Positions 1 to 53,417 of a stretch of DNA of 53,417 nt are shown one piece after another. This DNA comes from Dehalococcoidia bacterium (lineage in GTDB: Bacteria; Chloroflexota; Dehalococcoidia; UBA3495): positions 1 to 53,417 of the forward strand of contig JASMCQ010000113.1 in the NCBI GenBank assembly GCA_030753265.1. Reading direction: 5' to 3'. Under the pieces are notes generated by a model. The model was given only the letters and a program-made list of their open reading frames with translations. It made no database searches and had not been told where the DNA came from. How positions within the stretch are numbered: position 1 is the first letter of the stretch; each line of letters starts with the position of its first letter. The translations under genes were made by a program, and so were the position numbers.

Positions 1-1
1 T

Positions 2-739
2 GAGATCGGGATCGACCTGATCGGGAAAGACATGATCAAGGAGCCCATTCCCATCCAGCCCGGGATGCACTACATAATGGGCGGCATCAAGACCGATGTC
101 GACGGCCAGACCAACATACCCGGAGTGTACGCGGCCGGCGAGTGCGCCTGCGTCAGCGTCCACGGCGGCAACCGATTGGGGGCCAACTCTTTACTGGACA
201 CTATCGTGTTCGGCGAACGCTCCGGCACCCACGCCGCCGCGGCTACCAAGGACATGGAGTACGTCAATTTCGACGTGGACGCGGTGGTGAAACGGGAGCA
301 AGAACGTCTCCAGAGCATGCTGGACCGGCCTCAAAACGGCGACCGGGTAGCCTCGGTTCGGCTGGGCCTCGGGCAATCGATGAACAAGAACTTGGCGGTT
401 TACCGGGACCAGGCCGGTATGGAGGAGACCCTGCGGGACTTGGTGGGGCTCAGGGAGCGCTACGTCACCGTGCCGGTGGACAACAAAGGCCGCGTTTTCA
501 ACACCGATCTGGTGTTCGCTCTTGAGTTGGGCTTCTTGTTGGATTGCGGCGAGGCCCTCGCGCTCAGCGCCCTGGACCGGAAGGACAGCCGGGGCGCCCA
601 GTCTCGCACCGACTACCCCGACCGGGACGACGAGAACTGGATGAAGCACATTGTGGTGACCAAGAGCGAGGGAGGACCGGAGATCTCCTATCTGCCGGTA
701 TCCATCACCCAATGGACACCCGAAGAGAGGAAGTACTAA
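2..739 (+). CDS. sdhA: Succinate dehydrogenase/fumarate reductase flavoprotein subunit, C-terminal part (5' end outside window)
   Basis: This is the C-terminal ~245 residues of SdhA, open from the window edge in the frame starting at base 2. The visible part contains the capping and FAD-binding tail: a GGI-x-TD-x-x-G segment, [20 protein letters not shown] (flavin-binding and substrate-side Arg/Gly region), then [10 protein letters not shown]. The helical C-terminal domain follows, with the usual acidic/Arg-rich end and the [14 protein letters not shown] motif of SdhA. In this family the subunit oxidises succinate at covalently bound FAD. It lies 3 nt upstream of sdhB, so it is translated as part of an sdhA-sdhB-CCG-subunit operon. 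The family assignment is secure; whether the complex runs as succinate dehydrogenase or fumarate reductase cannot be told from sequence alone, but the neighbouring mdh and icd favour an oxidative TCA role. Confidence 0.95.
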
Positions 740-742
740 CCC

Positions 743-1714
743 ATGGACGTCACAATCAAGGTACGACGCTACGACCCTGAAGCCGAAAACCCGGAAGCCT
801 ACTGGCAAGAGTTCACCGTAGCCGCCGAGGATAAGTCCACGGTCCTGGACGCCTTGATCAAGATTCGGGAGGACATGGACGGCACGTTGAGCCTTCGTTG
901 CTCCTGCCGAAGCTCCATCTGCGGCTCCTGCGCCGTGCGGGTCAACGGCCAGGCCCGCCTGGCCTGCAAGACCCAAGTTAGCGAGGTCTCCGGCCCGGAC
1001 AACGCCATCGTCGTGGAGCCGGCGGGGAACATGGGGACCATCAAAGACCTGGTGGTTGACTTTGGGACATTCTGGGACAAGATCGTTGCCATCGAGCCCT
1101 ATCTCCAGCCCCAGGGCCCCGAACCGGAAGGCGAGTACCTTGCCTCAAATGAGTCCATGCTGCACCTCTCCGCGGTAACCGCCTGCATCATGTGCGGCTG
1201 CTGCGTTTCCGATTGCACGGTTCTTGAGGTCGACCCCACGTTCCTGGGCCCGGCGGCACTGGCCAAGGCCTACCGGTTCACCGCCGACCCCAGGGATGGC
1301 GACGCCGGCGGGGTTTCCAAGGAACGCCTGGAAAAGCTGGGCCAGGTCACCGGCATGTGGGACTGCACCCGTTGCGCCGAGTGCGTCGAGGTGTGCCCGA
1401 AGGGAATCGCCCCCATGGAGCGCATCATGGCCCTTCGGGAGCAGGCGATGGCCGCCGGCTTCAACAATTGCAACGGCGCCCGTCACGCCGAGGTATTCGT
1501 GGACTTGGTGGCCCATAGCGGCCGGCTGGACGAACTCCGACTGCCGGTCAAGACGGTGGGAATCACCAACATTCCAGCGTTGATGGGCTTCCTCCCGGTT
1601 GGGATCCGGGCTTTCACCCACGGGAAGATGCCGCCCATTATCCACAAGAAGATCGAAGGCGCCCACAACGTCCAAAAGCTCGTAGAGAAACTGGAAAAGC
1701 CCGAGAAGGTATAA
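743..1714 (+). CDS. sdhB: Succinate dehydrogenase iron-sulfur subunit, variant with an extra cysteine at the S3 cluster
   Basis: This 323-residue protein carries electrons from the SdhA flavin through three Fe-S clusters. The N-terminal ferredoxin domain has the [2Fe-2S] ligands C55, C60, C63 and C75. The C-terminal domain has C148-x2-C151-x2-C154-x3-C158 and then C208-x2-C211-x2-C214-x3-C218-P. Ordinary SdhB has a non-cysteine residue at the place of C211 and so holds a [3Fe-4S] cluster. The additional C211 is what is known in archaeal class-E enzymes, where S3 is a [4Fe-4S] cluster. The ATG follows the sdhA stop by 3 nt. It is longer than E. coli SdhB (238 aa), with a C-terminal extension after residue ~230. 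Partner: the CCG-domain protein downstream, rather than membrane anchors of the SdhC/SdhD kind. Confidence 0.95.
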   Translation: MDVTIKVRRYDPEAENPEAYWQEFTVAAEDKSTVLDALIKIREDMDGTLSLRCSCRSSICGSCAVRVNGQARLACKTQVSEVSGPDNAIVVEPAGNMGTIKDLVVDFGTFWDKIVAIEPYLQPQGPEPEGEYLASNESMLHLSAVTACIMCGCCVSDCTVLEVDPTFLGPAALAKAYRFTADPRDGDAGGVSKERLEKLGQVTGMWDCTRCAECVEVCPKGIAPMERIMALREQAMAAGFNNCNGARHAEVFVDLVAHSGRLDELRLPVKTVGITNIPALMGFLPVGIRAFTHGKMPPIIHKKIEGAHNVQKLVEKLEKPEKV

Positions 1715-1776
1715 CCGGAGGTAAACTCCGGTTATACAAACCATCTGATGCACTGAACCCTTCCCACGCTCCCGGT

Positions 1777-1797
1777 CCTTCTCCCTGAGGGAGAAGG
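1777..1797. repeat. Short palindrome of a dispersed intergenic repeat
   Basis: A perfect 9-bp stem (CCTTCTCCC / GGGAGAAGG) with a TGA loop lies between sdhB and the CCG subunit, followed by 'aaaggccggggtggggcc'. A related element stands at 4290-4345. It could attenuate transcription between the two genes, but it has no T-tract and resembles a dispersed repeat more than a terminator. Confidence 0.5.
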
Positions 1798-1854
1798 GTG
1801 GCCAAAGGCCGGGGTGGGGCCAAATAGGCTAATTAACGGACCCGGAGGCCCAAG

Positions 1855-2739
1855 TTGAAGTACGCTTACTTCCCAGGTTGTGTAGCCCAAGGCGGTTGCC
1901 CGGAACTGAACATGGCCACCAAGCTGATCTGCCAAAAGCTCGGCATCGAGATTCAGGTGATGCCCGGCGCTTCGTGCACCGGAGCCGGCGTCCTGCAGGA
2001 AAAGAACGAGGTCCTGGGCGACTCTCTCAACGCTAGGACCTTCGCCATGGCGGAGAACCTGGGCCTGCCCATCATGACCATCTGCAGCACCTGCCAGGGG
2101 GTGATGAGCCAGGCCAACCGGCGCATGAAAGCGAGCCCGGAGTATCTGGCTCGAATCAACTCGTACCTGGCTGAAGAGGGCCTGGAATACAAGGGGACCG
2201 CCGAGCCCAAGCACCTGCTCTGGATACTTATCGAGGACTACGGTCTAGACAAGCTGGTGCAGCAGATAACCCGGCCCCTGGGAGGGGTGAGGGTTGCACC
2301 TTTCTACGGTTGTTACCTGGTGCGTCCCGCCGATGCGCTGGACATGGAAGAGCACCCGGAGCGGCAGACCGCCCTGGAAACGCTGATCGAGACGGTGGGA
2401 GCCACGGTGGTGGACTACGCCGGCAAGACCCGTTGTTGCGGTTTCCCCATCCTAACCATCAACGAGAAGAACTCCCTGGCGATGGTGGCCAAGCATACCG
2501 CCGACGTCAAGGACCTGGGTGCAGACGCGATGGTGACACCATGCCCCCTATGCCATCTGAACCTGGACGGCTTCCAACCGAAGGCCGCCGCTCAGGCCCA
2601 ACGGAAGATCGACATACCCATCCTGCACCTGTCCCAGGTGATCGGGCTTGCCATGGGCATCAGTTCCAGTGACCTGGGCCTGCGGAAGCACATAATGACC
2701 GCCAAGCCCCTCATCACGAAGCTGGCGGTGGCGAAGTAG
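1855..2739 (+). CDS. CCG-domain (HdrB-like) subunit of succinate dehydrogenase, type E
   Basis: This 294-residue protein has two cysteine-rich CCG domains, as in heterodisulfide reductase subunit B and the SdhE subunit of class-E succinate dehydrogenases. Domain 1 has YFPGC (C9), an ASCTGAG segment where CCG would be expected, and CSTC. Domain 2 has FYGC, the complete RCCG motif, and PCPLC. In class-E enzymes this subunit replaces the haem-bearing membrane anchors and passes electrons on to a quinone or another acceptor. No transmembrane segments are visible. It starts with TTG at 1855 behind GGAGG at 1844-1848; no better ATG exists upstream. The 140-nt gap after sdhB contains a palindromic repeat, but gene order supports one operon. 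The single cysteine of the first CCG motif is unusual and may mean that only domain 2 holds a cluster. Confidence 0.88.
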   Translation: MKYAYFPGCVAQGGCPELNMATKLICQKLGIEIQVMPGASCTGAGVLQEKNEVLGDSLNARTFAMAENLGLPIMTICSTCQGVMSQANRRMKASPEYLARINSYLAEEGLEYKGTAEPKHLLWILIEDYGLDKLVQQITRPLGGVRVAPFYGCYLVRPADALDMEEHPERQTALETLIETVGATVVDYAGKTRCCGFPILTINEKNSLAMVAKHTADVKDLGADAMVTPCPLCHLNLDGFQPKAAAQAQRKIDIPILHLSQVIGLAMGISSSDLGLRKHIMTAKPLITKLAVAK

Positions 2740-2744
2740 CGGCG

Positions 2745-2866
2745 CTCAGTCAACCAAACACCGTTGATTGTCATTCTGAGCGAAGCGAAGAATCTCGTTG
2801 TTACGCTGAGGTTCTTCGTCGCTTCGCTCCTCAGAATGACATCCGGTCAAAATCAAGTTGACTGAG
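2745..2866. repeat. 122-bp palindromic element with 10-bp perfect terminal inverted repeats
   Basis: CTCAGTCAAC at 2745-2754 is mirrored by GTTGACTGAG at 2857-2866. Inside, GTCATTCTGAG...AGAATCTC (2770-2797) pairs imperfectly with the complementary arm ending at 2840. It lies between convergent genes (CCG subunit and aminotransferase), so it may also serve as a bidirectional terminator. Partial relatives occur at 10896-10970 and 23566-23602. Confidence 0.7.
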
Positions 2867-2869
2867 TAA

Positions 2870-4162
2870 CTAGTCCTGTAGCGTCGAGATTACTTCCCGG
2901 AAAGCCGCAATGGTCTTGTCGACATCTTCGCCGGTGTGGACCGCGGAGGGGTAGAACTTCGGGGCGCCCTTCAGAATCCCCTGTTCCAACAGCCCGGCGT
3001 TGAACCGGTTGAACATCCCGGCATCTCCCGCGAGCCCGTCCCGGTAGTTGAAGACCGGCTGCCCGGTGAAGTACACGTCAAAGACGGAATCCTCACCGCA
3101 GACCTGGACGCCAATCCCGTTCTCGGCGCAGATATCCACCAGGGCCCGGCGCAACTGGGCGCCGGCGGCGCGCAACCCTTCATAGGCGCCTGGTTTACGC
3201 AATTCAGCGAGGGTGGCCAGCCCGGCGGCGCAAGCAATGGGATTGCCGTTGAGGGTGCCAATCTGGTTGACATAACTATCGGCAGCGGCGATGCTCCGGT
3301 GATAGACGGACAGAATGTCGCCCCGGCCCAGCACCGCCGCCAGGGGGTAGCCTCCGCCCATTATCTTGCCCATGCAGCACAAGTCTGGAATTACCCCATA
3401 GTGTTCCTGGGCGCCGCCGTAAGCCAGGCGGAGGCCGGTCACCACCTCGTCGAAAATCAGCGGGATATCGTGCTGGGCCGTGACCTGGCGCAACCCTTGA
3501 AGGAACCCCGGCTGGGGCGCCAGCATCCGCTGTAAAGGTTCCACGATAACCGCGGCCAACTCGTCGTGATGGGCCTCGATGATGGCCGATGTGGTGTCCA
3601 GGTCATTAAAAGGGGCGATTAGCATCAACTCTTGGACGGCCTTGGGGATGCCGCCGCTACTGGGCGATGCCTGGGGAAATTCTTCCCCGGCCGACGGGGT
3701 GACGCTCATCATGGCGTAGTCGCTGGTGCCGTGGAAGCCACCCTCGAACTTCAGCACCTTTTCCCGTTTCCGGTAGGACCGGGCCGCCCGCATGGCCTGG
3801 AAGCAGGCGTCGGTGCCGCTGGTGGTGAACCGGATCTGCTCGGCGCAGGGGACGGCTTCAACCAGCTCCTCGGCCAGCAGCACCGCTCGCTCGTTGGTGG
3901 TGAAGAAGGTGCTCCCCTGCTCCACCGCTTTCATCACCGCTTCGACCACGGCGGGATGAGCGTGGCCCAGGATCATGGGGCCCGAGCCCATTAACCAATC
4001 GACGTACTCGTTGCCGCTGACATCCCAGATACGGGAGCCCCGTCCTTCCTTGACCAGGAAGTCGAGGTCGCCCTGGAGCGAGAGGTTGCCGAGATTGCCT
4101 CCGGGCAGATACCGGGCCGCCTTTGCCAGTAGCGCCCGTTCCAGCGATGTCCGCTTGAGCAT
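2870..4162 (-). CDS. Class III PLP-dependent aminotransferase, glutamate-1-semialdehyde aminomutase-like
   Basis: This 430-residue protein belongs to the class III (omega) aminotransferases. Visible landmarks are the glycine loop FTTSGTDACFQAMR that binds the PLP phosphate, FEGGFHGTSD, IFDEVVTGLRL with the PLP-ring Asp, and the Schiff-base lysine in CMGKIMGGGYP. TLNGNP further on closes the active site. The spacing resembles HemL, which moves the amino group of glutamate-1-semialdehyde to make 5-aminolevulinate, but no other haem gene is near. Many HemL-like proteins in environmental bacteria act on other amino substrates, so I do not assign the gene to haem synthesis. The ATG at 4162 gives the expected N-terminus. 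It reads towards the sdh genes and is separated from mdh by about 240 nt of repeat-containing DNA. Confidence 0.8.
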   Translation of the reverse strand: MLKRTSLERALLAKAARYLPGGNLGNLSLQGDLDFLVKEGRGSRIWDVSGNEYVDWLMGSGPMILGHAHPAVVEAVMKAVEQGSTFFTTNERAVLLAEELVEAVPCAEQIRFTTSGTDACFQAMRAARSYRKREKVLKFEGGFHGTSDYAMMSVTPSAGEEFPQASPSSGGIPKAVQELMLIAPFNDLDTTSAIIEAHHDELAAVIVEPLQRMLAPQPGFLQGLRQVTAQHDIPLIFDEVVTGLRLAYGGAQEHYGVIPDLCCMGKIMGGGYPLAAVLGRGDILSVYHRSIAAADSYVNQIGTLNGNPIACAAGLATLAELRKPGAYEGLRAAGAQLRRALVDICAENGIGVQVCGEDSVFDVYFTGQPVFNYRDGLAGDAGMFNRFNAGLLEQGILKGAPKFYPSAVHTGEDVDKTIAAFREVISTLQD

Positions 4163-4282
4163 TTGCTCGACTCCCTTCTTCTTGTTAAGGAATCCCTGCC
4201 ACTGACGCGGGCGGCTTCAAGAACCTATCTGATACTCGGGCCGGACCAGCATACCGAGAAGCAAGAAACGATGTTGCGATGC

Positions 4283-4370
4283 TGCCCCACTCTAACTCTC
4301 CCCTTCACCAACGGGGAGGGGACCAGTTGCTTCCTCTTACGAAGGGGAAGGCCAAGACGGGGGCGCCGGG
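4283..4370. repeat. Dispersed repeat with short inverted arms
   Basis: CTCCCC-TTCACCAAC-GGGGAG and following 'gaaggggaaggcc' sequences resemble the intergenic repeat near 1777. It fills the mdh-aminotransferase gap on the 3' side of mdh and may help end mdh transcription. Confidence 0.4.
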
Positions 4371-4399
4371 CGGTCCGTCGACACCAAGTTGACGCTGGA

Positions 4400-5344
4400 C
4401 TACCCTGCCTCGGCCCTGGCCTTTCGCATCACGTCGACCAACTCCTGAACGCTGGCCGCGGAGCTTTGCAGCGCGGTCTTTTCCGCATCGGTGAGGCCGA
4501 CCTCGATGACTTTTTCCATGCCTCCGGCTCCCAGCTTCACCGGGACGCCCACGCAGAGGCCATTGATTCCGTACTCCCCTTCCAGGTAGGCGCAGCAGGG
4601 AAGGATGCGCTTCTTGTCTAACAGCACAGCCTCAACCATCTGAGTGATAGCCGCGGAGGGAGCGTAGTAGGCGCTTCCGGCCTTGAGCAGGGCAACGATC
4701 TCACCGCCGCCGCCTCGGGTGCGCTTCACCAACTGGTCGATTGTCTCCTGGGACATCAACTCGCTGATGGGGATGCCGCCCGCCGAAGTGTACCGGACCA
4801 GGGGCACCATGTCGTCCCCGTGGCCGCCCAACACCAGGGCCTGCACGTCCTCCACGGAAACGTCCAGCTCCTGGGCGATGAAGGTGCGGAAACGGGCCGT
4901 GTCCAGTATCCCGGCCATCCCGAACACCCGGTTGCGGGGAAACCCGCTGGCCTCGAACACGTTCTGCACCATGGCATCCAGGGGGTTGGTCACCGCGATG
5001 ATGATGCAGTTGGGCGAGTATTTGACCACATCTGCCGTGACCGACGCCGTAATCTTCATGTTGGTCAGGAGCAGGTCATCCCGGTTCATGCCGGGCTTGC
5101 GGGCGATACCGGCGGTGATGACGACCACATCGGAGTCGGCAGACTCAGCGTAGCCATTGCTGCCGGTGATGCTGGCGTCGGTGCCCAGCACCGGCCCGGA
5201 CTCCAACATGTCCAACGCTTTGCCCTGGGGAAGGTCCTCGACGACGTCAACCAGCAGCACGTCTGCGATTCCCAACTGATGAATCCTCTGGGCGGCCGTG
5301 GCGCCCACGTTGCCAGCCCCGATTACCGTTACCTTACTGCGCAT
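4400..5344 (-). CDS. mdh: Malate dehydrogenase (LDH-like type)
   Basis: This 314-residue NAD-dependent malate dehydrogenase interconverts malate and oxaloacetate in the TCA cycle. The N-terminal Rossmann fold shows [12 protein letters not shown], and the acid [10 protein letters not shown] segment ends the second strand and favours NAD. The substrate-binding arginines are in [16 protein letters not shown] and [10 protein letters not shown] follow, and the catalytic histidine is in GGHGDDMVP. These are the signatures of the lactate-dehydrogenase-like MDH group found in Chloroflexi and many other bacteria, as distinct from the E. coli type. The ATG at 5344 is preceded by GGAGG at a somewhat long spacing of about 12 nt. 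It is transcribed away from icd. Confidence 0.93.
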
Positions 5345-6134
5345 ATGCCGATCATTCCTCCGTATTGTTTAGCGTTCAGCTATCAGCACCCAGCTGTCAG
5401 CGTCGTGAAATAGGCCAATATGTCACAGACCGAGCCACATGACCACAGTACCCGATCCACGAGTCATACGCGGCCCTTACCCTCAAGTCGAAGGCTGGAA
5501 CTGAAAGCTGATGGCGTGCCGCTGACGAGCCTCGCCTTATGAGGCGTGGACGAATATCTCCCACTTGATTCCACGTTGGAGTCTTCCACCGTTTCCATCA
5601 AGTATTTGCCGAACTCGGCGCCGGTGTCGCGGCCGTTAAATGCGACTTCGGGCCGCCATTCGCAAGACTGCTGTAACACCGTCGGGCTGCCTCCGGCGTC
5701 TTTCCCGACTTGCACGGCAGGCATGGTGCGGCTCGTATTGCCAGAGGAATTGACGTTGCCAGATGGAGCCGCCAGGTCGATTTGGAGCCGGGATTATTAT
5801 ACATCCCCTGCCCTCCGGGCGGTAGCCCCGGTGCTCGTCCGGCGCACACGAGACACCCCGGCCGTTGATGATCGAGGTCTAGTGACCCGCCCCTGAAGCC
5901 ACATTGGCAGACCGCCTGATTCTTGCCCTTGTGGGCCTGACATAACAAGTGGTACAAAGACCGAGGGCCGGTCGCAGCAATAGTCAGAATTCACGGTCAG
6001 GATTAGGTGCGGGACTAGGCAATGTCAATTTAGCTGGCTTATAATCGGCATTGATTCATGTGGCCGGGACTATCGTTAATCCTCCCTTTGCAACTCGTAG
6101 CAGCCCGTGAAACTTATTTGTTAAGGAGAAGAAT
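5345..6134. other. Intergenic region between divergent mdh and icd (790 bp)
   Basis: No convincing gene is visible in 790 bases. Short open frames exist on both strands (for example 5598-5957 minus), but none has a recognisable domain, a good ribosome site or the codon use of neighbouring genes. The right end carries TATAAT at 6040-6045, about 90 nt before icd, without a clear -35 box; this is a possible icd promoter. The remainder may be decayed DNA. Confidence 0.5.
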
Positions 6135-8363
6135 ATGCCAGAAGCGTCCCAGATTATTTATACCAAGATTGATGAGGCTCCGGCCCTGGCCACACACTCG
6201 TTGCTGCCAATTCTCCGGGCCTTTACCAAGGGATCCGGCATTGAACTGGCGGCCTGGGATATCTCTTTGACTGGCCGCATTATCGCCAATTTCCCAGACA
6301 AGCTGACAGATGAGCAAGAAGTCCCCGACTATCTGACCATGTCCGGTGAGTTGTGCGAGGACCCGGCGGCGAACATTGTCAAGCTGCCCAATATCAGTGC
6401 CTCTATTCCCCAGCTAAAAGGCGCGATCAAAGAGTTGCAGGACAAGGGATATGATATTCCCGACTACCCCGATGTGCCTGCAACCGACCAAGAACGCGAA
6501 CTGCACGTGCGCTTTTCCAGGGTGTTGGGTAGTGCGGTCAACCCGGTTCTGCGAGAAGGGAACTCCGATCGCCGGTCGGCCACCTCGGTCAAAGAGCACG
6601 GGAAGCGCAATCCCCATCGGATGATGCGGGACTGGCCGGAAGTGTCCAAAACCCGCGTTGCCCACATGAGCAGTGGTGATTTCTACGGTAGTGAACAGGC
6701 CGTGACGGTCGCGGCAGCGGGATCGGCTGCTATCGAGTTTGTGGCCGGCGATGGTAGTGTGACCGTACTGAAAGCCGATATCCCCCTGTTAGCCGATGAA
6801 ATCATCGACTGTACCGCGATGAATGTGAAGGCGCTGCGCCAGTTTTACGCTGACCAGATGGAAAAGGCTAAAGCCGATGGCGTGTTGCTTTCTTTGCATC
6901 TGAAGTCGACCATGATGCGCGTCTCCGATCCGATTATTTTCGGCCATTGCGTGTCGGTTTACTACCAGGACGTGTTGGCCAAACACGCGGCTGTGCTGGG
7001 TGAACTCGGGGTGAACCCCGACAACGGAGTGGCTGAACTCTACACCAAAATTGAATCTCTGCCTGAAGCCAAACGAGCGGAAATCGAGGCAGATATACAG
7101 GCGGTCTACAGTGCCCGCCCGGAGCTGATGATGGTGAACTCCAATCGAGGTATCACCAATCTGCATGTGCCGAGTGATGTGATTATCGATGCTACCATGC
7201 CCGTGATTGTCCGCGATGGCGGCCGCACGTGGGGTCCCGACAACGAGTTGCACGACACGATCGCGATGATTCCTGATCGCTCTTATGCGACTCTATATCA
7301 GGCGATTATCGAAGATTGTCAGAATCATGGGGCTTTCGACCCGTCTACCATCGGCAGTGTCGCCAATGTGGGGCTGATGGCCCAGAAAGCCGAAGAGTAT
7401 GGGTCTCACGACAAGACCTTCAAAGCTCCCGGTAAAGGGGCGATTTGGGTCGTGGACACATCGGGCACAACTCTGATGGAACAGAGCGTCGAGGAAGGCG
7501 ATATCTTTCGGATGTGCCAGACCAAAGACGCGGCGATCCGGGACTGGGTCAAACTTGGGGTCAATCGGGCTAGAGCCACCGGCTCGCCGGCCATCGTTTG
7601 GTTGGACCCGAACCGGGCTCACGACGCTGAACTCATTAAGAAAGTGGACCAATATCTGCCTACCCACGACACCGCCGGGTTGGACATTCGCACCATGTCT
7701 CCTATCGACGCGATGAAGTCCACAATAGCACGCAGCCGGGCCGGCCAGGACACGATTTCCGTCACTGGCAACATCCTGCGTGATTATCTGACTGACCTCT
7801 TCCCCATCCTCGAATTAGGCACCAGCGCCAAGATGCTTTCTGTCGTCCCCCTGCTTCAGGGTGGTGGGATGTTTGAGACGGGCGCTGGCGGGTCGGCCCC
7901 CAGGCACGTACAGCAGTTCCTTGAGGAGGGTCATTTGCGGTGGGATTCTCTGGGTGAATTCTGTGCCCTCGTCGCATCCTTCGAGCATCTCGGCGAGGTC
8001 TTTAAGAACGACAAGGCGAAACTCATGGCTGAGACCCTGGACCAAGCGATCGGGCAGCATTTGGAAAACCGCCGGGCGCCATCGCGCCGGGTGAACGAAC
8101 TGGACACCCGAGGCAGTCATTTCTACCTCGCTCTGTACTGGGCGGAAGCGCTGGCCAAGCAGACCCAGGACCCAGAGCTGCAAGCTCGCTTTGTCGAGGT
8201 GGCCCAGCAGTTGGCCGCCAACGAAGACAAGATCGTGCAGGAGCTTAACGACGCTCAGGGACAGCCGGTGGATATCGGTGGTTATTACCATCCCAATGAT
8301 GAGCTGGCCGCCAAAGCCATGCGTCCCAGCGCCACTCTGAATGCGATCGTGGACGCGATCTAG
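6135..8363 (+). CDS. icd: NADP-dependent isocitrate dehydrogenase, monomeric type
   Basis: This 742-residue protein has the length (~740) and sequence of the monomeric 80-kDa isocitrate dehydrogenases (IDH-II), which oxidise isocitrate to 2-oxoglutarate with NADP+. Recognisable family stretches are the start ([20 protein letters not shown]), the serine/Arg region [20 protein letters not shown] around the isocitrate site, [20 protein letters not shown], and [19 protein letters not shown] near the C-terminus. AAGGAG at 6122-6127 fixes the ATG at 6135. Codon choice is visibly more AT-tolerant than in neighbouring genes (codons such as gat, att, ttg are frequent). Most relatives known to me are from Proteobacteria, so acquisition by transfer is plausible. 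With mdh and sdh it completes a local set of TCA enzymes. Confidence 0.95.
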
Positions 8364-8370
8364 TAACCTG

Positions 8371-8407
8371 CCGGCTGGCTGAGGCGCGGTCTTCAGCCAG
8401 CCGGTTT
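8371..8407 (+). terminator. Rho-independent terminator after icd
   Basis: A perfect 12-bp stem CCGGCTGGCTGA (8371-8382) / TCAGCCAGCCGG (8393-8404) with a 10-nt loop is followed by TTT, 8 nt after the icd stop. Confidence 0.7.
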
Positions 8408-8538
8408 ACCGGTGTCTGAGTGCTCAAGGGCTGAAAGCTGATTTCCCTTGCGAGAAGGGCTTCCCTGGTCAGTAGCCGAACCCGTGGGCGTGGTGGCGGA
8501 GCAGCGCCGGCCCCTTCTTCCTCCCGATTCCGCGGAGG

Positions 8539-10620
8539 TCAGCCCGCGAGCTGCTTCGACAGCGCCTCTACCTCGGTGACCGGAAGCTGGCACGCGTAAT
8601 TCTGGCACACGTAGGCCGTTGGCTTGCCGTCGACCATTCCCCGGTCACGGAGGAGAGGGGGGTCGATGGGGTGCTTGACCCCCTCTTGCCCTCCTTCCGC
8701 AGGAGGGAGTGATGAGGCTCCCACCACCACTCTATTGGGCAGGTAGCGGTTGAATACGGTGTCGACCAGGGCCTGGGTGGCCGGGTCCTCGGGAGGGCCG
8801 ATGATGGCGATCTCTTTGGGCGCGGCGAGGTGGAAGTCCAGGGCCCCCAGCCAGTGCCCGGTGCCCGCCGGGGCCCGGCCCATTAGGTCGCCGAGGGCTT
8901 TCAGTGGCGCAGCTCCTTTGACGGCATATTCCTGGTTGCCGGTGATCACCGCCAGCCGCAGCAGGACGTCGGCGGCCACCGACCCGCCGCAGGGCTGAGC
9001 GTTGTCGAAGATATCCCTGGGCCTGACCACCAGCGCCTCGTGGTCCGAGCCGGTGTCGTAGAAGCCGCCGTCCGTATCGTCCCAGAACAGCTTTATCATG
9101 GAATCAGCCAACCCGGTAGCCTCGGCCAGCCATCGGGGGTTGAAAGTAGCTTCGTAGAGAGCCAGGAGCCCGTCGGCAATGCAAACGTAGTCCTCCAGGT
9201 AACCCAGAAGCTTGGCCTGTCCAGCCCGGTAGGTGCGGAGCAGGCGACCCGCTGGTTTCATGGTCTCCATCAGAAAGCTGGCATTCCTGATCGCGGCCTG
9301 CAGGTAGTCGGCCCGGCCCAGGGCCACCGCCGCCTCGGCGAAGCTGCGCAGCATGAGGCCGTTCCAGGAAGCGAGCACCTTGTCGTCCCGCAGCGGGTGG
9401 ACCCGGCGCTCCCGCGTTTCCCGGAGGACCGTTTTGCCCCGGTCTACGACTCGCTGCAGCCGCTCCGGAGAGAGCCCGTGCCCTTCGGCATAGGGGGCCA
9501 CCTCCTGTGATATGTTGAGGATGTTCTTTCCCTCGAAATTTCCGGCGCCGGTGACCCCGAAAAAACCGTTGAAGATGTCGCCTTCCTCGTCTCCCAGCGC
9601 GGCCCGGATTTCCTCCGGAGACCAGACGAAAAACTTGCCCTCCACTCCCTCGCTGTCGGCGTCCTGGGCCGAGTAGAAACCGCCACTTGGGTCGGTCATC
9701 TCCCGCAGGACGTAGTCCAGAGTCTCCTCGGCTATCCGGCGATATAGAGGGCGACGCGTGACCAGGTGGGCGTGCAGGTAGAGCCGGGCCAGCAGGGCGT
9801 TATCGTAGAGCATCTTCTCGAAGTGGGGGACCAGCCAGAGGTCATCGGTGGAGTACCGGTGAAAGCCCCCGCCGATCTGGTCGTAGATGCCGCCTTGGGC
9901 CATCTTCTCCAGGGTAAGCTCCACCATCTCTAGGGCGCGCCTCGATGCGTTGGGGTAGCCGTGGTGGTGGTAGCGAAGCAGGAATTCCAACGACATGGGC
10001 TGGGGGAATTTTGGGGCGGCGCCGAGGCCGCCGTTCTCAAAGTCGAAGCCGGCGGCCAGGTTGGAGTAGGCTTCGTGTAAGATCTCCTCCGTTGGTGGAG
10101 TCTCCCCCTGAAGCATCTGGCCGGAGCGGCCCATCCTCTCGGCGAGCTGCTGGGTGACCCGGCCGATCTCCCCCTGGCTATTCGCGTACGCTTCAGAGAG
10201 AGACCGGAGCAGCCTGGGGAAACCCGGCATGCCGTGGCGGTCCTCCGGCGGGAAGTAGGTGCCGCCGTAGAACGCTCTGCCCTCCGGGGTGAGGAAAACG
10301 GTCATCGGCCAGCCGCCGCTGCCCGTCAGCATCTGCACCGCCTCCATGTACACCGCGTCCAGGTCGGGCCGCTCCTCCCGGTCCACCTTGATGCTGACGA
10401 AGCCCTCGTTCATCAGGGCGGCGATGGTTTCATTTTCGAAGGATTCCCGCTCCATGACGTGGCACCAGTGGCAGGCAGAATACCCGATGCTGAGCAGGAT
10501 GGGCTTGTCCTCGGCTTTGGCGCGGGCCAGGGCCTCTTCACCCCATGGGTACCAGTCCACCGGGTTTTGGGCGTGTTGCAACAGGTAGGGGCTGGTCTCG
10601 TGGATCAGACGGTTGGGCAT
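8539..10620 (-). CDS. YyaL/Spata20-family thioredoxin-domain protein (DUF255)
   Basis: This is a 693-residue protein of the YyaL/spermatogenesis-associated-20 family. It has an N-terminal thioredoxin-like fold with the family motif C50-HW-C53-H in [11 protein letters not shown], followed by a large (alpha/alpha)6 barrel like that of glycoside epimerases ([39 protein letters not shown]). The cellular role of the family is not established. I start at the ATG at 10620 ([14 protein letters not shown]), which has AGGAG upstream and matches the conserved N-terminus. The frame is open for another ~80 codons, but those residues look non-native and overlap an antitoxin remnant on the other strand. It is convergent with icd. 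Confidence 0.85.
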
Positions 10621-10734
10621 GGGGACTCCTATGTGAACCCGCTTGAGAGGCGGGAGAGTTTTCCATATCTCCATTGTCAACCACAACGCCGCGGAACACC
10701 ACAGCGTTTGGGTGTCGATACCTGGGAGCCGGCC

Positions 10735-10884
10735 AATTCTTTCAAGAAAGACACGCGGGTGAACATCCGGGTATTCAGGAAGGAACTGGAAGCCCTCCGG
10801 AAGAGGGCGCTGGAGGAGGGCATTCCCTACCAGACCTTGACGGGCAGCGTTCTGCACAAGATCGTAGCAGGTCGGCTGGTTTAG
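10735..10884 (+). pseudogene. C-terminal fragment of a CopG/BrnA-like antitoxin gene
   Basis: The plus strand encodes, up to a TAG at 10882, [20 protein letters not shown] followed by [20 protein letters not shown] and a short tail. This is the DNA-binding/C-terminal pattern of ribbon-helix-helix antitoxins (NIR-[ILV]-x-x-x-[DE]-L-x-x-[IL]-[QR]-[KR]-[RK]-A-x-x-E-x-[IL]-P-Y-Q-T-L). There is no start codon or ribosome site in a sensible place, the N-terminal half is missing, and no toxin gene is adjacent. I read it as a decayed remnant of a toxin-antitoxin module. Confidence 0.6.
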
Positions 10885-10895
10885 AAGAGGCGGTA

Positions 10896-10970
10896 GTACT
10901 CAGTCAACTCAATTGCTGAAAGGTGTCATTCCTCAACAGCCCCGGTTGAATTGCAACCGGCCTGAGAATG
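10896..10970. repeat. Partial copy of the CTCAGTCAAC palindromic element
   Basis: It starts with GTACTCAGTCAACT, like the reverse complement of the element at 2745-2866, continues to TGTCATTCCTCA, and contains the hairpin CCGGTTG-AATTG-CAACCGG (10942-10960) before CCTGAGAATG. It lies just past the thrS stop and may act as its terminator. Confidence 0.5.
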
Positions 10971-11001
10971 GCGCCGGGGAAACCATTTTCCGGCCTTCGC
11001 C

Positions 11002-12756
11002 TTACCCGCCCAACTCCCCGTTCAGCCGCTCCACCAAACCTGAAAGCGGCATCTTTCCCAGGTCGCCTTCTTCCCGGTGCCGCACCGCAACGGCTCCCTC
11101 TTTCTGCTCTCTGTCCCCCACGACCAGCATGTAAGGGATTTTCTGCATCTGGGCGTTGCGTATCTTTAGGTTCATCCGCTCGCCGCGAGAGTCGACTTCC
11201 ACCCGGAATCCGCCAGCCTCCAGCTTGCCTTTCAGTGACTCGGCGTAATCCAGGTGCCGGTCGGCGATGGGGATGACCACCGCCTGGACGGGGGCCAGCC
11301 ACAGGGGGAAGGCCCCGGCGTAGTGCTCGATCAGCACTCCCAGGAACCGCTCCATGGACCCCAGGATGGCCCGGTGCACCATGTAGGGGCGGCTCCGGCC
11401 TCCTTCGGCGTCCTGGAAGGTCAGGTCGAACCGTTCCGGCAGGTTGAAGTCGAACTGGACCGTGGTGCATTGCCAGGCCCGGCCCAGGGCGTCGGTGATC
11501 TTGATGTCTATCTTGGGGCCGTAGAAGGCCCCGCCGCCTTCGTCGATGTCGAAGGTTAGATGCCGTTGCTCCAGGGCCAGCCTGAGGGACTGGGTAGCAT
11601 GGTCCCACGTCTCCGGGTCGCCCACGTACTTCTCGGGCCGGGTGGACAGAGATATGGAGTAATCGGCGAACCCGAAGGCCTCCAGAAGCTCGAAAGTCAG
11701 GTCCAGCACGCCGCCGACTTCGGCTTCCACCTGGTCCGGGCGGCAGAAGATATGGGCGTCGTCCTGGGTGAACCCCCGCACGCGCATCAGCCCGTGGAGC
11801 ACCCCGCTGCGTTCGTAGCGGTAGACCGTGCCCAGCTCGGCGAAGCGCAGGGGCAGTTCCCGGTAGCTCCGCAGCGCCGAGCGGTACACCATGATGTGGA
11901 ACGGGCAGTTCATCGGCTTCAGGAAATACTCCTGCTCGTCCACCACCAGGGGGGCGTACATGCTGTCTCGGTAGAAATCCAGATGGCCGCTCGTCTGCCA
12001 AAGCTGGGCGCGGCCTATATGGGGCGAGTAGATGATGTCGTAGCCCAGGCGGTAGTGAAGCGCCCGCCAGTAGTCCTCGATGAGGGTGCGAATCCGGCCT
12101 CCCTTGGGGTGCCACACGACCAGTCCGGAGCCGATCTCCTCGTGGACCGTGAAGAGGCCCAGTTGGCGCCCCAGGGTGCGGTGGTCGCGTTTCTCCGCCT
12201 CTTCCAGCCGGGCCAGATAGGCATCCAACTCCTCCTGGCTCTCGAAGGCGGTGCCGTAGATGCGTTGGAGCATCGGGCGGTGTTCGTCGCCCCGCCAGTA
12301 GGCCCCGGCCAGTTGGAGCAGCTTCACCGCAACTATCTCGGAGGTGTTGGCCACGTGGGGCCCCTGGCAGAGGTCCACAAACTCGGCGTGCCGGTAGACC
12401 GACAGCGTCTCGGCGTTGGCCAGACTGTCGATGATCTCCAGCTTGTAGGGCTGATCGGCAAAAAGGTTCTTGGCTTCCCCCCGGCCGATCTCCTCCCGGA
12501 GGAAGTCATGACCGCCGGCGATGCTCCGGAGCATCAACTTTTCGATTTGCTCCAGGTCCTCGGGGGTGAACGGGCGGGAAACGTCGAAATCGTAGTAGAA
12601 ACCGTCCGCCGTGGGTGGCCCGATGGCTATCTTTGCTTCTGGAAACAGCTCGGTGACTGCCTCAGCCATGACGTGGGCCGCGGAGTGGCGCATTCGGTGG
12701 CGCCGGGCCTCTACCGGATCGGCGTTGCCGCTTTCGAGGGTACCGTGATCTAGCAT
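11002..12756 (-). CDS. thrS: Threonyl-tRNA synthetase lacking the N-terminal TGS domain
   Basis: This 584-residue class II synthetase charges tRNA-Thr. The N-terminal editing domain is present (HSAAHVMAEAV, and HAEFVDLCQGPHV with the second zinc-type motif). The catalytic core has motif 2, FRYERSG-like (TVYRYERSGVLHGLMRVRGFTQDDAHIFC). The zinc ligands are Cys in MNCPFHIMVY, His in DDAHIFC and His in YMVHRAILGSMERF. The C-terminal anticodon domain ends the protein (MQKIPYMLVVGDRE). The ~60-residue TGS domain seen in E. coli ThrRS is missing. I prefer the ATG at 12756; GTG at 12804 would add 16 residues with no better ribosome site. A TATAAT box on the minus strand at 12892-12897 and a GGAGTT-AAG-AACTCC hairpin (12871-12885) lie upstream. 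Confidence 0.93.
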   Translation of the reverse strand: MLDHGTLESGNADPVEARRHRMRHSAAHVMAEAVTELFPEAKIAIGPPTADGFYYDFDVSRPFTPEDLEQIEKLMLRSIAGGHDFLREEIGRGEAKNLFADQPYKLEIIDSLANAETLSVYRHAEFVDLCQGPHVANTSEIVAVKLLQLAGAYWRGDEHRPMLQRIYGTAFESQEELDAYLARLEEAEKRDHRTLGRQLGLFTVHEEIGSGLVVWHPKGGRIRTLIEDYWRALHYRLGYDIIYSPHIGRAQLWQTSGHLDFYRDSMYAPLVVDEQEYFLKPMNCPFHIMVYRSALRSYRELPLRFAELGTVYRYERSGVLHGLMRVRGFTQDDAHIFCRPDQVEAEVGGVLDLTFELLEAFGFADYSISLSTRPEKYVGDPETWDHATQSLRLALEQRHLTFDIDEGGGAFYGPKIDIKITDALGRAWQCTTVQFDFNLPERFDLTFQDAEGGRSRPYMVHRAILGSMERFLGVLIEHYAGAFPLWLAPVQAVVIPIADRHLDYAESLKGKLEAGGFRVEVDSRGERMNLKIRNAQMQKIPYMLVVGDREQKEGAVAVRHREEGDLGKMPLSGLVERLNGELGG

Positions 12757-12870
12757 AATTCGGCCTGCATGAAAATTTCGGAGGTCCGTGGATGCCTCTG
12801 GCACGAGCGTTCGGCTAGCGATTCTGTCACCGGCCGCCGCCTGCCTCCCAGCGCGGCTTCCACGGGGCTT

Positions 12871-12897
12871 GGAGTTAAGAACTCCCGGTACATTATA
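12871..12897 (-). promoter_or_regulatory. Possible thrS promoter -10 box and leader hairpin
   Basis: Read on the minus strand, TATAAT (12897-12892) is followed a few bases later by a 6-bp hairpin GGAGTT-CTT-AACTCC. About 115 nt of leader follow before thrS. No good -35 box is visible and I cannot support a T-box. Confidence 0.35.
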
Positions 12898-13030
12898 GCC
12901 TAATGGGCTGGCCCGCTGTACGGAAAACGTCGCGGTTGCCCGTTGGATTTTCCAGACCTGATGGAGTCTCGGGGCCTTTTCTCGCCCGGACCGGCAGACC
13001 GCGAGGGGATTCGAAGGCCGGTGCGACCGG

Positions 13031-13657
13031 TCAGGGCAAACGGTTGAACAGCCCGCGCCATTGGCGGGTCTTGAATGCCGTGAGTAATTGCTCCCGGATA
13101 CCGATGGAGTAGGTCACAACTACCATTACCGTCAACGACGCGCACAGGATGATCTGCACGGCGCCCTGGCCGGTGACCACCAACATGACGTTCAAGAATA
13201 CAAATCCGACGCCCGCGCCGGTTACGACGTTGCGGGTCAAGAATATGACCAAAGCCACCGGGAGAATGGTGACGAGGGTTGGCACGAGTACCAGGGCCAG
13301 AGAAATACCGAAGATAGCCGCCGCCCCTTTTCCGCCCTGAAAACGAAGGAATACCGTCCAGTTATGGCCCGCCACGACCAGCGGAGTCGTCAGGAAAAGG
13401 ACCTCGTCCGGCGCGCCAAGCCAGCCGGGGATCAGCACGGCCAAGGCCCCTTTGCCGGCGTCCACGAAGAGCACGAACAGCCCGCCAAAGGCTCCGACTT
13501 GCTGGTAGGTGTTCAGGGCTCCCACGTTCTTGGTGCCCACCTGCCGTATGTCGACGCCCTTGACCAGGCGAACCACCAGGTAGCCGGTGGGTAGTGAGCC
13601 CAGCAGGTACGCTCCAAAGCTTAGCGGGATAGCCAGCAGCCAATCCAAGGCCGGCAC
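13031..13657 (-). CDS. plsY: Acyl-phosphate glycerol-3-phosphate acyltransferase PlsY
   Basis: This 208-residue integral membrane enzyme transfers an acyl group from acyl-phosphate to glycerol-3-phosphate, the first acylation of phospholipid synthesis. All three PlsY motifs are present: GSLPTGYLV followed by GTKNVGALN (motif 1), the DAGKG loop (motif 2), and AGHNWTVFLRFQGGKG (motif 3). Several hydrophobic helices separate them, with the first at residues ~5-25 and clear ones in the second half (LALVLVPTLVTILPVALVIF, VGFVFLNVMLVV). Length is typical (190-220). The gene stands alone between thrS and prfB with sizeable gaps on both sides; PlsX is not in the window. Confidence 0.93.
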   Translation of the reverse strand: MPALDWLLAIPLSFGAYLLGSLPTGYLVVRLVKGVDIRQVGTKNVGALNTYQQVGAFGGLFVLFVDAGKGALAVLIPGWLGAPDEVLFLTTPLVVAGHNWTVFLRFQGGKGAAAIFGISLALVLVPTLVTILPVALVIFLTRNVVTGAGVGFVFLNVMLVVTGQGAVQIILCASLTVMVVVTYSIGIREQLLTAFKTRQWRGLFNRLP

Positions 13658-14152
13658 CTCCAGGTGGGCGGACAGACGCCCTCATCTACAGCAAACAGTT
13701 TGCCCGGTAGAGCATACCCCTACCCCCTCCGCATTTGTCAACTCAGGCCGTCACTGGCGATCCGCCTAACTGGCTTCGGCAGCCTCCTTGGTCTGGGAAA
13801 TGTGCCGGGGAAAGTTGTACGCCGGGGTACCGTTTCTCCGCCTCAACGACCGGTTTCTTGCTATAATGGGGCGGCGGTATCCGTAGCGTGAATCCAGGTA
13901 GTCTGTCGCCCAGGCTCCGGCGCGGCCGCCGGTCAAATATGCCCAAGGGACAACATTGACCCGTCGTGCTGGTGGCAGTGCGGGCAGCGGGGCGAAGTTT
14001 CTCACGCAACTGGAGGCGCAATCGGCCGTCCGAAAAGGACAGGCCGTTACAGTTGGCAACTCTTTTCGAGCCCGAAAAGCCCCCGATCAGACCGGCCCGA
14101 AAAGCAGACGCCCGGCTTGCCGGGCACTCAGTCCGGGGGAATAGGAGAGAGC
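13658..14152. other. Intergenic region between divergent plsY and prfB, with promoter and long leader
   Basis: These 495 bases contain no supported gene. An extended -10 sequence, TGC-TATAAT, is at 13859-13867 on the plus strand, leaving a ~280-nt leader before prfB. The leader contains small hairpins (GTCC-GAAAA-GGAC; CTTTTCG-AGCC-CGAAAAG; GCCCGGC-TT-GCCGGGC just before the gene). I could not match them to a known RNA family such as SRP RNA, RNase P RNA or an FMN switch. Confidence 0.45.
13859..13867 (+). promoter_or_regulatory. Extended -10 promoter candidate for prfB
   Basis: TGC followed by TATAAT is a consensus extended -10 element. A good -35 is absent, as is common with extended -10 promoters. 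The ATG of prfB lies about 285 nt downstream. Confidence 0.4.
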
Positions 14153-15260
14153 ATGGAACAACTCAAGCTGAACCTGCAAACCGTTTGTAAGAAGATAGAT
14201 TCCGTGGTGGAGCGTCTTTGACCTCGCTGACAAAGAAATTGCGATTGCCCGCATGGAGCTGGAATCGGCCACTCCCGGCTTTTGGGACGACCCCCGGGAA
14301 GCCCAACGGAAAATGCAGCAGTTGGGCCGCCTCAAAGACGCGGTGACCCTTTGGCGAGGCCTTCAAACGGGCTCCAAGAACCTACTGGAGTTGACCGAAC
14401 TGGCCCTGGCGGAGGAGGACTATTCCCTACAGGAAGAGTTGGAGGCCGAGGCCCGCACGATCACCCGGTCCTTGGCCCGGGAAGAGGTCAACCTGACCTT
14501 GTCCGGACCCTTCGACGACCGGCCGGCTATCGTCACCATCCACGCCGGAGCCGGGGGCACCGACTCTCAGGACTGGGCAGAGATGCTGCTGCGCATGTAC
14601 GCCAAATGGGCGGAAATACAGGGCCGCCCGGTTCAGATAATGGACCTCTCCTACGGAGATGAAGCCGGCCTCCGCAACGCCACCCTGGAAGTCGGAGGCC
14701 CTCACGCCTTCGGCTACGCGAGCGCCGAGCGGGGCGTCCACCGGCTGGTCCGCCTGTCGCCCTATGACCCTAACCACTTGCGGCACACCTCTTTCGCCGT
14801 GGTGGAGGTTATTCCGGTCTCAGACGAAGAAGCCGAAGTGACGGTGCGGTCCGAAGACCTGAAGTTGGACTTCTTCCGGGCCAGTGGCCCCGGGGGGCAG
14901 AACGTGCAGAAAGTGGCTTCCGCGGTACGCTTGACCCACGTCCCATCAGGCATCGTCATTAGCTGCCAGAACGAGCGGTCCCAGCATCAGAACCGGGAAT
15001 TTGCCCTGCGCATCCTGAGGGCCAAACTCCTGGCCCGGCAGAACGAGCAGCGGGCCGAGGAGCTAGCGAAACTCCGGGGCCAGAGGGTAAGCCCGGAATG
15101 GGGAAACCAGATTCGCAGCTACGTGCTGCATCCGTACAAGTCGGTGAAAGACCACCGGACCAACCACCAGAGCACCAACCCGGATGCGGTGCTCGCCGGA
15201 AACGTGGATGAGTTCATCCAGGCCTATCTCATGTCCAAGGTCGGAAAAGAGACAGGCTAG
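14153..15260 (+). CDS. prfB: Peptide chain release factor 2, made by programmed +1 frameshift
   Basis: RF2 recognises UGA and UAA stop codons and triggers release. Translation starts at ATG 14153 (AGGAGAG upstream) and meets an in-frame TGA at codon 23 (14219-14221). The context is CTT-TGA-C, preceded at the right distance by an SD-like GTGGAG, the classical RF2 autoregulatory frameshift site. After a +1 shift, reading resumes with GAC at 14220 and continues to 15260, giving 368 residues. The release motif GGQ is at residues 247-249 (SGPGGQNVQ). The tripeptide that reads the stop codon, SPF in E. coli RF2, appears as SPY (LSPYDPNHLRHTSF). Low RF2 activity raises frameshifting, so expression is self-controlled. 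The presence of UGA-decoding selenocysteine genes nearby makes RF2 levels relevant to them. Confidence 0.96.
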
Positions 15261-15364
15261 AGAAGGACGGCCGGAACAGCGTAGGGGCGACCGGCCGGTC
15301 GCCCCGACTGTCATCAAATAGACGGGTTATCAAATAGACGGGCCTATCGCGGAAAGGCCCGGCG

Positions 15365-16570
15365 CTAGCAACTACTGATGATGTGCCCCATCCGCGCTCG
15401 CTTGGTCTGGAGGTAGCCTCGGTTTTCGTCGTTAACCGTGGCTTCAACCGGCACCCGTTCCACAATCTCCAGGTCGAAGCCCGAGAGGCCAACCACCTTA
15501 CGGGGGTTGTTGGTCAGCAGGCGTAGCTTGCTGATTCCCAGGTCCCGGATTATCTGGGCGCCGATCCCGTAGTGGCGCAGGTCCGGTTCAAACCCCAGGG
15601 ACCGGTTGGCATCCACCGTGTCCAGGCCGCCGTCTTGCAGCGAATAAGCCTTGATCTTGTTGTGCAGCCCGATGCCCCGGCCCTCCTGCCGCATGTATAG
15701 AAAGACGCCGGCCCCTTCCTGGCCCAGAATTTTCAGGGCCATGTCTATCTGGTCTCCGCAATCACATCGGAGGCTGCCCAAAACATCCCCGGTCAGGCAC
15801 TCGCTGTGTATTCGGACCAGGACCGGCTGGTCCCGCTCCCACTTGCCTATGGTCAACGCAATGTGCTCTCCCGCATCCACCGCGCTCTGGTAGGCCACAG
15901 CGGTGAACTCGCCGTACTTGGTGGGGAGGCGCGCTTCCGCCACGCGCTCGATGAGCCGCTCGTGGCGGCGCCGGTGGGCGATGATCTGGGTGATGCTGAG
16001 TACCCTCAATTTGTGGACTTCGGCAAAGGTTTCCAGGTCCGGCATCCGGGCCATGGAGCCGTCCTCGTTCATGATTTCGCACACCACGCCCGCCGGATTC
16101 AATTCCGCCATTTTGCACAGGTCGACAATTGCCTCGGTGTGCCCAGCCCGAGCCAAGACCCCGCCCGGATGGCAACGCAGCGGAAACAGGTGACCCGGAC
16201 GAGAGAAGTCTTCGGCCCGGGCGTTGGGGTCGATCATGGCGCGGATGGTAGCGGCCCGGTCGCTCGCAGAGATACCGGTGGTGGTGTTTTTCCTGTAGTC
16301 CACCGACACGGTAAAGGCGGTGTGATGTTTGATCGAGGTGTTGCTGGCTACCATCAGCGGCATGTCCAGTTCGTCCAGCCTTTCACCGGAGATGGGCATG
16401 CATAAAAGACCCCGGGCGTGGGTAACGACAAAATTGACCGCATCCGCAGTCACCATCTCGGCAGGCATTACCAGATCGCCTTCGTTCTCCCGGTTCTCAT
16501 CGTCGACCACGATAAGAAACTTACCTGCTTTGAGGTCCTCTAGGGCCTCCTCCACACTACACAGAGGCAT
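15365..16570 (-). CDS. ribBA: Bifunctional 3,4-dihydroxy-2-butanone-4-phosphate synthase / GTP cyclohydrolase II
   Basis: This 401-residue fusion supplies both precursors of riboflavin. The RibB domain (residues ~1-200) has DDENRENEGDLVMPAE, GLLCMPISGERL, and the RPGHLFPL/HTEAIVDL segments that bind ribulose 5-phosphate. The RibA domain follows with the zinc cysteines in ECLTGDVLGSLRCDCGDQ, the MRQEGRGIGL motif and RLLTNNPRKV. The ATG at 16570 has AAGGA upstream and lies 27 nt after ribE, so it is the last gene of ribD-ribE-ribBA on the minus strand. The gene for lumazine synthase (ribH), which often ends such operons, is not present here. Confidence 0.96.
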   Translation of the reverse strand: MPLCSVEEALEDLKAGKFLIVVDDENRENEGDLVMPAEMVTADAVNFVVTHARGLLCMPISGERLDELDMPLMVASNTSIKHHTAFTVSVDYRKNTTTGISASDRAATIRAMIDPNARAEDFSRPGHLFPLRCHPGGVLARAGHTEAIVDLCKMAELNPAGVVCEIMNEDGSMARMPDLETFAEVHKLRVLSITQIIAHRRRHERLIERVAEARLPTKYGEFTAVAYQSAVDAGEHIALTIGKWERDQPVLVRIHSECLTGDVLGSLRCDCGDQIDMALKILGQEGAGVFLYMRQEGRGIGLHNKIKAYSLQDGGLDTVDANRSLGFEPDLRHYGIGAQIIRDLGISKLRLLTNNPRKVVGLSGFDLEIVERVPVEATVNDENRGYLQTKRARMGHIISSC

Positions 16571-16597
16571 AATAGCGTCCTTCTTTCGCCCAAGCGT

Positions 16598-17188
16598 TCA
16601 TCGGTTCGCCGGCTGCTCTGGTAGGAGGCTTTCGATGTACTTGGCCACAATATCGGCTTCCAGGTTCACGCGGCCGCCCCCAGTTTTCTCTCGCAGGCTG
16701 GTGTTCTCCAGCGTGTAGGGGATGAGGGACAGAGTGAACGATGAAGTACCTTTTTTTACCACGGTAAGACTTATGCCGTCAACCGCGACAAAGCCTTTCT
16801 CCACGATGTATCGCATAAGTGTCTTCGGGCAGGACACCCGGAGGATGACACATTCTCCCTCCGGCTTGCTGGATGTGATCCGCCCCGTGGCGTCCACATG
16901 GCCCTGAACGATGTGGCCGCCGAGGCGGTCGCTTACCGCCAGAGGCCGTTCCAGGTTGACTGCGTGACCTGCTTTCAGGGTTCCGAAAGATGTCCGCCGC
17001 AGGGTTTCGGGCGAGAGTTCCACGCTGAACCCGTCGTCGCGGTGCTCGACAACGGTGAGGCAGGCCCCGTTGACGGCGATGCTATCGCCCAGCTTCATGC
17101 CTTCCATGATCAGGATGGCCCGGATTTGCAGGCAGTAGCCCTCCAGGCTCGCCACCGCTCCGACTTCCTCAACTATTCCCGTGAACAT
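16598..17188 (-). CDS. ribE: Riboflavin synthase, alpha subunit
   Basis: This 196-residue enzyme dismutates two 6,7-dimethyl-8-ribityllumazine molecules to riboflavin. It is built of two lumazine-binding barrels. The first begins MFTGIVEEVGAV and contains GDSIAVNGACLTV. The second contains GGHIVQGHVDATG and DGISLTVV. The ATG at 17188 lies one base after the ribD stop, indicating translational coupling. Length is typical (about 200). Confidence 0.95.
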   Translation of the reverse strand: MFTGIVEEVGAVASLEGYCLQIRAILIMEGMKLGDSIAVNGACLTVVEHRDDGFSVELSPETLRRTSFGTLKAGHAVNLERPLAVSDRLGGHIVQGHVDATGRITSSKPEGECVILRVSCPKTLMRYIVEKGFVAVDGISLTVVKKGTSSFTLSLIPYTLENTSLREKTGGGRVNLEADIVAKYIESLLPEQPANR

Positions 17189-17189
17189 C

Positions 17190-18287
17190 CTAACTCTTCT
17201 TCTCCGGGTAGCCTACCACCAGCCAGTCCGGGCCGACGGTTCGGACGCTGGCTCCTTCCATTCGCCAAGCGCCGGCCAACTGCTCGACTCCTCGGCCCTC
17301 TACTGGGGATGAGGCCTGTGAGCCCCCGATGATCAGTGGCGCGATGAAAGCGTACACCTTGTCAACCAGCCTGGCGTCGAACAGGGAGCCAAGGACCATC
17401 CCGCCCCCTTCTACCATCAAGCTTACCACGTCGCGGCGGCCCAGTTCTGCCAGCAGCTCTCCCAAGTCCACGCGGCCGTCCTCGCCGGCGGGAAGTTGAA
17501 GCACTTCGGCCCCGGCCCTTTCCAGCCGGGCCACGTCTTCCGAAGAGGCTTTTTCAGTGCAGGCGATGAGAGTGTGCTCCGGCTGCCCAAACAACCCAGA
17601 TTCGCCGGGGGTGCGGCATCGGCTGTCGACGACCACCCGCAGCGGTTGTCGCGGCAGGGGGTTGCCTTCCGGGTCGCGGGCCGTCAATTGAGGGTCGTCG
17701 GCCAGCACGGTGTTAACGCCCACCAGGATACCATCGATCTCCCGCCGCATTTGCTGGACCAAACCCCGGGATTCCGGGCCGGTTACCCACCTGGAATCCC
17801 CGGTGCGGGTCGCGATCTTGCCGTCCAGACTCATAGCAAATTTGGCGCTGACAAAGGGGATGCCGGTTGTGATGTGCTTGGTGAAAGCCTCATAAATCTC
17901 TTGGGCCGACTCGGACTCCTCGCCGATTACCGCCTCAATCCCGGCCGACCGGAGTTCAGCGCATCCCCGGCCCGAGACCCGGGGATTGGGGTCCAGCGCA
18001 GCCAAGCAGACCCGCACGATCCCGGCGGCGATGATAGCTTGGGTGCACGGAGGCGTGCGGCCGAAGTTACAGCAGGGCTCCAGGGAAGTGTAGAGCGTGG
18101 CGCCTCTCGACGCGGCCCCGGCATGCTCGAGGGCGCCGATCTCCGCGTGGCGCTGCCCCGGCGGCAGAGTGGACCCGCAGCCGATCTCCAGGCCGTCCTT
18201 GATGATGACGGCGCCAACCGCGGGATTTGGGCTAGTCGAGCCCAGAACCTGCCGTGCTAGGCCGATGGCCTTCTGCATCGGGGTCAT
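17190..18287 (-). CDS. ribD: Bifunctional riboflavin biosynthesis deaminase/reductase RibD
   Basis: This 365-residue enzyme does the deamination and reduction steps after GTP cyclohydrolase II. The N-terminal cytidine-deaminase-like domain has the zinc/catalytic signature HAEIGAL and EPCCNFGRTPPCTQAI. The C-terminal reductase domain has FAMSLDGKIATRTGDSRWVTG, VGVNTVLADDPQLTAR and the VEGGG motif. I start at ATG 18287 (MTPMQKAIGLARQ), which gives the usual N-terminus; an upstream in-frame start at 18353 would add 22 unlikely residues. It is the first gene of the rib operon. No FMN riboswitch is recognisable upstream. Confidence 0.94.
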   Translation of the reverse strand: MTPMQKAIGLARQVLGSTSPNPAVGAVIIKDGLEIGCGSTLPPGQRHAEIGALEHAGAASRGATLYTSLEPCCNFGRTPPCTQAIIAAGIVRVCLAALDPNPRVSGRGCAELRSAGIEAVIGEESESAQEIYEAFTKHITTGIPFVSAKFAMSLDGKIATRTGDSRWVTGPESRGLVQQMRREIDGILVGVNTVLADDPQLTARDPEGNPLPRQPLRVVVDSRCRTPGESGLFGQPEHTLIACTEKASSEDVARLERAGAEVLQLPAGEDGRVDLGELLAELGRRDVVSLMVEGGGMVLGSLFDARLVDKVYAFIAPLIIGGSQASSPVEGRGVEQLAGAWRMEGASVRTVGPDWLVVGYPEKKS

Positions 18288-18776
18288 GTCAACCCCACCA
18301 CGGCCCGCGGGCGCTTGGCTGTGAGCCTGTCCGCCAGTAGCTGAACGCCTCAATACCCAACGCCCCAGGGGAAGAGGCGGGCCGTTTGGATATCCAACGG
18401 CACGGTAGCGAAATCGCGAACAATCCCACGCCCAGTTCCTCTTCGATAGTCTGGTCGCTTAGAACCATATCTCCCCGGTAAGAAGATGGCACGGCCTGAT
18501 GCCATTTGCCAACAGGGAAATTCTAGCAAGCTGCCACTCGAGCCGCAAGCGGAGGCATCCGGAAGCCACCCCAATTGTTCCCCAGTGCCCCGCCAAGAAT
18601 TTGCCGCCGGGCCCGCGGAGACCGCTGTGTCGAGGGACGAATAAAGGCCGGCGCCGACCCGACAAAGCGGATCGGCGCCGGCCTTTCTCTTGTTCCCCGG
18701 CGGGGGTGCCCTGGAACTCTATTTTCATGCTCCTACCTGGGGTTGGCTCGCTCAGCGAACCTCCACGCTGGGGTGG
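18288..18776. other. Intergenic region upstream of ribD
   Basis: These 489 bases hold no gene that I can support. A near-perfect palindrome GCCGTTTGGAT-ATCCAACGGC is at 18381-18401. A strong terminator for the SIMPL gene is at 18643-18686. The promoter of the rib operon must lie here but I cannot point to it. Confidence 0.5.
18643..18686 (-). terminator. Strong rho-independent terminator hairpin
   Basis: The arms at 18643-18657 and 18672-18686 form a perfect 15-bp GC-rich stem (AAAGGCCGGCGCCGA and its complement) with a 14-nt loop. It lies about 90 nt past the stop of the SIMPL gene on the minus strand, where the stem ends in TTT. Its symmetry means it could work in both directions. Confidence 0.75.
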
Positions 18777-19796
18777 CTAGACCTCCGGCTCGATGATCTC
18801 GAAGGCCGCCTGGACCGACACTCTTACATCCAGCTCCCCGGACATGAAGGGTGTTGGCGCCGCCATATCCGCGAAGGCTGCCCGCTCCATTACCACCATG
18901 GGAGATGGCGCGAATCCGCCTGACTCGGTGATGTAGTTGAGTCTACCCAGTTGAACTCCCGCCAGGGAGGCCATCTGCTCGGCTTTGGCCCTGAGATTCT
19001 CGATAGCCTCGGCCCGTGCCTCGTCCTTCAATGCCGTGGTGTCCTCAATGCTGAAGCTAACGTTCTGGAACCGGGCCAGGTCGCCGCCCGCCTCGATCGC
19101 CCCGTCGACGATTTCGCCCAAAGAGTCCAGGCTTCGAACTGTGACGGTTAGCTGGTTGGTCACCTGGTAACCCAGGACCACTTGCTCCCGCTCCAGCACG
19201 CACTCACTGCTGCCCTTCGGCCTCCCAATCGCTTCGAGTTGCATTACGGGCTCGGGGGACTCCGGCGCACCCACGTGGAGTACGTCCAGCTCTACTTCGG
19301 CGCCCGATCTTTCCCCTTCTTCAAAGCACCTGGTGACTTCACGCGAGGTGTATTGGGCATTGATGTTGAAACGGCTGGTCTGAATGTCCCGGTCGGCGAT
19401 GCCTCGGGATTTCAGGGCCTCCAGCGTTTGCCCCATCGCCTCAGCGGCGCTGGCCCGGGCCTCTGCCACGGTGTCGGCGAAGGCGACGATGTCCAGATTC
19501 AGGGTTGCCAGGTCCGGAGCGGCACTGGCCTCTCCTTGGCCGGAAACCCAGATGCCGGCGTTGGTGCCCGCCGGAGTGCTGCCGGCGCTCCGGGCCAGCG
19601 CTTCGAACGCGGCGGAGCCGACCGGCGAACTCAGGAGACCCGCCAGATCCGCCGCCTGTTGCTGCTGAGCCTCCGGTGGCGCGGCGTTGGCCGCTGGCGT
19701 CTCCGCATCCGAGCCGCAGGCTACGAGAGCGAGCAACCCAACTCCCAGTCCCAAGGCCACCAGATGAACTCTTCCCCGTTTGATTACCCCGAACAT
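18777..19796 (-). CDS. SIMPL-domain (DUF541) lipoprotein
   Basis: This 339-residue exported protein starts with a lipoprotein signal: basic residues, a hydrophobic run, and the lipobox LVAC with the modified Cys near residue 26. A Gln/Ala-rich linker follows, then a SIMPL/DUF541 domain from about residue 85 (GIWVSGQGEASAAPDLATLN) to the end (GELDVRVSVQAAFEI). Inside the domain are the typical features TLEALKSRGIADRDIQTS and the long helix DEARAEAIENLRAKAEQMASLAG. SIMPL proteins are periplasmic or membrane-anchored; their biochemical role is largely unknown. The ATG at 19796 is set by AGGAGG immediately upstream. It follows the sigma/anti-sigma pair on the same strand, separated by that operon's terminator. 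Confidence 0.85.
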   Translation of the reverse strand: MFGVIKRGRVHLVALGLGVGLLALVACGSDAETPAANAAPPEAQQQQAADLAGLLSSPVGSAAFEALARSAGSTPAGTNAGIWVSGQGEASAAPDLATLNLDIVAFADTVAEARASAAEAMGQTLEALKSRGIADRDIQTSRFNINAQYTSREVTRCFEEGERSGAEVELDVLHVGAPESPEPVMQLEAIGRPKGSSECVLEREQVVLGYQVTNQLTVTVRSLDSLGEIVDGAIEAGGDLARFQNVSFSIEDTTALKDEARAEAIENLRAKAEQMASLAGVQLGRLNYITESGGFAPSPMVVMERAAFADMAAPTPFMSGELDVRVSVQAAFEIIEPEV

Positions 19797-20115
19797 TTTT
19801 CCTCCTCCTGATGATCTACTGAATATTGCTCCGGACGTTCCCTTTCGCCGATGCTTGACTCGGCGCCAGGCCTTTCTTGGTATATGACGGAACGACCTGA
19901 AGAAAAGTTCCAGCCTTTTGAAAACTCCTTGGCCCCGGCAGGTCCTGTTTTTTGGTGAGTGAGATGGTTTGGCATTTTCGCAAACTAGTCCGGCCCTCTT
20001 CCCGTGGTCTGCGGAGTTATCGTCGCGCTCGGCTCCCAAGTCCCATTTCCAAGAAAAAAGGCCGGCGTCTGGCCAGCCTTTCGCTTGAAGAAGCGGTTAT
20101 GGCTATGGTCCGCCT
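19797..20115. other. Intergenic region between anti-sigma and SIMPL genes
   Basis: About 320 bases carry the terminator of the anti-sigma gene (20053-20081). The promoter of the SIMPL gene presumably lies here but I cannot place it with confidence. No gene is apparent. Confidence 0.5.
20053..20081 (-). terminator. Rho-independent terminator after the anti-sigma gene
   Basis: On the minus strand AAAGGCTGGCC-AGAC-GCCGGCCTTT forms a ~10-bp stem with one mismatch and is followed directly by a TTTTTTCTT tract. It begins about 35 nt after the anti-sigma stop codon. Confidence 0.8.
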
Positions 20116-21111
20116 TCAGCTTCGGTCCGCCCGGCGAGAGAGTGTCATCTTCCACACCAAGCCGGCCAAGAACAGCGCACCGGCAACGGCCACCAAGCCC
20201 TCAAGCACCCGCCAGAAAGCGGCGGTCCCCTCTTCCTCGGACACGGTAAGCTCCCTGGACTCCGGCCCCGCCGCGGGAACCCTCATTCCCTCTTGAAGGG
20301 ACCCGGGCCCGGTCTCCGGAGGCGACGCAGCTGCTGATGATTCGATTGTCGGCTGGCCTCCGTTTTCCAGGGCTTCCGCGGCGGCTTTCGGGGGAGGTTC
20401 TGCGACCAACTCAGTCTCTACCTCGGTGTCTACCGGTTCGCCGGCGGCCACTGGCGCCGCGGCGGCCCGCGCAAGTGGGGCCGGAGAGGGTTCGGCGAAG
20501 GCTGTTCCAGTCTCGGGTTTCGCGGCCGGCGGAGCATCCAACTGCATGGCAAGGGGAGCCGGAGACGGCTCAGCAGCGGGGGCTGCGGTTGCGGCCGGTG
20601 CGGCGGCGGCCGGTGCGGCGGCGGGCAACTCTAGAATTGGATTTCCATCATCGGCGACCAGGGACTGGTCCTTGGCGACGGCACTCTCCAGCACACGAAC
20701 CGCCATTGCCTGGCCGTCCGCCTCTCGCGAGGTCAACTGCCCGCCGGGGGCCAGCATACCGGTGGCGTCCGCGGAAACCAGCACCGCCAGCACGATGGCC
20801 GCCACCGAGGCAGCCCCGGCGAAAGCCCACTGGGGCAACCTCATTGGCGGCGAAAGCCGGGCCCGGACCAGTTCCGGTGGCGGTGCAACCATGGTAAAGC
20901 TGCGGCGGGGAGCTTCCATCGGGAGTTGCCGCAGCATTACCACGGCGGTCCGAAGTGAATCCAACTCATCCCGGCAAGCCTCGCACGACGCAAGTTCCCG
21001 GTCCGCACGGGCCATAGCGCCTGTTCCCAACCGGCCGTCCAGGTACTCGGTCAGGGTTTCAGGCTTGATGTGTTGGTGGTTTCGTCTTATGGACCACATA
21101 ACCTTACTCAC
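20116..21111 (-). CDS. Anti-sigma factor with degenerate zinc-finger motif and two membrane segments
   Basis: This 331-residue membrane protein is encoded directly after an ECF sigma factor, which it overlaps by 8 nt (translational coupling). The N-terminal cytoplasmic domain resembles the zinc-binding anti-sigma fold (LTEYLDGRLGTGAMARADREL-x-x-CEACRDEL). The CxxC pair is present, but the His usually four residues before it is Glu. A membrane helix follows near residues 95-113 (FAGAASVAAIVLAVLVS). Next comes an extended Ala/Pro/Glu-rich low-complexity part of about 150 residues, and a second membrane helix near the C-terminus (VLEGLVAVAGALFLAGLVW). By analogy it holds the sigma factor at the membrane until a surface signal arrives. 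The function is inferred from position and domain pattern. Confidence 0.82.
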   Translation of the reverse strand: MSKVMWSIRRNHQHIKPETLTEYLDGRLGTGAMARADRELASCEACRDELDSLRTAVVMLRQLPMEAPRRSFTMVAPPPELVRARLSPPMRLPQWAFAGAASVAAIVLAVLVSADATGMLAPGGQLTSREADGQAMAVRVLESAVAKDQSLVADDGNPILELPAAAPAAAAPAATAAPAAEPSPAPLAMQLDAPPAAKPETGTAFAEPSPAPLARAAAAPVAAGEPVDTEVETELVAEPPPKAAAEALENGGQPTIESSAAASPPETGPGSLQEGMRVPAAGPESRELTVSEEEGTAAFWRVLEGLVAVAGALFLAGLVWKMTLSRRADRS

Positions 21112-21739
21112 TATGACGGAAACGGGAGGGCAAGAGTTCCCCGATTCCTTGCAGGAAATCCCGGAGTCCTCGCCGCCCCCGGCTGACGCGTGATTTTACC
21201 GTCCCCAGGGAGCAGTTCATGGTCAAAGCCACCTCTTCGTAGCTCAAGCCCTGAATATCCACCAGTACCACCGCCAGTCGTTGCTCTTCTTGAAGCGAGT
21301 TCAGGCCGCGCTGAATGGCCCGGTTCATCTCCCCGCGCTCGGCGTGTGCCTCCGGGGATTCCTCGCCTGAGGGCAGGTCCGTGGCGCTGGGAGTTCGATC
21401 GGCGTCCTCCGCGTCCACGGGCAAAGGGTCGAGGGGTGAGGTCGGCCGGGACCGGCGGGCCCGCATCATGTCCCGGCAGGTGTTGGCGACAATCCGCATG
21501 AGCCAGGCCTTGAGGTTGTCACCCCGGTAGTTGTGAAATGCCCGGTACGCCGAGACGAGGCTTTCCTGGACCGCATCCTCGGCCAACGCCCAATCGTCCA
21601 GCATGCGGCGAGCCAGGTTATAGGCCTGGACCTGAAAGGTCTCGATGATGCAGTTGAAACAGCTGGGGCGGCCGGTACGGTCCCGCAACGGCAGTGGGGT
21701 ATGAGTGGTGCAGCGGAATGTCTCTGAGGTGCTCACCAT
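21104..21739 (-). CDS. ECF-family RNA polymerase sigma factor
   Basis: This 211-residue protein has the two conserved regions of ECF sigma factors. Region 2 is YNLARRMLDDWALAEDAVQE followed by SLVSAYRAFHNYRGDNLKAW (core-binding and -10 recognition). Region 4 is LNSLQEEQRLAVVLVDIQGL then SYEEVALTMNCSLGTVKSRV (helix-turn-helix for the -35). A ~45-residue acidic, proline-rich linker joins them. The N-terminus is odd and includes C-x-x-C-like cysteines (PSCFNC); the ATG at 21739 has only a weak ribosome site, so the start is uncertain. It is co-transcribed with its presumed anti-sigma partner. Confidence 0.9.
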   Translation of the reverse strand: MVSTSETFRCTTHTPLPLRDRTGRPSCFNCIIETFQVQAYNLARRMLDDWALAEDAVQESLVSAYRAFHNYRGDNLKAWLMRIVANTCRDMMRARRSRPTSPLDPLPVDAEDADRTPSATDLPSGEESPEAHAERGEMNRAIQRGLNSLQEEQRLAVVLVDIQGLSYEEVALTMNCSLGTVKSRVSRGRRGLRDFLQGIGELLPSRFRHSE

Positions 21740-21867
21740 CGCCGGCTATCTTTGGGCGAGCCGGTCTGGCGAGTCGAAATCGGGGGTGTTTCCAAGAAAA
21801 CCTGGCAATCTGATTAGACGGCGGATGCAAACGGGTTCGGCCCGCAATGGCGGAGCGCCATGCCGGC

Positions 21868-22077
21868 CTAGTGGAAGGGGCAAACGAACTTAAGGGTACT
21901 GACCAGAGAGGTGTGGTCCTGCCCTTCGCCGGCTCCGTCTTCGGCCAGCGAAGCGGCGGAACCGCCCTCGCCAAGGGCCTCGCCGTTCACCGCCTGGTTA
22001 ACGGCGCCGGCTAAGGTTAGGATCATTGACACCGCCAGGACCCCGATGACCAGGATGGCCATCAGCTTGGGTTTCAT
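21868..22077 (-). CDS. Small exported or membrane-anchored protein, unknown function
   Basis: A 69-residue open frame starts MKPKLMAILVIGVLAVSMIL, a clean positively charged N-terminus plus hydrophobic helix, followed by a Gly/Glu/Ala-rich soluble tail. The ATG at 22077 has GGAGGG ten bases upstream. It reads towards the sigma factor gene 128 nt away and might share its transcript. I do not recognise a domain. The signal-like start and ribosome site are the reasons for calling it real. Confidence 0.5.
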   Translation of the reverse strand: MKPKLMAILVIGVLAVSMILTLAGAVNQAVNGEALGEGGSAASLAEDGAGEGQDHTSLVSTLKFVCPFH

Positions 22078-22336
22078 AGCCGCTGGGCCCTCCGTGAAAA
22101 GCGAGATATTGCGCGGATCGACACCAGCTTATTCTATAGCTTTCGCCGATGGATTGCCAGTCGGCCCGTTTTCGACATTATCTGGACCCGGAAGCCGAAT
22201 ACACGCCTACTTTGGCCAGTTCAGCCCCGACATCTGCTTATCCGACCGCTCAAACGCCGACAGGTCTGCTATACTGCAACCGCCAACTCCTTGGAGCGAC
22301 CTCGGCCGGTATGAGGCGCGCATTGGACCCGCCCCG

Positions 22337-23074
22337 ATGGACCTAGACAGGAATCGGCGCGCCCGCCGCTTTTTCGACGGGATCGCCCAGCGGTACGACC
22401 TGCTCTCCGAGTTGTTGTCCTTCTTTCAGTTCGGCCGGTGGCGGCGATTCCTGGTCTCCCGTTTGAGCGTTCGCTCCGGTGACACGGTACTGGACCTCTG
22501 CACCGGGACCGCCACGGTGGCGGACCGGATGGCAAGGACCCTTGACGTGAAGGTCGTGGGTGTGGACCTGAGCGCCGAGATGCTCCAGGGAGCCCGGCGA
22601 AGAATCTCCAGCCGGCGGCTCGACGGAAGAGTGTCTCTGCTCATGGGCCGGGCGGAGAACCTGGCCTTTACCGACGGGTGTTTCGACGCGGTGTGCTTCA
22701 CCTATTTGCTGCGCTATGTGGACGACCCGGCTGCCACCCTTGAAGAGATAGTCAGGGTCCTCAAACCCGGCGGATGCCTGATTTCCCTGGAGTTCGGTAT
22801 GCCCACCAACGTATTGGCGCGGGGCCTCTGGCATGCCTATGCCAAGGCGGCACTTCCCATGGCGACCAGGTTCCTGTCCCCGGGATGGCGGGATCTGGGA
22901 ACGTTCCTTGGCCCCAACATTGAGGCATTTTGCCGGTCTTACCCCCTGGAACACCTCCTGCAGATGTGGTGGGATCTGGACATATCAGACCTCCGGATCA
23001 AGCGCTTGTCCCTGGGCGGAGGTGTGGTCATGTGGGGCACCAAGAGCGCTGAGGGGACCCAGCGCAAAGTTTGA
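22337..23074 (+). CDS. UbiE/MenG-family class I SAM-dependent methyltransferase
   Basis: This 245-residue protein is close to the UbiE/COQ5 family, which C-methylates the ring of ubiquinone or menaquinone precursors. It opens with the family signature RRFFDGIAQRYDLLSELLSF and WRR. The SAM-binding motif I is VLDLCTGTATVA, the acidic end of strand 2 is VGVDLSAEM, and post-I/motif II are AENLAFTDGCFDAVCFTYLL. The family's C-terminal signature GGGVVMWGTK is kept. The ATG at 22337 gives the expected N-terminus; the frame is open further upstream without a plausible start. Its menaquinone role is likely if the cell respires with menaquinone, but other substrates are possible. It is divergent from the small exported protein. 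Confidence 0.85.
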   Translation: MDLDRNRRARRFFDGIAQRYDLLSELLSFFQFGRWRRFLVSRLSVRSGDTVLDLCTGTATVADRMARTLDVKVVGVDLSAEMLQGARRRISSRRLDGRVSLLMGRAENLAFTDGCFDAVCFTYLLRYVDDPAATLEEIVRVLKPGGCLISLEFGMPTNVLARGLWHAYAKAALPMATRFLSPGWRDLGTFLGPNIEAFCRSYPLEHLLQMWWDLDISDLRIKRLSLGGGVVMWGTKSAEGTQRKV

Positions 23075-23108
23075 AATGTTCCATCGATAGACGATTGCAG
23101 TAATGTGA

Positions 23109-23404
23109 ACGCCCGGAACGGTTTATCTGGACCAGCTGTTGGTGACGCTGCTGGCGTTCTTCCTCGCGGTCAGCATCGGCGCCCGTGCCTTGGATGAGCT
23201 GAACGGCCGGCCCTTGGCCACGAAGATTTCAACCCCGGTCCTGCATGGTTTGGGATTGGCCCCATTGGTGGAGAAGTCGCCCTGGGAGACTGGGCCGGCA
23301 TCGCCGGGACGGCATGGATACTCCCTTTCGTAGCCTTCGGCGGGTTCATTGTCATCGCCTATAATCTAGGTCTCTGGAAGAACAGGTTCCACTCGAATTG
23401 CTGA
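23109..23404 (+). pseudogene. Frameshifted fragment of a UbiA-like membrane protein gene
   Basis: The frame from 23109 encodes VYLDQLLVTLLAFFLAVSIG, then ARALDELNGRPLATKIS and HGLGLAP. Near 23262 the reading frame is lost. Another frame continues the same protein sense: GEVALGDWAGIAGTAWILPF, then VAFGGFIVIAYNLGLWKNRF and a stop at 23402. The ALDELNGRPL and FIVIAYNLxL segments resemble hypothetical UbiA-like prenyltransferase family membrane proteins. Both ends are missing and at least one frameshift is present. A sequencing error would explain the shift but not the truncation. Confidence 0.5.
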
Positions 23405-23435
23405 GCGCCCCATTGCCAACCTTGTAACGATCAAA

Positions 23436-23477
23436 TCCCCTTCAGTCCCCTTTTCGTAAAAGGGGGATACAGGGGGA
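23436..23477. repeat. Palindromic dispersed repeat (hairpin)
   Basis: TCCCC-TTCAG-TCCCCTTTT (23436-23454) pairs with AAAAGGGGGA-TACAG-GGGGA (23458-23477) around a CGT loop. It has the look of a small miniature-transposon or REP-like repeat. A degraded piece of the 2745-type palindrome (TTCTGAACGAAG-TGATGAATCTC) follows at 23566-23602. The rest of the 23405-23750 interval is without a gene. Confidence 0.55.
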
Positions 23478-23697
23478 TTTCCCCCGCCTTCTAGCAACGA
23501 CTGGCAACCGAGAAGGCGCCGAGACTTCCTAAACTGCCCGGTACACAGCCAACTGAATCGCCGAAAATTGGCGTTCTGAACGAAGTGATGAATCTCAGTA
23601 CCGTCCCTCCGCGGGGTGGTCAACTGGTTTTCGAAGGGCGTGATCGGGTAAGTCGGGTCCCACCTCCTCGGCGAAAGGCTCTCGTGAAGGGCGTTCG

Positions 23698-23706
23698 TGT
23701 TACAAT
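23698..23706 (+). promoter_or_regulatory. Extended -10 promoter candidate for selA
   Basis: TGT-TACAAT is an extended -10 element 45 nt upstream of the selA start. No good -35 box accompanies it. Confidence 0.4.
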
Positions 23707-23751
23707 ATAGCCCGTTTCAAGGCCATCTCAGGCTCAGATTGTGAGAAGGAA

Positions 23752-25140
23752 ATGCAATTTCGCCACCTGCCCAGCGTGGACAAGGTCATGGGCATCGACA
23801 CGGTGCTGGCCATGGCGACGGCCTACAACCGGGAGTGGGTAGTCGATCTGGTTCGCCGGCAGTTGGACGAGGCCAGGCAGCGGATCCGCCAGGGAGGAGA
23901 AGCCCCAACTCCGGCAGAACTGGCCGAGGCGGTCTGCCACGAGATCGAATCGGTGGCCCAAGCCGAGCCGCGCCACGTAATCAACGCCACCGGGGTCGTA
24001 ATCCACACCAACCTGGGGCGTGCCCCCCTGAGCCAAGCTGCCACCGACGCAATGCTGCGGGCCGCCCGGGGATACTCCAACCTGGAGCTAGACCTGGAAA
24101 GCGGACGGCGCGGCTCCCGGCAGGCCCACCTGCAGTCCTTGCTTCGCCAGTTGACCGGCGCGGAGGCGGCGCTTGCGGTTAACAACAACGCCTCGGCAGT
24201 GCTGCTGGGGCTGACTGCCCTGGCCGCTGGAAACAAAGAGGGAAGGAAAGAAGGAAAAGAGGTAATAGTCTCCCGTGGCGAATCGGTCGAAATCGGCGGC
24301 GGCTTCAGGATACCGGACGTACTGCGCCAAAGTGGCGGCACCCTCGTGGACGTCGGCACCACCAACCGGACTTATGCCCGGGACTACGAGGACGCCATCA
24401 CGGATAACACCGCGGCCCTGCTCAAGGTCCACTCCAGTAATTTCCGGGTCGAAGGATTTACGGAGACAGTGGAGCCCGAAGAGTTGGTGGAGCTGGGGCA
24501 GCGGTACGGGGTCCCCGTCCTGCACGACGTGGGCAGCGGCTGTCTTCTGCCCACGGAGCGCTACGGCCTGGCCCATGAGCCGACACCCCAGGAGAGTATT
24601 GCCGCCGGGGTCGGCCTGGTCCTTTTCTCCGGGGACAAGCTGTTGGGGGGCCCCCAGTCCGGGATAGTGGTGGGAAGACGGGATCAGGTGGAGTTGCTGG
24701 CCCGGCACCCGCTGGCCCGGGCAATCCGAATCGACAAGTTCAGCCTGGCTGCCTTGACCGCCACCCTGCTCCACTATTTGAAAGGGGAAGCCCTAACGGA
24801 CATACCTATCTGGAGGATGATTGCCACTCCTGAGGAGGCCGTCCGGGACCGGGCGAACCTCTGGGAAAAGCAACTGGGAAAGGGCGCCGGTGTGGAACCG
24901 GCCCGCTCGGCAATCGGCGGAGGCAGCTTGCCCGGTGAGACCCTGCCTTCGTGGGTGCTGACGGTATCCTGCGAGGATGTCCCCGGCGGGCCCGAGGAAG
25001 TGATGGGAAGACTGCGCCGGGCCGACCCGCCAGTGGTGGCCCGCATCGAGGAAAATAGGGTGCTTCTCGACCCTCGGACGGTGCTCCCCGAGGAGGATGA
25101 ACCTCTGCTGAGGGCGGTGCGCGGGGCGCTGGGTCGATAG
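23752..25140 (+). CDS. selA: L-seryl-tRNA(Sec) selenium transferase (selenocysteine synthase)
   Basis: SelA converts seryl-tRNA(Sec) to selenocysteinyl-tRNA(Sec) with selenophosphate. The 462-residue protein starts with the family signature FRHLPSVDKVM and has HVINATGVVIHTNLGRAPLS, the glycine-rich YSNLELDLESGRRGSR, and the Schiff-base lysine K296 in LFSGDKLLGGPQ (E. coli K295). Length matches bacterial SelA. A short Lys/Glu-rich insertion (NKEGRKEGKEV) near residue 160 is unusual. AAGGA sits just before the ATG. No selB, selC or selD is in the window, so they must be elsewhere. Its presence about 2.5 kb from the double-TGA MerB-like gene supports UGA decoding as selenocysteine in this organism. 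Confidence 0.96.
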   Translation: MQFRHLPSVDKVMGIDTVLAMATAYNREWVVDLVRRQLDEARQRIRQGGEAPTPAELAEAVCHEIESVAQAEPRHVINATGVVIHTNLGRAPLSQAATDAMLRAARGYSNLELDLESGRRGSRQAHLQSLLRQLTGAEAALAVNNNASAVLLGLTALAAGNKEGRKEGKEVIVSRGESVEIGGGFRIPDVLRQSGGTLVDVGTTNRTYARDYEDAITDNTAALLKVHSSNFRVEGFTETVEPEELVELGQRYGVPVLHDVGSGCLLPTERYGLAHEPTPQESIAAGVGLVLFSGDKLLGGPQSGIVVGRRDQVELLARHPLARAIRIDKFSLAALTATLLHYLKGEALTDIPIWRMIATPEEAVRDRANLWEKQLGKGAGVEPARSAIGGGSLPGETLPSWVLTVSCEDVPGGPEEVMGRLRRADPPVVARIEENRVLLDPRTVLPEEDEPLLRAVRGALGR

Positions 25141-25233
25141 CGACAGAGCGGTGGCACATCCCGGTACCTGAAATAGAAAATTGCCGCCAGAATCGTCCGC
25201 TCACCGTGAGGTTGGCGGCGGGCGCGTGGCCAG

Positions 25234-25260
25234 TGGTTCGACAAGCTCACCACGAACGGT
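25234..25260. repeat. Dispersed repeat, copy A
   Basis: TGGTTCGACAAGCTCACCAC followed by GAACGGT contains the short inverted arms GTTCG/CGAAC. A second copy, with one base different in the core, is at 51671-51697; in both, an 'aaaggag/aaaggaa' sequence follows ~45 nt later. Confidence 0.6.
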
Positions 25261-25394
25261 TTTTGTAACCCCGTTTGCCGAAAGGAAGTATTGGTTTCAG
25301 TTTTCGACTGGAATAGCTAGGCCTGTGGCGGGCCCCGGTTTCAGGGTGAAGACCTTCGAAAAATCTGGCGTTCAATCGTAATAAGGATTAACGA

Positions 25395-26153
25395 ATGACG
25401 GACTACCTTTTGGTGCACGGCGCGGGGCAAGGAGCCTGGAGTTGGGGCCGGGTCTGGGGATACCTGACCGCGCCGGTGGAACACCCGCCACGGCTCTACG
25501 CGCCCCGCCCGGTCGACCGAGTGTACCCCCTGGACCTACCTGGCCACGGCGCGGACGCCGACGGTGACACCGGCGAGGTCAGACTGGAAGAGTGCGTCCA
25601 CGCGATAGTTCGGGCGGTGGAGCGGGAAGAACTGAAAGACGTGGTCCTGGTCGGACACGGCTTCGCCGGAGGCTTGCTCCTTCAGGCGGCTGCCGCGCTG
25701 CCGAAGCCGCCCAAACGCCTGGTTCTTGTGGGCGCCGTATTACCCACCAGCCAACGGAGCATGCTGACCGCATTGCCCCGGCGCGCCCGCGCCGGTTTCC
25801 GGCTGATTTCGGTTTTGAACAAGCTCTCCCGGCAGAGCTTCAGGTTTCCCCGCTTCGTCATCAGCCGGTACATGTGTAACGGGATGGACCCGATGGAAGT
25901 GATCCACTTGTTGGGGTTCTTCGGGCCGCTACCGGTTAGGGTCATGAAGACGAAATTTGACTTGGGGGACGGCTCTCCACCCTGTCCCGTGACCTACGTG
26001 GTGCTCGCCCAGGACAAGGTGGTGCCGCCGGAAATGCAGGAGCGGATGGCCCAAAGACTCCCCGGCGCGGAGATCGTTTCGGTGGACTCCTGCCACCAGG
26101 TGACGTTCTACCGGCCCAGGGAACTGGCCAACATCCTGCTGCACTACGCCTGA
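25395..26153 (+). CDS. Alpha/beta-hydrolase-fold protein lacking the nucleophile serine
   Basis: This 252-residue protein has the alpha/beta-hydrolase fold: oxyanion-hole segment LVHGAGQGAWSW at the start, DLPGHGADA, and a nucleophile elbow. The elbow reads VGHGFAGG instead of the expected VGHSxGG, so glycine stands where serine should be (near residue 89). The other members of the triad seem present: Asp in LAQDKVVPP and His in DSCHQVTF. It resembles the hydroxynitrile lyase/salicylate esterase-like subgroup common in environmental bacteria. Without the serine it may be a non-hydrolytic enzyme, a binding protein or inactive. It starts at ATG 25395 and is convergent with the FAD dehydrogenase, whose stop is 8 nt away. 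Confidence 0.82.
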   Translation: MTDYLLVHGAGQGAWSWGRVWGYLTAPVEHPPRLYAPRPVDRVYPLDLPGHGADADGDTGEVRLEECVHAIVRAVEREELKDVVLVGHGFAGGLLLQAAAALPKPPKRLVLVGAVLPTSQRSMLTALPRRARAGFRLISVLNKLSRQSFRFPRFVISRYMCNGMDPMEVIHLLGFFGPLPVRVMKTKFDLGDGSPPCPVTYVVLAQDKVVPPEMQERMAQRLPGAEIVSVDSCHQVTFYRPRELANILLHYA

Positions 26154-26161
26154 CCGGGAAT

Positions 26162-27646
26162 TTACCGGGCCAGCTTGGCGGCGTTCCTGCCCGCTATGCG
26201 TCCGAAGACGGAACCCAACATGAGGCCGGCCCCGGTGGAGAAAGCCCGGTAGAAGATTCCGCCGATGGCTTCCCCCGTGGCGTAAAGGCCAGGGATAGCC
26301 TGTCGGCCGGAGTCCAAGACCCGGGCCTCCCCGTCCACCGCAATACCTCCGTGGGTGAAGACGATGCTGGTGGAGACGCGGTAGGCCACGAATGGCGGGC
26401 GCTCCAGCCGCAGTGCCCAGTTTGACTTGGGTGGCTTCAGACCACGGGTGCCCTTGCCGTCCTTGATGGTGGTGTCGAAGGTCCCCTCCTGCACCGCCTG
26501 GTTGTACCGGGTGACGGTATCCGACAGGGCATCGGAGTCTACCCCCAGGCTGCGAGCAAGCTCCTCCATGGTGCCGGCGGTCACGGAAGGGCTCCCGGAG
26601 TGGTACCGCTCCTTGTCCAGCATTTGAACGGTCTGCTGGTCGAAGAGTTGATAGGCTAGGCCCCCGGGCTGAGACCAGACGGCGTTCCCCAGGGCTACAC
26701 CCCCGGTGTGATGGAACTCGGCCCCTTCGTCCACGAAACGCCGCCCCTCGGCGTTGACCATGATGCCGAGCCTCTCAGAGGAGCGGGCACTCAGGTTGCC
26801 CGCCTTTACCTCGCCAAAGGGCGCTGAGGCTATGTCCACCGACCCGCAGTCCGAGGCGGACCAGGCGCCGCTGCTGCCTGCGCCAATCTCTCGGGCCCGG
26901 TCCAGGAGTTCGCCGGTGTTATGCCGGGTGCCCCGCACCTTCATGAAGTCCCACCCTTTTCCCAGGTAGCGGGCGCGCATCTCCGGGTTGGCCTCGAAGC
27001 CGCCGCTCCCCAGCACCACGCCCCCGGCCTCCAGCGCCTGAACGCCGTCCTCGGAACGGACCCGCACTCCACAGACTCCGTCCCGGTCATCAGTAACCAG
27101 CCCGGTGACCGCGGTACCGTAGGCGATGTCGACACCCCGTCCCTCGGCAATGTGGAAGAGCTGTTGCATTAACCCGAGACCCGCTCCCCAGGTCTGAAGC
27201 TCGTTGCCGGGCAGGAAGATGGTGCGGCCGCTCCGGCGCGGCGCCCGCTGGTACAGCTCGAAGTGCACTCCCAGACTTTGCATCCACCGAAGGGTGTCGT
27301 AGGACTGGTCCGCCAGCACCCGGCACAGTTCAGGGTCGGCGCGCTCTTCTGAAATCCGCATCAGGTTTTCGTAGTAGGTGTCGGCGGTGTAGGGTCCCAT
27401 GTCCAGGCGTTCTGCCTCGACCGGGGTGAGTTCCGGCACCAGGGGCATCACGTCCTCCAATCCCTGGTGTGCGAACTCGAACAACCCGCCGCTGAAGGCG
27501 CTGTTTCCGCCCCGCTCCTCGTAAGGCGCCTTTTCAAGCACCAGGACCCGCGCCCCCTCTTCCCGGGCCGCCAAGGCCGCGCACATTGCGGCGTTCCCCG
27601 CCCCCACTACGATGACGTCGAAGCGATTCTCGCCCCTTATGGCCAT
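26162..27646 (-). CDS. FAD-dependent dehydrogenase, fumarate reductase/TcuA-like
   Basis: This 494-residue flavoprotein belongs to the FAD-binding-2 family (succinate dehydrogenase, fumarate reductase, 3-ketosteroid dehydrogenase, tricarballylate dehydrogenase TcuA). The N-terminal dinucleotide fold is VIVVGAGNAAMCAALAAREE with LVLEKAPYEERGGNSAFSGG binding FAD. The capping domain spans about residues 240-360, and the C-terminal FAD segment is IPGLYATGEAIGGIF then STGAGLMLGSVFGR. It most resembles TcuA-like enzymes; substrate unknown. AGGAGG at 27651-27656 sets ATG 27646, 12 nt after the stop (TAG) of the MerB-like selenoprotein gene. The pair is therefore an operon and the flavoprotein may deliver or accept electrons or process the same substrate; this is inference from context. 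Confidence 0.85.
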   Translation of the reverse strand: MAIRGENRFDVIVVGAGNAAMCAALAAREEGARVLVLEKAPYEERGGNSAFSGGLFEFAHQGLEDVMPLVPELTPVEAERLDMGPYTADTYYENLMRISEERADPELCRVLADQSYDTLRWMQSLGVHFELYQRAPRRSGRTIFLPGNELQTWGAGLGLMQQLFHIAEGRGVDIAYGTAVTGLVTDDRDGVCGVRVRSEDGVQALEAGGVVLGSGGFEANPEMRARYLGKGWDFMKVRGTRHNTGELLDRAREIGAGSSGAWSASDCGSVDIASAPFGEVKAGNLSARSSERLGIMVNAEGRRFVDEGAEFHHTGGVALGNAVWSQPGGLAYQLFDQQTVQMLDKERYHSGSPSVTAGTMEELARSLGVDSDALSDTVTRYNQAVQEGTFDTTIKDGKGTRGLKPPKSNWALRLERPPFVAYRVSTSIVFTHGGIAVDGEARVLDSGRQAIPGLYATGEAIGGIFYRAFSTGAGLMLGSVFGRIAGRNAAKLAR

Positions 27647-27658
27647 GATGCCTCCTGC

Positions 27659-28303
27659 CTATAACTCCCCAGCGGCGCGGCGCGACATATAATTTGTGGC
27701 GCCCCGAGCGCGGTGCCTCTCCGCGCTGAACCGCTCCACCCAATAGGCCAGCGGTTGAAGGGTCTCTTCGAAGGCGGGGTCGAACCCGGACCAGCTACGG
27801 GCATGCTCTTCCGACCGGAAGAGGTTCATGCCGGCTCAACGAGTGGGGCGGGTATCCGGTGATCCCCCCACCTCGCCGTTGGTGTATCCCACTATCCCTT
27901 CCGGGCTGGCGGAAAGCACCTGCTCATCCCGCATCTCGATGGTGATGGGATCACCGCAATCCAGGCACGGGGCATCGATTCGGACCGTCTTTCCGGGGAA
28001 CAGCCAGCGGACCGCCAGCGCCTCGAACCCTCATTGGGCGAACCATTTCTGCTGGCCGTCCACGGTGATACGGTACTGGGTTGGCATGTTGTTGAACGGC
28101 GCCACGGATACGATGTAGTCGGTCCCCGGGTGCAGCCACGCGGGGATCCCGGTGGCTATCAGGTCGCGGAGCACTTGGCGTCCTTCTTCAACCGGGAGGC
28201 CCAGGCTTGCCGCCAGTTCCGTGTAGTGAGGCGCAAGGCCCGTCTCAACGAAGCGCCTCATGATACCGTGGTGAGCCCTGTCAAGCATCGCGAGATCCGT
28301 CAT
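27659..28303 (-). CDS. MerB-like (alkylmercury lyase family) protein with two predicted selenocysteines
   Basis: Read conventionally this gene stops after 90 residues. With TGA at codon 91 (28031-28033) and codon 156 (27836-27838) read as selenocysteine (U), the frame runs to TAG at 27659 and gives 214 residues, the length of MerB (212). The N-terminal winged-helix part is followed by YRITVDGQQKWFAQ-U-GFEALA, matching MerB's ...YAWCALDTL around catalytic Cys96. APCLDCG covers MerB Cys117. TR-U-AGMNLFRSEEHARSW matches FC-CHVHFFAS around catalytic Cys159. MerB's Asp99 is Glu here. AAGGAGG at 28309-28315 lies five bases before ATG 28303. Hairpins with GU-containing loops follow both TGAs. MerB cleaves carbon-mercury bonds with two cysteines and an acid; the substrate of this homologue is unknown. 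The alternative, a twice-interrupted pseudogene, fits the intact flanks poorly. Confidence 0.85.
27800..27832 (-). promoter_or_regulatory. Bacterial SECIS-like hairpin after the second TGA (codon 156)
   Basis: On the minus strand, 3 nt after the TGA, GGCATG pairs perfectly with CATGCC (6 bp). An AAC bulge follows, then CTCTTCC pairs perfectly with GGAAGAG (7 bp), capped by a GGTC loop. The loop G and U lie 21 and 22 nt after the TGA, nearly the same distance as the SelB-binding GU in E. coli fdhF, whose loop also contains GGUC. Confidence 0.78.
28003..28019 (-). promoter_or_regulatory. Bacterial SECIS-like hairpin after the first TGA (codon 91)
   Basis: GCTGGCG and CGCTGGC form a 7-bp stem (two G-U pairs) with a GTC loop, 18 nt after the TGA. 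Weaker than the hairpin at the second TGA, but with GU in the apical loop at the spacing required for SelB. Confidence 0.55.
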
Positions 28304-28491
28304 AGTTACCTCCTTTGCTCCGGAAGCAAATAGGTTCTGTTGACATAATCCTTAGCGCACGCCGTTTCCCCCAACCGCCCACGAAGACTCTTGGAAGACA
28401 GTCCGCACCGTGACAATGGGCCCGGCCCCGCAGACCACGGCTTGCGCTGACGTGATTCACTCGTCATTAGAGCGCCGAGGCAGGTGGAAAT

Positions 28492-28516
28492 GCGGGTGGG
28501 GAGCGTGCCAACCCGC
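28492..28516 (-). terminator. Possible groEL terminator
   Basis: GCGGGT / ACCCGC (6 bp, 13-nt loop) lies 15 nt after the groEL stop and is followed on the minus strand by ATTT. Weak but in the right place. Confidence 0.35.
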
Positions 28517-28530
28517 CCGCCCGAGGCCGC

Positions 28531-30141
28531 CTAATGCATGTGGCCGTGCCCCGCGTCCGGCTCCTTGGTCTTTTCCTCGGTAATCAGTGACTCGGTAGTC
28601 AGGACCATGCCGGCGACGCTGGCCGCGTTTTGCAGGGCGATCCGGATCACCTTGGCCGGATCGATTATTCCCTTGGCCACCATGTCACCGTAGTTATCGT
28701 CCTGGGCGTCGTATCCGAAATTGGGGAGCCGGCTCTGGCGTATCTGGTCCAGCACCACGGCTCCCTCTTGCCCGGCATTGCTGGCGATGATACGAACCGG
28801 CTCCACCAGGGCCTGCTTGAGAATGTCGGTGGAAATGGCCTCATCGCCCGGCAGTTTGAGGCTGTCCAGCACCGGCAGCGCGCGAACGAAGGCCACCCCG
28901 CCGCCGGGGACCACGCCTTCCTCAACCGCGGCCTGGGTTGCGGCCAGGGCGTTTTCCACCCGCCGCTTACGCTCCTTGAGTTCGGGTTCGGTGGCCGCCC
29001 CGACCTTGATGATAGCCACGCCTCCGGACAACTTGGCGAGGCGCTCCTGGAGCTTCTCCTTGTCGTAGTCCGAGGTCGATTCCTCGATCTGGACCTTGAT
29101 CTGCTCTTGCCTCGCCTTGATCATGTCCGGCGAGCCCTTGCCCTCGATGATTGTGGTCTTGTCTTTGGAGCATTCGACTTTTCGGGCCCGGCCCAGGTCG
29201 GCAACTGTGGCTGAATCGAGCTTGCGGCCCTGCTCTTCAGAAATGATCTGCCCGCCGGTGAGGACGGCGATATCTTCCAGCATGGCCTTGCGCCTGTCCC
29301 CGAAACCCGGGGCTTTGACCGCCGTGGAGTTCATTGTTCCGCGGAGCTTGTTCACCACCAGGACGGCCAGCGCCTCTCCGTCCACGTCTTCGCTGATGAT
29401 CACCAGGTTTTTCGAAACTTGCAGAGTCTTCTCCAGCAGCGGCACCAGATCGGCGGCGGCAGAGATTTTCTTGTCCATAATCAGAATATAGGGGTCCTCA
29501 ATGTCCGCCAGCATGCGCTCGGGGTTGGTGACGAAGTACGGGCTGATGTAGCCTCGGTCGAAACTCATTCCATCGACGTACTCGGTATCCGACTCAATGC
29601 CCTTGCCTTCTTCGATGGTGATCACGCCATCTCCGCCGATGCGGTCTATGGCATCGCCCAGGAGGTTCCCAATGTCGCGGTCGTTGGCCGAGATGGAAGC
29701 TATCTGGGCTTTCTGGTCCCGCCCCTCTACGGTGATGGCATTCTTCAGCAGCTCCGCCACCAGCACCTTCACTCCTTTGTCGATCCCCCGCTTGATGGCC
29801 ATCGGGTCGGCCCCGGCGGCCACGTTCTTCATTCCCTCCCGGACGATGACCTGGGTCAGGACGGCGGCTGTCGTGGTGCCGTCTCCGGCGGAGTCGCTCG
29901 TCTTGGTAGACGCCTCTTTTATCAGTTGGGCGCCCATGTTTTCGAAGGGGTCGGACAAGTCCACTTCCTTGGCGATGGATACTCCGTCATTGGTCACCAC
30001 GGGGGCCCCGAACTTCTTCTCCAGGATTACGTTCAATCCTTTGGGGCCCAGGGTCAGCCTAACCGCGTTCGCCACCGTATCGATGCCATGCATCAAGGCT
30101 TTCCGGGCCTCTTCGTCTCGCGCTATCTGCTTTGCTGGCAT
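28531..30141 (-). CDS. groL: Chaperonin GroEL
   Basis: This 536-residue 60-kDa chaperonin folds proteins in a tetradecamer capped by GroES. Family landmarks: [20 protein letters not shown] with [13 protein letters not shown] and the ATP-site [10 protein letters not shown] in the equatorial domain, [18 protein letters not shown] and [13 protein letters not shown] in the apical domain, and [15 protein letters not shown]. The C-terminus ends in a short His/Met tail (GHGHMH) instead of the GGM repeats of E. coli GroEL. I choose ATG 30141 ([13 protein letters not shown]) with AGGAGG ten bases upstream; a TTG three codons earlier would sit too close to the ribosome site. It is the second gene of groES-groEL. 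Confidence 0.97.
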
Positions 30142-30179
30142 TTTATCCAATCCTCCTACAATTGACGAGAGTGTATAAC

Positions 30180-30491
30180 CTAGGAAATCTTTGCCAGCAC
30201 GTCGTTGGCTCCAATGACCAGGAGTTCTTCGTCTTCAACTTCGATTTCGGTACCGGCATATTTGGAATAGATCACCTTGTCGCCCACCTTGATACCCACC
30301 GCCACCCGTTTTCCTTTCCTCGAATACCGGCCGGGACCCACCGCCACCACTTCACCTTCTTGGGGCCGTTCTTGAGCCGAATCCGGCAAGAAGATGCCGC
30401 TCTTGGTGACGTCTTCCTGCTTTGCGGGCCGAACGACTAGCCGGTCGGCCATGGGCATTAGCTGGGATACCGATGCAATCCTGATGGTCAT
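30180..30491 (-). CDS. groS: Co-chaperonin GroES
   Basis: This 103-residue GroES is the heptameric lid of GroEL. It contains [20 protein letters not shown], then [20 protein letters not shown] (mobile loop and roof) and [20 protein letters not shown] at the end. ATG 30491 has GAGGAG upstream. A nearer in-frame ATG (MPMADRL) would also be possible and gives a shorter N-terminus. It lies 38 nt before groEL on the same transcript. No CIRCE inverted repeat is visible, so HrcA control is not supported. Confidence 0.96.
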
Positions 30492-30604
30492 CGTTGACTC
30501 CTCGCTGTTGGTCTCGCCCTCCCTGTCCCTTCCGAATCGACGGTCCAACAGGCGGGCCACTGGCAGTCCGGCTGATCGGGCGCCGGCGCATTTCGCAGAT
30601 ATAC

Positions 30605-30633
30605 AGGATAATTGGGCCTGTCCCGGCGGTCAA
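30605..30633 (-). promoter_or_regulatory. Sigma-70-type promoter for groES-groEL
   Basis: On the minus strand TTGACC (30633-30628), a 17-bp spacer and TATCCT (30610-30605) form a good -35/-10 pair about 115 nt upstream of groES, in the divergent gap with the EndoQ-like gene. Confidence 0.6.
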
Positions 30634-30699
30634 GTGATTCGATGCGCCGGCGCTGAAAGCGTCCCATTTTCGGCACCGGCGCTATGCTAGACTGGCCGC

Positions 30700-31995
30700 A
30701 TGGGCTACGCCGCCGACCTTCACCTTCACTCCCCATACGCCTACGCCTGCAGCAAGAACCTGATCCTGGATAACCTGGCCGCCTGGGCCAAGCTCAAGGG
30801 CATCCATCTGCTGGCCTGCGGCGATTTCACCCATCCGGCGTGGCTCGGCGAACTTCGCCGGAAGCTGAAACCGGGCGACTCGGGCCTCTTCCGGTTCAAC
30901 GGCGTCCACTTCGTGCTGGGCACCGAGGTCTGCTGCAATTACCGGCAGGGAGGCAGGTCTCGGAGGGTGCACCTGCTGCTGTTCGCTCCCGATTTCGACA
31001 CCGTGGACCGGCTCAACCTGGCCCTGGCGGCGGGAAAGAATAGTCTGGAGAAGAATAATCTGGAATCGAATGGCCGTCCGATCCTGAGCCTATCGGCTCG
31101 CGACTTTACCACCCTGGCCCTGGAGATCAACCCCGAGTGCATGGTCATCCCGGCCCACGTGTGGACCCCCTGGTTCGGCGTGTTCGGCTCCAAGTCGGGG
31201 TTCGACAGCCTGGAGGAGTGCTTCCGGGACCTGACTCCCCAAATCCACGCTCTGGAGACGGGCCTGTCGAGCGACCCGGCCATGTTCTGGCCGATCCGGG
31301 AGTTGGATCGGAAGACCATCGTCTCGTTTTCCGATGCCCATTCGCCTCAGAAACTGGGCCGGGAGTTGACGGTGTTCGAGGGCGAACTCTCCTACCATGG
31401 CCTAGCCGAGGCCGTGGCCCACCAGCGCGTGGCCTATACCGCGGAGTTCTACCCTCAAGAAGGAAAGTACCACTACGACGGTCACCGCAAGTGCGGGGTG
31501 CGCCAGTCTCCGGAGGACACCCGCCGGCAGGGTGGCCGGTGCCCGGTGTGCCGCCGCCTGCTCACTCTCGGGGTGTTGAACCGCGCTCAGAGGATGGCAA
31601 CCGGCAGCCGGGAAACTTCTCACGTTTCAGATCGTACCGGCGTTTCCGGCGGGTTCGTCCGCCATGACGGGACCCGCCCTCCCTTCATCCGGTTGGTGCC
31701 CCTCCGCGAGATCATCGCCGAAACCCTCGGTCAGGGTCCAGCCACCAAACGGGTGGAGGCCGAATACCGGCGGATCTCCCAGGAGTTGGGCAACGAGCTT
31801 CAGGTGCTGATCAGCGTGACCTCCACAGACTTGAAACAGGTGGCCGGAGAACGCCTGGCCGAGGCGGTGATGAAGGCCCGAATAGGCGACGTCCGGGTCG
31901 ACCCCGGATACGACGGCGTCTTTGGCAAGGTTCGGGTCTGGCCGGATCAGCCCACCCGGAGCCCGAACCCGCTTCCAAAACTCAAGGCCCGCTAG
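30700..31995 (+). CDS. Endonuclease Q-family PHP-domain nuclease
   Basis: This 431-residue protein matches the PHP-domain family that contains archaeal endonuclease Q, which nicks DNA 5' of deaminated bases (uracil, hypoxanthine) and abasic sites. The PHP domain begins with ADLHLHSPYAYACS; further metal ligands are in GDFTHP, GTEVCC, PAHVWTPWFG and SDAHSP. A zinc-ribbon-like region follows (HRKCGVRQSPEDT, GRCPVCRR) near residues 265-290. A C-terminal domain includes RPPFIRLVPLREIIAETLG and ends in a basic tail. It is a repair enzyme by family; activity here is not proven. Its stop codon overlaps that of the convergent DUF5666 gene by three bases (CTAG). Confidence 0.85.
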   Translation: MGYAADLHLHSPYAYACSKNLILDNLAAWAKLKGIHLLACGDFTHPAWLGELRRKLKPGDSGLFRFNGVHFVLGTEVCCNYRQGGRSRRVHLLLFAPDFDTVDRLNLALAAGKNSLEKNNLESNGRPILSLSARDFTTLALEINPECMVIPAHVWTPWFGVFGSKSGFDSLEECFRDLTPQIHALETGLSSDPAMFWPIRELDRKTIVSFSDAHSPQKLGRELTVFEGELSYHGLAEAVAHQRVAYTAEFYPQEGKYHYDGHRKCGVRQSPEDTRRQGGRCPVCRRLLTLGVLNRAQRMATGSRETSHVSDRTGVSGGFVRHDGTRPPFIRLVPLREIIAETLGQGPATKRVEAEYRRISQELGNELQVLISVTSTDLKQVAGERLAEAVMKARIGDVRVDPGYDGVFGKVRVWPDQPTRSPNPLPKLKAR

Positions 31996-34019
31996 CTTAT
32001 TATCAGCCTCAGGGCTTCCAGGGAGCCGGCATCGTAAAAACCGGCGCGGACCCGCTGGCCGGCCTGCAAGTCGCTGAATTGGGAGTTGGCGTTCCCCCGG
32101 AGACTGATCCGGGTGAGGATGGGCTCCGTGACGAGCAGCCGCACCGGGTCACCCCGGCGAGGGGTGATGGTGATGGTGAACCGGTTTTCGTCGACATCGG
32201 TGATCTCCCCCGATATCCGTAGCGCCTTGGGGGGCCCAAGCACCAGCCGCACCGCCTCGGTTGAGATCGGGTCGTAGGCGCCGGAAAGGACCCTCTGGCC
32301 CGCCGCCAGGTCGCCGGCCGCCACGGGCTTGCCTTGGCTGACGATCTGCGTGCCGTCGGTGACCAGCAGGCTGACCAGTTCCAGCCAGTTGTTGGTCAAC
32401 GTCACGCGGGTCGCCCCGCTCGGCGCCAGAGCAACTCCCCGGATGGTGCCGTGCACCGGCGCGCTCCGGACCGACCTCAAGCTCAGCAGCACCAAGTCTC
32501 CCGCCGCGCCCCCACTCCCCTCAGGTCCCACCCGGTAGCGGGTATTGGACCGGACCAGGTCACCCAGGCGGACCTGGTTGATGCTCACCCGGCGGCCGTC
32601 GCGCCGGATTATCGTCTCCTCGGTGCGGTTGAAGGCCCGCACCGCGCCGTTGGGAGAGAGGACCGAGACGTTGCCGGGCATGGTCTTGGGGATAAAGCTC
32701 CGAACCACACCGGATACAGTTGCCTCGGACGGCTGGAGGTCATGGGTATCCAACTCGATGACGGAGGATGACCCCGGGTCGAAGCTGACCGCCACGACGG
32801 CGCCCACGAGGGTCGAGACCTCCACGGGATTCCCGCCGTCCATGATTACGCTGTCGCCGGAAACCGTCAGCTCTTTCGTGTTGCCGTTTGCCTGGTTTCG
32901 AATGGTGACAACGGCGGAACCGGCCGCCGCGTCAAACCCGGTGATGGTTCCGGTTATCTCTCCTCGCTGGACTATGGCGAGAAGGGCGCCGGCGGGTCCG
33001 GCCCGCAAGGTTTCGCCCAGCAGGACCAGGACCCGGCTGGCCGACCCGGTCTCGACGTCATACCGGACCGTTACCCGGCTGGCCAGGTCCAGTTGGCCAA
33101 ACCGGCCCTGGCGCCCCGGAATCTCGATGCTGGTGCCGCCGGTGATGTCTACCTCCACCGGCTCCAGGCCCCGGGGGCTGACGGTCACCCGGCGGCTTGC
33201 TGCGTCGATGGCGGTTATGATGCCCGTCGCCTCGGCCTTGGGCGTGCCGGCGTTGGATCGGGAAAACGCGGAGGCGTAGGTCCCCATCACCGATTCCAGC
33301 TCCTCCCGGGTCCGGCCTCTGAGGGAAGGCGACAGCTGCTGGGACGCCTTTTCCAGGGTGGTCAGGTGGCGGACGCTGTTCTCAGCGAGCCGCCGGCGCA
33401 ACGAGGCCAAGACGGCGGTGGCGTTGGCCTGGCGGGCCTGAGTCAAAGCAGATTCGATCCGCTCGAGGCTGTCGACGGCCCGATCCAATCCGGTAATCAG
33501 CAGGCCACCGGTGCTAAAGTCCTGCTCCACGACGGCGGTTACCAACTCTCCCACACGGAGGCCCGGAGTGTCACCCAGGGCCGGGGCCGACAACTGGTCG
33601 CCTTCCTGGTCCTGGATACCTATGGTGCCATCGTCGCCCAGCGAGGTCACCACCCCTGAAAAATGGCCCGTTCGTACCGGCAAAGGGGTCCGGACCAGTA
33701 TGCTCAGGGCCTGGCCGCCGGAGGCCAGCACCGCTACCGGGTCGCCGATATTGATGGAATCCACCGTGGCCGACTCCCAGCCTGGTATGCGGACAATTGT
33801 GCCGGAGGTGGCGGTAAGTTCCACCGGACCCGAGGCGCTGTCCAGCGTGATGTCCGTCTCTCCGGCGACGGCCCTGGGATGGTCTGCCGACACCCTGGAC
33901 ACCGTGCCGAACAAACCCTGTTGGCCCGATTGACTGAGACCGCCCGCGGCCATCGCCACTCTAGGCGTTATCCCCAACAAGAGCCCGGTGAACAGCGCCA
34001 GGACCGCTAGTTTCAGCAT
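31992..34019 (-). CDS. Exported protein with repeated DUF5666-like beta domains
   Basis: This ~675-residue protein has a signal peptide (MLKLAVLALFTGLLLGITPR followed by VAMAAGG, likely cleavage after AMA). The mature part is built of repeated small beta domains of the DUF5666 type, each resembling 'G-x-[IV]-x-x-[IV]-D-x-x-[SG]-x-x-[IV]-T-[IV]' (for example ATGIITAIDAASRRVTVSPR; GEITGTITGFDAAAGSAVVT; RISGEITDVDENRFTITITP). A helical stretch near residues 180-260 separates repeats. A GTG at 34040 would add seven residues and is coupled to the stop of the upstream lipoprotein; the ATG at 34019 gives a cleaner signal peptide. Function unknown; likely on the cell surface. Confidence 0.75.
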   Translation of the reverse strand: MLKLAVLALFTGLLLGITPRVAMAAGGLSQSGQQGLFGTVSRVSADHPRAVAGETDITLDSASGPVELTATSGTIVRIPGWESATVDSINIGDPVAVLASGGQALSILVRTPLPVRTGHFSGVVTSLGDDGTIGIQDQEGDQLSAPALGDTPGLRVGELVTAVVEQDFSTGGLLITGLDRAVDSLERIESALTQARQANATAVLASLRRRLAENSVRHLTTLEKASQQLSPSLRGRTREELESVMGTYASAFSRSNAGTPKAEATGIITAIDAASRRVTVSPRGLEPVEVDITGGTSIEIPGRQGRFGQLDLASRVTVRYDVETGSASRVLVLLGETLRAGPAGALLAIVQRGEITGTITGFDAAAGSAVVTIRNQANGNTKELTVSGDSVIMDGGNPVEVSTLVGAVVAVSFDPGSSSVIELDTHDLQPSEATVSGVVRSFIPKTMPGNVSVLSPNGAVRAFNRTEETIIRRDGRRVSINQVRLGDLVRSNTRYRVGPEGSGGAAGDLVLLSLRSVRSAPVHGTIRGVALAPSGATRVTLTNNWLELVSLLVTDGTQIVSQGKPVAAGDLAAGQRVLSGAYDPISTEAVRLVLGPPKALRISGEITDVDENRFTITITPRRGDPVRLLVTEPILTRISLRGNANSQFSDLQAGQRVRAGFYDAGSLEALRLIIS

Positions 34020-34041
34020 ACTCAGGTTTCCTCTAGGCACG

Positions 34042-34587
34042 TCAAGGAATGAAGATTACCGTTCGGACCACCGACCGTCGCTCGCCGGCCACCGACGTGG
34101 CGATGACCTCGATCGACATTGGATTCTCCTGTAGAGATATCGGCAGGTCGATGGTAAAACGGCCCTGACTGTCGGGCGTGACCAGGATCCCATTGACGCT
34201 GACCGTGGCGTCGGGTGAGGTCAGTCCCGCCACTTTGACCGAACCGGAGGTCACCACTGCGTCTCCCAAGGGAGACGTAACCTCAAGTCCCAGCTCCGCG
34301 GCCTGAGGGATAAGGGTCGGGCCAGGCGTGGGAACCGGGCTGGCGGCCGGCGGCGAAGGCGTCGAAAGGGGCCGGGCAGTAGGGGTAGGTGCAGGAGCCG
34401 TCGCGGTAGCGGGTGCGCTGGTCGGCGCGGTAGTTGCCGTGGGCGAAAGGGTCGAAGCGGGCCCGGCAGTTGCCACTTGGGTGGGTGTCGCTTCCTCGCC
34501 GCCGCACGCTATCAACAAGCCCATCAAGACGGCGAAGCCAAGCGCCGCTATCCGGGTCTTTCTTCGCCAATAGAGTGGAACGGTCAT
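34042..34587 (-). CDS. Lipoprotein with Thr/Pro/Ala-rich linker and Ig-like domain
   Basis: This 181-residue protein starts with a basic N-terminus and hydrophobic run ending in the lipobox LIAC near residue 28, so it is probably lipid-anchored. A low-complexity linker rich in Thr, Pro and Ala covers about residues 33-95. The C-terminal ~80 residues form an Ig-like domain (LEVTSPLGDAVVTSGSVKVA, SPDATVSVNGILVTPDSQGR) of the type found in surface proteins. The stop (TGA) lies one base upstream of a possible GTG start of the DUF5666 protein, indicating a coupled pair. Function unknown. Confidence 0.78.
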   Translation of the reverse strand: MTVPLYWRRKTRIAALGFAVLMGLLIACGGEEATPTQVATAGPASTLSPTATTAPTSAPATATAPAPTPTARPLSTPSPPAASPVPTPGPTLIPQAAELGLEVTSPLGDAVVTSGSVKVAGLTSPDATVSVNGILVTPDSQGRFTIDLPISLQENPMSIEVIATSVAGERRSVVRTVIFIP

Positions 34588-34783
34588 CTCCTATCTCCGG
34601 CGGCAGGCCCACCGGCCGATGCCGGCCCTCCGCAGCCTGCGCGCGCCACCGTTTCGTGGCATCCGCCCCGCTAGTATATAGGGTTCGGCTGCTGTTCCAT
34701 AGCTGCTAACCGCGCGGGTTGTGTTAAAATCATTGGCCCAAGGGTAGAATGATCTTTCCAAGAAAGGTGGAACTGGACGGCCC

Positions 34784-35434
34784 ATGAACGTCATGGTCCG
34801 GCGCTTGCGTGCCGAAGATATCACCCAGGTTGTCGAGATCGAGAAAGAGGCTTTTTCCCCTCTCTGGACGAGCACCCCCTTCAAACGGGACCTCAACAAC
34901 CGCTACGCCAGCTACCTGGTGGCCTGCATCGACCCGGAGACCACGGACCCGGCTCCCTCGGAAGCCGAAACCGGGCGGGATGCCTCCTACCCCTGGGGCA
35001 ATCTGCTCCGCGGCGTCGGGAATCTCGTGCGCCGGGGACGGTCCGGCGGTACCCAGGCCTCATCGCTGGCCGGGTACGTAAGCGTCTGGTATCAGGGGGA
35101 TGAGGCTCATATCACCGAGATCGCAGTGCGAGAGGAACTCCGGGGCCGGGGCATCGGCGAGCTTCTGCTCATCGGCTCGCTCCGGGCGGCGGTGGAGTAC
35201 GGCTCCAGGGTGATGACGCTAGAGGCTCGGGTCTCGAACTTCGTCGCTCAAAAGCTGTACGAGAAATACGGATTCGAGGAAGTGGGTCTTCGGAGGGCCT
35301 ACTACTCCGATAACCGGGAAGACGCGGTTATAATGACGACCTGCCCCATCGAAACCGAAGAGTACGATCAGAAATTCCAAGATTTGCAGGACATCTACCG
35401 GTCCCGTTGGGGGGAGATCCAAATCGACGCCTGA
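34784..35434 (+). CDS. rimI: GNAT acetyltransferase, RimI-like, with internal insertion
   Basis: This 216-residue protein has the GNAT fold and resembles RimI, which acetylates the N-terminus of ribosomal protein S18. The N-terminal part (VRRLRAEDITQVVEIEKEAF) and the acetyl-CoA motif A (ITEIAVREELRGRGIGELLL) are clear, followed by LEARVSNFVAQKLYEKYGFE typical of RimI. An insertion of ~40 residues (about 52-93) between the first strands and a C-terminal extension make it longer than RimI (~150). The GNAT assignment is firm; the S18 substrate is only likely. Confidence 0.85.
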   Translation: MNVMVRRLRAEDITQVVEIEKEAFSPLWTSTPFKRDLNNRYASYLVACIDPETTDPAPSEAETGRDASYPWGNLLRGVGNLVRRGRSGGTQASSLAGYVSVWYQGDEAHITEIAVREELRGRGIGELLLIGSLRAAVEYGSRVMTLEARVSNFVAQKLYEKYGFEEVGLRRAYYSDNREDAVIMTTCPIETEEYDQKFQDLQDIYRSRWGEIQIDA

Positions 35435-35560
35435 GCCGGCTCCCGAGAGCCCAGAAATCCTCGGACGTACCGGGGTTCCGGTCAGCGCGCTGCCTTATTC
35501 TCAGCCCACGCCGGCTGGACAACGGACCGGCCCTGATTTCCTAAACCCGCGCGAATAATG

Positions 35561-35589
35561 TTGACCACCACAATTCTCATTGGTAGAAT
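35561..35589 (+). promoter_or_regulatory. Sigma-70-type promoter for the coaE operon
   Basis: TTGACC (35561-35566), a 17-bp spacer, and TAGAAT (35584-35589) make one of the best promoter matches in the window, about 95 nt upstream of coaE. Confidence 0.65.
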
Positions 35590-35614
35590 GGCTCAGTTGT
35601 TGGAGAGCCGAATA

Positions 35615-35649
35615 GGCCGGACAAAGCCCGCCGTGGGCTTATTCCGGCC
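35615..35649 (+). promoter_or_regulatory. Nested leader hairpin upstream of coaE
   Basis: Outer arms GGCCGGA (35615-35621) / TCCGGCC (35643-35649) enclose an inner stem AAGCCC (35624-35629) / GGGCTT (35635-35640). It starts about 25 nt into the predicted transcript. No T-tract follows, so it is not a simple terminator; a regulatory role is possible but unproven. Confidence 0.4.
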
Positions 35650-35687
35650 GGCACAAGGGAGGCCAGGGTGCAATTTCCGGTGAAAGC

Positions 35688-36299
35688 ATGTTAGTCATTG
35701 GGTTGACCGGTAGCATCGGATCCGGCAAGAGCGTAGTGTCCGAATTGATGCAAGGCTTGGGCGCGGTCTTGATCAACGCCGACCTGGTTGGCCACGAAGC
35801 GTACCTCCCGAACTCCGAAGGTTTGCGCGCGGTCGTAGAGGCTTTTGGGGAAGAAATACTCCAGGACAGCGGCGAGATCGACCGCCGGAAATTAGGCGGC
35901 ATCGTATTCTCAGACCCGGAGCGGCTGGCCGAGTTGAACCGGATCATGCACCCGCGAATTGCGGCTATGATAGTGGACAAACTCGATGACTTGCGCTCCG
36001 GGGAGGTCCAGGTGGCGGTGGTGGAAGCGGCGATACTGTTGGAAGCGGGGTGGGACTCGCTGGTGGAAGAAATCTGGGCCACCGACTCTCCCGTCGATGT
36101 TGTAATTCAGCGGCTCCAGGCCAGGAATGGGATGAGCGAAGAAGAAGTGCTCAAACGCCTGGGTTCCCAAATGGACCGGTCGGAGCGGTTAGCCCTCGTC
36201 GACGTGGTCGTGGATAATTCCGGAGACATGGCCCAACTGGAGAAAACAATCAACAGCCTGTGGGACAGCAGAGTCAAAAAAAGGATAGCACACGCATAA
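35688..36299 (+). CDS. coaE: Dephospho-CoA kinase
   Basis: CoaE phosphorylates dephospho-CoA in the last step of coenzyme A synthesis. The 203-residue protein has the P-loop GLTGSIGSGKSVVS (residues ~5-18), the substrate-binding INADLVGHEAY, and the LID-domain segment RLQARNGMSEEEVLKRLGSQ. The last base of its TAA stop is the first of the next gene's ATG. A CoA-pyrophosphatase-type Nudix gene stands two genes downstream, a possible functional link. Confidence 0.95.
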   Translation: MLVIGLTGSIGSGKSVVSELMQGLGAVLINADLVGHEAYLPNSEGLRAVVEAFGEEILQDSGEIDRRKLGGIVFSDPERLAELNRIMHPRIAAMIVDKLDDLRSGEVQVAVVEAAILLEAGWDSLVEEIWATDSPVDVVIQRLQARNGMSEEEVLKRLGSQMDRSERLALVDVVVDNSGDMAQLEKTINSLWDSRVKKRIAHA

Positions 36300-37192
36300 T
36301 GGTAAAGACCGTCGACCCGACTTACAAAGAGTACGCAATCGAGGAGTTCCTGGTTCGCAGCGAGCCATACTACCGCACGGTGGGGGACGAACTCGAGCTG
36401 TTCACCGCGGCCTATAATCAGCACATTCCGGTGTTGCTGAAGGGGCCCACGGGCTGCGGCAAGACCCGCTTCGTGGAGTACATGGCCTGGAGACTGGGCC
36501 GGCCAATCACGACGGTCAAGGGAAAAAACAGACAAGAGGTCCGGGAAGGAGAGGTCCGGGTCCCGTTGGTCACCATCGCCTGCCACGAGGACCTCACCGC
36601 CAGCGACCTGGTGGGCCGGTACCTTTTGGACGCCGAGGGCACCCGCTGGATCGACGGACCGATGACCCGCGCGGTCAAAACGGGGGCCATCCTTTACTTG
36701 GACGAAGTCGTGGAGGCGCGGAAAGACACCACCGTGCTGATCCACCCCCTCACCGACCACCGGCGAATCTTGCCGGTGGAGAAGACAGGATCGATCATCG
36801 AAGCCGACGACCGCTTCCTCCTTTGCATCTCCTATAACCCCGGTTATCAGAGCGCATTGAAAGACCTGAAGCACAGCACCCGGCAGCGGTTCATCTCTAT
36901 CGAGTTCAACTATCCCCCCAGGGACATCGAAGCTGAGATCATCCGGCAGGAGAGCGGCTGCGGCGTGGCGGAAGCCGACGCCCTGGCGAAGCTCGGCGAG
37001 AAGATACGCAACCTGCAGGAGCACGGCCTCCAGGAAGGGGCCAGCACCCGGCTGCTCATCTACGCCGCCCGTCTCATGTCCGAGGGTATCGAGGCTCGCC
37101 GGGCTTGCCAGGTGGCGATCGTGTGGACCTTGACCGACGAGGTGGAGTTGCAGCGGAGTATTGAAGAGGTGGTTTCCTCCATCTTCGAGTAG
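36299..37192 (+). CDS. MoxR-type AAA+ ATPase, CbbQ/NirQ/NorQ family
   Basis: This 297-residue AAA+ ATPase has Walker A at residues 49-56 (GPTGCGKT), Walker B in AILYLDEVVEARKD, sensor 1 near FLLCISYNP, and an arginine-finger region in KHSTRQRFISIEF. The C-terminal CbbQ-type domain includes STRLLIYAARLM. Relatives CbbQ and NorQ act with a large VWA-domain partner (CbbO, NorD) to remodel Rubisco or insert metal into NO reductase. A giant VWA protein two genes downstream fits that pairing. I start at ATG 36299, overlapping the coaE stop by one base; earlier starts inside coaE are unlikely. Its client is not evident. Confidence 0.9.
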   Translation: MVKTVDPTYKEYAIEEFLVRSEPYYRTVGDELELFTAAYNQHIPVLLKGPTGCGKTRFVEYMAWRLGRPITTVKGKNRQEVREGEVRVPLVTIACHEDLTASDLVGRYLLDAEGTRWIDGPMTRAVKTGAILYLDEVVEARKDTTVLIHPLTDHRRILPVEKTGSIIEADDRFLLCISYNPGYQSALKDLKHSTRQRFISIEFNYPPRDIEAEIIRQESGCGVAEADALAKLGEKIRNLQEHGLQEGASTRLLIYAARLMSEGIEARRACQVAIVWTLTDEVELQRSIEEVVSSIFE

Positions 37193-37200
37193 AGGTTTGC

Positions 37201-37788
37201 ATGGCCTTATCCCCTCCGGACGCCGTCCGAAAGATGTTGGCAAGCCGGGTTTCACAATCTGTTGCCGGCGCCTCTTTGACACCAGCCGCGGTGCTGTTGT
37301 TGCTCTACCCAAAGGATGGCGAATACTGCATCCTGCTCAACAAGCGCTCCGAGCAGGTGGAGTACCATAAGGGTGAAATTTCTTTCCCCGGCGGGGTCCG
37401 GGACCCGGAAGACAACGATTTCCTCGACACCGCCCTTCGGGAGACGGAAGAGGAGATGGGAATCAACCGGGCCGACGTCACCGTCCTGGGCGAGTTGGAC
37501 GAAGTCACCACCCGAAGCCATTTTCGCGTAAAGGTCTTCGTCGGCGAAATTCGTCCTGCCTACCCGTTCAAACCCAGCGCCGTCGAGATCGCCGAGGTGC
37601 TGGAGGTCCCCATCTCTTCGTTGCAGGATCCGGCCAACCTCCGCGTGGAAACCCGCTGGGATAAGGGCACCCTGGTCACCAACTACGCCTACACCTATAA
37701 TGAACACCTGGTGTTCGGCGCTACGGCAAAGATCCTGCAACAATTCCTGGAACTTTTGGCGGACGGCCTAGAAAAGGGGGAACACTGA
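37201..37788 (+). CDS. Nudix hydrolase, CoA pyrophosphatase-like (NudL family)
   Basis: This 195-residue Nudix protein carries both the Nudix box (SFPGGVRDPEDNDFLDTALR then ETEEEMGI) and the preceding ILLNKRSEQVEYHKGEISFP that marks CoA pyrophosphatases, which split CoA or CoA derivatives to phosphopantetheine and 3',5'-ADP. ATG 37201 follows AGAGG. It lies 8 nt after the MoxR gene and 1 nt before the VWA gene, so the three are co-transcribed with coaE upstream. Confidence 0.88.
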   Translation: MALSPPDAVRKMLASRVSQSVAGASLTPAAVLLLLYPKDGEYCILLNKRSEQVEYHKGEISFPGGVRDPEDNDFLDTALRETEEEMGINRADVTVLGELDEVTTRSHFRVKVFVGEIRPAYPFKPSAVEIAEVLEVPISSLQDPANLRVETRWDKGTLVTNYAYTYNEHLVFGATAKILQQFLELLADGLEKGEH

Positions 37789-37789
37789 G

Positions 37790-40700
37790 TTGAGTACGGC
37801 TCCTCTGGCGGAGATTGAGAAGGAACTCGCCAAGCTCCCCCCGGCAGTCTTGGAAGCTTGCAATGATGCCACGCCTTCGCTCGAATCGGCTTTCGGCGGA
37901 GAAGAGTTAACCCTGTGGGCCAAGGAAGGACTGTCTATCGGGCTCCAGACGGTCCGCTCCTGGGAATCCGCGGTCGAGTACTACCGGGCCAGCCCAGAGG
38001 TGGCCCGTTTCCTCTCGTTCCCCTCTTTCATGCAGTGGGCCCGGTGCGGCACCTATTTGGCCCAAGACTCCCCCACCCTGGCGGTCGCCTTCTTCCGCGC
38101 CAGCTCGTCCATCGTGCCCAACCTGCGGCCTCAGTACATTCCTCGCTGGGCTGGGCTGGGCCGAAGCCTGTATAAGGGCACCTGGAAGTCCAGCACCCTG
38201 GCCGCCAAGTTCTTCGAGGTCAGCCCGGACTTGATCCGTAGCCTGCCCTTCTGGGACGTGGAGGTGTTCGCTTCCCTCATCGAAGCCCTCTCCTACAAGT
38301 CCTACGACGTGGCCGGAGAATGTCTGCTTCTGGGCCGGGATGTCCTGCCCGCCATGGGGCGGGAGCGGGAGCCCTTCCTGTCCATGTCACGCGCCTTGAT
38401 CGACAGTAGCTGGCGGGAGGTCAAGACCTGCCTGGAGATGGTGCCCCGCGCCTTACAGCAGGTCGACGAGGGCCAGACGGGCCGCTTCCTCAAGCTTGGG
38501 GAGCGGCTGGCCAAGGTGGGAATGCGGGACACCTCTCGCTTCCTGGCGGACGGCACCTTGGCCTTGAGCCGCGTCCCTCAAGGGTCCCAGGGCTATGTCC
38601 TGGACCTGTGCGAGACGCTGCTGGCGGTTTCTCCCGACGCGGTCCCTCCCTTCCTGAAGAGCTTGACCGACGTCCTGGACCGCATCACGGTCAACCAACT
38701 CGACAGCTGGTTCCAACGCGGCGTCGGGCTGCTGAAGGAGAACCCGGAGAGCGGCATCGCCTTCTTCAAGATAGAGTCCAACACCTCTGAAGCCTTGCTG
38801 GAAACCCTGTCCTCAAGCCTGGAGCTAGAGCGGGTTAAAGGCATTATCCGCCTGTACTGCCGGGCCCTCTCCGGCTCCGCGGTGGAGATATTCAACACCC
38901 ACGAGCTGGTCAGCAAGAACATCGGTTGGGTGGATGAAGACTCGGCTTCAACCGACGGTACCAAAGTGTTCTTGCCGCCGGTGGTGGACCACTACGCTGA
39001 CAAGCAGGAGAACTTCTCCTGGTTTAAAGTGGTCTCTACCCACCAGGTGGGCCACTTGGAGTTCGGTAGTTTCCTCTTCGATTTCGATTCCCCGGCCACC
39101 CAGTTTACCGACCGTCGCTTCGATCTGGAATCCGGGACGAAGGAGCTGCCGGCGGCCCCGGGGCAGGCGGAGGGCGAAGCCGAAGCCGAAGCCGAAGCGA
39201 CTGATCCCCTCACCTCCATCGGGCGCTTTTTGCACCTGTTCGAGAACCGGCGCCTGGCCTTCGACATTTTTACGGTGCTGGAGGACTGTCGCCTGGATTA
39301 CCGCATCAGCGTGGAATACCCCGGCATCCGGAAGTCGGCCGGCAAGGTCCAGTCCGAGGCGTTGGCCACCCGCCCCAAGATACAGGAAATGGCCCTCCAA
39401 GAGGCCATGGTGGAGCTACTGGTTCACATGAGCCTGGAGCAGTTCACCGGCCTGCCCGTGCCCAAAGAGTACGAAGACGCCGCGATCATGCTGTCCCGCA
39501 TCCTGCACCAACTGCGGACGGCCCTGGCAACGGTGGAAGACACCGGGGAGGCCACCCTTCGGGCCTACGAGATTATCTCCCGCATTCAGAACGAGACCCA
39601 GCCGGAAGACCAGTGGGAGGAGCAGGACCTGGAAGAGCCGGGCGATTTCTCCGAGGAAGACCTCCAGGCCCTCTTGGACCAGCTTCAAGCCGGCATGGAA
39701 GCCTCCGGGGAAGGCGGCGAAAGCCAGGACTATGAATCGTCGGAGCCGGTGGACTACCGAGGCGAATTCAAGCCTGAAATGGTCCAACTCCTGGCCAGAC
39801 TGCAGATGGACCCGAACCAGCAGGGTGAGAGCCAGCCTATCTCCCAGGAGATGCTGGAGCAACTGCTGCAGCAGAGTGCCGAGCTGGAGCTGGATGCCGA
39901 GCAGGGCGATATCGACTCCAGCATGACTATGTTCGCCCAGAACCTGATGAAAGAAGCCGGCACCCCTCCGCCCGATTCCAAGCCCGGACAGGGCTACGGC
40001 CCCCTGCTGCACGATGACGACCAGGGCGGCGAGCTGGAGCCCAAGGAACCCCAGACCTACGCCTATGACGAGTGGGATTTCCGGGCCGCCGACTACAAAC
40101 CCAGGTGGTGCATCGTCAAGGAGAAACTCGTAGAAGAAGGAGACTCGAACTTCTACAACGACTCCTTGAAAAATTACATGACCCTCTCGCACCACATCAA
40201 ACGCCAGTTCGAGTTGATAATGCCGGAGAGCTTCCGGAAGATCTACCGGCTGACCGATGGCGAGGACCTCGACCTGAACGCCGCCCTCGAGGCATGGGCC
40301 GACCTGCGAATGAAATTGCCTCCCGATGAAAAGATCTACTGGCAGCGCAACCGGGCGCGCCGAGACGTGGCCGTGGTGTTCCTGCTGGACATGAGCGCCT
40401 CCACCGCCGAGGCCATCGACGAAGGACGCCAGACCGTGGACGACCGGGACGCCCCGGACGACCCGGTTGAATACATGGTCTGGCTTCGCCGCCGCCGGGA
40501 AGGGCTGGTTCGCCGCAACTACAAACGCATCATCGATCTGGAGAAAGAGAGCACGGCCCTGCTGATCAACGCGCTGGAGTCCATCGGCGACACCTATGGA
40601 ATCTACGGCTTCTCCGGCTACGGCCGAGAGAACGTCGAGTTCTACGTCATCAAAGACATCAATGAGAGTTTCGGAGAAAAGATCAAGCGCCGGCTCGATA

Positions 40701-41050
40701 AGGTTACGCCCCTGCACGCGACTCGCATGGGGGCCGCCATCCGCCACGCCACCAGCAAGCTGGAGCACCAGGACGCCACCACCAAGATCATGTTCTTGAT
40801 CAGCGACGGGCGTCCCCAGGACCGGGGCTACAGCCGGGAAGGCGTGGAGAAAGAGTACGCGGTCCACGACACCCACATGGCCCTGATCGAGGCCAGGCGC
40901 AAGCAGATCGTCCCCTTCTGCCTCACGGTGGACAAGGCCGGGCATGACTATCTAAAGAGCATGTGCGGCGACATGGGGTACGAGGTGCTCGGCGATATCT
41001 GGGCCTTGCCCGAACGGCTGCCGATGCTCTACCGGAAGCTCACCTCGTAA
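37790..41050 (+). CDS. Giant VWA-domain protein, CbbO/NorD-like partner of MoxR ATPase
   Basis: This 1086-residue protein has an N-terminal helical region (residues ~1-400) of repeated ~35-residue units (for example SPEVARFLSFPSFMQWARCG and SPTLAVAFFRASSSIVPNLR). A middle acidic region follows (EGEAEAEAEATD near 465; PEDQWEEQDLEEPGDFSEED near 605). The C-terminal VWA domain has the MIDAS motif DMSAS (VVFLLDMSASTAEAID), the Thr in LHATRMGAAIRHA and ISDGRPQD. This is the architecture of CbbO/NorD. It starts with TTG at 37790, one base after the Nudix stop, with AAGGGGG upstream. It probably forms a metal-dependent bridge between the MoxR ATPase and a client protein; the client is unknown. Confidence 0.88.
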   Translation: MSTAPLAEIEKELAKLPPAVLEACNDATPSLESAFGGEELTLWAKEGLSIGLQTVRSWESAVEYYRASPEVARFLSFPSFMQWARCGTYLAQDSPTLAVAFFRASSSIVPNLRPQYIPRWAGLGRSLYKGTWKSSTLAAKFFEVSPDLIRSLPFWDVEVFASLIEALSYKSYDVAGECLLLGRDVLPAMGREREPFLSMSRALIDSSWREVKTCLEMVPRALQQVDEGQTGRFLKLGERLAKVGMRDTSRFLADGTLALSRVPQGSQGYVLDLCETLLAVSPDAVPPFLKSLTDVLDRITVNQLDSWFQRGVGLLKENPESGIAFFKIESNTSEALLETLSSSLELERVKGIIRLYCRALSGSAVEIFNTHELVSKNIGWVDEDSASTDGTKVFLPPVVDHYADKQENFSWFKVVSTHQVGHLEFGSFLFDFDSPATQFTDRRFDLESGTKELPAAPGQAEGEAEAEAEATDPLTSIGRFLHLFENRRLAFDIFTVLEDCRLDYRISVEYPGIRKSAGKVQSEALATRPKIQEMALQEAMVELLVHMSLEQFTGLPVPKEYEDAAIMLSRILHQLRTALATVEDTGEATLRAYEIISRIQNETQPEDQWEEQDLEEPGDFSEEDLQALLDQLQAGMEASGEGGESQDYESSEPVDYRGEFKPEMVQLLARLQMDPNQQGESQPISQEMLEQLLQQSAELELDAEQGDIDSSMTMFAQNLMKEAGTPPPDSKPGQGYGPLLHDDDQGGELEPKEPQTYAYDEWDFRAADYKPRWCIVKEKLVEEGDSNFYNDSLKNYMTLSHHIKRQFELIMPESFRKIYRLTDGEDLDLNAALEAWADLRMKLPPDEKIYWQRNRARRDVAVVFLLDMSASTAEAIDEGRQTVDDRDAPDDPVEYMVWLRRRREGLVRRNYKRIIDLEKESTALLINALESIGDTYGIYGFSGYGRENVEFYVIKDINESFGEKIKRRLDKVTPLHATRMGAAIRHATSKLEHQDATTKIMFLISDGRPQDRGYSREGVEKEYAVHDTHMALIEARRKQIVPFCLTVDKAGHDYLKSMCGDMGYEVLGDIWALPERLPMLYRKLTS

Positions 41051-41101
41051 TCTACTCGGCGTTCCGGCCCCGAGTGGTCGGTCCGCCGTTTCGACACGAT
41101 T

Positions 41102-41132
41102 TTCCGCCCCGCGTCCGGCAGCCGGGGCGGAA
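41102..41132 (+). terminator. Hairpin after the VWA gene, likely terminator
   Basis: TTCCGCCCCG (41102-41111) pairs perfectly with CGGGGCGGAA (41123-41132) about 50 nt after the stop. No long T-run follows, so termination strength is uncertain. Confidence 0.45.
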
Positions 41133-41289
41133 TCTCCCGGTTTCCCACCTGTTTCCAGCCTGCTTGCTTATTCCTGATGCATTGGACAAACTGATGACGG
41201 GTTCTAACGCCAAAACCTGAGAAACTGTATACTAACCAGCCTTGTAGCGTTCTGAGAGGTCTGGTATTTCGCAATTGGCCTGGCGCCCG

Positions 41290-41369
41290 GTCCGTCATCC
41301 CGCCGAAGGCCGGGAGCCCGGCAACGCTTCTCTGGATTCCGGCTTTTGCCGGAAAGACGGGGGCGGGGA
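41290..41369. repeat. Dispersed palindromic repeat, copy 1
   Basis: It starts GTCCGTCATCCCG, contains GGCCGGGA, TTCTCTGGATTCCGGC, TTTTGCCGGAAAGAC, and ends in a G-rich tract. CCGGC-TTTT-GCCGG is a small hairpin inside it. A diverged second copy in the same orientation is 60 nt downstream. Confidence 0.55.
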
Positions 41370-41428
41370 GGGAGTGTGGCGAATTTTCACTGAAGTGAGG
41401 CTGTCTACGAGAATGGTTTGATACCCCC

Positions 41429-41505
41429 GTCCGTCATCCCGGTGATGGCCGGGATCCAGCCAACCTTCTCTGGGTTCCGGTTTTCGCTGGAGAGACAATG
41501 GCGGG
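41429..41505. repeat. Dispersed palindromic repeat, copy 2
   Basis: GTCCGTCATCCCGGTGATGG, then CCGGGATCCAGCC, TTCTCTGGGTTCCGG and TTTTCGCTGGAGAGAC follow the order of copy 1 at 41290-41369 with roughly 70% identity by eye. Confidence 0.55.
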
Positions 41506-41562
41506 TAGGAGTTGTCGCAAAATCCCCCGCCGAAAAGCCATGAGCCAGACAGTACTCTATCC

Positions 41563-42786
41563 CTAGGCCAGCAGTTTCCGCAGCTCGATCAGAGCCTGGT
41601 TGGAAAGCCGGCGCTTGATGACCACCTGGCGCGGGGGCAGCCGAAGCTCCATCTCCCTGACTTCAACTGGGCCGGCGACGGACAGGTAGCCCAGGCCGAC
41701 CGGCTTGCCTTCCTGCTCCGAGGGCCCCGCCACGCCGGTTATCCCGATGCCGAAGTCTGCGCCCAGCTTCTCGCGGATCGCCCGGGCCATGGCGGTGGCG
41801 GTCTGCTGGCTCACCGCGCCGTGATTCTCGATGGTCGCTTCCGGCACGCCGTTGGCGATTTTGACCGGGTTGGTATAGGCCACCACGCCGCCTCTGAAAT
41901 ACGCGGCGCTATCCGGCACCTCGGTTATGCTGTTGGCGAGAAATCCACCGGTGCACGATTCCATCGTGGCCAGGGTGAGCCCCCGCTCCTTCAAGACATG
42001 GCCCGTGGACTGCTCGGGAGTCTCGTCGTCGTACCCCCAGATATAGGGGGTCAGCCGGGCCACGATGGCTTCCTCGACAGGCTGGATCAGATCTTGGGCG
42101 GCCGCCGTGTTCCGGGCCCGGGCGATGATCCGCAGGTGGATCCCGTCGGCTTTGGAGTAGATCCCCAGGTAGGGGTTCTCCCGTCCAAAAAACTCGGAAA
42201 CAATCTCATCCACCGCGCCCTCCGACATGCCCATCGTCTTGATGTTTCTGGTGAGCGTCACCTCGTCTCCGGCGATCTGGCGAAGCTGGGGCGCCACCTG
42301 TTCTTCCCAAATGGCCTGCATCTCCCGGGGAGGGCCCGGCATGCAGATGACGATCTTGCCATTCCGTTCGACCCACCAGCCCGGGGCCGTGCCGTTGCGG
42401 TTGGGAATGAACCTCGCGGAGGGGATCAGGTGGGCCTGCTTGACGTTGTGAGAGGGCATTGGAGTGCCGCGAGCCTGGAAGTGCCGCTCCAGTGCGTCCA
42501 CCACCTCTTGTTGCACCACCAGGGTCTCCCCCAGGGCTTTGGCGACCGCCTCGCGGGTCAGGTCATCCTGGGTCGGGCCCAGGCCGCCCGTGGTGAAGAT
42601 GATGTCGGAGCGTTGTAGCCCACGGGAAAAGGCTTCCGACAACTCGTCCAGGTCGTCTCCGAGGATGGACGCCCGATGAAGCCGGACTCCCAGGGGCGCC
42701 AGCCGGACCGCGATCCAGGAAGTGTTGGTGTCGGTCAGCTCGCCCATCAACAACTCGGTGCCGATGGAAAGAATCTCGGCTCTCAA
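41563..42786 (-). CDS. cinA: CinA: competence/damage-inducible protein, nicotinamide-nucleotide amidase domain
   Basis: This 407-residue protein is a full-length CinA. The N-terminal molybdopterin-binding-like (CinA/COG1058) domain has AEILSIGTELLMGELTDTNT, and FTTGGLGPTQDDLTREAVA. The C-terminal PncC-type domain (about residues 255-400) has TLATMESCTGGFLANSITEV, FRGGVVAYTNPVKI and GIGITGVAGPSEQEGKPVGL; the Ser in ESCTGG is the family nucleophile. PncC deamidates NMN in NAD recycling, and COG1058 domains can hydrolyse ADP-ribose. ATG 42786 gives the usual N-terminus. It stands alone between convergent and co-directional neighbours. Confidence 0.94.
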   Translation of the reverse strand: MRAEILSIGTELLMGELTDTNTSWIAVRLAPLGVRLHRASILGDDLDELSEAFSRGLQRSDIIFTTGGLGPTQDDLTREAVAKALGETLVVQQEVVDALERHFQARGTPMPSHNVKQAHLIPSARFIPNRNGTAPGWWVERNGKIVICMPGPPREMQAIWEEQVAPQLRQIAGDEVTLTRNIKTMGMSEGAVDEIVSEFFGRENPYLGIYSKADGIHLRIIARARNTAAAQDLIQPVEEAIVARLTPYIWGYDDETPEQSTGHVLKERGLTLATMESCTGGFLANSITEVPDSAAYFRGGVVAYTNPVKIANGVPEATIENHGAVSQQTATAMARAIREKLGADFGIGITGVAGPSEQEGKPVGLGYLSVAGPVEVREMELRLPPRQVVIKRRLSNQALIELRKLLA

Positions 42787-42881
42787 GGCAGTCTCCCCCT
42801 CCGCGGTTCTACCATGGACTTGTCACTCCGGATGAAACGAGGGGCCTGGGACGACCGGTCAATGGGAATCTTGAGGAAACC

Positions 42882-42908
42882 CCTCCCCCGATGGAAAACC
42901 GGGGGAGG
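42882..42908 (-). terminator. Possible terminator of the ABC/DUF4340 operon
   Basis: CCTCCCCCG (42882-42890) pairs with CGGGGGAGG (42900-42908), 9 bp with a 9-nt loop. It lies ~80 nt after the DUF4340 stop on the minus strand, where GGGTTTCC follows. Confidence 0.4.
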
Positions 42909-42990
42909 CCCCGGAAACGCGGAGACGCAGAGTGGTTGTCAGGTCCTCTCCATCTCTGCGCCTCGGTGCCAAGAAACCTGGCCGCCGCGA

Positions 42991-43548
42991 TCAACCCGGC
43001 GCCGGCGTGCCTTCCTCGTCCTCGGGCGGGTAAGGGGGCTCGATGACCAACCGGTTGATCACCTCGGCCCAGGTCGCCGGCAAAGTAAAGAGAGCGGGGT
43101 CCCCCACCAGGCGGGCGTAGTGGTTCTCCGCGTCGGGGGTAGGATCACCCATGTGAAACTCCACGGTGTTCCCGGCGCTGTCGGTAACCCAAATCTTGCT
43201 CAAAGGCGGCTGAAGCCCATATGGGGTCAGGTCGTCCGGAGCCCTGTCCAGCACCCGGCTGACCCGGGGCCCGCTGACCAGCAGCGGCGTGCCACCCCAC
43301 TTCTTTTGGAAGACGGGCACATCCGGATCGCCCTGGATGACCCATTTGAAGCTGCCCGGATTTCTGTCGTAGTCTACGGTCTGGCCCCGATAGTTGACCG
43401 CGATATGGGAGATGTCGTCTTCGTCGATGCGGAAGAGCCAGGGGTTGTCGGGAGTGGGCTCATTGGAGCCGGTAAACCGCACCACCAGGAACGTGCCGCC
43501 GAAGAGAAGCAGGATGGCCACGAGCAGAATAGAGAGTCGAAGGTTCAT
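42991..43548 (-). CDS. DUF4340-domain protein of the GldG-type ABC operon
   Basis: This 185-residue protein has one N-terminal membrane anchor (LSILLVAILLLFGGTFLVVR) and an exported DUF4340 domain (IDEDDISHIAVNYRGQTVDY, APDDLTPYGLQPPLSKIWVT, MGDPTPDAENHYARLVGDPA). DUF4340 genes regularly close operons that encode a GldA/GldF-type ABC-2 transporter and a GldG-like partner, as here: the GldG-like gene ends 1 nt before this start. The biochemical role is unknown. Confidence 0.85.
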   Translation of the reverse strand: MNLRLSILLVAILLLFGGTFLVVRFTGSNEPTPDNPWLFRIDEDDISHIAVNYRGQTVDYDRNPGSFKWVIQGDPDVPVFQKKWGGTPLLVSGPRVSRVLDRAPDDLTPYGLQPPLSKIWVTDSAGNTVEFHMGDPTPDAENHYARLVGDPALFTLPATWAEVINRLVIEPPYPPEDEEGTPAPG

Positions 43549-43549
43549 A

Positions 43550-45442
43550 CTACCGCCGCACCCACCAGACCACTCCGGCCATCAGCGCCAGCAGCCCGGG
43601 CATGAACAACCAGGAGGAAAACCGCACGAAGTTGTACTCGTTTCGGTCCAAGTTGAACTCGCGGAAGGCGAAGGCTTTAGGCCGGATGGACACCAGGGAG
43701 TAGTCTCCCAGCAAGAAGTTGGCGGAGTTGAGGAAAAGGTCCGGAGAGCCGCCGGGCCGGGTCAAGAAACTGTTGGCGACAAAGTCGGAGTCGCCGAAGA
43801 CTGCCAGGCTGGCCACTTCGTTGCTTGGGGGCTCGGAAGTCGGGGCCTGGCCGCCCACTCGGCCGATTGCCTGGAGGAACAACGCCGGGAAAAAGGGTCC
43901 TCGAATGTCCCGTTGGTCCCCATCGGTGACCGGTTCGGTTCGATCGAGGTCGCCGATCATGAAGCTCTCGTTGGATGTGTGCGCCAGCGGGGCAAACGAC
44001 CTGAGCCCGTCGTCGATGGGCGTCAGCGCGGCCGCCGCGCCCATTAGCGTGGGGCCGAGCTCCACTCCCCTGGGTACCGTGATCTCAGGAATGGCCGGGG
44101 GCAAGACCGAAGCGAGCTGCTCCGGAGGCGGAAGGTAGGCGTCTGCCCGGAAAATCCGTGGCTGTTGTGGCAGAGATTCCGCCACGTCCCGGATATATCC
44201 GTTGCCGACTATCACGCCCCACCCGGCGAGAAAATTCCGGAAGGAGTCCGGGGAGTCCGGGTCCGCCAGGACGATCAGCCGGCCGGCCTCCCTGCGGAGG
44301 CTGCCGTCGGCGTTGCGTCCCCGTAAGAAGAGATCCAGCGCTCGGACGTGGGACTCCGGAAAATCCTGGGTGGGTCCGGCGATGACCAGCAGCGCGGCGC
44401 CGGGAAGGCACTCCGGGCAATCCTCGGCCGGCTCGTCGGGCACGCTCACGTCATCATCCCGGAGCCTCCACCGCAGGTTGCGTACCTCGTAGTTGTCCTG
44501 CTCTAAACCGTCTTTGATCAGGCTGTAACCATCCCCATCATCGGTTCTACCGCTAAAGCTGCGCTCACCGTGGCCGCTCAAGAAATAGATGGCTTTTCGT
44601 TGCCGGCCGGTGACCACCAGGAGGCTGGTTACCAGGTCTTGCTCCAGCCTCGTGTAATCCGGGTCAGTCCGGGTGCGCTCGACAATGTCGACGATGCCGG
44701 AATCCGTTGCTTCTAAAACGACCGATTCGTATTGAGACAGACCGTAGTTACGGGCCAACTCCGGCTGCAAATCGGGGTCTATGAATCGATAGGAGAGCTT
44801 GCCGGACCGTTCGCTCAGCTCCCGGAGGGTATTCTCGACTCTGGCCCGCCGGGCCATCAGCTCCGGATCCAGGGCGATGTCGGTGACGTAAAAAGCGGTG
44901 GCCCGCACCGGCTCATCCAGGTCCTTCAGCAGTTGCTTGGTACGGTTGGCCAGGCTGAACTCATTGGTTGCCGTCACGTCCATCCGGTTGTGGTTTTCGA
45001 AGGAGATGAAGTTGACCACAATGATGATGCCCGTAAAAGCGAGTACCATGATGACCGAGTTGACGCCGTAGCGGCCCGTCCGGCTGAAGAAGGCGGCCAT
45101 CACGGAACTCAGGGATATCAGGCCGATCACCAAGATGAGGCCGGCCCCAAGGCCGAAAGTGAGCCAGCCGTATACCCGCATGGAGCTTACAAAGGCCAGC
45201 ACGGCAGCGCCGGAGACCAGGCCCATGATACCGGCGACCAGCAGAGGGGCGGTGAAGGAGCCGATGGCGTCAAGCGCCGGTTCCAGAAAGCTGCCCACGG
45301 TACGGGAGAGGGCCGCCTCTTCGCCGGATTCCGGCGTTGGTTCATCGGTTGCGGGGGACGCAGAAGCCTCCCTGCGGGAGCTTGCGGAGGGGCGCCGCTG
45401 CCTGCGCCAGTCGCCTGGGCTGTCCGTGGGACGGTTGCTCAT
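43550..45442 (-). CDS. GldG-like ABC transporter auxiliary protein
   Basis: This 630-residue membrane protein resembles GldG / ABC-type uncharacterised transport auxiliary proteins. After a ~60-residue charged N-terminus come several membrane helices (LLVAGIMGLVSGAAVLAFV, GLGAGLILVIGLISL, NSVIMVLAFTGIIIVVNFIS). The large exported part follows: FSLANRTKQLLKDLDEPVRA, LVVTGRQRKAIYFLSGHGER, GRLIVLADPDSPDSFRNFLA. It ends with a C-terminal membrane helix (LFMPGLLALMAGVVWWVRR). It overlaps neither neighbour but lies 1 nt from each, so the four genes ATPase-permease-GldG-DUF4340 form one operon. Substrate unknown; in gliding bacteria the relatives support motility, which is not implied here. Confidence 0.88.
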   Translation of the reverse strand: MSNRPTDSPGDWRRQRRPSASSRREASASPATDEPTPESGEEAALSRTVGSFLEPALDAIGSFTAPLLVAGIMGLVSGAAVLAFVSSMRVYGWLTFGLGAGLILVIGLISLSSVMAAFFSRTGRYGVNSVIMVLAFTGIIIVVNFISFENHNRMDVTATNEFSLANRTKQLLKDLDEPVRATAFYVTDIALDPELMARRARVENTLRELSERSGKLSYRFIDPDLQPELARNYGLSQYESVVLEATDSGIVDIVERTRTDPDYTRLEQDLVTSLLVVTGRQRKAIYFLSGHGERSFSGRTDDGDGYSLIKDGLEQDNYEVRNLRWRLRDDDVSVPDEPAEDCPECLPGAALLVIAGPTQDFPESHVRALDLFLRGRNADGSLRREAGRLIVLADPDSPDSFRNFLAGWGVIVGNGYIRDVAESLPQQPRIFRADAYLPPPEQLASVLPPAIPEITVPRGVELGPTLMGAAAALTPIDDGLRSFAPLAHTSNESFMIGDLDRTEPVTDGDQRDIRGPFFPALFLQAIGRVGGQAPTSEPPSNEVASLAVFGDSDFVANSFLTRPGGSPDLFLNSANFLLGDYSLVSIRPKAFAFREFNLDRNEYNFVRFSSWLFMPGLLALMAGVVWWVRR

Positions 45443-45443
45443 A

Positions 45444-46157
45444 CTACCGCCACCTCCTGGACTCCAAGGCCCTGACGCTGAGGAAGAGGAAGAACGCGGT
45501 GACGCTGACGAAGTAGATGATGTCCTTGGTGTCGATCACCCCGCGCTCGAAATCGTCGAAGTGGCTCTTGAGGCCGATCTCTCCGATAACAGTGGCGGTG
45601 GTCCCCCCCACGGCGCCCGTGGCCAGGTCAGCGAAAAACAGGATCAGGAGGATGCCCATGGCCACCACGGCCGCCACAATCTGGTTGCTGGTCAACGTGG
45701 AGCACAGCATCCCGACGGAAAGGGAAGCAGCGCCGTAGAGGAAAAGGCCCAGATAGCCCGAGTAGATCGGGCCGGGGTCGGGGCTGGCGAATACCACCAG
45801 GAGAACCGTGTAGTAACCGGTCAAGGCTACCGTGGCCACCAGAAATACCAGGCTGGCCAGGTACTTGCCCAACACGATTTCCCAGTCCCGCACCGGAGCA
45901 GTGAGCAGCAACTCGATGGTTCCCAGCTTCTGCTCTTCGGCCAGGAGACGCATGGTAAGGGCCGGGGCCAATAGAATCAGGATGATAACCGCCCCTTGAA
46001 AGAAGGGGGCCAATGTGGCTAGAGGGAAAGGGTCGTTCAAGTCTCGGGAGAAGAAAAAGCCGGAAAGGATCAAGAAAATCAAGCCCACGATATAGGCGGT
46101 GGGGCTGCTGAAGTAGACCTGTATCTCTTTCCAGGCCACAGCCTGGGCAGTGCGCAT
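45444..46157 (-). CDS. ABC-2 type transporter permease, GldF-like
   Basis: This 237-residue permease has about six membrane helices (SPTAYIVGLIFLILSGFFFS; FFQGAVIILILLAPALTMRL; LASLVFLVATVALTGYYTVL; YLGLFLYGAASLSVGMLCS; VAAVVAMGILLILFFADLA; DIIYFVSVTAFFLFLSVRAL). The LLAEEQKLGTIELLLTAPVRDWEIVLGKY-type loop (LTAPVRDWEIVLGKY) is the classic ABC-2 permease signature. ATG 46157 follows AGGAGG by ten bases; upstream codons overlap the ATPase gene and are not used. It pairs with the ATPase immediately upstream. Confidence 0.92.
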   Translation of the reverse strand: MRTAQAVAWKEIQVYFSSPTAYIVGLIFLILSGFFFSRDLNDPFPLATLAPFFQGAVIILILLAPALTMRLLAEEQKLGTIELLLTAPVRDWEIVLGKYLASLVFLVATVALTGYYTVLLVVFASPDPGPIYSGYLGLFLYGAASLSVGMLCSTLTSNQIVAAVVAMGILLILFFADLATGAVGGTTATVIGEIGLKSHFDDFERGVIDTKDIIYFVSVTAFFLFLSVRALESRRWR

Positions 46158-46159
46158 GG

Positions 46160-47122
46160 CTAGATATCCTCCTGGGTGGTCAGCTTCAAGAAAATCTCTT
46201 CCAAGCTCATTCCTACCGATTGCATACTCAGCAGGCTCCAACCGCTGCTGACGATCGCGCGGGAAATTGCGTCCCGAGAGTCTTGACCCTGGGTTACGTG
46301 GATGGTGTAGAGTTCCCGAGCCGGGCCATCCGGAGTCTCCCGGGGCCCGGCCGGCCGATGGGTTACTTCGGAGACGCCATTTACCTTGCGTATCGCCGGC
46401 AACACTTCGGCTACCGGCCCGCCCACTTCAACCACCAGCCGGTCGACACCTTGCAACCCGGCGGCCAGGTTGCTGGGTGTATCCTCCGCCACGATCCTTC
46501 CCTCGTTGATGATCAGCACCCGTTCGCAGATCATGCTGACTTCGGGCAGAATGTGGCTGCTGAGCACCACGGTCTGGGACCGGCCGAGGTCCTCAATCAG
46601 ACGCCGGGTTTCGACTACCTGAATCGGGTCGATACCGATGGTGGGTTCGTCCAATACCAGCACTTCCGGCTCGTGTAGGATAGCCTGGGCGATGCCCACG
46701 CGCTGCCGGAAACCCTTGGACAGCTTTCCGATTATAGTCCCGCGGTAGTCGCCCAACCGGCAAAGGCCGATCACCTCGCTAATCCGCCTTTTAATGGCCT
46801 TGGGGGGCATTCCGCGCAGGGTCCCCATGTATTTGAGGTAGTTGGTGACGGTCATCTCGGTGTACAACGGTACCGTCTCCGGCAGGTAGCCCACCCGGCG
46901 GCGCACTTCCAGAGACTTCTCCACCACGTCGTAGCCGTCGAGGGTTACCTTGCCCCTGGTGGGGGGCATGAAGCCGGTGAGGATCCGCATACAAGTGGTC
47001 TTGCCCGCACCATTGGGGCCCAGGAATCCGAGGATCTCTCCTTTCCTGACGTTGAAGTTCACGTCTTGTATCGCCGGGAACGGACCGTAGTAGTGGGTCA
47101 GGCCCTCGGCCTGAATCATCAT
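46160..47122 (-). CDS. ABC transporter ATP-binding protein, GldA-like
   Basis: This ~320-residue ATPase has Walker A (GPNGAGKTT), the Q-loop region (VGYLPETVPLY), the signature LSKGFRQRVGIAQA, Walker B (VLVLDEPTIGID) and the switch His (LSSHILPE). A C-terminal ~90-residue domain (LVVEVGGPVAEVLPAIRKVN) is typical of ABC-2 exporter ATPases. I choose ATG 47122 (MMIQAEGLTHYYG); a TTG three codons earlier is possible. It is the first gene of the exporter operon and is divergent from speD. Confidence 0.93.
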   Translation of the reverse strand: MMIQAEGLTHYYGPFPAIQDVNFNVRKGEILGFLGPNGAGKTTCMRILTGFMPPTRGKVTLDGYDVVEKSLEVRRRVGYLPETVPLYTEMTVTNYLKYMGTLRGMPPKAIKRRISEVIGLCRLGDYRGTIIGKLSKGFRQRVGIAQAILHEPEVLVLDEPTIGIDPIQVVETRRLIEDLGRSQTVVLSSHILPEVSMICERVLIINEGRIVAEDTPSNLAAGLQGVDRLVVEVGGPVAEVLPAIRKVNGVSEVTHRPAGPRETPDGPARELYTIHVTQGQDSRDAISRAIVSSGWSLLSMQSVGMSLEEIFLKLTTQEDI

Positions 47123-47287
47123 CGATTCCAAATTTCGCCTGCCTGGTGGGTTGGAGGATTTGCCCCGAAAGGCGACAATTGCGCTAGTATATCAGTGATG
47201 ATATTCTATAGCACTAGTTTTGCCAAGGTGTACGCAAACGGCTAACTGGCTATATTGATATATTTGGAACACGGGCAGGGAGATAGA

Positions 47288-47719
47288 ATGCACCTGGTGA
47301 TCGATGGCTACGGTGGTGATAAGGCCAAGATGTGGGACGCGCAACGGATTCGAGATTTCTTGACCGATTGCCCATCCACTCTGGGCATGACCCGCATCAC
47401 CGAGCCGAAAGTCCTTGAATATGATGCCCCGAAGCCCGAAGACGCGGGCGTGTCCGGGTTTGTGATTATAGCTGAAAGCCACATCAGCATCCATACGTTT
47501 CCCCGTCGCAGCTACGTCAACATCGACATGTTCTCTTGCGTTCCCTTCGATCACGAGCGCGCACTGGACGAGGCCAAGGCCCTTTTCGACCTGGAAGAGG
47601 TCAAAACCTGGCTCCTGGACCGGGGCCTGGAATGGCTGGACGAACAGGGCGGTCTGGTCGAAACGATTGGACAGCGGGCCGCCCTGGAAGCCGGCGGAAC
47701 TGGTCGCAGCGGTGACTGA
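47288..47719 (+). CDS. speD: S-adenosylmethionine decarboxylase proenzyme
   Basis: SpeD makes decarboxylated SAM, the aminopropyl donor of spermidine synthesis. This 143-residue bacterial-type proenzyme self-cleaves between E63 and S64 in AESHISIHTFP, turning S64 into the pyruvoyl group. HISIHTFP and YVNIDMFSC are conserved family segments. ATG 47288 has GGGAG upstream; an ORF start 33 nt earlier is unlikely. It overlaps speB by 8 nt, a coupled pair. Spermidine synthase (speE) is not in the window. Confidence 0.93.
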   Translation: MHLVIDGYGGDKAKMWDAQRIRDFLTDCPSTLGMTRITEPKVLEYDAPKPEDAGVSGFVIIAESHISIHTFPRRSYVNIDMFSCVPFDHERALDEAKALFDLEEVKTWLLDRGLEWLDEQGGLVETIGQRAALEAGGTGRSGD

Positions 47720-48635
47720 GAACGGTGGTCTGCCCTGGATTTCCCACGATTTCCTTGCCCTCACCGGGAAACAGCGCGATCTGGACCTATCCAAAGTCGT
47801 GCTCATTCCGATTCCCTACGATAGTACCACCTCTTTTCGTAGTGGCGCGCGCTACGGGCCCGCCGCGATCATGGATGCCTCCTACGGCTTAGAGGATTAC
47901 GACTTCGAACTGGATCTGGATGTTTCGTTGGCGGGCATTCACACGACCGATGCGCTCGAACCCCACATGGGCGGTCCCGCCTTCATGGTCGAGCGGGTGC
48001 GGCAGGCCGTCGGCGACTACGTCCGGAAGGGGAAAATCGTCGGCGTGGTGGGCGGTGAGCACTCCATCACCATCGGCTCGGTGCAAGCGCACCTGGAGGC
48101 TTACCCGGACCTGTCGGTGCTTTACCTGGACGCCCATGCCGACCTGCGGGACGAATACCTGGGCACCCATTGGGGCCACGCCTCGGTGGCCCGCCGCATC
48201 CACGAGCGGTGCCCCGTGGTGCTGGTGGGATTGCGAAGCCTCTGTCCGGAAGAGCGGGACTACATCAGGTCCCAAGCTGTCCCCACCTTTAGCTGGCCGC
48301 CACCCGGTGACGGCGATGCATTCCTGGGGAAAATAGCCGGCCTTCTGGGCCCCAACGTGTACGTGAGCGTGGACCTGGATGTTTTCGACACTTCGCTCAT
48401 GCCCGCGGTGGGCACCCCGGAACCCGGCGGCATGAGCTGGCATCAGGTTAACTCGCTCCTTCAAGAGATCATAAAGACCCGGCGCATCGTAGGGTTTGAT
48501 GTGTGCGAGTTGTCCCCCGGGGATGGACCGGCAGCCTGCTCCTATACTGCGGCGAAACTGGTATACAAGCTGGTGGCCTATGCGACGGCGCCTCCTCGCG
48601 CCACCCAGGCAACCGGAGATCCGGGCCGGATTTGA
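47712..48635 (+). CDS. speB: Agmatinase (ureohydrolase family)
   Basis: This 307-residue Mn-dependent ureohydrolase matches agmatinase, which turns agmatine into putrescine and urea. Metal ligands: the His in VGGEHSITIG, the three acidic/His ligands in YLDAHADLRDEY, and the Asp pair in VSVDLDVFDTSLMPAVGTPE. GTG at 47712 overlaps the end of speD by 8 nt and gives a normal N-terminus; ATG at 47667 would overlap speD by 53 nt. With speD it makes both spermidine precursors. Arginase activity cannot be excluded from sequence alone. Confidence 0.9.
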   Translation: MTENGGLPWISHDFLALTGKQRDLDLSKVVLIPIPYDSTTSFRSGARYGPAAIMDASYGLEDYDFELDLDVSLAGIHTTDALEPHMGGPAFMVERVRQAVGDYVRKGKIVGVVGGEHSITIGSVQAHLEAYPDLSVLYLDAHADLRDEYLGTHWGHASVARRIHERCPVVLVGLRSLCPEERDYIRSQAVPTFSWPPPGDGDAFLGKIAGLLGPNVYVSVDLDVFDTSLMPAVGTPEPGGMSWHQVNSLLQEIIKTRRIVGFDVCELSPGDGPAACSYTAAKLVYKLVAYATAPPRATQATGDPGRI

Positions 48636-48692
48636 TCCGGGCCGGCGCGGGGCTCGACGCCGGTTGGCCTCTTGTTTGCGATAGGAGAGTAA

Positions 48693-49445
48693 GTGCAAGG
48701 CTCTATCCGCTTTGGCAAGATCTTCGGTATCCCCATCGAAGTCAACGCGAGCTGGGTGCTCATCTTCCTGCTGCTGACCTACGTGCTGGCCCAGGAGTTC
48801 GAATCGGCGCGGCTCGGCTGGCCGGTGGCACAGCGGTGGTCCGTGGCGATAGCCACGGTGGTCCTGTTCTTCCTGTCGGTGCTGGCCCACGAGCTGAGCC
48901 ACAGCGTCGTCGCAAGACGCAAAGGCATCCCGGTTCAGAGCATCACTCTTTTCATTTTCGGCGGCGTGTCCCGGCTGGCCCAGGAGCCCGACCGTCCGAT
49001 GACCGAGTTTACGGTCGCCGGAGTTGGCCCGCTCAGCAGCATCATGCTGGCGGCTATCTTCGGGGGACTTTGGTACCTGCTGGGGGCGGAGGATTCGGTC
49101 CTGGAGGTGGTGCTATTCCTGATGGCCTGGACCAACCTGTGGCTGGGTGTCTTCAACATCCTTCCGGGCTACCCGCTGGACGGCGGGCGGATCCTGCGGG
49201 CGACGGTCTGGGGTCTCTCCGGAAGCTACTGGCGGGCCACCAGGGTCGCCGCCCGGTCGGGGCAGGCCATCGGGGCGCTCACGGTGCTTCTGGGCGTCGC
49301 GTTGGGTATCTTCGTGGGTCCCGTCAACGGCATCTGGGTTGCCATCGTCGGCAGCTTCCTCTTTTCTGTAGCTACCACCAGCTACCGCGAGGAGCGCTCC
49401 CGGGAGGCCGTGAGACAGTTGGGAGGCGATGCATTCCGGGATTAG
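48693..49445 (+). CDS. Site-2-protease-family membrane metalloprotease (M50)
   Basis: This 250-residue membrane protein is an M50 zinc protease. The zinc motif H66-E-x-x-H70 is in VLAHELSHSV within a hydrophobic helix, and the third ligand Asp lies in NILPGYPLDGGRILRA. GVSRLAQEPDRPMTEF and GVGPLSSIMLA are also typical of the short (Rip3/SpoIVFB-like) subfamily. No CBS pair is attached. It starts with GTG 48693 behind AGGAGAG. Such proteases cut membrane proteins such as anti-sigma factors; any link to the anti-sigma factor at 20116 is speculation. Confidence 0.9.
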   Translation: MQGSIRFGKIFGIPIEVNASWVLIFLLLTYVLAQEFESARLGWPVAQRWSVAIATVVLFFLSVLAHELSHSVVARRKGIPVQSITLFIFGGVSRLAQEPDRPMTEFTVAGVGPLSSIMLAAIFGGLWYLLGAEDSVLEVVLFLMAWTNLWLGVFNILPGYPLDGGRILRATVWGLSGSYWRATRVAARSGQAIGALTVLLGVALGIFVGPVNGIWVAIVGSFLFSVATTSYREERSREAVRQLGGDAFRD

Positions 49446-49503
49446 CGTCCGGCCCAAGTTCGGCGAAAACCTCCAGTCCCAACCGGTCTCCACACTCCAA
49501 GCT

Positions 49504-49518
49504 GTGCTAAAATAGCAC
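49504..49518 (+). promoter_or_regulatory. Short palindrome overlapping a -10-like box, upstream of the cysteine desulfurase
   Basis: GTGCTA-AAA-TAGCAC is a perfect 6-bp inverted repeat that includes TAAAAT. It lies 22 nt upstream of ATG 49541. It could be an operator or a small terminator-like element; no -35 box is convincing. Confidence 0.3.
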
Positions 49519-49540
49519 CAAGCTCGGCAAGAGGTTGAAG

Positions 49541-50734
49541 ATGTCCGACAAAGGGATTGTGTACCTGGACCATGCGGGGACTACCCCGATGGACCCCAGG
49601 GTGTTGGAGGCCATGACGCCCTACTTCACGCGGCGTTACGGGAACCCTTCAAGCATCCACTCGGTGGGCCAGGAAGCTCGTTATGCCCTGGATGAGTCCC
49701 GGGAGCGGGTGGCCCAGGTGCTGCATTGCCGCCCCCGCGAGGTGGTTTTCACCGGCGGCGGCACCGAATCGGATAATGCCGCCATTCACGGCGTGGCGAC
49801 GGCCTTGCAAGAGACCGGGAACCACATCGTCACCTCTAGCGCGGAGCACCACGCGGTGCTTCACACCTGCCAGCACCTGGAAGGCCTTGGGTTCGACGTG
49901 ACCTACTTGCCGGTGGACGACTTTGGCATGGTCCACCCCGAAGAGGTCTACAACGCCATCACGGACCGGACGTCCCTGGTCACCATCATGTACGCCAATA
50001 ACGAGATCGGGACCATCAACCCGATTGCCGGGATTGCCGAAGCAACCCACCGGCGAGCCCTGGAGTTGGAGCGGACCATCGTGGTGCACAGCGACGGCGT
50101 ACAAGCGGCCGGCTTCCTGAGCCTGGACGTAGGCCGGCTCGGGTTGGACATGCTGACCCTTTCGAGCCACAAGTTCTACGGGCCCAAGGGTACCGGGGTG
50201 CTATACATCAAGCGGGGAACGCCCTACCTGCCCTTCATAGTTGGGGGTGGGCAGGAGCGGGAAAGGCGTTCCGGGACCGAGAATATTCCCGGCATCGTGG
50301 GGCTCTCGGTGGCGTTGGAATTGGCCGATACCCAAAGGGAGGAAGCCAGCGCCCACTGCTCTGCCCTGCGGGACCGGATCATTCGGTTCGTCTTGGACAG
50401 CGTTTCGAGAAGCCGCCTGAACGGCCATCCCACGGAGCGGCTGCCCAACAACATCAACTTCTCCTTCGCGGGCGTCGAGGGAGAGCCCATACTGCTGGGT
50501 CTGGACATGGCCGGGATCGCCACCTCCAGCGGCAGCGCCTGCAGCTCCGGGTCGCTGGAGCCGTCCCACGTACTGCTGGCCTTGGGCCAATCGGCGGAGC
50601 TGGCCCGAGGCAGCCTGCGGATAACCCTGGGCAAGGGAAACACCGAAGAGGAAATCGATTACCTGTTGAAGACGCTGGTGGACCTGGTGAGCCAGTTGCG
50701 CCAGCTACCCACTCTCGCCACGACCGGCGCGTGA
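49541..50734 (+). CDS. Cysteine desulfurase (NifS/IscS type)
   Basis: This 397-residue PLP enzyme takes sulfur from cysteine for Fe-S clusters and thio-compounds. It starts [19 protein letters not shown] and has [25 protein letters not shown], and the PLP-lysine K211 in [12 protein letters not shown]. The catalytic persulfide cysteine is C334 in [17 protein letters not shown]. The long Cys-containing loop is that of group I (IscS/NifS). ATG 49541 follows GAGG by six bases. No iscU or other Fe-S assembly gene is adjacent. In organisms with selA the same enzyme class may also supply selenium from selenocysteine. Confidence 0.93.
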
Positions 50735-50799
50735 CAAAAATCGAATTTGGGCAGTCAGCTCTGCTTGAAGCTGATCGCCGAAAAGCTGTGGTGCCCTGG

Positions 50800-51621
50800 A
50801 TGCAAAAACGGAAACTGATCTTCTTGACCGCCATCCTCCTCGCGGCCCTCGCTCTGGCCGGCTGCTCGGACAGATCGTCGAATTTTGGGAAGTATTTTAA
50901 GGGCCGGACCCTGCACATCAACGTCCTTACCATCGAAACGGCGCCCGAGCTGCGCTACGCCACCATCGACCCGGAACAGGTGGTACGGCATTGGAGGTTG
51001 ATACCCTCGGATCAGGAGCTGGAACTGGTGATGGTGAACCTTAAGGTGGAAAACCACACGGCCACCAGCGCTATCGTTAGCGTGGACCAGCAGGCCGCCC
51101 AACTCCGGGACTTCGTGCGCGAGACCTACTTCCCCATTGACCTTAACAAACGCCTGTACCAGGGCTTCCGGGGCCGGGCGGCGGTCGAGGTCCGTATGGA
51201 CCTGGGGCAGTGCTTCGATCCCAACCAGATGTATATAACGCCGGGAACAACGGTCAACTGGATCAACGAAGGCACGGAGGCCCACTACGTGAAACTGGAC
51301 GGTGGGGCCGGCGGCCAGGGCGACGCCGATTCGATGTCGATCAACCCGGGAGAAAGCTACGCCTATACCTTCGGAGAGCCGGGGACCTGGAGTTACCAGT
51401 GCAGCGCGGATGGAGGGCCGGAACAAGAGGCGCTGGTGGTGGTCGAAGAAATGGACGGCAAGCCTGAAACGGATGAACGGGCCATGCTATTCATCAACGG
51501 CTCGTTCGACTTGAAGATGGACATGGGGATCGACGGGTGGGTGGTGTTCGAAGCCCCCAAAGGGACCAAGTTCCGCGATTTCCGCTGGCGAGCCGGGGAT
51601 TCCATCACCATCACTTTCTAA
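50800..51621 (+). CDS. Lipoprotein with DUF4352-like and cupredoxin-like domains
   Basis: This ~273-residue protein opens with a lipoprotein signal (KRKLIFLTAILLAALALAGC, lipobox LAGC near residue 21). Residues ~60-130 form a DUF4352-like beta domain (ELELVMVNLKVENHTATSAI, QAAQLRDFVRETYFPIDLNK). Residues ~150-215 look like a cupredoxin: MYITPGTTVNWINEGTEAHY, then INPGESYAYTFGEPGTWSYQ-C. The His and Cys could bind copper, but the second His and Met of true cupredoxins are not evident. It lies directly after the cysteine desulfurase with overlapping open frame; I choose ATG 50800, though a weaker start cannot be excluded. Function unknown. Confidence 0.75.
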   Translation: MQKRKLIFLTAILLAALALAGCSDRSSNFGKYFKGRTLHINVLTIETAPELRYATIDPEQVVRHWRLIPSDQELELVMVNLKVENHTATSAIVSVDQQAAQLRDFVRETYFPIDLNKRLYQGFRGRAAVEVRMDLGQCFDPNQMYITPGTTVNWINEGTEAHYVKLDGGAGGQGDADSMSINPGESYAYTFGEPGTWSYQCSADGGPEQEALVVVEEMDGKPETDERAMLFINGSFDLKMDMGIDGWVVFEAPKGTKFRDFRWRAGDSITITF

Positions 51622-51670
51622 ACACTGTCTCGAATCTTTACCCGAAACTTGTCGAGGGGCGCAGGGCTGG

Positions 51671-51697
51671 TGGTTCGACAAGTTCACCACGAACGGT
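51671..51697. repeat. Dispersed repeat, copy B
   Basis: TGGTTCGACAAGTTCACCAC followed by GAACGGT is nearly identical to 25234-25260, with flanking similarity in the following GTAAC-x-CCG and AAAGGAG. Both copies lie in short gaps downstream of plus-strand genes. Confidence 0.6.
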
Positions 51698-51844
51698 AAC
51701 TGTAACGCCGGATATCGACCGGATACCGAAAGGAGATACCCTGGTTGGTTTCTCCGCGTCCCAGGTGGCCTCAGGCGCAATGCGAGGGGCTCTGGGCGGC
51801 CAACCGCGGCGTGCTCAACCAATCGCGGAATACTTAGTTGCTGA

Positions 51845-52480
51845 GTGGTTAGAGTGGACCTGGCTTCTCCTACAAATCAAGCTCAGCCGGCGGGCGGAAA
51901 ACCACTCCCCCCGGTTTGGCGGCGGCTTTTCCACCTCTCTTTCGGTTCCTCCATCCCAATAACGAGCGTTTTCGCTTCAGATGACCTCATGGTCGCAACC
52001 ATGGCTGTAGTGTCCGCGGGCGCACTCGGGCTGGACCTGCTGCGGTTCCGGCTTTCTTGGCTGAACCGGCAGTTTGTCCGCTGGCTGGCGCCCTTGCTGA
52101 AGCGAGAGGAAGACCGGCGCATCACTGGCGCGACCTTCATGGTCATCGCGGCGTTGTTCGCCTTTTTCTTCTACGGAGACGAAGTGGCGGTGCCCGTCCT
52201 GCTATTCTTGTCGCTGGGCGACCCAACGGCGGCGCTGGTGGGGCGGCGGGCGCCTGGGCCCAGGATACGGGGTAAGTCACCCGTTGGTACCGCCGCCCTC
52301 ATCGCGGTCGCGCTCCTGGTTATCGGGGCGCTGGTGAGCACCGGAGCGGTGGAATACCACTGGGGACTGCTGGTGGGGGCCGCCATTGCCGGACTGGTGG
52401 AGCTGGTTTCCATACCTCCGGACGACAACCTCACCATCCCGCTGATCGCGGGGGCGGCCATGTATCTCCTGGGCGTTTAA
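51845..52480 (+). CDS. Dolichol/phytol kinase-like (CTP-dependent) membrane protein
   Basis: This 211-residue integral membrane protein resembles the SEC59/DGK1/VTE5 family of CTP-dependent lipid-alcohol kinases. The family signature is visible: WRRLFHLSFGSSIPIT near the N-terminus and LSLGDPTAALVGRR with GKSPVGTAAL (nucleotide-binding region). Several helices follow (VIAALFAFFFYGDEVAVPVL, ALIAVALLVIGALVSTGAVE, LIAGAAMYLLGV). The start is uncertain: GTG 51845 is used here but the ribosome site is poor and a later start is possible. The substrate (a polyprenol or diacylglycerol) is not known. Confidence 0.7.
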   Translation: MVRVDLASPTNQAQPAGGKPLPPVWRRLFHLSFGSSIPITSVFASDDLMVATMAVVSAGALGLDLLRFRLSWLNRQFVRWLAPLLKREEDRRITGATFMVIAALFAFFFYGDEVAVPVLLFLSLGDPTAALVGRRAPGPRIRGKSPVGTAALIAVALLVIGALVSTGAVEYHWGLLVGAAIAGLVELVSIPPDDNLTIPLIAGAAMYLLGV

Positions 52481-52561
52481 CGACCGGAGGCATCGAGAAA
52501 CAGTGAAACAGAGAGCTGGAATGAGATTGTGCACCGAGGCCACGTGGCCGGCCTGCCTCGG

Positions 52562-53417
52562 TCAGCCTCCGCCGTCGAACCGGATGGTCTCGGCCCGCTC
52601 CCGTTGGAACTTCAAGTAGGCCTGTTTGCTCATCGCGGGCCGATGCGACTTGATGACTGATTGGGCCTTGGCGCCACCATTACCCAGCAAGTCGATCACC
52701 ACCATGGCCATGATTTTGGCCGGATTGATCACCGCCAACTCGTAGTCATTGACCAGGTACTCTTTGCTGTGTCCGGGACCGGTTGCTCCGCCGGTGTACG
52801 GATGGCATACCGGTATAACGTGGCTAAGGTCTCCCATGTCAGTCGATCCGCCCCGGTTGCGCCGCGCCGGGATCACCAGGGTCGCCCTCTCCCCTAGCAG
52901 TTCCACTGAACCCTGCCGGAACAGCTCTTGGAGTTTCGGGTCTTGACGGAGCGGGAGGTAACCAGGAATGTTGGTGATCTCCACCGAGGCGCCCACCGCC
53001 AGTGCTCCGGCTTTGAAGCAGCGGTCCACCACCGCGGCATTGTTGACCACCGCCTGGGGGGTTGACGAACGGACCCGCCACTCCAGGCGAACGTCCGACG
53101 GTACGGCGCTGACCGCTTCGCCGCCCCTGGTCATGACGCCATGGATGCGTACCGTATCCTCGACCCGGTGGGTCTCCCGTGTGGCGTGGATGGCCTGCAG
53201 GGCGAAGGTGGCGGCATTGAGCGCATTGATTCCCAGGTGGGGAGCGCTTCCCGCATGGGCGCCGAGGCCCTGGAATCGCACGTACTTCACGACGTGACCG
53301 TTGCTGGTGCCCCCCAAGGCGAACTTGCTGGCGCCCATGTCACTGGCGGTGTGGCACATGATAGCCATATCCACGTCGTCGAACTCTCCAAGCCCGATCA
53401 GCTCCTGTTTGCCCCCC
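52562..53417 (-). CDS. M20-family peptidase/amidohydrolase, C-terminal part (5' end outside window)
   Basis: The last ~285 residues of an M20 aminoacylase/carboxypeptidase-like enzyme; the 5' end is beyond base 53417. The visible part contains FDDVDMAIMCHTASDM, KYVRFQGLGAHAGSAPHLGI (start of the dimerisation domain with conserved GxxAHAG) and STDMGDLSHVIPVCHPYTGG near the C-terminal metal site. It resembles the AbgB/PM20D2 amidohydrolase subgroup that cleaves N-acyl or gamma-glutamyl amides, but the metal ligands of the N-terminal half are not visible here. It reads towards the dolichol-kinase-like gene with an 80-nt gap. Confidence 0.85.
   Translation of the reverse strand, partial: GGKQELIGLGEFDDVDMAIMCHTASDMGASKFALGGTSNGHVVKYVRFQGLGAHAGSAPHLGINALNAATFALQAIHATRETHRVEDTVRIHGVMTRGGEAVSAVPSDVRLEWRVRSSTPQAVVNNAAVVDRCFKAGALAVGASVEITNIPGYLPLRQDPKLQELFRQGSVELLGERATLVIPARRNRGGSTDMGDLSHVIPVCHPYTGGATGPGHSKEYLVNDYELAVINPAKIMAMVVIDLLGNGGAKAQSVIKSHRPAMSKQAYLKFQRERAETIRFDGGG

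Follow-up and report, generated by a model that had tools for sequence, protein, structure and literature searches.

The window, the whole stretch of 53,417 nt that we analysed, carries on its minus strand (27659..28303) a predicted MerB-family gene with two selenocysteine (Sec) codons. Direct reading from ATG 28303 to TAG 27661-27659 confirmed the single frame of the original prediction: 214 codons, with in-frame TGA only at codon 91 (28031..28033, minus strand) and codon 156 (27836..27838, minus strand), giving 214 residues when UGA is read as Sec. The good ribosome-binding site described earlier is AAAGGAGG (28309..28316, minus strand), 5 nt upstream of the ATG. The plain ORF list of the window holds only a 90-aa stretch of the gene (28303-28031), ending at codon 90, exactly the fragment expected from ordinary gene callers.

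The gene is flanked by groEL and by a gene for a TcuA-like FAD-dependent dehydrogenase (26162-27646), whose ATG lies 12 nt downstream. In tblastn comparisons with 129 loci (E <= 1e-20), this dehydrogenase had matches in L006 and L008 only, again directly downstream (67-68% identity); GroEL, SelA and an alpha/beta hydrolase from the window had no match. Elsewhere, the window contains a UbiE-like methyltransferase gene (21911-23074), 0.7 kb before selA, with a 145-residue N-terminal part lacking any Pfam match, and a 1086-codon frame (37790-41050) with no Pfam match at 1e-6. A viral-contig scan of the window found nothing, and neither tRNA genes nor Rfam matches were detected in its 53 kb.

The read-through protein matches PF03243 at 68.8 bits (gathering score 27; E 5.7e-19) over residues 72-186, which bears out the proposed MerB homology. 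Alignment to PDB sequences pairs residue 91 with MerB Cys96, Glu94 with Asp99, Cys113 with Cys117 and residue 156 with Cys159, in the MerB numbering used in PMC8261052. Both TGA codons thus fall at the equivalents of the catalytic cysteines, and Cys117 is kept, as had been claimed; the catalytic Asp99 cited in the same claim has an aligned position (94), but Asp is replaced there by Glu, a change that had escaped notice. A structure model (pLDDT 95.2) returned MerB in all of its best eight VIA rows and in each of the 11 matches that Foldseek gave with E <= 0.001; as modelled, the protein has the MerB fold of the PF03243 superfamily. Scores against the MerB equivalogs are far under their cut-offs (NF009710, 43.5 versus 193 bits; NF033555, 32.7 versus 200 bits), and the Cys96/Cys159/Asp99 triad of the equivalog is represented in the window by UGA, UGA and Glu.

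A protein search yielded 590 relatives, of which the best 120 were analysed together with the query. Eighty-two of these sequences have no more than 165 residues, and 55 exactly 155, lengths that fit a UGA at codon 156 combined with Cys at codon 91. Among the 39 longer proteins of this set, four (P0004, P0031, P0058 and P0067) contain Cys at both sites and 33 contain Trp at both. At the DNA level, we compared the best 80 of 212 confirmed species-genome loci with the window (81 sequences). TGA occupies codon 156 in all 81; at codon 91 it occurs in 53 sequences, the other 28 having TGC or TGT, so that both catalytic positions hold only a Sec codon or Cys, in agreement with the homologue check proposed originally. 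A further in-frame stop occurs in a single sequence (L048, one stop). The residues beyond both TGAs are conserved. Position 94 is Glu in 79 sequences and Asp in two, leaving a potential proton donor in 81/81; position 113 is Cys in 80/81, and an added Cys116 is present in 68/81. Because the TGA codons are conserved in the 81 sequences, chance is excluded.

Record titles of the relatives name Chloroflexi, SAR202, Dehalococcoidia, Deltaproteobacteria, Syntrophaceae, Desulfobacterales, Acidimicrobiia, Nitrospinae and others. Among genomes drawn around gene-bearing ones, 9/148 gave matches at E <= 1e-3, five of them with a close member, and two more such sets gave matches in 10/296 and 17/297 at E <= 1e-20, the three sets including some matches that the loci had already supplied. 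Close members contain one or two internal TGA codons; the sole TGA-free match at E <= 1e-20 spans residues 5-81 only. The 148-genome set otherwise gave distant matches (E 3e-27 or weaker), some with TGA and some without. Eleven Acidimicrobiia-type loci of the Cys/UGA form (L036, L038, L039, L047, L048, L054, L059, L062, L065, L067 and L075) carry an extension of about 150 residues at the C terminus, with Gly instead of Cys116; that of L036 gave no Pfam match at 0.01.

A frame broken by two stop codons could be a pseudogene or the product of a sequencing error, and the Trp residues at both sites in 33 of the 39 longer proteins suggest that UGA was translated there as Trp. We consider this group of explanations hardly credible, because the same two codons recur across phyla, relatives have Cys at the same places, and dN/dS is low past both UGAs. 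For residues 2-90, 92-155 and 157-210, in this order, close pairs with UGA at both codons (U/U) gave ratios of 0.06, 0.11 and 0.11 (L004/L005), 0.10, 0.10 and 0.06 (L006/L008), 0.07, 0.03 and 0.03 (L019/L021), 0.09, 0.14 and 0.08 (L042/L052), and 0.09, 0.31 and 0.16 (L045/L049). These values show that the five pairs are under purifying selection, also past both UGAs, and not near a ratio of 1 after codon 91, the outcome that had been named as favouring a pseudogene. The divergent pairs L058/L075 and L047/L058 gave ratios of 0.76-1.06 at dN 0.48-0.89, which we take as saturated or composition-biased. The window also contains prfB, for peptide chain release factor 2 (14253..15260, plus strand; TIGR00020, 437.3 bits, cut-off 370), and selA (23752..25140, plus strand; TIGR00474, 549 bits, cut-off 267.9). 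Release factor 2 speaks against UGA being a sense codon throughout and for its use as a stop in the source organism. We thus ruled out a pseudogene by dN/dS in the close pairs, and UGA as Trp because the window has prfB and selA and relatives have Cys.

Each UGA is followed by a hairpin. Hairpin 1, after UGA91, is GCUGGC-GGUCC-GCUGGC (28003..28019, minus strand), a pattern of the form GCUGGC-N5-GCUGGC whose self-pairing includes two G-U pairs; hairpin 2, after UGA156, is CUCUUCC-GGUC-GGAAGAG (27806..27823, minus strand). Their spacing is 17 and 19 nt and their MFE -9.1 and -19.0, respectively, with G first in both loops. The rules for bSECIS elements in the accessible part of PMC13188914 are a spacing of 16-37 nt, a G early in a loop of 3-9 nt and an MFE <= -7.5, and both window hairpins fit them. 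No shuffled sequence (0/200) folds as well as hairpin 2; for hairpin 1, 166/200 do, and with no excess of stability its case is one of conservation.

That conservation was examined in 105 sequences, the 81 above and 24 further ones, comprising 73 genes with UGA at codon 91 (U91) and 32 with Cys (C91). All six pairs of hairpin 1 occur in 71/73 U91 genes versus 15/32 C91 genes (Fisher p 4e-9, kinship ignored), and GU occurs in its loop in 73/73 versus 8/32 (Fisher p 3e-17, kinship ignored); hairpin 1 decays where codon 91 is Cys. As a consequence of the conserved pattern, residue 98 is Val in 73/73 U91 genes and becomes variable once codon 91 encodes Cys. At other codons (5-189) of the 53 U/U genes, the geometry of hairpin 1 is complete in at most 7.5%. 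The 7-bp stem of hairpin 2 is complete in 93/105 sequences and one pair short in 12/105, with a loop of GGUC (101/105) or GUUC (4/105). Codons 161 (CTC), 162 (TTC) and 164 (TCG) are invariant across the 81 sequences, in which synonymous-codon identity averages 0.77-0.82 over residues 157-172 versus 0.37-0.57 in other parts.

Across the family, the bare 6-bp hairpin 1 reaches a median MFE of only -6.5, and of -4.0 among C91 genes; for the bare hairpin 2, 88/105 sequences attain -7.5. A generic scan for SECIS-like hairpins at each codon did not discriminate (median percentiles 0.32 for U91, 0.24 for U156 and 0.42 for C91), because these GC-rich genes fold hairpins in many places, and it was replaced by the conserved-register test. 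When hairpin 1 was tested against U91 with correction for phylogeny, the pairs were too few and the result was not significant: of five starred independent pairs, about two changed in the same direction, none in the opposite one and three showed no difference.

Absence of the Sec machinery had been named as an outcome that would speak for a pseudogene. We found selA in the window and SelB in relatives, but no selB by tblastn within 53 kb, a window size that says little about the genome. SelB scored above its cut-off in 47/50 genomes of the loci, and in 22/23 further gene-bearing genomes versus 35/57 non-bearing ones (p 0.002), which amounts to 69/73 gene-bearing relatives overall. A tRNA-Sec was above the cut-off in 27/31 genomes, 24 of them at >= 57 bits; matches near the cut-off are not specific, since in a control 5/14 named genomes passed, more than the two with SelB. 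Known features of bacterial selenoproteins are therefore found together here: UGA where relatives have Cys (28/81 at codon 91; P0004, P0031, P0058 and P0067 at codon 156), a bSECIS-type hairpin after each UGA, and Sec machinery in the form of the window's selA and the relatives' SelB. These findings support the proposal that both catalytic thiols are replaced by selenols, Sec being predicted from sequence.

The observation of UGA codons at both catalytic-Cys positions is thus confirmed, and the original interpretation is supported: in the proposed double-selenocysteine organomercurial-lyase homologue, the MerB homology, UGAs, hairpins, Cys homologues and Sec machinery stood, and we infer organomercury as the substrate. 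We predict a Sec/Sec enzyme of the MerB fold that probably breaks C-Hg bonds or very similar bonds between carbon and a metal, a reading to which we assign a probability of roughly 0.6. SelB and Sec-tRNA would decode each UGA, each aided by its own hairpin, a step for which the hairpins, selA and SelB in relatives are in evidence. MerB, the textbook methylmercury-degrading enzyme, holds the metal of R-Hg+ with two thiols. The selenols at 91 and 156 would hold it likewise, and Glu94, in the place of Asp99, would supply the proton that releases R-H. Since most gene-bearing genomes yielded no MerA, the selenol-bound Hg(II) would then need transfer to cellular thiols or some other acceptor.

The mercury-gene context of the family is sparse. 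MerA, MerR and MerT queries had no tblastn match in the window. Close to family members, merA turned up in G218 alone, at a distance of about 3 kb, and the only other match to the MerA query around the 80 loci was one of 30-32%, in L073; MerA was above its cut-off in 14/73 gene-bearing genomes. No common operon partner emerged from ORF clustering (80 loci) or tblastn (129 loci, E <= 1e-20), some loci being short and the ORF caller used in clustering picking false antisense ORFs in GC-rich DNA. Genome G057, by its gene order arsR-merB-merA-merT-like (L175 5901-9028; G057:C211), places a MerB with UGA at the Cys159 position in a mercury cluster. This MerB has Cys at the Cys96 position, a GGUC-loop hairpin after its UGA, and scores above the Pfam cut-off and below the NCBIfam ones; the adjoining MerA reaches 609 bits (cut-off 454), and the MerT-like protein is below cut-offs. 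In G218, a two-UGA MerB is fused to an AAA ATPase domain (L126 10035-11588; G218:C1; P0122), and a MerR-like regulator and MerA lie about 3 kb from it.

For a lyase speak the PF03243 score and the MerB-only structural matches, catalytic sites that are Sec or Cys only, with Cys/Cys relatives in existence, the two in-register hairpins, of which the first decays at C91, the SelB enrichment in gene-bearing genomes, the G057 cluster, and a second U/U branch (below) with Asp99. Against it stand Glu for Asp99, scores far below the NCBIfam MerB and SaoL cut-offs, the missing mer genes of the window with merA near members only in G218 and MerA in 14/73 genomes, the shuffle-like stability of hairpin 1 with the undiscriminating generic scan and non-significant tree-corrected test, and the question of how Hg would leave two selenols.

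Some of these points could also fit a genuine two-Sec MerB-fold protein that acts on another organometal(loid) (tin, lead or arsenic) or on a purely organic electrophile. The missing mer neighbours and the MerA count are in line with such a substrate, as are Glu at the Asp99 place, the added Cys116, the presence of as many as three members of the family in a single genome (G015), the Cys-type MerB relatives without stops that G218, G126 and others also hold, and the naming of the related SaoL as an organometallic lyase of unknown substrate. We regard it as rather unlikely, given that the metal-binding positions are strictly Sec or Cys and that a UGA-containing MerB adjoins merA in G057. Binding of Hg by Se is very strong, and a pair of selenols might also act as a trap, binding RHg+ or Hg(II) almost irreversibly and protecting stoichiometrically rather than by turnover, which would agree with the lack of a MerA acceptor in most genomes. 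A trap seems improbable to us in view of the Glu or Asp proton donor in 81/81 sequences, as expected of a catalyst, and of the whole MerB fold kept in the model.

Returning to the predicted diselenol lyase, we built a tree from 107 proteins of the MerB family, in which the window family forms one branch (100/99) of 85 rows, 53 U/U, 28 C/U and 4 C/C, with the types intermixed; U91/C91 needs seven changes on the 81-row tree. A second U/U branch (L134, L135, L167, L168 and L169; 100/100) falls together with SaoL and rows of ordinary MerB; the exact place of this branch is unsure given a long-branch warning from the tree program. Its hairpin 1 is GCCCUU-CGUGC-AAGGGC in 5/5, and its hairpin 2 has a GGUC loop with a C-G or U-A closing pair. 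A MarR-family gene precedes the second-branch gene in L181 and L182, and four genomes (G044, G050, G537 and G566) carry members of both branches. At least two separate MerB branches with two-Sec active sites may represent widespread, mer-operon-independent diselenol organomercurial lyases of uncultured bacteria (SAR202-type Chloroflexota, Deltaproteobacteria and Acidimicrobiia), missed by surveys of mercury-demethylation genes; we advance this tentatively, at slightly less than even odds. If true, the truncated look of the genes and their lack of Cys159 explain why surveys miss such lyases, and environmental merB counts are too low. The accessible text of PMC11308531, a deep-ocean survey, describes screening MerB for Tyr93 and Cys159, places at which the window protein has Phe88 and UGA, so that such screens would miss proteins of its type. 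ORF calls would add to the undercount, ending at codon 90 in the window and near 155 in many relatives (best 120 of 590). A predicted large natural Sec/Sec family would also let the role of Se-Hg in C-Hg cleavage be probed through Sec/Sec, Cys/Sec and Cys/Cys members.

The original prediction was aware of no described MerB with two selenocysteines, and we found none described in the mostly open literature within reach of our search. Selenoproteins resembling MerB have a precedent in SaoL, with one Sec (PMC13188914); it is for the two-Sec form that this search brought up no description. In the accessible parts of these sources, PMC13188914 names MerB twice in its main text, both times in the row for SaoL, PMC9312934 lists an 'Alkylmercury lyase MerB-like protein', and PMC2398784 has no MerB. 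PMC10418091 cites the paper on SaoL (Haft and Gwadz 2023). For MerB, the available text of PMC8261052 gives Cys96, Asp99 and Cys159 as strictly conserved and describes genomes in which MerB occurs by itself.

Among its predicted selenoproteins, the accessible text of PMC7435645 includes 'Organic mercuric lyase MerB2', likewise a MerB relative called a selenoprotein, presented there without detail of sequence, Sec number or position. SaoL (NF040728) resembles the window protein as a MerB relative with UGA at the Cys159 equivalent and, in the accessible Table 1 of PMC13188914, has one Sec in a CU motif; a SaoL from G614 (175.7 bits, cut-off 140) is Cys/UGA. It differs in having Cys at the Cys96 position and Asp99, and the window protein, at 41.4 versus 140 bits, lies elsewhere in the tree. 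The second two-UGA branch shares with the window family UGA at both catalytic positions, a hairpin after each and the GGUC second loop, and differs in its retained Asp99, its hairpin 1 and its grouping in the tree. Compared with MerB itself (PF03243; NF009710, NF033555; PDB 3f0o, 3f2f, 5c17), the window protein has UGA for both catalytic Cys codons, Glu for Asp99, an extra PCLDCG pair and no mer operon.
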